The position numbers were made by a program, and so were the translations under genes. A model generated the notes under the pieces. The model was not told the DNA's origin, did no database searches, and saw only the letters and a list, made by a program, of their open reading frames with translations. A DNA stretch of 35,679 nucleotides from Chitinophagaceae bacterium (lineage in GTDB: Bacteria > Bacteroidota > Bacteroidia > Cytophagales > JASGCU01): NCBI GenBank assembly GCA_030053935.1, contig JASGCU010000015.1, forward strand, positions 1 through 35,679. Direction: 5' to 3'. Positions 1 to 35,679 of the stretch are shown in pieces; positions within the stretch are counted from its first letter, which is position 1, and the number at the start of each line of letters is the position of its first letter.

Positions 1-1299
1 AGCAGTAAGGGTAAATGCACCGTCTCCAAAGGTCTTGAGAGGTAATATTCCAAAATTAATACTCTGACTCGCTTGGTTTACTGTAAGTATTCGAGAAACA
101 GAGGTGGCTGCTGAATAATTTGCATTTCCCGTCTGGTATGCAATTATGGAGACCATTCCTGCTCCATTGATACTGACAGACGTTCCATTTATACTTGCAA
201 TATTCGTATTAGTGGTGGAATACTGAACCGCTAATCCCGAACTTACTATGGCGGGTGTAATAGTAAACAGAGTATCCCCATACGTTTTCAGAGATGGAGA
301 AAGAGTAAAGGTAATATTCTGTGGATAATTATCAAATCCATTACTTTGGAATGCACTTGCAGGTAATGCTACTCCACTGAAATTCGAAGTATTTCCTATT
401 CCTATACTACGAGCATCATTCCAAAATATATTATTTACACTACCGCCGTCGATAGCCTGGGTAAAATGCCCTGCAAATCCCCCAAGGTCATCTCTACCTG
501 TTACTGTCCCACTTGCATAACATTCACTGATAACTGCATTATTAGCAGTGACACCAACAAATCCGCCGACAAAGAATATTCCTATTACATTTCCTGTTGC
601 ATAACATCTCTGAGTAATAGATGAACCATATTCATTGACTCCAACAAAACCTCCTACTCTATTAGAGCCAGTTACCGATACATTGGTGTAGCTCTGGGTA
701 ATAGAACTTGGGAAAAAGCTGCTCCAATCAACTCCTCCATTGAATCCAACCAAACCACCTGTATTATCGTTACCATTTACTGTTCCTGTAGTAAAGCAGC
801 GGGTTATGTTTCCTACATGAGCACCTACTAAACTCCCCGTATAATCTTGTCCTCTTATATTTACATTGAGTAATCCTAGGTTTCTAATAGCACTGGTTTG
901 ACTTGAGCTCATCGCTCCAAAGAATCCTACTTGATCGGTACCAGGGCGGTCAATGAAAAGATTAGAAATAGTGCTATCATTCCCATGAAAAGTGCCTTCA
1001 AAACCATTAATAGGATTCCATCCACTTCCTGTAGTATAAGTGGTATTGACAGTTCCTGATCTGTAAGAAGCAGCAGTATTAAAGTTCAAATTTCTCCTCA
1101 GTTCATATCCATTGCAGGTAGATGGACTACAAGTGCCTGTGAGGTTATATCTCATAGAATCTAATTGTTCTATAAAGTTTATATCTATGAGACCATTACC
1201 ATTAAGGTCTCTATAGGTTTGTGCATGTATATTTCCACATACAAAAAGAGCAAGGAGAGAAACCGTTGCCTTGCTCTGTGATTTTTTTATGATATTCAT
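1..1299 (-). CDS. Secreted GLUG-repeat surface protein with Ig-like repeats (C-terminus beyond window)
   Basis: The reading frame is open from the ATG at 1299 to base 1, giving 433 codons with no stop, so the C-terminus lies outside the window. Residues 1-27 look like a signal peptide (two Lys, hydrophobic core, Ala-Gln at the probable cleavage site). A short Asp/Asn-rich segment (DLNGNGLIDI) follows, as is usual at the start of GLUG proteins. From about residue 90 to 300 there are GLUG-type repeats with the recurring pattern T-G-x-V-x-G-x-D-x-x-G-G-x-V-G. After these comes at least one bacterial Ig-like (MBG-type) domain of about 80 residues, and a second begins at the window edge. Such proteins in Bacteroidota are usually exported and often end in a T9SS sorting signal, which cannot be checked here. 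The role is probably adhesive or structural. Family assignment is confident; function is inferred. Confidence 0.8.
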   Translation of the reverse strand, partial: MNIIKKSQSKATVSLLALFVCGNIHAQTYRDLNGNGLIDINFIEQLDSMRYNLTGTCSPSTCNGYELRRNLNFNTAASYRSGTVNTTYTTGSGWNPINGFEGTFHGNDSTISNLFIDRPGTDQVGFFGAMSSSQTSAIRNLGLLNVNIRGQDYTGSLVGAHVGNITRCFTTGTVNGNDNTGGLVGFNGGVDWSSFFPSSITQSYTNVSVTGSNRVGGFVGVNEYGSSITQRCYATGNVIGIFFVGGFVGVTANNAVISECYASGTVTGRDDLGGFAGHFTQAIDGGSVNNIFWNDARSIGIGNTSNFSGVALPASAFQSNGFDNYPQNITFTLSPSLKTYGDTLFTITPAIVSSGLAVQYSTTNTNIASINGTSVSINGAGMVSIIAYQTGNANYSAATSVSRILTVNQASQSINFGILPLKTFGDGAFTLTA

Positions 1300-1353
1300 A
1301 GCTGTGTTTATTATATTATGACGTAATGTTTTACATCTATTAAATGTATTATT

Positions 1354-1393
1354 TATGCCCATCATTTAAGAATTTAAGAAAATGATGGGCATA
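1354..1393. repeat. Perfect 14-bp inverted repeat (stem-loop)
   Basis: Arms 1354-1367 and 1380-1393 are exact reverse complements around a 12-nt loop; each arm carries CCCATC/GATGGG. The structure ends 55 nt upstream of the GLUG protein start. If transcription begins further upstream it would be a strong leader hairpin; otherwise it may be an operator or a terminator for transcription arriving from the right. A short T run follows on the plus strand but not on the minus strand, so termination of minus-strand transcripts is not well supported. Confidence 0.7.
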
Positions 1394-1675
1394 CCATTTT
1401 TAAAGAATGTAAGTGAATATGTATTTGATTTTTTATTATAGGGCAATATACAGTTTTTTTTTAAAGTTATCAATCATAATATTAATTATGATTTTTTTGG
1501 TGAAAGTATTTAAAAAACAATCAGAATTTTCAAAACTTTAATTGAGTGCTTCTATATAGTAATGAATACAATCCTGAATAGGTAAAAAAATTGTAGAGCA
1601 ATAGTATTAAAAAAACAAATAGAACCGAGGGTGTTTTATATATTTTGAGATAATATTTCCTGTAAAAATTTCATT

Positions 1676-1779
1676 GGGTGTCCGAAAAGTTTTTTTACAC
1701 AAATATTTAATTTTAAACCTGTTGATAATCAAGGAGTTACGAAGCTACAAACGTGCTAAAAGCGGATTTTCGGACTCTC
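1676..1779. mobile_element. Candidate MITE or IS-end remnant
   Basis: GTCCGAAAA (1680-1688) is repeated in inverted orientation as TTTTCGGAC (1767-1775). The flanks extend as imperfect inverted ends beginning GGGT and GAGA. The 78-bp interior has no reading frame. Size and ends suit a miniature transposable element or a collapsed insertion sequence. No transposase is present and target duplications were not identified, so this is tentative. Confidence 0.35.
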
Positions 1780-1850
1780 TCATCTTATTTTCTATATTTT
1801 GTGTAAAGAATTATTTTTTAGATTGTTTTTAGAATATGTATTTTGTGTTT

Positions 1851-2501
1851 TCAATAAGAGGTAAAAACAAAAGATATTATATTTGCTCCCATCTTGAGTG
1901 CGGATTGTCTTACTTCTTCGGGGTCGTTATGAATGGTTTGGTCTTCCCATCCATTGCCTAAATCTGTTTCATAAGAGTATAAACAAACGAGTCTATTTTC
2001 ATAGAATATTCCGAATGCTTGTGGTGGTTTTCCGTCATGTTCGTGTATTTTGGGGAGACCTTTATCAAAAGAGAACTTTTGATGAAATAGGGGATGCGAA
2101 CTTGGCAATTCTACAAAATGTAGTTCGGGAAATACTTTTTTCATTTCTTTTCGGATAAATTTATCTAAGCCATAGTTATCATCTATATGTAAAAATCCAC
2201 CTGATATCAGGTATTTTCTGATATTTTCTGCTTCTTTTTGGCTCAATACAACATTTCCATGCCCTGTCATATAAATATATGGATAAAGAAATATCTCTAT
2301 ATCGCCGACTTCTACTACATCTTCTTTTTCAAAAATGTGCGTTCCTAAATGGTTGTTACAAAAACGTATCAGATTCGGTAAAGCGGTTTTGTTTGCATAC
2401 CAATCACCGCCGCCGCTATATTTGAGCTTGGCTATTTTAAGGTCTTGGGAGTATATGGTATTGTTTGCAAAAATAATAATAAGTAATACGATATATTTCA
2501 T
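1851..2501 (-). CDS. DUF4159 family exported protein
   Basis: This 216-residue protein has an N-terminal signal peptide (about residues 1-18) and a single DUF4159 domain covering the rest. Family-typical features are the early Y-S-G-G-G-D-W segment, the G-G-F-L-H-I-D-D-N-Y-G stretch near residues 101-111, and the ELPSSHPLFH motif near residues 131-140. DUF4159 domains resemble glutamine amidotransferase-like folds and are usually found in exported or membrane proteins of unknown function in Bacteroidota and Planctomycetes. The gene follows the DinB-family gene after a gap of about 150 bp and probably has its own promoter. The family call is firm; no biochemical role can be given. Confidence 0.85.
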   Translation of the reverse strand: MKYIVLLIIIFANNTIYSQDLKIAKLKYSGGGDWYANKTALPNLIRFCNNHLGTHIFEKEDVVEVGDIEIFLYPYIYMTGHGNVVLSQKEAENIRKYLISGGFLHIDDNYGLDKFIRKEMKKVFPELHFVELPSSHPLFHQKFSFDKGLPKIHEHDGKPPQAFGIFYENRLVCLYSYETDLGNGWEDQTIHNDPEEVRQSALKMGANIISFVFTSY

Positions 2502-2596
2502 AAAAGAGGTCGTTTTTTTTTGTGTGTTAAAAAATATTTTATTAAAAATAGGAATTTATTAATTATATATATTACTATATAATCTCATAAAAATTC

Positions 2597-2604
2597 CAAA
2601 CGTA
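2597..2604 (-). promoter_or_regulatory. Candidate -7 box for the DUF4159 gene
   Basis: Read on the minus strand this is TACGTTTG, matching the Bacteroidota -7 consensus TAnnTTTG about 95 nt upstream of the DUF4159 start. No convincing -33 TTTG lies at the expected distance, so the call is weak. Confidence 0.25.
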
Positions 2605-2653
2605 AGTTATAGAATCGGAAAGAAACGGGGGCGAGAGAGTAAAAGAAGTATGA

Positions 2654-3169
2654 TTAATAGATGCTGTATCTTTCTTTAAGTATGTTTCTGTGATGTTCAA
2701 AATGCCCTGCAATAATATATATCAAACTTCGGACAGTGATTCTGTTTCCATTTACTGTTCCTTCATTGTCTAAGTACGCTTCGGGTATAGATGATAGAAA
2801 GAATATATTGGAACGTCTCAAATATCTCATTTCCTCTACAAGAGAGGATGGGGTTCTTTTTTCAAATTCTCCATGTATTACAAAACTATTTTCGTCAAAG
2901 GGGTTGAGATTTTTACTATCGCCCCTTGCAAAGGAGAGAGTTCTATATACAAATACTCTTTCTGCGTCTATTATATGTCCTACCAATTGCTTTACGGTCC
3001 ATTTTTCAGCATCGTATCTGTAATTCCATTGTTGTTGATATCCATTGGTAAAAGCAGATTCAAACCAGCTTATCTGTTCTTCTAACACAGCCCAAATATC
3101 TTTGCTTCTTATGAGTTTGATATAAGAATCAAAAAACAGAGGGTACTCATTTTGTAATGGTTCTTTCAT
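2654..3169 (-). CDS. DinB/YfiT-family putative metal-dependent thiol transferase
   Basis: This 171-residue protein is a DinB-superfamily four-helix bundle. The three metal-binding histidines are visible: His65 in VGHIIDAERV and His156 and His160 in AGHFEHHRNIL. The order and spacing match the YfiT/BstA branch, whose Bacillus members act as bacillithiol S-transferases; others in the superfamily use mycothiol or glutathione. No signal peptide is present, so it is cytoplasmic. The ATG overlaps the stop of the ceramidase-like gene by 4 bp (ATGA), placing it last in a five-gene operon. Bacillithiol use is inferred from the family and from the bacilliredoxin elsewhere in the window; the exact substrate is unknown. 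Confidence 0.8.
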   Translation of the reverse strand: MKEPLQNEYPLFFDSYIKLIRSKDIWAVLEEQISWFESAFTNGYQQQWNYRYDAEKWTVKQLVGHIIDAERVFVYRTLSFARGDSKNLNPFDENSFVIHGEFEKRTPSSLVEEMRYLRRSNIFFLSSIPEAYLDNEGTVNGNRITVRSLIYIIAGHFEHHRNILKERYSIY

Positions 3170-4527
3170 TGTGAGTTATTTTTTTGTATGATTGTAGTTA
3201 TTATATCGGAAAAATATTTTCCGTTTTCGGTTCCATACCAGTTCATCGTTCTTGTTTCATAGGAATCTTTGTCGTACCAGATGTCTTTTGTTATATATCC
3301 AACATATCCTCCGTTAAAGCTTGTTATGATAAGATTACTTCCTGTTTTTTGAGAAATAGTGTCTAAATGTGCTACTAATTCCCCTGAAAAATCGCATGGA
3401 GTGCCTATAAAAAGGTTCTTATCTATCATACAATAGCTTATATATGCATCATAATTTCCAAATACTTGGTGAAATACCCATTCTTTTAGAGCATAGTCCT
3501 TACTTATTTTAGGACTTGCTTCGGGAAGTTCTATTTTTACTTTTCCCGTTGTTAAAGAATGAACATAGCTGAGGTCTATTTGTGCGGAAAGAGTCTGGAT
3601 TTTTCGGGAAACAAGCTTTGAATACGCTTCTAAATCGGTATCGGTAACTACACTTTTTTCTAAAGCATACCCTTGGCTTCCAACTGCTCCGGCAGCGAAT
3701 AAACAAAAATCAATATTCTCATCTTTTTCTATTTCAGAGCAGACCATTCCTGGATAATCTCCTGATACCCCCATAAAAAAGGGAGATAAAATAGTAGCAT
3801 GTGCTGCAAAAGAAGTAAATAATGCTTTTTCTCCCGAACGATTCTCTATTTTTATGATTCGGATAAAAGGATCTTTAGTTCCCAAACTATCTACCAATCT
3901 ATTATAGACAAGTTCTTCTGCGTTTATAGAGCCAAAACCTATTTGAGAAATTTCTTTTTTTTTTTTTGCATCTACCATACTTTCTATAATTCTTTCTGTA
4001 ATAAAATGGACAACTTCTGGATCAAAAGAACCTGCAAATAGTTCTCCTACAAGGCCTTTTGCCCAAGCACCAATAGAGTTATGCGTATGAGTAGCGGTTA
4101 GAAAAACATCTTTGAAAGAAAAACCTTTTTCGTGAAGTTTTTCTTTCAAAGCAATACTTACCTCAGGGGGAACGATAAGCAGTTCCAAGGAGACAATTGA
4201 TATTTCTTTCTTTCCGTTGGTAAAAAAAAGAGTTCTTACAAAAATAGAATCTTTTACCGTTTCATATACATTTCCTTTTCGAACCCCGTATCCTGCTAAA
4301 GGAAGTTTTTTTTTTTCAAATAAAAGGGACTTTTTACTCCATCCCACTTTCATTGTATCTCCTTCAGAGGGCTTTTCTCCCTGAAAAGAATCAAGACGCA
4401 CCATCATTCTTTTATAGTAATCTCTTTCTTTATAGTTGCTCCTTTCTATTTTTTTGAAAACACAAAATGGGATAATGAATAGGAAAAGAAAAAAGAATAT
4501 GAGAATTTTTTTTGTCTTTGGTTGCAT
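3166..4527 (-). CDS. Short neutral ceramidase-like protein (N-terminal domain family)
   Basis: This 453-residue protein begins with a hydrophobic segment at residues 8-24 that may be a signal anchor, so the body should be periplasmic. It matches the N-terminal domain of neutral/alkaline non-lysosomal ceramidases, with the TATHTHNSIGAW motif around residues 145-156 (zinc-binding His region) and a second histidine in SFAAHATILSP. Full-length ceramidases of about 650 residues carry an extra C-terminal domain that is absent here. The segment matching the nucleophile loop (classical G-D-V-S-P-N) reads AGAVGSQG, so the usual serine and aspartate are not in place. Amidase activity on ceramides is therefore uncertain. 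It lies 12 bp after the Fn3-like gene and overlaps the DinB-family gene by 4 bp. Confidence 0.75.
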   Translation of the reverse strand: MQPKTKKILIFFFLFLFIIPFCVFKKIERSNYKERDYYKRMMVRLDSFQGEKPSEGDTMKVGWSKKSLLFEKKKLPLAGYGVRKGNVYETVKDSIFVRTLFFTNGKKEISIVSLELLIVPPEVSIALKEKLHEKGFSFKDVFLTATHTHNSIGAWAKGLVGELFAGSFDPEVVHFITERIIESMVDAKKKKEISQIGFGSINAEELVYNRLVDSLGTKDPFIRIIKIENRSGEKALFTSFAAHATILSPFFMGVSGDYPGMVCSEIEKDENIDFCLFAAGAVGSQGYALEKSVVTDTDLEAYSKLVSRKIQTLSAQIDLSYVHSLTTGKVKIELPEASPKISKDYALKEWVFHQVFGNYDAYISYCMIDKNLFIGTPCDFSGELVAHLDTISQKTGSNLIITSFNGGYVGYITKDIWYDKDSYETRTMNWYGTENGKYFSDIITTIIQKNNSQ

Positions 4528-4539
4528 CTATTGACGGTA

Positions 4540-5349
4540 TTATTTTTTATAAAAAGTTTCTTTTTGAGTATCTAGTATCAAAGTATATTCGCCTTTTTGG
4601 AGTTTTTTCACATATACTTCTTTTGCTGTGCCTTGCATAAGTACGTTTTCATTTGCATCTATAATTTGGTAATCACAGATTTTTGAAAACGTAATTCTGT
4701 CGCTTACTGTCTGTGGGTAAAAAGTAATAGGGTCTTTATATGTTATATGCTCAATTTCTTCAGAATAGTGAGGGCGTTCTTTTGCAAAAGCATATTGTAT
4801 CCGTAGTTTATAAAATTCTGCTTCATTAGGAAGAGTATAAGTATATTGTTGGCTGATAAAATTTCCTAAAGCATGAATTTGGTCTATTTTTTGCCATTTT
4901 CCTTCGTTCATTTTTTCTATGGTATAGATTGCATCTTTCTTTTCACCTCTGGTGGTCCATTGTAAAAAAAGTGTATTATCTGTAGTATCTGTTATATTGA
5001 TACTTGTAAAACTAAACCCGCTATGCCAAAAGAGAACATGAGCATTCAAAACTATAGGACGGCATTCATCTTTATAGAGAATCTTTACCATGACGGGTTC
5101 AAACTTTTGTATGCCTTCAAACTTGATTTCTATAGCCGATAGTTTAAAGAGATATGAGGATATTGATTTATTATTTACTTGTATTTCGTAAATACAAAAG
5201 ATATGAGGAAATTTCACTATGGGATTTTGTATAAATAAACTCTTTCCTTGGTATACTCCCGTAATAAAAAGTTCTCCAGCAGTAGCAATTGGAGATAAAA
5301 AAAAAGAAAAAAGAGATATCCCAATATATAAAACAAAAAATACTCTCAT
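4540..5349 (-). CDS. Exported Fn3-like protein with T9SS-like C-terminal domain
   Basis: This 269-residue protein has a signal peptide (about residues 1-24). The middle part (about residues 110-205) resembles a fibronectin type III or Ig-like fold, with the pattern LQWTTRGE and IEKMNEGKWQKI. The last 60 or so residues look like a divergent type A T9SS sorting domain: FYPQTVSDRITF replaces the usual YPNPVxDxLxF, followed by YQIIDANENVLMQG and a final LQKGEYTLIL. This suggests secretion across the outer membrane and surface attachment. It sits 6 bp downstream of the rhodanese gene. No enzymatic motif is visible and the function is unknown. Confidence 0.6.
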   Translation of the reverse strand: MRVFFVLYIGISLFSFFLSPIATAGELFITGVYQGKSLFIQNPIVKFPHIFCIYEIQVNNKSISSYLFKLSAIEIKFEGIQKFEPVMVKILYKDECRPIVLNAHVLFWHSGFSFTSINITDTTDNTLFLQWTTRGEKKDAIYTIEKMNEGKWQKIDQIHALGNFISQQYTYTLPNEAEFYKLRIQYAFAKERPHYSEEIEHITYKDPITFYPQTVSDRITFSKICDYQIIDANENVLMQGTAKEVYVKKLQKGEYTLILDTQKETFYKK

Positions 5350-5355
5350 AATAGC

Positions 5356-5664
5356 TTACTTCTCCGATTCCAAAAGTTCTCTAATAGCAGTTATACCTCC
5401 TTTTACATCTGCTACATTGGTGAAACCATTCTCTTCTATATATTTCATCGCTAATTTACTTCTATTCCCTGATTTGCAATACAGGATTATTGTTTTGTTT
5501 TTATATAACTCTAATGTATGGATTTGGTCGGGGAGAGAGTAAAGAGGTATATTTCTATTACCTATATTATATTCTGCATATTCCCATTCTTCTCGGACAT
5601 CTATTGCAAGGATGTCGTTTTGCGTACATTTGTTTTGAAACTCTTCTGCTGTTATTGTTTTCAC
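5356..5664 (-). CDS. Single-domain rhodanese-like protein (cytoplasmic)
   Basis: This 102-residue protein is one complete rhodanese domain. The IDVREEWEYA segment near residues 21-30 is the usual CH2A motif, and the active-site loop CKSGNRS begins at Cys63, which would carry the persulfide. There is no signal peptide, so it should act in the cytoplasm as a sulfurtransferase, delivering sulfane sulfur or detoxifying thiol species. Its start overlaps the stop of the 642-residue T9SS protein by 4 bp, indicating translational coupling. The acceptor cannot be deduced; a link with the DinB/BstA-like enzyme in the same operon is only inferred. Confidence 0.88.
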   Translation of the reverse strand: MKTITAEEFQNKCTQNDILAIDVREEWEYAEYNIGNRNIPLYSLPDQIHTLELYKNKTIILYCKSGNRSKLAMKYIEENGFTNVADVKGGITAIRELLESEK

Positions 5665-7589
5665 TCTGCTATTAGTATGGTTTTTTGAGTGTAAATTGTA
5701 TTATTGATAATGTATTGAATAAAATAAATTCCTTTCTGTATGTTTTGTAAATCTACTCTATATATGCCTTGTTCTCTCTCTATTTTTGGTACAATGTATT
5801 GTCCATATATATTATAGATAGAAATACTTTGTGGTTCTTGAGAAAAATAAATAAAATCTTTCGTGGGATTAGGATAGAGAATAAGCGGACTTTCTGCATT
5901 TCGAGAAGTGTTGAGAATGACATTTTGTCTATTTACATTTTGGTTTCTTTGTTCAGAATAACGAGCAAAAACAGGTCTTATCATCATTGTTCCTTTGACA
6001 ATAGTATTTTGTTCCCATGCCTGACCGTTATTATAGTATATATTTTTTCCATTGTCATTGTTTTTATCTAAGCCTATGCCTATCCAATTGTTCGTATATT
6101 GTTTATATCCTATGTAAAAAGTATCCGCTACATATATTGCTTTCTCAAAACGAAACCGCTTAAAGGTATTGAGTTCTTTTGGAAAAGAAACAGTGATTCT
6201 TTGGGAAGCAACGGGGAATTTATCGGCAATGGAATACCACGCAAGAATATCTAATGCTTGTTTTTCTGGGATGGGTGGGATTTGTGGAAAATAAATATCC
6301 ATTCCTATAAGGGAATCTCCTGTAGGAATGTAAAATTTCAAAGCCAATAAGCCCTTCGTTTGATTTCTGCCCACTGCATATTCTGCTATTCCATCGTCTT
6401 GAGCTATAAAATCGGATAGAGAAAGCGTAATGGAACTCGTATCATTTCTCCTAAAATCCACATTTTGTGCAAAAGAAGTGTCCGCTGTGAGAGGATTTAT
6501 ATCATCAATAAGAGGTATATCTCCGGAAACAATGCTCGTTTTTAATTGCATCACCAAAGCTCCCGTATCTATAAGGGGTAGGAGTAACTTTGGGTTAAGT
6601 GTATCTGATAATATGTTCCTAAATGTCTTTCCATAGAGAACAGGATTTTGAATTTCTGTATTGGTATTGAGTTGCTTGATGAGTGCTTGCGTGTTTTTTT
6701 GTGAAACCCAAACATTATAATTAAGTGGTTGATACACGGAGTTCAAATTGTAAACTTGGGTGGAGGAAACGCCTGCATAATACTGTGGGGTGCTTTTCAA
6801 TTGCTTTATAGGTATCCCATAATAGCCCTTGAAAGGAGAGGTAGGAGCAGTAGAAATGGCTCTATCAAAATAAGATCCTCTTTCTTTCGGATAATTGCCG
6901 AGACGAGTAATACTATTATCGTCCCTTCTTTGGTTCAAAAGAATATAATCTACGTGCCATGAGTCAAAAGGACCTGTAGAGTTCCCTAACAATTGAAACT
7001 TAAAAGCAAACCCTTGGTGAAAAAATTGATCTTGAAGTATAGGTATTATTTCTTGAGTAAAAGTTTCTTTAGCGTTTTCTCGTCCTCCTTGCATTTTCCA
7101 AACCGTTACCCATTGTTTTTGCTTGTTAAAAAATAAAAGTGAGAACGAATCCGTTTCATCGGGAAGTTCTGCAATCCCTTTTACCTGCCAAAAAAAACTA
7201 AAATATACTGTGCTTCTATTTTGAACAGACACCAGAGCAAGATTTATAGGTTTAGAAACCAAACTATCTCCCTTTTGGGGAGTATTACTTCCCGAATTAT
7301 GAGGAGTTCCGTCACCTCTTACCCCATCAAAAGACGCTACATTGATAGTAGGAGGATTAATTCCCAAGGTAGGATTTACAAATACATCTATTCCATACAT
7401 CCAAAGAGTGCTATCTACGGAATAGCTACTCGTAGAAAAGTCATCCCAAAAAGGAAGTAATAATGTATCTACGGATTGCTCTGCCACTCTCGCCGAACTA
7501 TACGAGGAAGAACGCAAATGCTTCTGTTCTAATTGAGCATAAGAGAAAGTGACAGAGAAAAAAAACAACAGGAAATGTGCAAGTCGCAT
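5661..7589 (-). CDS. Large exported protein with type A T9SS sorting domain
   Basis: This 642-residue protein starts with a signal peptide (residues 1-18, cleavage after SYA). The last 75 or so residues form a canonical T9SS type A sorting domain: YPNPTKDFIYF, SIYNIYGQYI, LQNIQKGIYFIQYI and a terminal KTILIAE. The roughly 540 residues between are rich in aromatics, Asn and Ser, include segments such as FWDDFSTSSY and DSWHVDYILLN, and resemble beta-rich cell-surface proteins. No catalytic motif was recognised. It is the first gene of the five-gene operon. Cell-surface or secreted location is well supported; function is unknown. Confidence 0.85.
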   Translation of the reverse strand: MRLAHFLLFFFSVTFSYAQLEQKHLRSSSYSSARVAEQSVDTLLLPFWDDFSTSSYSVDSTLWMYGIDVFVNPTLGINPPTINVASFDGVRGDGTPHNSGSNTPQKGDSLVSKPINLALVSVQNRSTVYFSFFWQVKGIAELPDETDSFSLLFFNKQKQWVTVWKMQGGRENAKETFTQEIIPILQDQFFHQGFAFKFQLLGNSTGPFDSWHVDYILLNQRRDDNSITRLGNYPKERGSYFDRAISTAPTSPFKGYYGIPIKQLKSTPQYYAGVSSTQVYNLNSVYQPLNYNVWVSQKNTQALIKQLNTNTEIQNPVLYGKTFRNILSDTLNPKLLLPLIDTGALVMQLKTSIVSGDIPLIDDINPLTADTSFAQNVDFRRNDTSSITLSLSDFIAQDDGIAEYAVGRNQTKGLLALKFYIPTGDSLIGMDIYFPQIPPIPEKQALDILAWYSIADKFPVASQRITVSFPKELNTFKRFRFEKAIYVADTFYIGYKQYTNNWIGIGLDKNNDNGKNIYYNNGQAWEQNTIVKGTMMIRPVFARYSEQRNQNVNRQNVILNTSRNAESPLILYPNPTKDFIYFSQEPQSISIYNIYGQYIVPKIEREQGIYRVDLQNIQKGIYFIQYIINNTIYTQKTILIAE

Positions 7590-8056
7590 TTGTGAAAAAA
7601 CGTAATGAATATGTAAATGTGTAAATAGTAAGCAGTGCCAAAATATAAAAAAAAATAAAAAGAAGCAGTTTTGGAAAAATATTTATTAAAATGAAACTTT
7701 TTTTGTGCAATTTTCATTTATTTATGTCTATTTAAAATAACCATATAAGAATTATAAGAACTCTTCTATAATATATAATTGCCGATGAATACTTTTTTAA
7801 TCAACTTGCGTCAAATATAGTCGTAGAGAACTTAGTAAATGTTAAAAGTAGATTATGGAATTTATTATTTATTTTATGCAATTCATAACGAACAGAGAAA
7901 AACTATATTTCTATATAACTATCAAATATGGTTATCAAAAAAATATAATTATTGCATTTTCTACACCTATTTTTCATCAAAAAACTCATAATTACAAAAA
8001 TAATTCATATCTTACCATTTAAAATTCATAATTATAATAATTCATAATGAAATAAT
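7590..8056. other. Divergent intergenic region between T9SS protein and GH32 gene
   Basis: This 467-bp A+T-rich spacer must hold the promoters of both the five-gene operon (leftward) and the GH32 gene (rightward). Three TCATAAT-type repeats lie near the GH32 start (TCATAATTA at 7986-7994 and 8026-8034, TCATAATGA at 8042-8050), and a 19-bp sequence at 7742-7760 recurs inverted near 10.6 kb. No further gene or coding remnant was seen. Confidence 0.5.
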
Positions 8057-9583
8057 ATGTATAGAGTAAAAATATTTGTGCTGTTGCTTTGTGTGAGTTT
8101 ATCTTTTCAATGTTCTGAAAAGAAAGCGGAACACTCCTCTGTAGAGAAATATAGACCTGGTTATCATTTTACTCCCCCTATTGGATGGATGAATGACCCT
8201 AATGGAATGTTTTTTTATAAAAAAGAGTACCATCTATTTTATCAGTACTATCCTGATAGTACTGTTTGGGGGCCGATGCACTGGGGACATGCGGTAAGTA
8301 ACGACCTTGTTTCATGGAAGCATCTTCCCATAGCTTTGTATCCCGATAGTTTAGGATATATATTTTCAGGGTCGGCAGTAGTAGATATAGAAAACACTTC
8401 GGGTTTTGGAAGTGCGGAAAATCCACCCATAGTTGCTATTTTTACCCATCATAATATGGAACGTGAAAGAGCAGGAGATTTTTTTTCACAATGTCAAAGT
8501 ATTGCTTACAGCAATGATGGAGGATATACATGGAATAAATATGCTCATAACCCTGTCCTGGATAATCCCGGCTTAAAAGATTTTAGAGATCCCAAAGTAT
8601 TTTGGTTTTCACCTCAAAAAAAATGGATTATGTCCTTAGCGGTAGGTGACCATATCAATTTTTATAGTTCAAAAAACTTAAAAGAATGGGGACTAGAAAG
8701 CGAATTTGGACATACATTTGGATGGCATGGCGGAGTATGGGAATGTCCTGATTTATTCCCACTTGTGGATATGGATACTCAAAAAACATATTGGGTATTA
8801 TTGGTAAGTATAAACCCAGGTGCGCCTAAGGGAGGTTCAGCAACACAATACTTTGTAGGAAATTTTGATGGAAAAACTTTTACAGCACTTTCTGCTCCAT
8901 CAAAAACAAAATGGTTAGACGCAGGAAGAGATAATTATGCTGGGGTCACCTGGGGGAATATTCCCGAATCAGACGGTAGAAAAATATTTTTTGGGTGGAT
9001 GAGCAATTGGAAATACTCTCAAGTAGTTCCTACTGAGGGTTGGAGAAGTTCTATGACCATTCCACGCACACTTCATATAAAACAAAGAGGCGGGGAACCT
9101 ATTCTTATATCTCAACCTGTGCAAGAAATAGAAACCATGCGAGAAAAAGCAATATCCGTTCCTTCGCAAGAAATAGAATCTCGTATGAATATAAGTTCTT
9201 GTTCTCAAATAGATATAACCATTCTCAAAGAAAAAAACAAAGATTTTATTTTCTCTATCGGCAACAATAAAGAAGAGAAAATATCATTTACTTTTACTGA
9301 TACTTCTCTTTATTTTGATAGAAAACAATCGGGAATAATAGATTTTCAAGCAGATTTTGCAGATACAAACGCTCTACATCTTGATAGAAGTGTATCCACA
9401 ATAACTCTCTTTTTGGATAAAACATCCGTAGAAGCATTTTTTAATGATGGAGAATTAGTGATGACAGAAACATTTTTCCCAACAGAGCCATTTCATTTTA
9501 TAGAGTTTTTAGATACACATTCGGTGAAAAATATTACTATTACCCCTCTCCGTTCACCCTTTGAAGCAAAGCATAAGAAATAG
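8057..9583 (+). CDS. Glycoside hydrolase family 32 lipoprotein (levanase/inulinase-like)
   Basis: This 508-residue enzyme should hydrolyse beta-fructofuranosyl bonds in fructans or sucrose. All GH32 signatures are present: WMNDPNG with nucleophile Asp47, FRDP with transition-state stabiliser Asp178, and WECPDLF with acid/base Glu229. An N-terminal five-bladed propeller (about residues 32-350) is followed by a C-terminal beta-sandwich module (about 360-500). The N-terminus is a lipoprotein signal ending at Cys19, so the enzyme is membrane-anchored, probably exposed in the periplasm or at the surface. The gene stands alone, with no SusC/SusD pair or fructokinase next to it, unlike most Bacteroidota fructan loci. 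The ATG at 8057 gives a complete signal peptide. Confidence 0.93.
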   Translation: MYRVKIFVLLLCVSLSFQCSEKKAEHSSVEKYRPGYHFTPPIGWMNDPNGMFFYKKEYHLFYQYYPDSTVWGPMHWGHAVSNDLVSWKHLPIALYPDSLGYIFSGSAVVDIENTSGFGSAENPPIVAIFTHHNMERERAGDFFSQCQSIAYSNDGGYTWNKYAHNPVLDNPGLKDFRDPKVFWFSPQKKWIMSLAVGDHINFYSSKNLKEWGLESEFGHTFGWHGGVWECPDLFPLVDMDTQKTYWVLLVSINPGAPKGGSATQYFVGNFDGKTFTALSAPSKTKWLDAGRDNYAGVTWGNIPESDGRKIFFGWMSNWKYSQVVPTEGWRSSMTIPRTLHIKQRGGEPILISQPVQEIETMREKAISVPSQEIESRMNISSCSQIDITILKEKNKDFIFSIGNNKEEKISFTFTDTSLYFDRKQSGIIDFQADFADTNALHLDRSVSTITLFLDKTSVEAFFNDGELVMTETFFPTEPFHFIEFLDTHSVKNITITPLRSPFEAKHKK

Positions 9584-9600
9584 CACTATTGCATTTTTGT

Positions 9601-10449
9601 TTACAATTTTTTTTTTTTTATTTCTGTATAAATAAATACTAGTAAGAACAGGAAGCCGGCTACACTCATTATTGCACCTGATACAGAGCCATTAAAAAAT
9701 TTTGCTAAATAATAACCAGCAGCAGAATCTATAAGCCCAATCACACAAGTAATATATAACATGTTTTTGAGGGAATTTGTAAGCAGATATGCGGTAGATG
9801 GAGGTATTATGAGAAACCCTACTACCAAAACCGACCCTACGGATTCAAAAGAAGTCACGGTAGTAAAAGAAACCATTCCCATTAAAAGATAATGCCAAAT
9901 AGATACTTTCACTCCCAAACTACTTGCAAACCCCACATCAAAACTCGTCAGAAATAACGCTCTATAAGATATTTTGATGAACCCAATTACTATGAGAGCC
10001 ACCGCTCCTAATATATATAAAACTCTGGGTCCCATATTGGAACCCCTCTCCGTTATCCATACGTCCAATGGGACAGAAGATATTTCTCCATAGAGAACAC
10101 AATCCTGGTCTAAATCTACTTTATTCGCATAAAGAGAAATCATAATAATACCCACCGCAAAAAAAGAAGTAAAAACAACCCCTATAGACGCATCTGACTG
10201 TATATGGACTTTTCTTTGTAGAAATTCTATAGTGGCAGTAGTAAAAATACCAATGAGCATAGCCCCGATAAGCATTGTTATTGGGTTTCTACTTCCTGAC
10301 AATAAATACATACCCACGATACCCGGCAAAATAGAATGAGCAATGGCATCTCCTATCATCGCAACTTTTCTTAAAACGAGATAACAACCCAAAAGCCCAC
10401 AAGATATGGACACTAAAGTGCCTGTTAAAATAATGTAAAAGGATTCCAT
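9601..10449 (-). CDS. Metal-ion ABC transporter permease (ABC-3/ZnuB-MntB family)
   Basis: This integral membrane protein of about 282 residues has eight or nine hydrophobic segments. The family segment LRKVAMIGDAIAHSILPGIVG lies near the N-terminus, and the loop near TM6 reads FDVGFASSLGVKV. Members form the channel of Zn, Mn or Fe uptake systems with an ATPase and a periplasmic metal-binding lipoprotein. I start the gene at the ATG at 10449, just before the first membrane segment; an in-frame ATG at 10482 would add 11 polar residues. It is convergent with the GH32 gene (17 bp between stops). Neither partner subunit lies nearby, so the metal cannot be predicted and the partners must be encoded elsewhere. 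Confidence 0.85.
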   Translation of the reverse strand: MESFYIILTGTLVSISCGLLGCYLVLRKVAMIGDAIAHSILPGIVGMYLLSGSRNPITMLIGAMLIGIFTTATIEFLQRKVHIQSDASIGVVFTSFFAVGIIMISLYANKVDLDQDCVLYGEISSVPLDVWITERGSNMGPRVLYILGAVALIVIGFIKISYRALFLTSFDVGFASSLGVKVSIWHYLLMGMVSFTTVTSFESVGSVLVVGFLIIPPSTAYLLTNSLKNMLYITCVIGLIDSAAGYYLAKFFNGSVSGAIMSVAGFLFLLVFIYTEIKKKKL

Positions 10450-10594
10450 TTGTTTATTTTTTAGAACACATTTTATTTGCATTACACAACTATTTTTTTG
10501 TGAAACCAGAACCTCAAAAAAATATATTGCTCATAATACAAGCTTTTTCTATAATTTTGTTATTATTACATTAAAAAGGTTCTTATATTTTCTT

Positions 10595-10614
10595 ATAATT
10601 CTTATATGAATTAT
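10595..10614. repeat. Small A+T-rich hairpin downstream of nuoI-like gene
   Basis: ATAATTC (10595-10601) pairs with GAATTAT (10608-10614) around a 6-nt loop. It sits between the nuoI-like stop and the permease start. The arm is part of a 19-bp sequence that recurs inverted at 7742-7760. It may be a weak terminator or part of a dispersed repeat; no T run follows in the minus direction. Confidence 0.35.
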
Positions 10615-10704
10615 GGTATTCGAAAAATGTTTCATATATTTTTTCACTCTATAAGGTATATAAGGGTTCTAAAACTTGATTTTTAGACCTATTCTTTGTA
10701 TGTA

Positions 10705-11283
10705 TTACATTTGGGAGGTTTGTTTCTTTGCTTGAAATGCTTCCCATATTGCTTTTTTTTCTATGATTTCTAAAGGGGTCATTTGAGAAAATGGAACATT
10801 ATGCTCGGTTATATCAGAGGTGCTAAAGTCGTATTCGTTTGTCATTGTCAGACATTCCGTAGGGCATACGGTTGTGCAGAGTCCACAAAAGCAGCACTGA
10901 GCCATGTTTATATTAAACTTTGCGGCGTATATTCTTTTGGAGCTTCCGTTAGAGGTTTTTCCAAACTCTGTTGGGGAGCGTATTGGTTCTATTTCTATAC
11001 AATCCACGGGGCATATTTTTGCACATTTATCACAGACGATGCAGTCTTCAATTTCGTTATGGAGTTTATATCTTCCTCTTTCGGGGACAGGTAGCCTTTC
11101 ATTTGGGTATTGGAGGGTAACGATTCCTGTGTTTTTTGCAAAATAGTTATTTTCTGTCATACTGGTGTATGCCCATCTTTTGTAACATTGTTTAAGATGG
11201 GAGAATGTAATTGATAAAGAAGAGAGAGATGTTTTGAGAGCTTCGTATATGTTTTGAAAATAAGATGCGGAGAGTAGTTTCAT
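10705..11283 (-). CDS. nuoI: NuoI-like 2x[4Fe-4S] ferredoxin subunit
   Basis: This 192-residue protein has two 4Fe-4S motifs in the NuoI arrangement: C81-x2-C84-x2-C87-x3-C91-P and C130-x2-C133-x2-C136-x3-C140-P. The intervening segment, with IEPIRSP and an aromatic/basic region, matches complex I subunit I, which passes electrons along the peripheral arm of NADH:quinone oxidoreductase. Length is normal for NuoI. No other nuo gene is in the window; it ends an operon with a polyphosphate glucokinase and a LolD-type ATPase, and its ATG overlaps the kinase stop by 4 bp. It could be the complex I subunit encoded apart, or a paralogue serving another oxidoreductase. Confidence 0.8.
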   Translation of the reverse strand: MKLLSASYFQNIYEALKTSLSSLSITFSHLKQCYKRWAYTSMTENNYFAKNTGIVTLQYPNERLPVPERGRYKLHNEIEDCIVCDKCAKICPVDCIEIEPIRSPTEFGKTSNGSSKRIYAAKFNINMAQCCFCGLCTTVCPTECLTMTNEYDFSTSDITEHNVPFSQMTPLEIIEKKAIWEAFQAKKQTSQM

Positions 11284-12026
11284 TTTTTTAGTTTTTTTTC
11301 GGCATAAAGCGCTGCTCCTATGATACCTGCTTGATTTTTAAGGGTAGCAGGAATAACAGGGACTTCTGTTTTTATAAATGGGGAGAATTGATAAAATTCT
11401 TTGCTAATACCTCCTCCTAGAATAAAAGCATCGGGCCAAAATAGAAATTCTAATCTATTCAGATAGAGGGAAAATCTTTTTCCCCATTCTTCCCAACTGA
11501 GTTTTTCTCGTTCTCTTACCGCATTAGAAATATATGTTTCTGCATCTTTTCCATCGATTATAATATGCCCAAGTTCTGTATTGGGGACTAATCTTTTTTT
11601 AGCAAATAAAGCACTGCCTATTCCTGTTCCGATAGTTATAAAAAGGATTGTTTTTAGTTCTTTCGGTATATTTCCAAATTTTATTTCGGCTATACCTGCG
11701 GCATCTGCGTCATTTACTATGTAAGTAGGACATTGAGTGGTGTTCTTTATGTATTCCGCTACATTTACTCCTATCCATGTTTTATCTATGTTAGAAGCGT
11801 TTCTCACTATTCCTCCTTTTACAGATGCGGGGAATCCACATCCTATTGCTTTTTTTTCCCATTGAAAATGTTCTATTATTTCTGAGATACTTTTTGTTAT
11901 TGTCTCAGGGGTGCTGGGGGAAGGGGTGAGTACTCGTTTTTTTTCGGTAATTATTTTTCCTAATTTGGTATCTACTAATCCTCCTTTTATTCCTGTACCT
12001 CCTACATCTATTCCTAATATTATCAT
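11280..12026 (-). CDS. ppgK: Polyphosphate glucokinase (ROK family)
   Basis: This 248-residue ROK kinase should phosphorylate glucose, using polyphosphate and possibly ATP. The phosphate-1 loop DVGGTGIKGG is at residues 7-16, NDADAAGIAE holds the catalytic Asp, ITIGTGIGSALF is the phosphate-2 loop, and NTELGH marks the sugar-binding ROK signature. The extended matches FPASVKGGIVRNASNID, LSWEEWGKRFSLYLNRLE and LKNQAGIIGAA are specific to the PPGK branch rather than to generic ROK glucokinases. The typical zinc-binding cysteine cluster of ROK regulators is absent, as expected. It lies 16 bp after the LolD-like gene. The family assignment is strong; actual phosphate-donor preference is not visible from sequence. 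Confidence 0.88.
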   Translation of the reverse strand: MIILGIDVGGTGIKGGLVDTKLGKIITEKKRVLTPSPSTPETITKSISEIIEHFQWEKKAIGCGFPASVKGGIVRNASNIDKTWIGVNVAEYIKNTTQCPTYIVNDADAAGIAEIKFGNIPKELKTILFITIGTGIGSALFAKKRLVPNTELGHIIIDGKDAETYISNAVREREKLSWEEWGKRFSLYLNRLEFLFWPDAFILGGGISKEFYQFSPFIKTEVPVIPATLKNQAGIIGAALYAEKKLKK

Positions 12027-12042
12027 ATATATTTATGTTTAT

Positions 12043-12699
12043 TTATTGAATGCAAAAACCATCTTTTATTTCTATTGTTCTATCCGCCATAGTGGCTAGT
12101 TCTTTATTATGTGTCACTATTATAAATGTTTGGTGAAATGTATTTCTCATAGTAAGGATATATTTATGGAGTTCTTCGGCATTATGAGAATCTAAGTTTC
12201 CGCTCGGTTCATCGGCAAAAACAAGAGATGGGTTATTTATCAATGCCCTTGCTATTGCCACTCGTTGTTGTTCTCCTCCCGATAATTCGTGAATTTTATT
12301 CTTATCTTTATTTTTGATGTGCAATATATCTAATAGTTCCTTCCCTCTTTTTTCTATTTCTTTTTTATTTTTTTTAGCAATATAACCTGGCATACAAACA
12401 TTTTCCAATGTAGTGAATTCTGGTAGTAGATTATGAAATTGGAATATAAATCCGATTTTCGTATTACGAAATGCGGCTATGTCTTTTTTATTCATGTGAG
12501 TGATATCCTTTCCTTCTATGTATATATTTCCTTTATCAGGGGAATCTAAAGTGCCTAATATGTGCAATAGTGTGCTTTTCCCTGCTCCTGAAGCTCCTAC
12601 TATGGATATAATTTCTGATGGTTTTATTTCTAAATGTATATTTTTTAGGACTTCTACATTACCGTAGCTTTTGTATATCCCCGATGCTTGAAGTATCAT
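12043..12699 (-). CDS. lolD: LolD-type ABC transporter ATPase
   Basis: This 218-residue ATPase has Walker A GASGAGKST (35-43), Q-loop FQFHNLLPEF, signature LSGGEQQ (139-145), Walker B LVFADE (159-164), D-loop and switch His197. Length and the LLPEFTTLENVCMPG segment fit the LolD/MacB-type subgroup, which powers lipoprotein release from the inner membrane or peptide/antibiotic export by type VII ABC systems. The membrane subunit (LolC/E) is not adjacent; in Bacteroidota it is often encoded elsewhere. It heads the operon with ppgK and the nuoI-like gene. LolD is the most likely identity, but FtsE- or MacB-like use cannot be excluded. Confidence 0.8.
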   Translation of the reverse strand: MILQASGIYKSYGNVEVLKNIHLEIKPSEIISIVGASGAGKSTLLHILGTLDSPDKGNIYIEGKDITHMNKKDIAAFRNTKIGFIFQFHNLLPEFTTLENVCMPGYIAKKNKKEIEKRGKELLDILHIKNKDKNKIHELSGGEQQRVAIARALINNPSLVFADEPSGNLDSHNAEELHKYILTMRNTFHQTFIIVTHNKELATMADRTIEIKDGFCIQ

Positions 12700-12709
12700 A
12701 TTTATTTTT

Positions 12710-13069
12710 TTAGTATTTTAATAATGTGTTCAAAGTACCTATAATTTCTCCAACAGAAAGTTTATTTTTCTATTCCGTCTTGAGAATTTGCATTTGTGTA
12801 CCTGTAAGTTTTAGAGTTTTTTGAATAGTTCTATCTGGTATTCATTACTTCTAACATTTGTAATCCCTATCGAACTACTTTTTCAGTTCTTCTTTTTGAA
12901 TTCTTTTTCTGTAGTTACTTGATTAATAACACTTTCGTTAAAAAATGCACTTCTGTTTCAATTATCTCATAAGCAGGTAATTATTGGCTGTTATATGTTA
13001 TCTGTATTTCATTTTTTTATATAGAACTTGAGTGCGGACAATATTTTCAGTTTTTCTTTCGTTTACCAT
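12710..13069 (-). pseudogene. Decayed gene remnant, possibly restriction-modification related
   Basis: On the minus strand a start at 13069 reads NERKTENIVRTQ and is stopped at 12998. Further on, protein-like stretches appear in changing frames: AFFNESVINQVTTEKEFKKK, and finally TGTQMQILKTE, an in-frame stop, then NKLSVGEIIGTLNTLLKY ending at a TAA at 12710-12712. The peptides look like real protein but are broken by several frameshifts and stops, so this is a pseudogene of about 120 codons. The N-terminal peptide resembles the beginning of some restriction-modification methylase or nuclease proteins; that identity is a guess. Confidence 0.35.
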
Positions 13070-13693
13070 TGTTATTTACTTTTTCGCAAAAATAATATAA
13101 ATTATTTAAATAGTTAATTTGATTATTAAGTTCCTTTTTTGCAGATAACAAATTTTTTTATTAATTGCTGGTGGTTATATATTATTCTTGATAGAATCTA
13201 TTGAGAATATATTCTTGTTTTTCTTTGTTTGTCAGATATGCTTCTATTATTTTCTTTCATATTTTTCAGTGCTGTGGAAGTGGGAAAGGATTTCTACATC
13301 ATATCAGTATGTGTTTAATTATGAACTATACAATTAAAATATATAAAAAATAAAATAACTTTTTTTCATTCCGTTTTTTATTTTACATTTTTATTTGTTT
13401 TTAAAAAACATAAAATTCATTTTTTTATTAAAAAATAAGAAATATAAATAGTTTGCATTCTATATTACAATAAAATTATTCTTTCATAAAATAAAAATAA
13501 ATAAAAACATTGGTATTAAAAAATAACAAGGGGTGTCTTAAAAAGATCTCTTCTTTGTTTCCTTATAATAAAAAATGATTTTTTTATACCTCCGCTTAGC
13601 TTATTTTTATTTATAACAGTTTTTTTAGTATACTGCATAGTTTTATTTTTTCAATGTATTATACGCATATACTTTACACACCATCAATACTCT
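13070..13693. other. A+T-rich gap with further coding debris, upstream of rbfA
   Basis: On the minus strand between about 13110 and 13300 broken peptide-like stretches such as IIEAYLTNKEKQEYILNRF and LLSAKKELNNQINYLNNLYY can be read with intervening stops, directly before the remnant at 12710-13069. This suggests the end of another decayed gene. The part from 13300 to 13693 is simple A+T-rich sequence, contains an IS-end-like GGGTGTC followed by TTAAAA (13531-13543), and should hold the rbfA promoter. Confidence 0.35.
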
Positions 13694-14050
13694 ATGGAAA
13701 CCACAAAACAGCAAAAATATAACCGACTTATTCAAAAAGAAATAAGTATCATCTTTCAAAATGATTTTAAACACTATTTGGGAAATACCTTTATCACCGT
13801 CACAGGAGTAAGAATAACCCCCGATCTTTTAATGGCAAGGATTCACATCAGTATGTTTTTGGTAAAAGAGACCTCGCAGACCTTAGAACTCCTCAATTCT
13901 CACAAAAACATTATCCGAAAATTACTAGGGCAGAGAATAAAAACACAGGTGCGTGTCATACCACAATTATTCTTTTTCAAAGATGATACCGATGATAATG
14001 CCGAGTATATGGATAAACTCATACAGAGTTTGGAAATCCCTTCTTCTTAA
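13694..14050 (+). CDS. rbfA: Ribosome-binding factor A
   Basis: This 118-residue protein is a complete RbfA, a KH-like cytoplasmic factor that binds the 30S subunit and assists 16S rRNA 5'-end maturation. Visible family features are the N-terminal RLIQKEISIIFQ helix, the central ITVTGVRITPDLLMARIHISMF strand-rich core containing the conserved V-x-x-T-P-D-L motif, and the C-terminal RVIPQLFFFKDDTDDNAEYMDKLI. The gene is just upstream of recQ (8-14 bp), suggesting co-transcription. The usual neighbours nusA-infB or truB are absent, which is common in Bacteroidota. Confidence 0.92.
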   Translation: METTKQQKYNRLIQKEISIIFQNDFKHYLGNTFITVTGVRITPDLLMARIHISMFLVKETSQTLELLNSHKNIIRKLLGQRIKTQVRVIPQLFFFKDDTDDNAEYMDKLIQSLEIPSS

Positions 14051-14064
14051 AAAGTACCTTGTCG

Positions 14065-15987
14065 ATGGTAGTAAAGAATCCACTTGATGTTTTACAGCAA
14101 TACTATGGTTACACTTCTTTCAGAGACGTTCAAGGGGCAATTATACAGAGTTGTCTTGATGGGAAAGATACTTTAGCGCTCTTGCCAACGGGTGGTGGCA
14201 AATCGCTTTGCTTTCAAATCCCTGCTCTGTGTGTAGATGGTATGTGCTTAGTAGTATCACCCCTTATTGCCCTGATGAAAGACCAAGTCATGAATCTCAA
14301 AAAAAGAAATATCTCCGCAGAGCATATTTATACCGGAATGAGCTATAAGCAAATAGAAATGATTCTCTCCCATTGTATAGAAGGCAAAATCAAATTTTTA
14401 TATATATCCCCCGAAAGATTACAAACAGATGTTTTTGGGGAGTATATAAAAAAAATAAAAATCAATTTTTTAGCAATAGATGAGGCACATTGCATTTCTC
14501 AATGGGGATATGATTTTAGACCTCCTTACCTTCGTATATCAGATGTAAAGCCCCTTATTAATCCCATCTCTACTATTGCTCTCACCGCATCTGCTACACC
14601 TATCGTTCAACAAGATATTGTGGAAAAATTAGAAATGAAAGACCCTGCGATCTTTCGTAAGAGTTTCGCAAGAAAAAACCTTTCTTATTCTGTTTTTGAA
14701 GTAGAAGATAAACCAAAAAAAATGTTAGACATTCTCAATGCCGTCCCTGGCACCTCTATTGTATATGTTAACACCCGAAAAAAAACAAAATCTATTGCTC
14801 AATATCTTTTACGTAATAACATACCAGCTGATTTTTATCATGCGGGGCTACCCGTAGAAGCTCGTTCGAAAAAACAAGAGAATTGGGCATCGGGAAAAAC
14901 AAGAGTCATAGTAGCAACTAATGCCTTTGGAATGGGGATAGATAAAGGTGATGTGAGAACTGTCATCCATACAGATATTCCCAATTCTTTGGAATATTAT
15001 TACCAAGAAGCAGGAAGAGCAGGAAGGGATGAAAAAAAATCTTATGCAATACTTTTATATCAAAAAATAGATCTGATAGAGAAAAAAAAAGAGATAGAAC
15101 AATCTTTTCCTCCCATAGAAATATTAAAACGAGTATACCAATCCATCGGAGATTATTTAGAAATCCCTGTGGACGGAGGATGTTTTAATTCTTATAACTT
15201 TGAAATAGAAGATTTTTGTGCAAAATTTCAACTGTCTCCTTCTCAAACTCTGCATTCTCTCAAAAAACTACAAGAAGAAAATCTCATACAGATGAATGAA
15301 AGTTTTTTTACCCTCTCAAAGGTTTTTTCTCTTTATAATAAAATAAATCTGTATGATCTTCAAATAAAAGATATCTCCTTAGAAAAAATCATTCAAGCAA
15401 TTTTACGACTGTATGGAGGACGTATTTTTTCGGAATTTATAGAAATAAAAGAGATCGATATAGCAAAATTGAGTGATATGAATAGAGAAGAGGTTGTTGC
15501 AAAATTAGAACAGCTCCATCAGATGCAAGCATTTATCTATGAAAAAAAAAAAGAAAAACCGCAATTAGTTTTTCTTATGCCGAGGCAAAGGACTCAATAT
15601 CTCCCCATACATTCTCAAAAAATAAAGATGAGAAAAGATTTAGCAATAGAAAAAATGAATCTGATGGAATATTATGCGAATACAAGAGTTCGTTGTAGAA
15701 CTCAAATAATACAAGAATACTTTGGAGAAATAAGTGATACGACCTGTGGAACTTGTGATTTTTGTATTGAACAAAAAAAGAAGAAAATGTTTGAAGAACT
15801 AACCACCAAAGTGATTGAATGTATTACCTATAACAAAGCATCTTACACCGAAGTTCTAAAAATATTTTCTCAATATAATACAGATATTCTGAAGCAGGTG
15901 GTAAGAGATTTATTGGAAAAAAAGGAAATAAAAATTACAGGAAAAGACACATTGGAAAAAATGAAAAACAATGAAAAGGAGCAATAG
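14065..15987 (+). CDS. recQ: ATP-dependent DNA helicase RecQ
   Basis: This SF2 3'-5' DNA helicase of about 640 residues acts in recombination and fork repair. Walker A PTGGGKS is at residues 41-47, the DEAH box at 139-142 is followed by the RecQ-specific C-I-S-Q-W-G-Y-D-F-R-P loop, and helicase motif VI reads YYQEAGRAGRDEK. The RecQ-Ct zinc module is present, with Cys residues in RVRCRTQ and TTCGTCDFC. The C-terminal 60 residues do not show a clear HRDC domain, so this may be a short RecQ lacking it. I use the ATG at 14065; a TTG two codons earlier is possible but unnecessary. It follows rbfA and converges on the MGMT-like gene. Confidence 0.94.
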   Translation: MVVKNPLDVLQQYYGYTSFRDVQGAIIQSCLDGKDTLALLPTGGGKSLCFQIPALCVDGMCLVVSPLIALMKDQVMNLKKRNISAEHIYTGMSYKQIEMILSHCIEGKIKFLYISPERLQTDVFGEYIKKIKINFLAIDEAHCISQWGYDFRPPYLRISDVKPLINPISTIALTASATPIVQQDIVEKLEMKDPAIFRKSFARKNLSYSVFEVEDKPKKMLDILNAVPGTSIVYVNTRKKTKSIAQYLLRNNIPADFYHAGLPVEARSKKQENWASGKTRVIVATNAFGMGIDKGDVRTVIHTDIPNSLEYYYQEAGRAGRDEKKSYAILLYQKIDLIEKKKEIEQSFPPIEILKRVYQSIGDYLEIPVDGGCFNSYNFEIEDFCAKFQLSPSQTLHSLKKLQEENLIQMNESFFTLSKVFSLYNKINLYDLQIKDISLEKIIQAILRLYGGRIFSEFIEIKEIDIAKLSDMNREEVVAKLEQLHQMQAFIYEKKKEKPQLVFLMPRQRTQYLPIHSQKIKMRKDLAIEKMNLMEYYANTRVRCRTQIIQEYFGEISDTTCGTCDFCIEQKKKKMFEELTTKVIECITYNKASYTEVLKIFSQYNTDILKQVVRDLLEKKEIKITGKDTLEKMKNNEKEQ

Positions 15988-16003
15988 AGATGGTATCTAT
16001 TTT

Positions 16004-16414
16004 TTATTGTTTTTCTTTTAAAATTTGCTGTCTTACAAAATCTTGCCCAAAACTGAGTTTTTTTGCTATGTTACTATCAGGTTCAATCATTCTCCAAAAA
16101 GGAGCAATCTGTTCTATGGGTTCGCCTTTTGCAAATTTTTCATAGTGTGCCTCTGCTACTATTCGTAAAAATATCCCTGTGGTAACAGGACATGTGTGTT
16201 CTGCATTATTTTCACAAGCAAGATCTTGACGTAATGTTTTTATACTTGTTTTTTTTCCAAAACCTATTTTTTTTATATAGGATTCAATAATTTTTGGTGT
16301 AGGTATAAACATGGTAGACCCTGCGGGCATATCAGCAAAAGCAACTTCTATTCGTTTTACTTGAGGTTCTTTTTGTTGGTTTAATTTTTCAATCCAACTT
16401 TTTTTCTCTTTCAT
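16004..16414 (-). CDS. MGMT/alkyltransferase-like family protein
   Basis: This 136-residue cytoplasmic protein has a central region (about residues 35-112) resembling the DNA-binding domain of O6-alkylguanine-DNA alkyltransferases: FIPTPKIIESYIKKIGFGKKTSIKTLRQDLA fits the helix-turn-helix part, and CPVTTGIFLRIVAEAH with APFWRMI echoes the region around the active-site P-C-H-R-V and P-W-x-R-V motifs. The true alkyl-acceptor PCHRV is absent, so it may be an alkyltransferase-like (ATL) protein or an unrelated fold. Cys67 and Cys75 are conserved-looking. It lies 9 bp after the bacilliredoxin gene in the greA operon. The family call is moderate and the function open. Confidence 0.5.
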   Translation of the reverse strand: MKEKKSWIEKLNQQKEPQVKRIEVAFADMPAGSTMFIPTPKIIESYIKKIGFGKKTSIKTLRQDLACENNAEHTCPVTTGIFLRIVAEAHYEKFAKGEPIEQIAPFWRMIEPDSNIAKKLSFGQDFVRQQILKEKQ

Positions 16415-16423
16415 TGCATTTGT

Positions 16424-16843
16424 TTATGAGCAATGTTCTTCAAAAACTTCTATGAGATGCTCAGCTATCATATTTGCATTTCTTCCCTCAATATGGTGTC
16501 TTTCCACAAAATGGACTAATTCCCCATCTTTGAATAGTGCAATAGAAGGGGAAGAGGGTGGATATGGTAAGAGATACTCACGAGCTTTACTGGTTGCTTC
16601 TATGTCTCCTCCTGCAAATACGGTAACAAGTTTTTGAGGCTTTTGAGGCGATTTTGCTATTGCTAATTTTACTCCAGGTCTTGCGGCACCAGCAGCGCAT
16701 CCACAAACAGAATTTACTACTAATAAAGAAGTTCCTGTATGATTTTTGAAATGTTCATCTACAGAGGAAACGGTTTTTAATTCTATAAATCCTATGGAAC
16801 TCAGTTCTTTTCGCATAGGGACAATTAATTGTTCTGGATACAT
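16424..16843 (-). CDS. BrxA/BrxB family bacilliredoxin
   Basis: This 139-residue thioredoxin-fold protein belongs to the YphP/YqiW (DUF1094) family. The diagnostic Cys-Gly-Cys active site is at residues 47-49 in NSVCGCAAGAARPG. These proteins remove bacillithiol from S-bacillithiolated cytoplasmic proteins, Cys47 probably being the attacking residue. Length is normal for the family and there is no signal peptide. It sits 24 bp after greA and 9 bp before the MGMT-like gene, so it is likely co-transcribed with both. Together with the DinB/BstA-like enzyme at 2.7-3.2 kb it suggests bacillithiol is made in this organism; the biosynthesis genes are not in the window. Confidence 0.88.
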   Translation of the reverse strand: MYPEQLIVPMRKELSSIGFIELKTVSSVDEHFKNHTGTSLLVVNSVCGCAAGAARPGVKLAIAKSPQKPQKLVTVFAGGDIEATSKAREYLLPYPPSSPSIALFKDGELVHFVERHHIEGRNANMIAEHLIEVFEEHCS

Positions 16844-16867
16844 TTATTTTTATTTTATGGTTATCAT

Positions 16868-17356
16868 TTATAATACAATACTTATTTCTATAATTTCAAA
16901 TTCTATATTTCCTCCTGGTGCTTTTACTGTCACTACATCTCCTTTTTTTTTCCCTATGAGGGATTTCCCTATTGGAGAAGTAACAGATATTTTGCCCTCC
17001 GTAAGATTAGATTCTTCTTCGGGAGTTAATTTATAAGATATAATAGTGTTTGTTTTTTTATTCTTAATTTTTACTGTGTTCAGAAGAGAAATAACTTCTG
17101 TATTGAGTTTTGATTGATCTATAACAGTAGCATTTGAGAGTAGTGCTTCTAATTTAGATATTCGCAATTCTAACAATCCTTGTGCATTTTTTGCTGCATC
17201 GTATTCAGCATTTTCACTCAGATCTCCTTTGTCTCTTGCCTCGGCTATCTGTTTTGCCATATCTATTCTTCCTTTACTTTTTAAATGGTTGAGTTCTTCT
17301 TTTAATTTTTTTAACCCTTCACCCGTATAATAATTTAATTTTTTCATTTTCATCAT
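16868..17356 (-). CDS. greA: Transcription elongation factor GreA
   Basis: This 162-residue factor rescues backtracked RNA polymerase by stimulating transcript cleavage. The N-terminal coiled coil (about residues 12-80) holds the tip motif DLSENAEYDAAK, with the acidic residues that position catalytic Mg in the polymerase secondary channel. The C-terminal FKBP-like domain includes SVTSPIGKSLIGKKKGDVVTV. Length is standard. Three nearby Met codons offer alternative starts; the first at 17356 is used, though any is plausible. It heads the operon with bacilliredoxin and the MGMT-like gene; a repeated 14-bp A+T-rich sequence lies upstream. Confidence 0.95.
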   Translation of the reverse strand: MMKMKKLNYYTGEGLKKLKEELNHLKSKGRIDMAKQIAEARDKGDLSENAEYDAAKNAQGLLELRISKLEALLSNATVIDQSKLNTEVISLLNTVKIKNKKTNTIISYKLTPEEESNLTEGKISVTSPIGKSLIGKKKGDVVTVKAPGGNIEFEIIEISIVL

Positions 17357-17381
17357 ATTATTTAGTATAATTTTAATAAAG

Positions 17382-17442
17382 TATAATATTACATATATTA
17401 TTTCTTTTTATGCTTTTAGAAAAAAAATTATAATATTACATA
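17382..17442. repeat. Direct repeat pair upstream of greA
   Basis: TATAATATTACATA occurs exactly at 17382-17395 and again at 17429-17442, 47 bp apart, within the divergent greA/rhodanese intergenic region. It could be two binding sites for a regulator or two promoter-like boxes. A+T-rich composition makes a chance match possible. Confidence 0.4.
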
Positions 17443-17598
17443 CTAAAAAAATTTCTTTTTCTTAAAAAATGTGTTCTTATACAAATTATCAAATAAAAAA
17501 TAATAGTTTTATACTCAATAAGCCCATTTAAGTATATTTTTTATAGTTTACAGAACTTCAATTACATAAAACTTGTTTCTATTCTCTCAAAAATTATT

Positions 17599-18105
17599 AT
17601 GCAATCTCTTTTCAAAACATTCTGTCTTTTATTACTTCCTGTTTTGTGTCAAGAAGGGCAACAAGAGGATTTTTACTCTCTTTTGAAAAATCTGTATTCA
17701 GGAACTGTGCCTACCATATCTGCAGATTCTTTGAATATGCTTATGGGGGAGAGAAAAATATTCTTGCTCGATATCCGAAGTAAAAAAGAATATAGAGTGA
17801 GCCATGTACAAAAATCCATCCTGGTAGAGTATGAATCTTTTCATCCTTCACAGGTGCAAAAAATATCTAAAAATGATATTATAATACTCTACTGTGCGGT
17901 AGGATACAGGAGTGAGAAAACGGGAGAAAAACTTCTTCGCTTAGGATTCAAAAATGTAGCCCACCTCTACGGAGGAATCTTTGCATGGAAAAATGCTTCT
18001 TTCCCACTCTATTCTTCGAATGAAAAAATAACAGATAGCATTCATACCTATAACAAAGAATGGAGTCGTTGGGTAAATAAAGGAATAAAGGTCTATGAAG
18101 AATAA
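17599..18105 (+). CDS. Exported rhodanese-like protein
   Basis: This 168-residue protein has a hydrophobic N-terminus (about residues 5-17), indicating export. Cys17 could be a lipidation site but the lipobox is poor. The rhodanese domain covers about residues 38-135, with LLDIRSKKEYRVSHV as the CH2A motif and active-site loop CAVGYRS starting at Cys99. Placement points to a periplasmic sulfurtransferase, distinct from the cytoplasmic rhodanese at 5.4 kb. The stop overlaps the start of the TIGR04282 gene by 11 bp, so the two are translationally coupled. The physiological sulfur donor and acceptor are unknown. Confidence 0.85.
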   Translation: MQSLFKTFCLLLLPVLCQEGQQEDFYSLLKNLYSGTVPTISADSLNMLMGERKIFLLDIRSKKEYRVSHVQKSILVEYESFHPSQVQKISKNDIIILYCAVGYRSEKTGEKLLRLGFKNVAHLYGGIFAWKNASFPLYSSNEKITDSIHTYNKEWSRWVNKGIKVYEE

Positions 18106-18694
18106 AAACATACTTATTATATTTGTAAAAAATGCCATAGAAGGAAAAGTGAAAACCCGCCTTGCCCATTCTATAGGTAACAAAAATGCTCTCAAAATAT
18201 ATAGAATCTTACTGGAAAAAACAAAAAATATAGTCGAAAACATTTTTTGTGATAAAGTGGTTTATTATTCCGATTTCATAGAAAAAGAAGATATTTTTTT
18301 ACTCCCGATATACACTAAAAAACTTCAGAACGGGAAAACATTAGGAGAAAGAATGCGGAATGCGATACAAAACGAGTTTTTGCAAGGATATGAAAAAGTA
18401 TGTATTATAGGGAGTGATTGTTATGATTTAGATTCTCTCACGGTGGAAGAGGCATTTTTGAGAGAGGAAGATTTTGTTTTAGGACCCGCTTATGATGGTG
18501 GATACTATCTTTTAGGAATGCGTTTTTTTTTCAAAGATATTTTTGAAAATATCCAATGGTCTACCGAAACGGTATTACATACAACCCTAGATATCATTAA
18601 CACAGGTGGGCATTCTTATTCTTTACTTCCTCCCTTGTCTGATGTAGACGAGGAGAAAGATATGAATCTCTTTTTAAAAAGTCAATTGGAATAA
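18095..18694 (+). CDS. TIGR04282/DUF2064 family glycosyltransferase-like protein
   Basis: This 199-residue protein has a GT-A nucleotidyl/glycosyltransferase fold. FVKNAIEGKVKTRLA at residues 10-24 is the family G-x-V-K-T-R-L nucleotide-binding start. IIGSDCYDL supplies the D-x-D-like metal-binding region and FVLGPAYDGGYYLLGM is the DUF2064 signature. The family is annotated from its occurrence in arsenosugar biosynthesis clusters, but many Bacteroidota carry it next to a rhodanese without arsenic genes, as here. No ArsS- or ArsM-like gene is present, so the arsenosugar role should not be assumed. It overlaps the preceding rhodanese by 11 bp and is cytoplasmic. Confidence 0.82.
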   Translation: MKNKNILIIFVKNAIEGKVKTRLAHSIGNKNALKIYRILLEKTKNIVENIFCDKVVYYSDFIEKEDIFLLPIYTKKLQNGKTLGERMRNAIQNEFLQGYEKVCIIGSDCYDLDSLTVEEAFLREEDFVLGPAYDGGYYLLGMRFFFKDIFENIQWSTETVLHTTLDIINTGGHSYSLLPPLSDVDEEKDMNLFLKSQLE

Positions 18695-18727
18695 TATTTT
18701 TTTATAAAAACAAATAATTTATTTTTT

Positions 18728-19789
18728 ATGAGATACTTATATATAATTTTTGCAATGCTCATTTTTTCTTGTTCTGAAAAACAAAATAATGGAAAAGAAA
18801 AAAGAAATACCTCTACCCTTCCAAAAGCGAGGGGTGATGCGGGAGAATTACTCATCGTTATGGACAGTACGGAGTGGCAGGCAAGTTTGGGTTTGGAAAT
18901 TAAAAAAGTTTTCTTTGAATCTCTTATAGGATTACCTCGTCCCGAACCCGTATTTCATATAAGGCATGTACATCCGAGTCAACTCAATTCTGTATTAAAA
19001 AATTCCAAAAATATTCTCTTTGCGGGAACACTCCATAGAAATAATAGTTCTCGTGCTTTTTTCAAAAATCTTTTTGATTCAAAACTTTTAGAAAGAATAC
19101 AGCAAGATACCTCTATCTACACTTTTTCTCAAACAGATCTTTTTGCAAGAGGGCAATTTGTTATGTTTTTAGTTGGCAATGAAGAGCTTTTTTTAATACG
19201 AAAAATACAAAAAAATAAGCATCTTTTGCAAGAAAGATTTAACTCCAAAGAAGAGGAAAGATTAGCAGAGGAGCTTTTTCGTTCTCCAAATACAGAAATC
19301 GCTTCTGCCTTACAAAAAGATCATGCCTTTTCGATGAGTATCCCCGTTTCTTATATACAGGTGAAAAATGAAAAAAACTTTGTCTGGTTTAGAACGCTTG
19401 GTGCAGAGATAGATAAGAATATCTTCTGCTATTATGAACCCTATACAGATGCAAGGGTTTTTAAGCAAGCTGATGCTCTGCGGAAGAGAATAGTGGAGCA
19501 ATGGATAGTAGACCCCGAGAAGAAAAATATCTATATGACAAATCAAAATGTATTACCCTTTCTGTTCACAGAGGTAAATTTTCAAAAAAAATATGCAGTA
19601 GAAACAAAAGGTATGTGGAAATTAAGCGATAACTCCCGTGGCGGAGCATTTATCAGCTATACGTTTGTGGACTCTTTGTCCCATAATCTCTATTATATAG
19701 AGGGGTATGTAGATGCTCCCGCAAAAGATAAACGTGAACTGATGCGTGAGCTGAAAGTAATCCTGCAAACTTTTTCTACTCGTAAGTAG
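18728..19789 (+). CDS. DUF4837 family lipoprotein
   Basis: This 353-residue protein begins with a lipoprotein signal ending at Cys15 (LIFSC), followed by a polar linker. The body matches DUF4837, a Bacteroidota family: ARGDAGELLIVMDSTEWQ near residues 34-51, LPRPEPVFHIRHVHPSQL near 70-90 and a C-terminal part including WKLSDNSRGGAFISYTFVDS and LYYIEGYVDAP. No catalytic motif is recognised. It starts 33 bp after the TIGR04282 gene and could be the last gene of that operon. A dispersed repeat begins 6 nt after its stop codon. The function of the family is unknown; location is presumably the periplasm or outer membrane. Confidence 0.85.
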   Translation: MRYLYIIFAMLIFSCSEKQNNGKEKRNTSTLPKARGDAGELLIVMDSTEWQASLGLEIKKVFFESLIGLPRPEPVFHIRHVHPSQLNSVLKNSKNILFAGTLHRNNSSRAFFKNLFDSKLLERIQQDTSIYTFSQTDLFARGQFVMFLVGNEELFLIRKIQKNKHLLQERFNSKEEERLAEELFRSPNTEIASALQKDHAFSMSIPVSYIQVKNEKNFVWFRTLGAEIDKNIFCYYEPYTDARVFKQADALRKRIVEQWIVDPEKKNIYMTNQNVLPFLFTEVNFQKKYAVETKGMWKLSDNSRGGAFISYTFVDSLSHNLYYIEGYVDAPAKDKRELMRELKVILQTFSTRK

Positions 19790-19794
19790 TACCT

Positions 19795-19878
19795 GCAAGA
19801 AAACCTCTACAACCTTGAGTAGTAAATGCATTCAATACATTATATGAGATGATATATTGTGTTTTTGTATATATAGAG
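19795..19878 (+). repeat. Dispersed repeat, copy A (behind DUF4837 gene)
   Basis: About 84 bp beginning GCAAGAAAACCTCTACAACC align along nearly their whole length with 24986-25070, with few mismatches and small indels, and share ATTCAATACATTAT and ATATTGTGTTTTTGTATATA. It starts after a 5-nt spacer behind the DUF4837 stop codon. The interior can form a weak CAATA/TATTG stem followed by GTGTTTTT, which is terminator-like. The ends AGAAAACCTCTA and TAGAGGGGTTCT are imperfect inverted repeats, which is MITE-like. Confidence 0.75.
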
Positions 19879-19925
19879 GGGTTCTAAAAATTCAAATCCT
19901 AAAACTGTATCCCTTAAAAACCAAT

Positions 19926-19954
19926 AGTAGAGACGTAATGCATTCGTCTCTACT
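19926..19954. repeat. 29-bp palindromic hairpin between convergent genes
   Basis: AGTAGAGACG (19926-19935) pairs perfectly with CGTCTCTACT (19945-19954) around a 9-nt loop containing the palindrome AATGCATT. It lies between the convergent ends of the DUF4837 and DUF2723 genes, where it could terminate or protect both transcripts. The GTAGAGACG core also resembles short palindromic interspersed repeats known from cyanobacteria and other bacteria, so it may belong to a REP-like family. Confidence 0.7.
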
Positions 19955-19966
19955 TGCAGACACTAC

Positions 19967-22954
19967 TTACAGTTCCATTCGTTTTTGAAATACTTCATAG
20001 TGTTTTCTAAACAGTTCTTCGTATTTGGTTGCGAGTTGGTTTTCTTGGATTTGTTTGAACATTTGGGAGAGTTCGTTGAGAATGATAATATTTTTTTGGA
20101 CTTCATTTGGATCCATAGTGGTATTATCTTTGAAGTAAATCAGCATTTCATCGGCTCGTTTGCTCATAGTTTCTGCTATTTTTATAGCTTTTTCTCGTTC
20201 ATCTACTTCTAATAATAAGCTTACTAATCGTAGAGTAAAATGGTCGTACATAATAGAGGTATCGGGCATAAATTCTAAGGATTTGAGGAGTACGGTTTTT
20301 GCTTTTTCTTTTTGGTTATCTTGCACTAATACTTCTGCTAATACATTGAACACGGATCTGCTATTGAGTACAAAATTTCTATAGTCCTCTGTGAGGTAGA
20401 CATTGGGGTCTTGTAATCCTCTCCAATAGCATTTGTTGATAAGATTATCATACATTACCTCGGGGTTGACGAGAGTTGTTTTTTCGCTTGGCACATTAAG
20501 AGGTAATAACCTATAGACAGTCCCTTCTTGGATTACTGATCCTTTGAGATTGAGTCCAATCCCTGAAAGAGAAGTCAGATTAAAATATATGGGTCTTTCC
20601 CATTTATTGGTATTGATGATATCTAATATAGCAAGGTCTTTTTTTTCTAAAATTCTACCAGATATGTTGATAGAAAATTTATCAGCGACCATTTCTTGAA
20701 GATAAGCAGGTACGATATTTTTTTTCCTCACGTCTGCTGTATCTACATCTACGAATACTTGTTTGGTAGGAATAGAATTATAAGAGCTGATACTATTAGT
20801 AACAAGTATAGCTGGGTGATTTTCTTTTACTAATTTGAGGTATTGGGTAAGGGATATAGAATTGTTTTTGAGAGATTCCATTTCTTGTACTACTACAAAA
20901 TCATTTGGTCCGCCTTGTCTATAATTAAGGGGGTCAAGGGAGAAAGGAAATGGTTTTGAAAGATAGGCATCTCTATACATTTGTTCTATGTACCAATCCG
21001 TGTTAAAATAGCTTAAAACTACGACTCTGACATCGGTTCGGAATCCTTCTACTTCTTGGACGTACCAAAGGGGGAAAGTATCATTATCTCCACCTGTAAA
21101 TAAGATGGCGTTGGGAGCACAAGATGCTAAAAAATTCTTTGCAGAATCTACAGAAAAATATCTATGAGATCTATTGTGGTCATCCCAATTTTCTTTTGCC
21201 ATAAGTATAGGGCAGGGCGCTGTAAGGAATAGCGATACCACAATAGGTGTGTATTTGTTCTTAAAAAATTTTGAAAGGAATTCAGAGATAGCTAATACAC
21301 TGAATCCTATCCATAGAGCAAAAAAATAAAAGGAACCTACGTATATATAATCTCGTTCTCTTGGTTCTACTGGTGGAGGGTTTAAATAGCCGATGAGTAT
21401 GAGCCCTGTCATTAAAAACAGCATCATAACTACGGAGAATGTTCTTTTATCTTTTTTTTGATGGTAAAAAAGTCCTATAATTCCTAATAAGAATGGTATC
21501 ATCAAGTAATTATTACGAGCTTTATTTTTTTTGAGTTCTTCGGGTAGTTTTTTCAAAGCATCTAATGGGGTAACCCATCCTGCATTTTGAATATCACTCT
21601 CTCGTCCTGCAAAATTCCACATAAAATATCGCATATACATGTGCCCTATTTGGTGTTTGAATAGATAGATAATATTATGTGAAAAACTTGGGCTCTCTCC
21701 TTCTTTTAACCCTACTATTTGTCTATACTCGGCATCGCTTCCTGATACATACATACGTGGTAAAATAGTAGATCTCTTTGGGTCATATTTTTGTTCCAGT
21801 TTATAATCTACTATTTCGTATCTATCTTTTTCTTCGGGTGACTTTTTGGTTACTTTTGCATACACAGCTGCTCCTCTTTTTTGGTCTATCAATTCTGCAT
21901 CGTAATAATTCCCATAGAATAGAGGTCTGGATCCATACTGTTCTCTTTTTAAGTAACTTACAAAGGAAATCAGATTTTCAGGATTATTTTCATCTATGGG
22001 AGTATTATAGTTAGAGCGTATCAGCACCAAAGTATAACAAGAATATCCTATTATAATGAATGTAAAGGAAAGCATAATGGTATTGGCAATAGGATTATTG
22101 CTTTTAATAGAATACAGAATACCAAAAAGAATTGCTCCTAAAAAGAGTATTACAAAGAAAATAGCTCCCGAATAGAAAGGGAATCCTAATGAGTTTACAA
22201 AAAACACTTCTATCTTTCCCGCAATACTGGGTAGACCTGGTATAATTCCTTCCATTATTACAACGAGTATAACTCCACCTATTGCAAATGTTGCAAGCAT
22301 GCCTTTGAGGGTTGTTTTTTTTTGTCTTTTTTTAAAATATATGAGGAGAGCAAGTGCAGGAATAGTCACTAAATTCAGAAGGTGAACTCCAATAGAAAGC
22401 CCTATTGTGTATGCAATCATAATGAGCCATCTATTCGCTTTTTGCTCGTCTTCTATTAATTCCCATTTGAGAAAAGCCCATACTACAAATGCTGTAAAGA
22501 AAGATGACATTGCGTATACTTCTGCTTCTACAGCACTGAACCAAAAACTATCTGAAAATGTGTATGCGAAACTTCCTATAATACCCGCCAAAATAATACG
22601 CATGTTCTCTTGATTACTTCCGCTCCCATTTTTTATCCCCATTATTTTATGAGCAAGGGTTGTTATGCTCCAAAAAAGAAAGAGTATAGTAAATCCCGAA
22701 AATAAAACACTGGAAATATTTATCCAATATGCTACCTTTTCTACATCTCCCCCTGCAAACATACTAAAAATACGCCCTACTAATAAAAAAAACGGTGCAC
22801 CCGGAGGGTGAGGCACTTCTAATTTATAAGATACCGCTATGAACTCCCCACAATCCCAAAAACTTGCTGTCGGCTCTACTGTTAAGAAGTATACTAATGT
22901 TGCTACTCCAAAAACAACCCATCCCACTATATTATTTATTTTTTGATATGGCAT
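19967..22954 (-). CDS. DUF2723 / GT117 family membrane protein (GT-C-like)
   Basis: This 995-residue membrane protein has about ten or more transmembrane helices. The N-terminal FWDCGEFIA motif at residues 32-40 is the signature of DUF2723 and contains the acidic pair expected near a GT-C active site. A large soluble segment (about residues 560-800) contains GGDNDTFPLWYVQEVEGFRTDV, typical of the long Bacteroidota version, and the last 150 residues are helical and TPR-like. The family is now called glycosyltransferase family 117 and is thought to transfer sugar from a lipid carrier to exported proteins. It is divergent from the TMTC-like gene at 23.2 kb. The family call is firm; donor and acceptor are unknown. 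Confidence 0.88.
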   Translation of the reverse strand: MPYQKINNIVGWVVFGVATLVYFLTVEPTASFWDCGEFIAVSYKLEVPHPPGAPFFLLVGRIFSMFAGGDVEKVAYWINISSVLFSGFTILFLFWSITTLAHKIMGIKNGSGSNQENMRIILAGIIGSFAYTFSDSFWFSAVEAEVYAMSSFFTAFVVWAFLKWELIEDEQKANRWLIMIAYTIGLSIGVHLLNLVTIPALALLIYFKKRQKKTTLKGMLATFAIGGVILVVIMEGIIPGLPSIAGKIEVFFVNSLGFPFYSGAIFFVILFLGAILFGILYSIKSNNPIANTIMLSFTFIIIGYSCYTLVLIRSNYNTPIDENNPENLISFVSYLKREQYGSRPLFYGNYYDAELIDQKRGAAVYAKVTKKSPEEKDRYEIVDYKLEQKYDPKRSTILPRMYVSGSDAEYRQIVGLKEGESPSFSHNIIYLFKHQIGHMYMRYFMWNFAGRESDIQNAGWVTPLDALKKLPEELKKNKARNNYLMIPFLLGIIGLFYHQKKDKRTFSVVMMLFLMTGLILIGYLNPPPVEPRERDYIYVGSFYFFALWIGFSVLAISEFLSKFFKNKYTPIVVSLFLTAPCPILMAKENWDDHNRSHRYFSVDSAKNFLASCAPNAILFTGGDNDTFPLWYVQEVEGFRTDVRVVVLSYFNTDWYIEQMYRDAYLSKPFPFSLDPLNYRQGGPNDFVVVQEMESLKNNSISLTQYLKLVKENHPAILVTNSISSYNSIPTKQVFVDVDTADVRKKNIVPAYLQEMVADKFSINISGRILEKKDLAILDIINTNKWERPIYFNLTSLSGIGLNLKGSVIQEGTVYRLLPLNVPSEKTTLVNPEVMYDNLINKCYWRGLQDPNVYLTEDYRNFVLNSRSVFNVLAEVLVQDNQKEKAKTVLLKSLEFMPDTSIMYDHFTLRLVSLLLEVDEREKAIKIAETMSKRADEMLIYFKDNTTMDPNEVQKNIIILNELSQMFKQIQENQLATKYEELFRKHYEVFQKRMEL

Positions 22955-23243
22955 CTTTTTTTAATTTTGATTCTTCGGTATGAAGTGTAATTTGTAACTA
23001 CAAAAATGTATTTTAATATAATGATAATTGATAATATAACCTAAATAGCTATATACTTGGTGATTATTCATTTGTGTTCGTAATATATGTGTTTTTTATA
23101 ATGTATTACAATAAAAAATAATATTCTTTTCTTTTTTGAGAGAATAAAATCTTATTTTTTACTAATTTCTTTTTAAAATAGCATACCATGTTATTTTAGA
23201 ATGAATTGTAATATAATAAAGTAGATAGCATTTTTTGTATTTT
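22955..23243. other. Divergent promoter region between GT117 and TMTC-like genes
   Basis: This A+T-rich spacer of about 290 bp must hold both divergent promoters. On the plus strand TAATTTTG preceded by a TTTTTTG tract near 22945-22970 is a possible -7/-33 pair, but it lies about 275 nt from the plus-strand start. Nothing coding is visible. Confidence 0.4.
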
Positions 23244-24980
23244 ATGAAGCGAGCACAAAAAACTAAAAAAAATAATCACAACCCATTAGCACTCACTCAA
23301 GAAAAAATAAGAGGTGAGAATATATCTTACAACTATTGTTTTCTGGCAATTACTGTCATTGGACTTTTTTTATATGGGCAGACATTTTTCTTTGACTACG
23401 TGTATTTAGATGATACCACCGCTATTCATGATGGAAAGGCATATTTTGAGGTATTTTCTCATATTTGGGAGGGATTTATTAGATCTGCATGGTTAGATTA
23501 TTACCGCCCTGTGCTGTTCGGGAGTATCATTTTGAACTATACCATGGGAGGACAAGACCCTTTTATATATCATTTTTTTAATGTTTTTTTTCATATATTT
23601 TCTTGTTGCCTCCTTTTTTGGTTTCTTGTACTTTTAAAATATGAAAGGATCTATGCTCTTTTAACGACTCTTCTTTTTGTAGTTCATCCTCTTTTTTCAC
23701 AAGCGGTTTCATGGATTTTTGGAAGAAATGACCCTCTCCTCTCTATAGCAATGTTGAGTTCTTTCATTTTTTTATTGCATTATATAGAATATAAAAAAAA
23801 ATATTGGTATCTGCTCCATTTAGTATTCTTCTTTTTAGCACTTTGCACAAAAGAAACAGGGATAGGGATCCCCTTAGTCTACGCTGCTTATATAGTGTTT
23901 GTAACAAAAAATAAAAAATTTCTTTTTACAGGATACAAACCGTCTCCCTTACTTATAGGATGGATATTGGTAGTTATATTTTGGTATTTTTTGAGAACGC
24001 ATGCATTGAACACCCTTTCGGGTAATCGCACACTCAACAGTACTTTTGGAATAGATGCACTGCTTTATAACATCCCTACTATAAGTGAGTTTTTAGCAAA
24101 ATTTTTTGTTCCGATACAACTTTCTGTCTTCGCTAGTTTTTCTCAAGGAATGACTCTTTTAGGAATATTTTTATATCTTTTTTTAGGAATTCTTTGTTAT
24201 ATAAAAATAGTTTCTCGGGAATTTTTTCTTTGGGTATCTATCTGGTGGTTTGTTTTTTTAATTCCTCCTCTTCTTATTTTATATGATGCAGATAAACTGA
24301 GTGATTACTTAGAGCATAGAGCGTATCTCCCCGCAATATCTCTCATCCTCCTCCTCAATGAAATGCTTAAAAACATCAAAAATAAAAAAATACCTCCTCT
24401 CTTGCCCATTTCAGTAGATACCATATTCAAATATGCATTGGTAAGTATCATCTCTCTCTTTTTTATTATTACATTTTTGCATACACAGAACTTTAAAAAT
24501 GTCTATACTTTTTGGACAAATGCGACTGAAACATCTCCCCAACATCCCGGCAGTTGGAAAGCTCTCGGAAAGCCCTATTACGAAAGTGGAAATAGAGACA
24601 AAGCACAAGAATATTTTCTAAAATCTTTTGAGAGGAACCCGAAAGATTGGGAGATTTGTTATAGTTTAGGTTTTCTTTTTGAAAAAAAACAAAAATATGA
24701 CTCTGCTCTTTTCTTCTATAAATATGCTACTCTTGCCGATGAAAAACGATGGGAAGCTTTTGTAAATATAGGGGTACTCTATTTTTATCAAAAAAAATAT
24801 GATGAAGCAGAAAAATACTGGAAACATACCATTACTCTTTCTGACAATGAAAGTGCCTATATAAATCTTGTTTCCCTTGCCATTCAAAAAAATAATCTCA
24901 CCGAAGCAAAGTACTATTTAGAATTACTGAAATCCAAAGGAAAAGATGTTTCTGCCTCTTTTCCACAATTACATGAATGA
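23244..24980 (+). CDS. TMTC-like polytopic membrane protein with C-terminal TPRs
   Basis: This protein of about 578 residues has roughly eleven hydrophobic segments up to about residue 425, then three or four tetratricopeptide repeats to the end (motifs around WKALGKPYYESGNRDKAQEYFLKSF and AFVNIGVLYFYQKKYDEAEKYW at intervals near 34 residues). The first periplasmic loop holds Asp56-Asp57 (YLDDTTAI), then YRPVLFGSI and VHPLFSQAVSWIFGRND, the pattern of TMTC/PMT-like O-mannosyltransferases of the GT-C fold. It probably glycosylates exported proteins from a lipid-linked sugar. I use the ATG at 23244; a TTG three codons earlier is possible. Enzymatic activity is inferred from family resemblance. 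Confidence 0.78.
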   Translation: MKRAQKTKKNNHNPLALTQEKIRGENISYNYCFLAITVIGLFLYGQTFFFDYVYLDDTTAIHDGKAYFEVFSHIWEGFIRSAWLDYYRPVLFGSIILNYTMGGQDPFIYHFFNVFFHIFSCCLLFWFLVLLKYERIYALLTTLLFVVHPLFSQAVSWIFGRNDPLLSIAMLSSFIFLLHYIEYKKKYWYLLHLVFFFLALCTKETGIGIPLVYAAYIVFVTKNKKFLFTGYKPSPLLIGWILVVIFWYFLRTHALNTLSGNRTLNSTFGIDALLYNIPTISEFLAKFFVPIQLSVFASFSQGMTLLGIFLYLFLGILCYIKIVSREFFLWVSIWWFVFLIPPLLILYDADKLSDYLEHRAYLPAISLILLLNEMLKNIKNKKIPPLLPISVDTIFKYALVSIISLFFIITFLHTQNFKNVYTFWTNATETSPQHPGSWKALGKPYYESGNRDKAQEYFLKSFERNPKDWEICYSLGFLFEKKQKYDSALFFYKYATLADEKRWEAFVNIGVLYFYQKKYDEAEKYWKHTITLSDNESAYINLVSLAIQKNNLTEAKYYLELLKSKGKDVSASFPQLHE

Positions 24981-24985
24981 GCATC

Positions 24986-25070
24986 GCAAGAGAACCTCTA
25001 AAACCTTGATTAGTAAATGGATTCAATACATTATTAATGATGAATATATTGTGTTTTTGTATATAATAGA
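24986..25070 (+). repeat. Dispersed repeat, copy B (behind TMTC-like gene)
   Basis: About 85 bp beginning GCAAGAGAACCTCTAAAACC align with copy A at 19795-19878. As in copy A it starts after a 5-nt spacer behind a plus-strand stop codon. The right terminal inverted part of copy A (TAGAGGGGTTCT) is not preserved. The internal weak stem and following GTGTTTTT are kept, which suggests function at RNA level, for example in termination or 3'-end processing. Confidence 0.75.
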
Positions 25071-25146
25071 TAAAAATATTAATTATTCACTATTTTAGCA
25101 AAAGACAATACATTTGAGATAGTCGCAAAACTAAATTAAAAAGTCC

Positions 25147-25168
25147 GTTCATTTCTATCAAAATGAAC
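25147..25168. repeat. 8-bp stem-loop upstream of DUF5606
   Basis: GTTCATTT (25147-25154) pairs with AAATGAAC (25161-25168) around a 6-nt loop. Read on the minus strand a GGAC then a T run follows, like an intrinsic terminator, but no minus-strand gene leads into it. It may instead lie in the leader of the DUF5606 operon, about 110 nt before the start. Confidence 0.4.
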
Positions 25169-25277
25169 CATTATATAAAATAAAAATACAATGAACCTCA
25201 ATACCATAGCAGAATAAAATATTCCTTTTTACGTTTTTAATTCGCAACACCTCCATTCATAACTAAACAAAAATAAT

Positions 25278-25718
25278 ATGGATTTAACAAAAATAGTAGT
25301 AGCAGAGGGACAGTCGGGATTGTATAGATTTATAAATCAAAATAAATCGGGAAGTATTTTAGAAACATTAGATGGCACAGAAAAGAAAATAGTGGTCAGA
25401 AATGGCTATAAAGTTTCTTCATTAGAAGAAATACAAGTTTTTTTAGAGACAGAAAAACAAACTATCCTTTTAAAAGAAATATTTCTCATTCTTTACGAAA
25501 AGTATAAAAAAGAACTTCCTTTACCCAGGAAATCATCGGATAAAGAATTAAAACTTTTTTTTGAAGAGTTTTTACCTGAATATGATAAAGAAAGAGTGAG
25601 TTTGAGAGATATGAAAAAAATAGTCAATTGGTATAGAATCCTGTCAGAATATGCTCCTGAATTATTTGTAGAACCAAAAAATCAGAAGGAAGAAAACACA
25701 AAGAATGAATCGAAATGA
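25278..25718 (+). CDS. DUF5606 family protein
   Basis: This 146-residue protein matches DUF5606, a small cytoplasmic Bacteroidota family. The N-terminal 60 residues (DLTKIVVAEGQSGLYRFINQ, then SILETLDGTEKKIVV) form the conserved beta-rich part, and the C-terminal half is helical and charged, with FFEEFLPEYDKERVSLRDMKKIVNWY. No signal peptide or catalytic motif is seen. Its stop overlaps the start of the FAD/Fe-S gene by 4 bp, so the two are coupled. Members often lie near peptide deformylase or Holliday junction resolvase genes in related genomes (recalled context); neither is present here. Function unknown. Confidence 0.8.
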   Translation: MDLTKIVVAEGQSGLYRFINQNKSGSILETLDGTEKKIVVRNGYKVSSLEEIQVFLETEKQTILLKEIFLILYEKYKKELPLPRKSSDKELKLFFEEFLPEYDKERVSLRDMKKIVNWYRILSEYAPELFVEPKNQKEENTKNESK

Positions 25719-28681
25719 ATCTGAAAGCATTACAAGCATCTTTTGAAGGAGAAGTTTACTTTGATGGAGCGTGGCGGCATATCTATGCTACCGATGCATC
25801 TGCCTACCGAGAAGTTCCTCTTGCAGTAGCGGTCCCAAAAACAGAAAATGACTTAAAACGACTCATTGCTTTTGCTGATGAGCATACAACTTCTCTTATT
25901 CCGAGGTCTGGTGGAACATCCCTGGCAGGACAAGTAGTAGGAGGAGGTATTGTAGTAGATATATCTCGACATTTTACCAATATAGTAGAAATAAATCCCA
26001 AAGAACATTGGGTGAAAGTGCAGCCCGGTATTGTGCGAGATGACCTCAATAAACATCTTGCTCCATACAATCTTTTTTTTGCTCCCGAAACTGCTACTGC
26101 AAACCGAGCTACCATAGGCGGAATGATAGGAAATAACTCCTGCGGCTCTAATTCTATTGTATATGGAAGCACGAGAGAGCATCTTTTAGAGGCAACAGTC
26201 CTACTGAGCGATGGAAGTAGTGTTATTTTTTCTCCCCAAAACGAACAAATGCTCTCCCATAAAAAAAAACTCAACACATTAGAAGGAAAAATCTATAACA
26301 CTGTTCTCGATATTCTCAATAATAATGAAAATAAAAAAGAAATAGAAAAAGAATTTCCCGATCCTATCATTCCACGTAGAAACACAGGATATGCAATAGA
26401 TATGCTCCTGCGTATGAAGCCGTTCTCCCCATCAGAAAATAATTTTAATCTTTGTTCACTGTTAGCAGGTTCTGAAGGAACCTTAGCTATTGTAACCGAA
26501 GTAAAACTGAATCTGATGCCCATACCATCTCCCCATAAAGCATTAGTATGTATCCACTGCAAAAGCATACAAGAAAGTTTACGAGCAAACCTCATAGCAC
26601 TCAAGTATAAACCTACCGCCAGCGAACTCATAGATAATTATATACTCCAATGTACTAAAAATAATAGAGAACACCAACACAATAGATTTTTTATACAAGG
26701 AGACCCCGAAGGACTTTTAGTAGTAGAAATTACCCAAGAAAGTATGACCGAAACAGAAAAAAACTGCCAAGCACTCATACAAGAATTACAATCTTTAGAA
26801 ATTGGACATTATTATCCCATTTTACAGGGCAATGATATGGTAAAGGTTTGGAACCTGAGAAAGGCAGGTTTAGGGCTTTTAGGTAATATTGTCGGAGATA
26901 CGAAACCTGTTTGTGTGATAGAAGATACTGCGGTAAATGTTCAAGAACTACCTCAGTATATCCAAGAATTTGACCAAATTTTACTACGATACGGTCTCAA
27001 AAGTGTATATTATGCTCACGCAGGAACGGGAGAACTCCACTTACGCCCTGTTCTAAACCTCAAAACAAAAGAAGGACAAAAAATGTTCCGAATCATTGCC
27101 CAAGAAATCGCCTCTCTTGTGAAAAAATACAAAGGTTCCCTCAGCGGAGAACACGGAGATGGAAGACTCAGAGGCGAATTCATACCTCTCATCATTGGAA
27201 AAAAAAATTACTCTTTACTAGAAACCATAAAAGATACTTTTGACCCAAAAAACATATTAAACCCCGGAAAGATAGTCCGAACTCCCCGAATGGATACTTC
27301 TTTAAGATATACTCCCGAGCAAATAACAAAAAAAATAGAAACCCTCTTGGACTTTGAATCTACCCTCGGTATTGTCCGAGCAACCGAACAATGCAACGGA
27401 GCAGGGGATTGTAGAAAAACACACCTCAGCGGAGGAACTATGTGCCCCTCTTATATGGCAACAAAAAACGAAAAAGATACTACCCGAGCGCGTGCTAATA
27501 TACTACGAGAAATGCTTACCCATTCTCATAAACAAAATCCATTTGACCATAAAGAAATAAAAGAAATTATGGATTTATGCCTTTCCTGCAAAGGATGTAA
27601 ATCAGAATGCTCCTCCAATGTAGATATAGCAAAGATGAAAGCAGAATTTTTATATCAATACCAAAAAGAAAATGGTATTTCCTTGAGAAATAGAATATTT
27701 GCATCTTTCTCCACTCTTTATGCCTTTGCTTCTTATATCCCTTCCATTGCTAATTTGTGTATCCAAAATACTATCACCAGCAACATTATTAAAAAAACTA
27801 TAGGAATTGCCCCGAAAAGAACGCTCCCTCTCCTTTCCCCCATAACCCTCCGAGAATGGTTTGAAAAAAAATTTATACCATCACAGAAAGAAATAAAAGG
27901 AACGGTCGTCTTATTTTGTGATGAATTTACAAATCTGAACGATGCAGAAATAGGAATAAAAACAATACAACTTTTAGATGCACTCGGATATAAAATAGAA
28001 ATGCCAAAAAACGTAGAATCAGGAAGAAGTCATCTCTCAAAAGGAATGCTCAACAAGGCGAAAAAACTCGCAGAAACAAATATACATATATTATCAGAAA
28101 AAATAAGCGAAACAAAACCACTTATAGGAATAGAACCTTCTTGCATCCTCTCTTTTAGAGACGAATATATTGACATAACAAAAGGAACACTCAAAGAAAA
28201 AGCAAAAAAAATAGCACAACATACATTTTTATTAGATGAATTTTTCGCAAGAGAGATAGAAAAAAACAATATTAAAAGTGAACAATTCTCCGATGAAAAA
28301 AAACGAATCCGAATACATGGACACTGCCACCAAAAAGCACTCTCCTCCCTTACCCATACGAAAAAAATGCTTTCTCTCTTGAAACACTCTGAAATACTTC
28401 TTATTCCATCCGGATGTTGTGGTATGGCAGGGTCCTTTGGCTATGAAAAAGAACATTATAATATATCCCAACAAATAGGCGAATTGGTGCTTTTCCCCAC
28501 CATAAGAAATGAAAAAACAGAAACTATCATCTGCGCAAGCGGAACCAGCTGCCGCCATCAGATATACGATGCAACCAACAAAAAATCCCTACATCCCATA
28601 GAAATATTATGGGACGCTCTCTTGTCAAAAAACAACCCCTTCCCAAATGATAATATCCAGCATTCAAAATCCAAAAATTAA
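25715..28681 (+). CDS. FAD-linked oxidase / Fe-S fusion dehydrogenase (GlcD-GlcF type)
   Basis: This 988-residue protein fuses a FAD-binding PCMH oxidase to an Fe-S heterodisulfide-reductase-like part. The FAD domain (about 30-190) has IPRSGGTSLAGQ and IGGMIGNNSCGSNS. The FAD-oxidase C-terminal domain (about 270-525) includes YYAHAGTGELHLRP and SGEHGDGRLRGEF. Two cluster motifs follow, CNGAGDC...MCPSY and CLSCKGCKSECSSNVD (about 560-650). The C-terminal cysteine-rich CCG domain reads IPSGCCGMAGSFGYE. Such proteins (YdiJ-like) oxidise D-2-hydroxyacids such as D-lactate or D-2-hydroxyglutarate and pass electrons to the respiratory chain. Substrate is not determined. It overlaps DUF5606 by 4 bp and the TrmH gene by 35 bp. 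Confidence 0.9.
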   Translation: MNLKALQASFEGEVYFDGAWRHIYATDASAYREVPLAVAVPKTENDLKRLIAFADEHTTSLIPRSGGTSLAGQVVGGGIVVDISRHFTNIVEINPKEHWVKVQPGIVRDDLNKHLAPYNLFFAPETATANRATIGGMIGNNSCGSNSIVYGSTREHLLEATVLLSDGSSVIFSPQNEQMLSHKKKLNTLEGKIYNTVLDILNNNENKKEIEKEFPDPIIPRRNTGYAIDMLLRMKPFSPSENNFNLCSLLAGSEGTLAIVTEVKLNLMPIPSPHKALVCIHCKSIQESLRANLIALKYKPTASELIDNYILQCTKNNREHQHNRFFIQGDPEGLLVVEITQESMTETEKNCQALIQELQSLEIGHYYPILQGNDMVKVWNLRKAGLGLLGNIVGDTKPVCVIEDTAVNVQELPQYIQEFDQILLRYGLKSVYYAHAGTGELHLRPVLNLKTKEGQKMFRIIAQEIASLVKKYKGSLSGEHGDGRLRGEFIPLIIGKKNYSLLETIKDTFDPKNILNPGKIVRTPRMDTSLRYTPEQITKKIETLLDFESTLGIVRATEQCNGAGDCRKTHLSGGTMCPSYMATKNEKDTTRARANILREMLTHSHKQNPFDHKEIKEIMDLCLSCKGCKSECSSNVDIAKMKAEFLYQYQKENGISLRNRIFASFSTLYAFASYIPSIANLCIQNTITSNIIKKTIGIAPKRTLPLLSPITLREWFEKKFIPSQKEIKGTVVLFCDEFTNLNDAEIGIKTIQLLDALGYKIEMPKNVESGRSHLSKGMLNKAKKLAETNIHILSEKISETKPLIGIEPSCILSFRDEYIDITKGTLKEKAKKIAQHTFLLDEFFAREIEKNNIKSEQFSDEKKRIRIHGHCHQKALSSLTHTKKMLSLLKHSEILLIPSGCCGMAGSFGYEKEHYNISQQIGELVLFPTIRNEKTETIICASGTSCRHQIYDATNKKSLHPIEILWDALLSKNNPFPNDNIQHSKSKN

Positions 28682-29441
28682 ATACTATAAAAACTTAGCA
28701 GAAAGTAAAGAAAGACGGAAAAACAAACATTTTATTGTAGAAGGAATCCGTGAAATATCTCTCGCTCTCAAAAAAAAATGGAAAATACACACCTTGTTCC
28801 TCTGTGAAGAAATTTATAAACCCGATGATTCTTACCCAATTACTATTCAAAATACACCTATTATATCCATAACCCCAACTGTTTTTGCCAAAATAGCATA
28901 CAGAGAAAACAGCCAAGGAGTCGCCGCTATATTTGAATATCCATCTTGGAATATTTCACATATACCCATTGCATCTAAAAAACTATTGTACCTCGTACTA
29001 GAAAATATAGAGAAACCAGGAAACATAGGCGCTCTCTTTAGAACGGCTGATGCGGCGGGAGTTGATGGTATTTTTATTTCAGATGAACAAACAGATATTT
29101 TGAATCCCAATGCCATCCGTTCCAGCATGGGATGCGTTTTTACGGTTCCATTTGTAATAGAATCTCAAAAAAAAATATATACTTTTTTAAAAGAAAAAAA
29201 TATCACCATCTTTACTACCGATTTAAAAGCGAATAATTTGTACACTCAATGTAACCTGAAAGAAAATATTGCCCTGGTTTTTGGATCAGAAGCAGAAGGA
29301 ATTTCTTCTTTTTGGAAAAAGAATGCTGACAAAACCATAAAAATACAAATGATGGGAGAAATAGATTCCCTCAACGTATCCGTTTCCGCTTCTATCATAA
29401 TATATGAAGCCCTGAGGCAAAGAAACTCCAATTATGTATGA
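28647..29441 (+). CDS. TrmH/SpoU family RNA 2'-O-methyltransferase
   Basis: This 264-residue SPOUT enzyme should methylate the ribose 2'-OH of rRNA or tRNA using S-adenosylmethionine. An N-terminal SpoU substrate-binding domain (about 1-95, with FIVEGIREISLAL) precedes the knotted catalytic domain. Motif 1 is ENIEKPGNIGALFRTADAAG, motif 2 ALVFGSEAEGIS and motif 3 SLNVSVSASIIIYEALRQ. The ATG at 28647 lies inside the end of the FAD/Fe-S gene, giving a 35-bp overlap in another frame; the start is supported by the typical N-terminus ISSIQNPKIKYY. Its stop overlaps the convergent PAP2 stop by 10 bp. RlmB or TrmH target specificity cannot be assigned. Confidence 0.9.
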   Translation: MIISSIQNPKIKYYKNLAESKERRKNKHFIVEGIREISLALKKKWKIHTLFLCEEIYKPDDSYPITIQNTPIISITPTVFAKIAYRENSQGVAAIFEYPSWNISHIPIASKKLLYLVLENIEKPGNIGALFRTADAAGVDGIFISDEQTDILNPNAIRSSMGCVFTVPFVIESQKKIYTFLKEKNITIFTTDLKANNLYTQCNLKENIALVFGSEAEGISSFWKKNADKTIKIQMMGEIDSLNVSVSASIIIYEALRQRNSNYV

Positions 29442-29983
29442 AAAGAAAAAATACGAGCAATAACCCACAAAATATATCCTATCAGAAACCCTATGAACCC
29501 TCCCACAATAACATCTAAAGGGTAATGAACCCCTATGTAGATGCGACTATAACTTACTAAAACAGCCCAAAAAAATAAGAAAATAAAAAGCCATTTCCAC
29601 TCCCTTAAAAAAAAGAAACAAATACTAAAAAAAACAAATGTATTTGCCGCATGCGAAGATGCAAAACCAAATCTTCCACCACAACCTCCTAACAAGTGTA
29701 TACCCGAAAATCCCTCATAACAAGGACGTAACCTTTCAAAAAACGGCTTCATAAAAGTAGATGTCACCTGGTCTGCACATAAAACCCCTATCACCACTAA
29801 TACCATTATTTTCCACATCCCTCCTCTTTTTTTTAAGAATATTATGAAAAATAAAACCAAATACATCGGAAGCCAAAACCATTTATGAGAAATCAAAACC
29901 ATATAAGGGTCTAACCAATCCCAATGTAAACCATTTAAAAAAAGAAACAACCTTTCGTCTATTTTTTTTAGTATACCTAACAT
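29432..29983 (-). CDS. PAP2 family phosphatase
   Basis: This 183-residue membrane protein has five or six transmembrane segments and all three PAP2 motifs: K-x6-RP (KPFFERLRP), the SSHAAN variant of PSGH with its catalytic His, and S-R-x5-H-x3-D (SRIYIGVHYPLD). Active-site residues are therefore intact. Likely substrates are undecaprenyl pyrophosphate or other lipid phosphates at the periplasmic face of the inner membrane. It begins 3 bp after the TatD stop, so the two are co-transcribed. The lipid substrate is not resolved. Confidence 0.9.
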   Translation of the reverse strand: MLGILKKIDERLFLFLNGLHWDWLDPYMVLISHKWFWLPMYLVLFFIIFLKKRGGMWKIMVLVVIGVLCADQVTSTFMKPFFERLRPCYEGFSGIHLLGGCGGRFGFASSHAANTFVFFSICFFFLREWKWLFIFLFFWAVLVSYSRIYIGVHYPLDVIVGGFIGFLIGYILWVIARIFSFHT

Positions 29984-29986
29984 ACA

Positions 29987-30754
29987 TTATTCACATTTTT
30001 GAAAAAGCACAGAAGCATTTTGTGTAGTAATACGGGCTACTTCTTCAACCGATAGGTGTAATATTTCAGAGAGTTTTTGAGCAATGATGGGGATAAAAGA
30101 TGGCTCATTTTTTTTGCCCCGATGAGGAACTGGGGCAAGATAAGGGGTATCTGTTTCTAATACTATATGCTCGGGAGAAATAAAAGGAAGTACGGATACG
30201 AGAGTACTGTTTTTAAAAGTGCAAAACCCTCCTATTCCCACAAAAAAACCCATATCTGTTATTCTTTTCGCCTGTTCTTTTGTGCCTGAAAAACAGTGAA
30301 ACACTCCCCGCAACTCTTTTGTTTTTATGGATTCTACTATATCTATAGTAAGGTCTACCGATTCCCTACAGTGTATTATGATAGGGATTTTACGGATTTT
30401 TGCCCACTCGCATTGGATGAGAAACGCTTCTTTTTGCTCTTCTATCCATTTTTTTTCCCAATACAGGTCAATACCTATTTCTCCAACTCCTACAAATTCT
30501 CTTGTGGAAAACCAGTTTTCTATTTCTTTGAGATTCTTTTCAAAATTGTGTTCCACAGAGCATGGGTGCAATCCCAGCAAAGGTAAGCACATTTTATAAG
30601 TATCAGCAATAGAAAGCATTTGCCTTACAGATGCCGTATCTATATTGGGCATATAAATACGTTCTATATTATTTTGAATACCCCTATTAATAACAGCTTC
30701 TACTTCTCCTGTCTCGTAATAATATATATGTGCATGTGTATCTATAAAGGTCAT
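29987..30754 (-). CDS. TatD family metal-dependent hydrolase
   Basis: This TatD-family DNase/hydrolase of about 255 residues has a TIM-barrel fold. The metal site residues are visible: FIDTHAHIY at the N-terminus (HxH), a Glu in GEIGIDLYW, IIHCRES, FHCFSG and ETDTPYLAP (final Asp). I start at the ATG at 30754, directly before the conserved FIDTHAH. An in-frame ATG at 30814 would add 20 hydrophobic residues with no family counterpart. Members act as cytoplasmic 3'-5' nucleases or D-aminoacyl-tRNA-related hydrolases. It is the first gene of a pair with PAP2. Confidence 0.9.
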   Translation of the reverse strand: MTFIDTHAHIYYYETGEVEAVINRGIQNNIERIYMPNIDTASVRQMLSIADTYKMCLPLLGLHPCSVEHNFEKNLKEIENWFSTREFVGVGEIGIDLYWEKKWIEEQKEAFLIQCEWAKIRKIPIIIHCRESVDLTIDIVESIKTKELRGVFHCFSGTKEQAKRITDMGFFVGIGGFCTFKNSTLVSVLPFISPEHIVLETDTPYLAPVPHRGKKNEPSFIPIIAQKLSEILHLSVEEVARITTQNASVLFQKCE

Positions 30755-30890
30755 AAGCAATTGTTCAAAAATAAGTTTTACAATAATAAGATAAAAATTC
30801 ACTCTTAATAACATTGAGAATAGTGAAATGCATTATTCATAAGTTCTCAAATCAGGTTATAAAAGAAGCCAATAGTTTCTTTTTTTACTC

Positions 30891-32240
30891 TCACCTCGCA
30901 CTCATAATTGCTAATATAATAATTATAACAGGGCATATATACTGTAAGAAAAAACGCCATACTCTGATATACGTTATACTTCTCCATATTTTTTTATCAA
31001 AAAAAGCACTCCCTTTCAGCAGTTCTTCTTTCAATATAGAATATTTTAGAAACCAACCTGTATAAATAGTAGTGGTAAAAACGACTATGAGGATAACTAT
31101 TGTTCCAAAAAATATATCCATTATGTCCATTACTCCCTGTTTTCCGAGAAATGATACTTGGGAGAGAACGGGATTTGCTCCGCAAGATAATGCGGCAGGG
31201 ATTCCGATGATAAATGCAGATATACCTACGAGCCAAGTGGCTTTTTTTCTGCTCCATTTCTTTTCATCAATAAACCAGGATCCCACTACTTCTACCATTG
31301 CGATAGTAGAGGTGATAGAGGCGATAAAGAGTAGTAAAAAAAATAAAAAAGCAATAAGCGTACCAAAAGGCATTTCGGGAAAAATCTTTGCCATCACTTC
31401 AAAAATAAGAGTAGGTCCTTGATTGGGTGATTCTCCAAAAGAAAACACAGCGGGAAATATCATAAGTCCAGCTAAAAATGCTACCGAAGTATCCATTATT
31501 CCTACCAAGACGCTTGCTGTCACAATACTTTGATTTTTGGGAAGATAAGATCCATACGTTATAATAATTCCCCATCCAATTCCTAAAGAAAAAAACGCCT
31601 GCGTAAGGGCTTTGATAAAAACCATGGCGTTTATTTTAGAAAAATCAGGGACGAGGTAATACTTGATACCTTCCATTGCGTTAGGAAGTGTGACACTTCT
31701 CACAATAATAATAATCAAAATAAGGAAGAGCATAGGCATCATTATTTTATTTGCTTTTTCTATCCCCCCCGATACGCCTCCTAGTACAATACCTATAGTT
31801 ATGAGCATAGCCATAGCAAAGAGAGGTAAAACATACGTACTATTTGCGATGAATTCTTTGAATACAAATGAACTGGGAGAAAAAGAGAGAAAGGTATAAC
31901 CTAATGTCCATCCTGCTATTACTGTATAATAACTTAAGATGAAAAAACTTACCGCAAGGGCTAAAACTCCTCCAAAAAATTGAAAAAAACGGTTTGCTCC
32001 TGTAGATCGAAAAGCACCAATGGTGTTTCTATTATGGATTCTGCCTAAAAGCATTTCATTTATGAGCAAAGGAACCCCAATAAAAAGCACACATAATAAG
32101 TAAAGAAGCACGAAAGCTGCTCCTCCATTCTCGCCCGTTAGGTAAGGGAAACGCCAAATATTCCCTAAACCTACCGCCGAACCCGCCGCCGCCATTATAA
32201 ACCCGAACTTACTCTTCCATAATTCTCTTGTTGCTTGCAT
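30891..32240 (-). CDS. Sodium-dependent transporter (NSS/SNF family)
   Basis: This 449-residue inner-membrane protein has about eleven transmembrane helices. The TM1 signature reads KSKFGFIMAAAGSAVGLGNIWRFPYLTGENGG in part, with the unwound G-x-G-N-x-W-R-F-P substrate and Na-binding region intact. Bacterial members such as TnaT, MhsT and LeuT import amino acids with Na; the 11-12 TM architecture is typical. The substrate cannot be read from the sequence. It lies 16 bp downstream of the conserved hypothetical gene and may be co-transcribed with it. Downstream, 136 bp separate it from TatD. Confidence 0.92.
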   Translation of the reverse strand: MQATRELWKSKFGFIMAAAGSAVGLGNIWRFPYLTGENGGAAFVLLYLLCVLFIGVPLLINEMLLGRIHNRNTIGAFRSTGANRFFQFFGGVLALAVSFFILSYYTVIAGWTLGYTFLSFSPSSFVFKEFIANSTYVLPLFAMAMLITIGIVLGGVSGGIEKANKIMMPMLFLILIIIIVRSVTLPNAMEGIKYYLVPDFSKINAMVFIKALTQAFFSLGIGWGIIITYGSYLPKNQSIVTASVLVGIMDTSVAFLAGLMIFPAVFSFGESPNQGPTLIFEVMAKIFPEMPFGTLIAFLFFLLLFIASITSTIAMVEVVGSWFIDEKKWSRKKATWLVGISAFIIGIPAALSCGANPVLSQVSFLGKQGVMDIMDIFFGTIVILIVVFTTTIYTGWFLKYSILKEELLKGSAFFDKKIWRSITYIRVWRFFLQYICPVIIIILAIMSAR

Positions 32241-32256
32241 ATACTTGTTTTTATTT

Positions 32257-33327
32257 TTATAAAAATTTTTTACATAATATTTTCAAAAATTCTTTTACTT
32301 CTTCGCTTTTGGTATCCCAATTATATTTTTTTCCATAATAGCCTAAAATATAATTTGCGGATTCTTCAAAAGAATGTATGTTTATGTTCTCAATAGAATC
32401 CGTTGCTTCTTTGTATGCGGCTTCATTGTTTTGAAATAAAGTATAGATAAATCTATATCTCTGGTAAAAAGGGAGGGATTGAAATACATTTTGATTTTGT
32501 GTCTTTTGGAGTGTATCAGATAAAGTTTCTATGGGTTTAGAAATACTTTGATACAAAGGAGTATGGGTATTTTCAGCAAACTTTTGGTTGATAGAGGTCT
32601 CTTCCATATCTTTTTCTGATAAAAATGATTCTTTATTCGTCCATTTAGGTTGGTTGTTTTCTTTTTCGGGTTGCTCTTCGGAGTAAGAAAAAGGAATATT
32701 TGGTGTGTGTATTTTTTTAATGGGCATAATAGTATGAAATTCTTCTATATGTTTTCCGGCAGCCAAGGGTGGTATGTGTTTCTTTACGTGCAGTATAATT
32801 TTTTTAAATATTCCTTTTTCTCTTTCGGGTGAAGGGATATTATGCATCTGTAATTGTATTTCCGAAAAAAAATCAGGATAGATCTTTATATATTTTTGTA
32901 AAAAAGAAAGTTTTTCATCTGTTATTATGGAAGTATGAGCAAAAAATGCTTGCTCTATAAAAAATTCCGGATTGGTGATATAGAAAAGAGTTTGCTCTGT
33001 GGCTTTTAATAAGAGGGGTTCAAAAGTAGATTGTTTTATACAAATATGCTGAGACAGAATGTTCATAAAATTCTCTAAAGCTTCTGCTACAATGGGATTG
33101 GTATAATCAAAATAAGGGTTTTCGTTTTGTATTTGCTGAGTACTGTGTATCCATTCTTGGTGTATGTTTTGTAAGATAAAATAATTTACTTGTTTTATGG
33201 GGCAGAGTGAAAGGATTTCATTTCCCGTGATGGATTGTTTTTTTTCAAAAAAAGAAACACTTATCTTTTGAGAGAATCTTTGAGCGTATTTGAGAATATC
33301 TTCGTGGCTGAGGGTATAATTTGTCAT
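32257..33327 (-). CDS. Conserved hypothetical protein (Cytophagales-type)
   Basis: This 356-residue soluble protein has no signal peptide. A helical N-terminal domain (about 1-175; ILKYAQRFSQKISVSFFEKK, then GNEILSLCPIKQVNYFIL) is followed by a low-complexity hydrophilic linker (about 195-270). A compact C-terminal domain (about 275-356) contains LPFYQRYRFIYTLFQNNEAAY and the charged GKKYNWDTKSEEVKEFLKIL. I recall the two-domain arrangement from Bacteroidota hypothetical proteins but no function is known. The linker and terminal domain suggest a scaffold or interaction protein. It precedes the sodium symporter by 16 bp. Upstream sequence carries a 20-bp tandem repeat. Confidence 0.7.
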   Translation of the reverse strand: MTNYTLSHEDILKYAQRFSQKISVSFFEKKQSITGNEILSLCPIKQVNYFILQNIHQEWIHSTQQIQNENPYFDYTNPIVAEALENFMNILSQHICIKQSTFEPLLLKATEQTLFYITNPEFFIEQAFFAHTSIITDEKLSFLQKYIKIYPDFFSEIQLQMHNIPSPEREKGIFKKIILHVKKHIPPLAAGKHIEEFHTIMPIKKIHTPNIPFSYSEEQPEKENNQPKWTNKESFLSEKDMEETSINQKFAENTHTPLYQSISKPIETLSDTLQKTQNQNVFQSLPFYQRYRFIYTLFQNNEAAYKEATDSIENINIHSFEESANYILGYYGKKYNWDTKSEEVKEFLKILCKKFL

Positions 33328-33390
33328 ATTATGAAAGATGTGTATATTGAAAAGTATTTTTGCAAAGAGAAATATTTTTTTACTATTATA

Positions 33391-33430
33391 CTCTTTTTGA
33401 AAAAATACTTCTCTTTTTGAAAGGTACTTT
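33391..33430. repeat. 20-bp tandem repeat, two units
   Basis: CTCTTTTTGAAAAAATACTT (33391-33410) is followed directly by CTCTTTTTGAAAGGTACTTT (33411-33430), with 17 of 20 positions equal. A third partial TACTTGTTTTGAGAG follows. It lies 64-103 nt upstream of the hypothetical gene start at 33327, in promoter position. Confidence 0.55.
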
Positions 33431-33514
33431 ATGAGAAATACTTGTTTTGAGAGTGTTAAAGAGAGGTAGATAGGAATATTTTTTGATTTTCGTTATTAAA
33501 GTATACTTTTATTT

Positions 33515-33611
33515 ACTCCCATTACGCAAAAATATAATACAATTTCACTCCTCTCCATTCTAAAAAATGTTACAATACACTTTTTGAAGATATTGTTTGC
33601 GTAATGGGAGT
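33515..33611. mobile_element. MITE-like unit with perfect 16-bp inverted ends
   Basis: ACTCCCATTACGCAAA (33515-33530) and its exact reverse complement (33596-33611) flank a 65-bp A+T-rich interior without coding sequence. A perfect 16-bp inverted repeat at this spacing is unlikely by chance. It could be a miniature transposable element or a long-stem structured RNA. No clear target-site duplication is visible because both flanks are T-rich. Confidence 0.5.
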
Positions 33612-33620
33612 TTTTGTTTC

Positions 33621-33637
33621 GGTGCTCCGCACCTTTT
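33621..33637 (+). terminator. Terminator-like hairpin
   Basis: GGTGC (33621-33625) pairs with GCACC (33629-33633) around TCC and is followed by TTTT on the plus strand. No annotated plus-strand gene precedes it, so if functional it would end an unrecognised plus-strand transcript arising within the preceding 97-bp unit or its flanks. Confidence 0.45.
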
Positions 33638-33838
33638 GATTTGTATGTTGTTTTGTTTTTTTATCACCCATTGCTTTTTTAAACCTCCCCTGTGGGCGAC
33701 GAAAAAATATTCCTAAAAAATTATGAGAATATACTTAGAAACTATATTAAAACACAAAGCAATTTATTACTACTATTCTATTTTTTATATTTATTTTTAA
33801 AAATGCAAAAAACATATAATTTTATGCAAAAATAAAAA

Positions 33839-34222
33839 ATGATAAAAAAATAACTCCAAAAACAGGGAATATCTTTAAATCCAATGACAGGAATCAAACA
33901 TCTTTCTTTCCAGTAGAAATAGATCGTCAGATTCCACAAAATGACTTAGTAAGAGTGGTGGATAAAGTAATAAATGCATACGACATATCACCAATTTTGG
34001 CAGAATACAAAGGTGGTGGAGCAAGTTCTTATCATCCAAGAATGCTATTAAAAGCACTCCTTTACGCATACTGCTTAAAAAGTCACTATAAAATGAAAAA
34101 ATAAGATTTTAAAGCATTTTTTGTTACCTAAATATTCAAAATACGGTATATTCTGTCAAAATTAAAATAACGATTACTCCTTTAATAAAATTTCACTGAA
34201 ACCTTTTTGGTCAGCCCCCTGT
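33839..34222 (+). mobile_element. IS1182-family transposase remnant with right end
   Basis: The frame 33853-34101 encodes the N-terminus of an IS1182-type (DUF772) transposase: NIFKSNDRNQTSFFPVEIDR, then VRVVDKVINAYDI, and KYKGGG-like YKGGGASSYHPRMLLKALL. An ATG at 33839 is one base out of frame with it; adding one A to the seven-A run at 33844-33850 restores MIKKITPKTGN continuous with the domain. After AYCLK the sequence leaves the family and stops at 34099-34101. The DDE catalytic core is missing. TTTTTGGTCAGCCCC at about 34204-34218 looks like the right terminal repeat. No left end was found. This is a dead, internally deleted element. Confidence 0.75.
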
Positions 34223-34258
34223 ATAATTTGTAATGTGCTTGTTTCCAATAATCTGTGA

Positions 34259-35679
34259 TTAGGTCTCAGTTAGTTGTTTATCCAATTCGCTTTTATATTT
34301 TCCGTCTAAAAGTCTTTTATCACGCAAATATGTAAAGTAATCGCTATAATTTGTTGGACTTAAAAAATTGAAAATATATTTTTGCTTTATTTCATTTTCC
34401 TCAAGTTGTTTATTTAGTTCGTTAAAATGTTCAATTGCGTATTTGTTTTTTGCTTTATTTTCATCGCTGTTGTCATTATCTGATTTAATTTCAACAACTG
34501 AAATATATTGAAAATTGTCTTTTTCTATTATAATGAAAAAGTCTGGATTAAACCAATGGCTACTTGTGTGTGAACCTTTTGTAAATGAATATTCCAAAGA
34601 ATAAAAACTTTGATTTTTAGACTTTAACCAACTTGTTAATTGTTGAGCATTTTCTTTTTTAATTAATTCGCTTACAAATTTTCTTTCTGGATCACGAGAT
34701 GTAAAGACTAAATCAATGGGTGTTTTGAAAAGAAATTTATTTATACTATCTTCAAAAGCTGAACGAAATAATTTATGTTCATTTTCATTTATATCCTCAA
34801 ATGCTTGTAAGGTTTCTTCAATTACTATTTCGTTTTCAAAATCATTAGAATAAAAAACGGTTGCATCACTCCTTAAACTTAAAACTGAAACGCTTTCGTG
34901 TTCTCTATTTTGTGTTTTAATTTCTGTTATGGCGTTAGGAATTCTTGTTAAAATAATACTTTTAGGTTTTTTACGAAGTAAAGTATTAAAGGCAGAAAAA
35001 ACAGCTTGTCTGTTTTTTTTACCTAAAAAATCACCTGTCATTCCAACTTTATCCATTGAGTTTCGTATGACTTGCTCAATTATTTCTTTACTTGGAAGAT
35101 TAGAACTTGTGTATTCTGTTTCGTTTAGTTTTAAAATTATACCTTCTAATTTTCTAATTTGAAATTCATCGTAAATTTTATTGACTATTTCTGAAACTGA
35201 AAATTTTTCTTTCTCAATTTCATAAGTCATCTTATATTCCTTTTCTCCGATTTTTACAAACTTTGTATCTGTTTTATGCTCAAAAGTTTCGGCAACAAAA
35301 GTTATGTAATCTTTGTAATTGAAAACTTCGGTTTCTTTTTCAATTTCAACTTCTTTTTTCTCTTTTGTATAATCTAAATTATGTAGTGTAAAATGAAACT
35401 TAGCTCTATCTCCATCAAGAATTGGACTGTTTTTAATTTTGGTTTCCATTTCTAAAATTTCTTCGACTAAATCCTTAATTCTTTCACTCCATTTATCGTG
35501 GTTAAAAACTGTTACTTCTGCATTTGGATAGCCGTTTGGAATACGCAAACCTCTACCCAAAACTTGTGCGATTAAAAGTTTTGAGTTAAATGCTTTTTCC
35601 TCCATTGGTACGATTTGAAAAACGTTTTTCACGTCCCAGCCTTCGGTAAGCATTGCAACCGAAATAATCCATTCTACAG
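34259..35679 (-). CDS. SF2 helicase-nuclease, type III restriction Res-like (N-terminus beyond window)
   Basis: The frame stays open through the window edge at 35679, reading VEWIISVAMLTEGWDVKNVF before the first in-window ATG at 35653, so the ATPase motifs I-III lie outside. Helicase motif V (MLTEGWDVKNV) and motif VI (QVLGRGLRIPNG) are present. About 95 residues from the C-terminus a PD-(D/E)xK-like nuclease site appears: FNPDFFIIIE followed by SVVEIKSD. This order matches Res subunits of type III restriction enzymes and related DEAD/DEAH defence helicases, which translocate on or cleave foreign DNA. Any Mod methylase partner would lie outside. The gene ends 37 bp from the IS1182 remnant, suggesting an acquired island. 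Confidence 0.75.
   Translation of the reverse strand, partial: VEWIISVAMLTEGWDVKNVFQIVPMEEKAFNSKLLIAQVLGRGLRIPNGYPNAEVTVFNHDKWSERIKDLVEEILEMETKIKNSPILDGDRAKFHFTLHNLDYTKEKKEVEIEKETEVFNYKDYITFVAETFEHKTDTKFVKIGEKEYKMTYEIEKEKFSVSEIVNKIYDEFQIRKLEGIILKLNETEYTSSNLPSKEIIEQVIRNSMDKVGMTGDFLGKKNRQAVFSAFNTLLRKKPKSIILTRIPNAITEIKTQNREHESVSVLSLRSDATVFYSNDFENEIVIEETLQAFEDINENEHKLFRSAFEDSINKFLFKTPIDLVFTSRDPERKFVSELIKKENAQQLTSWLKSKNQSFYSLEYSFTKGSHTSSHWFNPDFFIIIEKDNFQYISVVEIKSDNDNSDENKAKNKYAIEHFNELNKQLEENEIKQKYIFNFLSPTNYSDYFTYLRDKRLLDGKYKSELDKQLTET

Follow-up and report, generated by a model that had tools for sequence, protein, structure and literature searches.

Two unrelated genes within a 35,679-nt stretch of a Chitinophagaceae genome (assembly GCA_030053935.1, contig JASGCU010000015.1, positions 1 to 35,679; hereafter the window) are each followed, directly behind the stop codon, by the same short repeat. 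The locus thus raises the question of whether this repeat is a functional part of the gene 3′ end, such as a terminator or a 3′-UTR element, or a mobile element that has come to rest there. No other repeat pair in the window comes close to the two copies, A (aligned at 19795–19877) and B (24986–25070), which are 88% identical across 85 bp (E 2e-22); this bears out the initial annotation that they align over nearly their full length. Copy A is preceded by the plus-strand TAG (19787–19789) of a gene with a DUF4837 match in Pfam (207 bits), which reaches the final profile position and stops 5 residues short of the stop. Copy B is preceded by the plus-strand TGA (24978–24980) of a gene for a TMTC-like TPR protein. 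Very probably (roughly 0.9), each is the left end of a decayed MITE copy, the MITE being a non-autonomous element derived by deletion from an ISNCY-family IS.

In a consensus search of the 2.55-Mb genome (156 contigs), this left end (LE) was recovered about 25 times, in copies dispersed over many contigs and lacking a transposase; a second, different end (RE), whose first 20 nt are those of LE, inverted, has about 28 copies. The genome copies were examined in sequence stretches around the matches; an exact-pattern scan of the genome contigs gave no match. Some ten copies pair LE with an inverted RE to form elements of ~110 to 710 bp bounded by the terminal inverted repeat (TIR) GTRTCTGCAAGAAAACTC, typically 110–300 bp long when complete. 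They include elements of ~108 bp (contig C63), 119 bp (C22), 126 bp (C48), ~230 bp (C143), 268 bp (C44), ~280 and ~297 bp (both C1) and ~709 bp (C6), with convergent ends carrying GTRTCTGCAAGAAAACTC at C63, C48, C44, C1, C6 and others. As read from their sequences, the convergent pairs are built like a MITE family that includes a series of deletion forms. On C1, an element sits inserted in the LE of another copy, and this is direct evidence of past movement. The earlier proposal of a family of mobile elements is therefore upheld by the copy numbers of the two ends, the complete TIR-bounded copies and the ISNCY transposase remnants described below.

Several further observations concern the extent of the family. 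Four right ends (L031, L045, L047 and L187, the last at C8:8033) share the 20-nt TIR, which is then followed by a different inner sequence, for example CTTTTTACATAAATATTGAGTTT; they are perhaps a second, related IS. In four fragments (L087, L089, L092 and L094), which may be truncated MITEs or reused promoters, the TIR is absent and what remains of LE is its inner part around TGAATATATTGTATTTTTGTATATAATAGAT. One contig of the assembly stops precisely within the TIR (C44:19230–19243), which suggests that the family contributes to breaks in the assembly. A DNA search of 39 relatives, the nearest of them from the same order, returned only a 38-nt match (TAGTGAATAATTGATATTTTT) to the inner LE part, at two places (L101 and L102) in one genome of the same order, G021; these matches probably mark the termini of a different IS in that small genome.

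The parentage of the family is indicated by what lies inside its longer copies. The 709-bp C6 element contains a decayed reading frame, GLNRCKDKGIKGYKSYVGLSVLAHNLHRIGNQL, and three further relics of the same transposase are found at C48, C31 and C67, each adjoining RE. All four are C-terminal relics lying roughly 150–230 bp inside RE; those of C6 and C48 match NCBIfam NF033593 (transpos_ISNCY_1) at positions 406–443, while those of C31 and C67 are weaker fragments. A search of the genome with NF033593 found no intact ISNCY transposase gene, so the agent of mobilisation is inferred. Among 390 genomes of the order, a good transposase relative is present in G101 only (351 bits against NF033593, two frames joined), and a 515-aa relative occurs in Candidatus Brocadia sapporoensis. 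Both transposases are encoded by elements with recognisable ends and a perfect 6-bp duplication: TAAATA|GTATCTGCCCGAAAAC...GTTTCCGGGCAGATAC|TAAATA in G101 and TACTTA|GTGTCTGAACGAAAAC...GTTTTCGTTCAGACAC|TACTTA in Candidatus Brocadia. The family TIR, GTRTCTGCAAGAAAAC, is the TIR of these two elements, with about 16/18 identity to each. Beyond the TIR, LE has no evident counterpart in either element.

The flanks of the copies define the target. In 49 distinct ends of the genome, TA occurs at −4 in 40 and at 0 in 35, against a background of 12% (p about 1e-28), and since these positions line up with the two relatives, the target is read as TANNTA. A duplication of TA only was considered and dropped in favour of TANNTA after the two intact relatives had been aligned. 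Complete copies in the window's genome have TANNTA flanks on both sides, with 6-mers that mostly differ from each other, so that intact target-site duplications (TSDs) are seen in the two relatives only; the non-identical flanks are consistent with age or with recombination between copies. In G101, a further copy in a more advanced state of decay (L125) retains TANNTA at its left side only. At the level of sequence, then, the family with its two ends, the TIR match, the transposase remnants, the TANNTA motif and the TSDs of two relatives can all be read directly. In the proposed mechanism, an ISNCY transposase since lost from the genome would have recognised the TIR and mobilised the elements in trans, inserting them at TANNTA with duplication of those 6 bp. 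Insertions would then have persisted between genes, presumably by selection for harmless sites.

This target accounts for the position of copy A in detail. Its left target 6-mer, TAAGTA, is read at 19783–19788 on the plus strand by reference to the TANNTA of the 49 ends, and the junction is TAAGTA|GTACCTGCAAG. The TAG stop of the DUF4837 gene consists of the last TA of this 6-mer and the first base of the element, a G at 19789. The left end itself, with TIR GTACCTGCAAGAAAACC..., occupies 19789–19874 (plus strand). Copy B (24981–25093, plus strand) is a left end of the same family, 93% identical to the consensus, in which the TIR is decayed and lacks one base, so that its stop is offset by one relative to that of copy A. 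The initial annotation placed both copies exactly 5 nt behind a stop codon. A plus-strand stop does lie directly before each, but the homology of all aligned copies starts within the stop codon, and the equal spacer is partly a coincidence because copy B has lost a TIR base.

The remainder of copy A is composite. Its left end is followed at 19875–19926 (plus strand) by the left part (AGAGGGGTTCTAAAAATTCAAATCC...) of a second family, R2, nested in copy A. R2 has at least 40 copies of ~100 bp in the genome, mostly 90–98% alike, with TIR AGAGGGGTTCTAAAAATT...AATTTTTAGAACCCACCT and often TA outside both ends; on these sequence features it is a second MITE family, younger-looking than the first. 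The sequence AGAGGGGTTCT in copy A is the R2 TIR. The R2 right arm is missing here and a palindrome, GTAGAGACG, follows instead. This third repeat, GTAGAGACGTAATGCATTCGTCTCTAC (19927–19953), occurs also within R2 copies on C1, C3, C9 and C65; as GTAGAGACGTAATGCATTACGTCTCTAC, the palindrome is nested in R2 copies L128, L129, L130 and L132, and it appears akin to the GTAG-tagged REPs (PMC3733652). The imperfect inverted ends AGAAAACCTCTA and TAGAGGGGTTCT, earlier assigned to one element, do not belong together, as the right one is the nested R2 TIR. Its reported recurrence at 10655–10675 is at chance level (E 0.14), and its score over the whole window falls in the range obtained by shuffling. 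Copy A most likely ends on the right with the inverted TIR CTTGCAGACAC at 19953–19963 (plus strand); its 13 nt, TA included, match the RE terminus exactly, and about 1 in 200 shuffles attains the score of 26. Closed in this way, copy A measures 179 bp including the TA on either side, and the reading as a complete element is moderately supported. The right target 6-mer (19964–19969, minus strand; TACTTA on the plus strand, TAAGTA on the minus) contains the TAA stop of a TMEM260-like gene that runs towards the DUF4837 gene, and the element thus spans the interval between the two stops. For copy B, a right end was looked for and not found.

Repeats come to lie on stop codons because a TANNTA target together with the terminal G of the element can contain or complete a stop. 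Where the stop forms the first half of the target (TAA or TAG, then N-TA and the element G), it would remain intact upstream; where the target TA is joined to the first G of the element, a TAG stop would be created. Either insertion would change the protein little or not at all, and since the stop is kept or re-formed, a recurring stop-then-repeat arrangement would result. Six of the nine stop-abutting ends are in the registers predicted by this model, either +1 (TAA-N-TA|G: C6:58426, C21:8276, C1:81589 and the right end of copy A) or −3 (TA|G: the left end of copy A and C77). Copy B, whose TGA stands at −2, is at odds with the simple TANNTA model unless a later mutation is assumed. A stronger version, in which stop codons are a favoured landing place and the ISNCY-derived insertion re-forms the stop and gives its host gene a new 3′ region, appears unlikely; if it holds, mobile elements with DDE transposases would have a strategy compatible with stop codons.

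Preference for gene 3′ ends had been set as a test of the original proposal, and was tabulated for the outer ends of the copies. Among 47 scorable outer ends, 25 face gene 3′ ends and 22 face gene 5′ ends (binomial p 0.77), so a general 3′-end preference fails, and the description of the family as 3′-end elements holds only for a subset: among the 25 three-prime flanks, 9 have a stop at most 6 nt away, where random intergenic placement would give 3.8% and the control family R2 gives 2 of 30 (p 0.015). These position tests are only indicative, because they rely on simple ORF-based gene calls and on a null from a single 36-kb window. The stop-near excess over both comparisons would favour a MITE that truly targets stop codons or the 3′ ends of genes, rather than survival of harmless insertions. 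However, such targeting is very unlikely given the balance of 25 to 22 and the limits of the gene calls and null; moreover, TANNTA would lead to the same positions if purifying selection acted against insertions in gene bodies and promoters. The stop-abutting excess needs no true targeting, since survival of harmless insertions accounts for it.

The same counts bear on whether the repeat is a conserved 3′-UTR or terminator RNA element, in which CAATA/TATTG would form the fold and the U-rich stretch behind it the transcript end. In favour of this, a stop codon immediately precedes both window copies, and the 9-bp AT stem is paired in 85% of cells, a higher share than after sliding. Yet in 15 sequences none of the pairs has changed on both sides, shuffled columns pair equally well, and the stem is AT-rich throughout. 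Neither copy was called as a terminator-like site in a terminator scan, an Rfam scan of the window matched no family, 22 of the 47 outer ends face gene 5′ ends, and the complete copies C63, C48 and C22 are without the stem region altogether. Descent from one IS end explains why the repeat is conserved. An intrinsic terminator or 3′-UTR RNA element, both suggested by the initial annotation, was therefore rejected for want of compensatory changes and of a consistent gene 3′-end position, and is hardly credible here. It is also distinctly unlikely that the MITE carries an old transposase promoter, TATTTTTG, which supplies downstream genes (for copy B, the DUF5606 gene at 25278). The motif fits the Bacteroidota −7 motif, TAnnTTTG; it lies in LE, towards the presumed transposase start, and persists in most LE copies, and four TIR-less fragments (C77, C136, C94 and C66) retain its region. 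Against this, TAnnTTTG is about equally frequent on both strands upstream of genes in the genome (27 vs 23), and since it is enriched on both strands it is not informative for a promoter; the paired −33 motif is not enriched.

Descent from an ISNCY-family IS places the window copies among known kinds of element. With the ISNCY IS of G101 and Candidatus Brocadia sapporoensis (NF033593) the family shares the TIR GTRTCTGNNNGAAAAC, the TANNTA flank and a transposase C-terminus near the right end; unlike them, the window copies have no transposase, and the genome keeps only C-terminal relics. Like bacterial MITEs, the elements are short, dispersed, intergenic, TIR-bounded and non-coding, and form an internal deletion series of an IS, whereas, unlike bacterial MITEs in general, their TSDs in this genome are mostly decayed and an active partner transposase is lacking. 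The termini of GTAG REPs often supply a TAG stop to flanking ORFs, a close precedent for the stop supplied by copy A; those REPs are 20–40-bp hairpins linked to RAYT tyrosine transposases, in contrast to a family with TIRs and a DDE-transposase parent (PMC3733652). The IS1202 family, a former ISNCY group with a large DDE transposase (441–457 aa in the ISAjo2 type), resembles the present family in that label and in its large DDE transposase, but the ISAjo2 type has 5′-TGT outer ends, a 5-bp TSD and pdif/dif targets, where the window family has GTRTCTG ends at TANNTA (PMC10132070). The window family is thus an ordinary kind of element, an ISNCY-derived MITE, already known in type.

A 6-bp TANNTA duplication is recorded here for two ISNCY-family elements, one from the window's order and one from Candidatus Brocadia. 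An apparent 3′-UTR element is re-read as a decayed mobile element, and the TANNTA target with its terminal G gives a concrete reason for recurrence exactly on stop codons. The same arrangement is a pitfall for any search for conserved 3′-end RNA motifs in AT-rich genomes.
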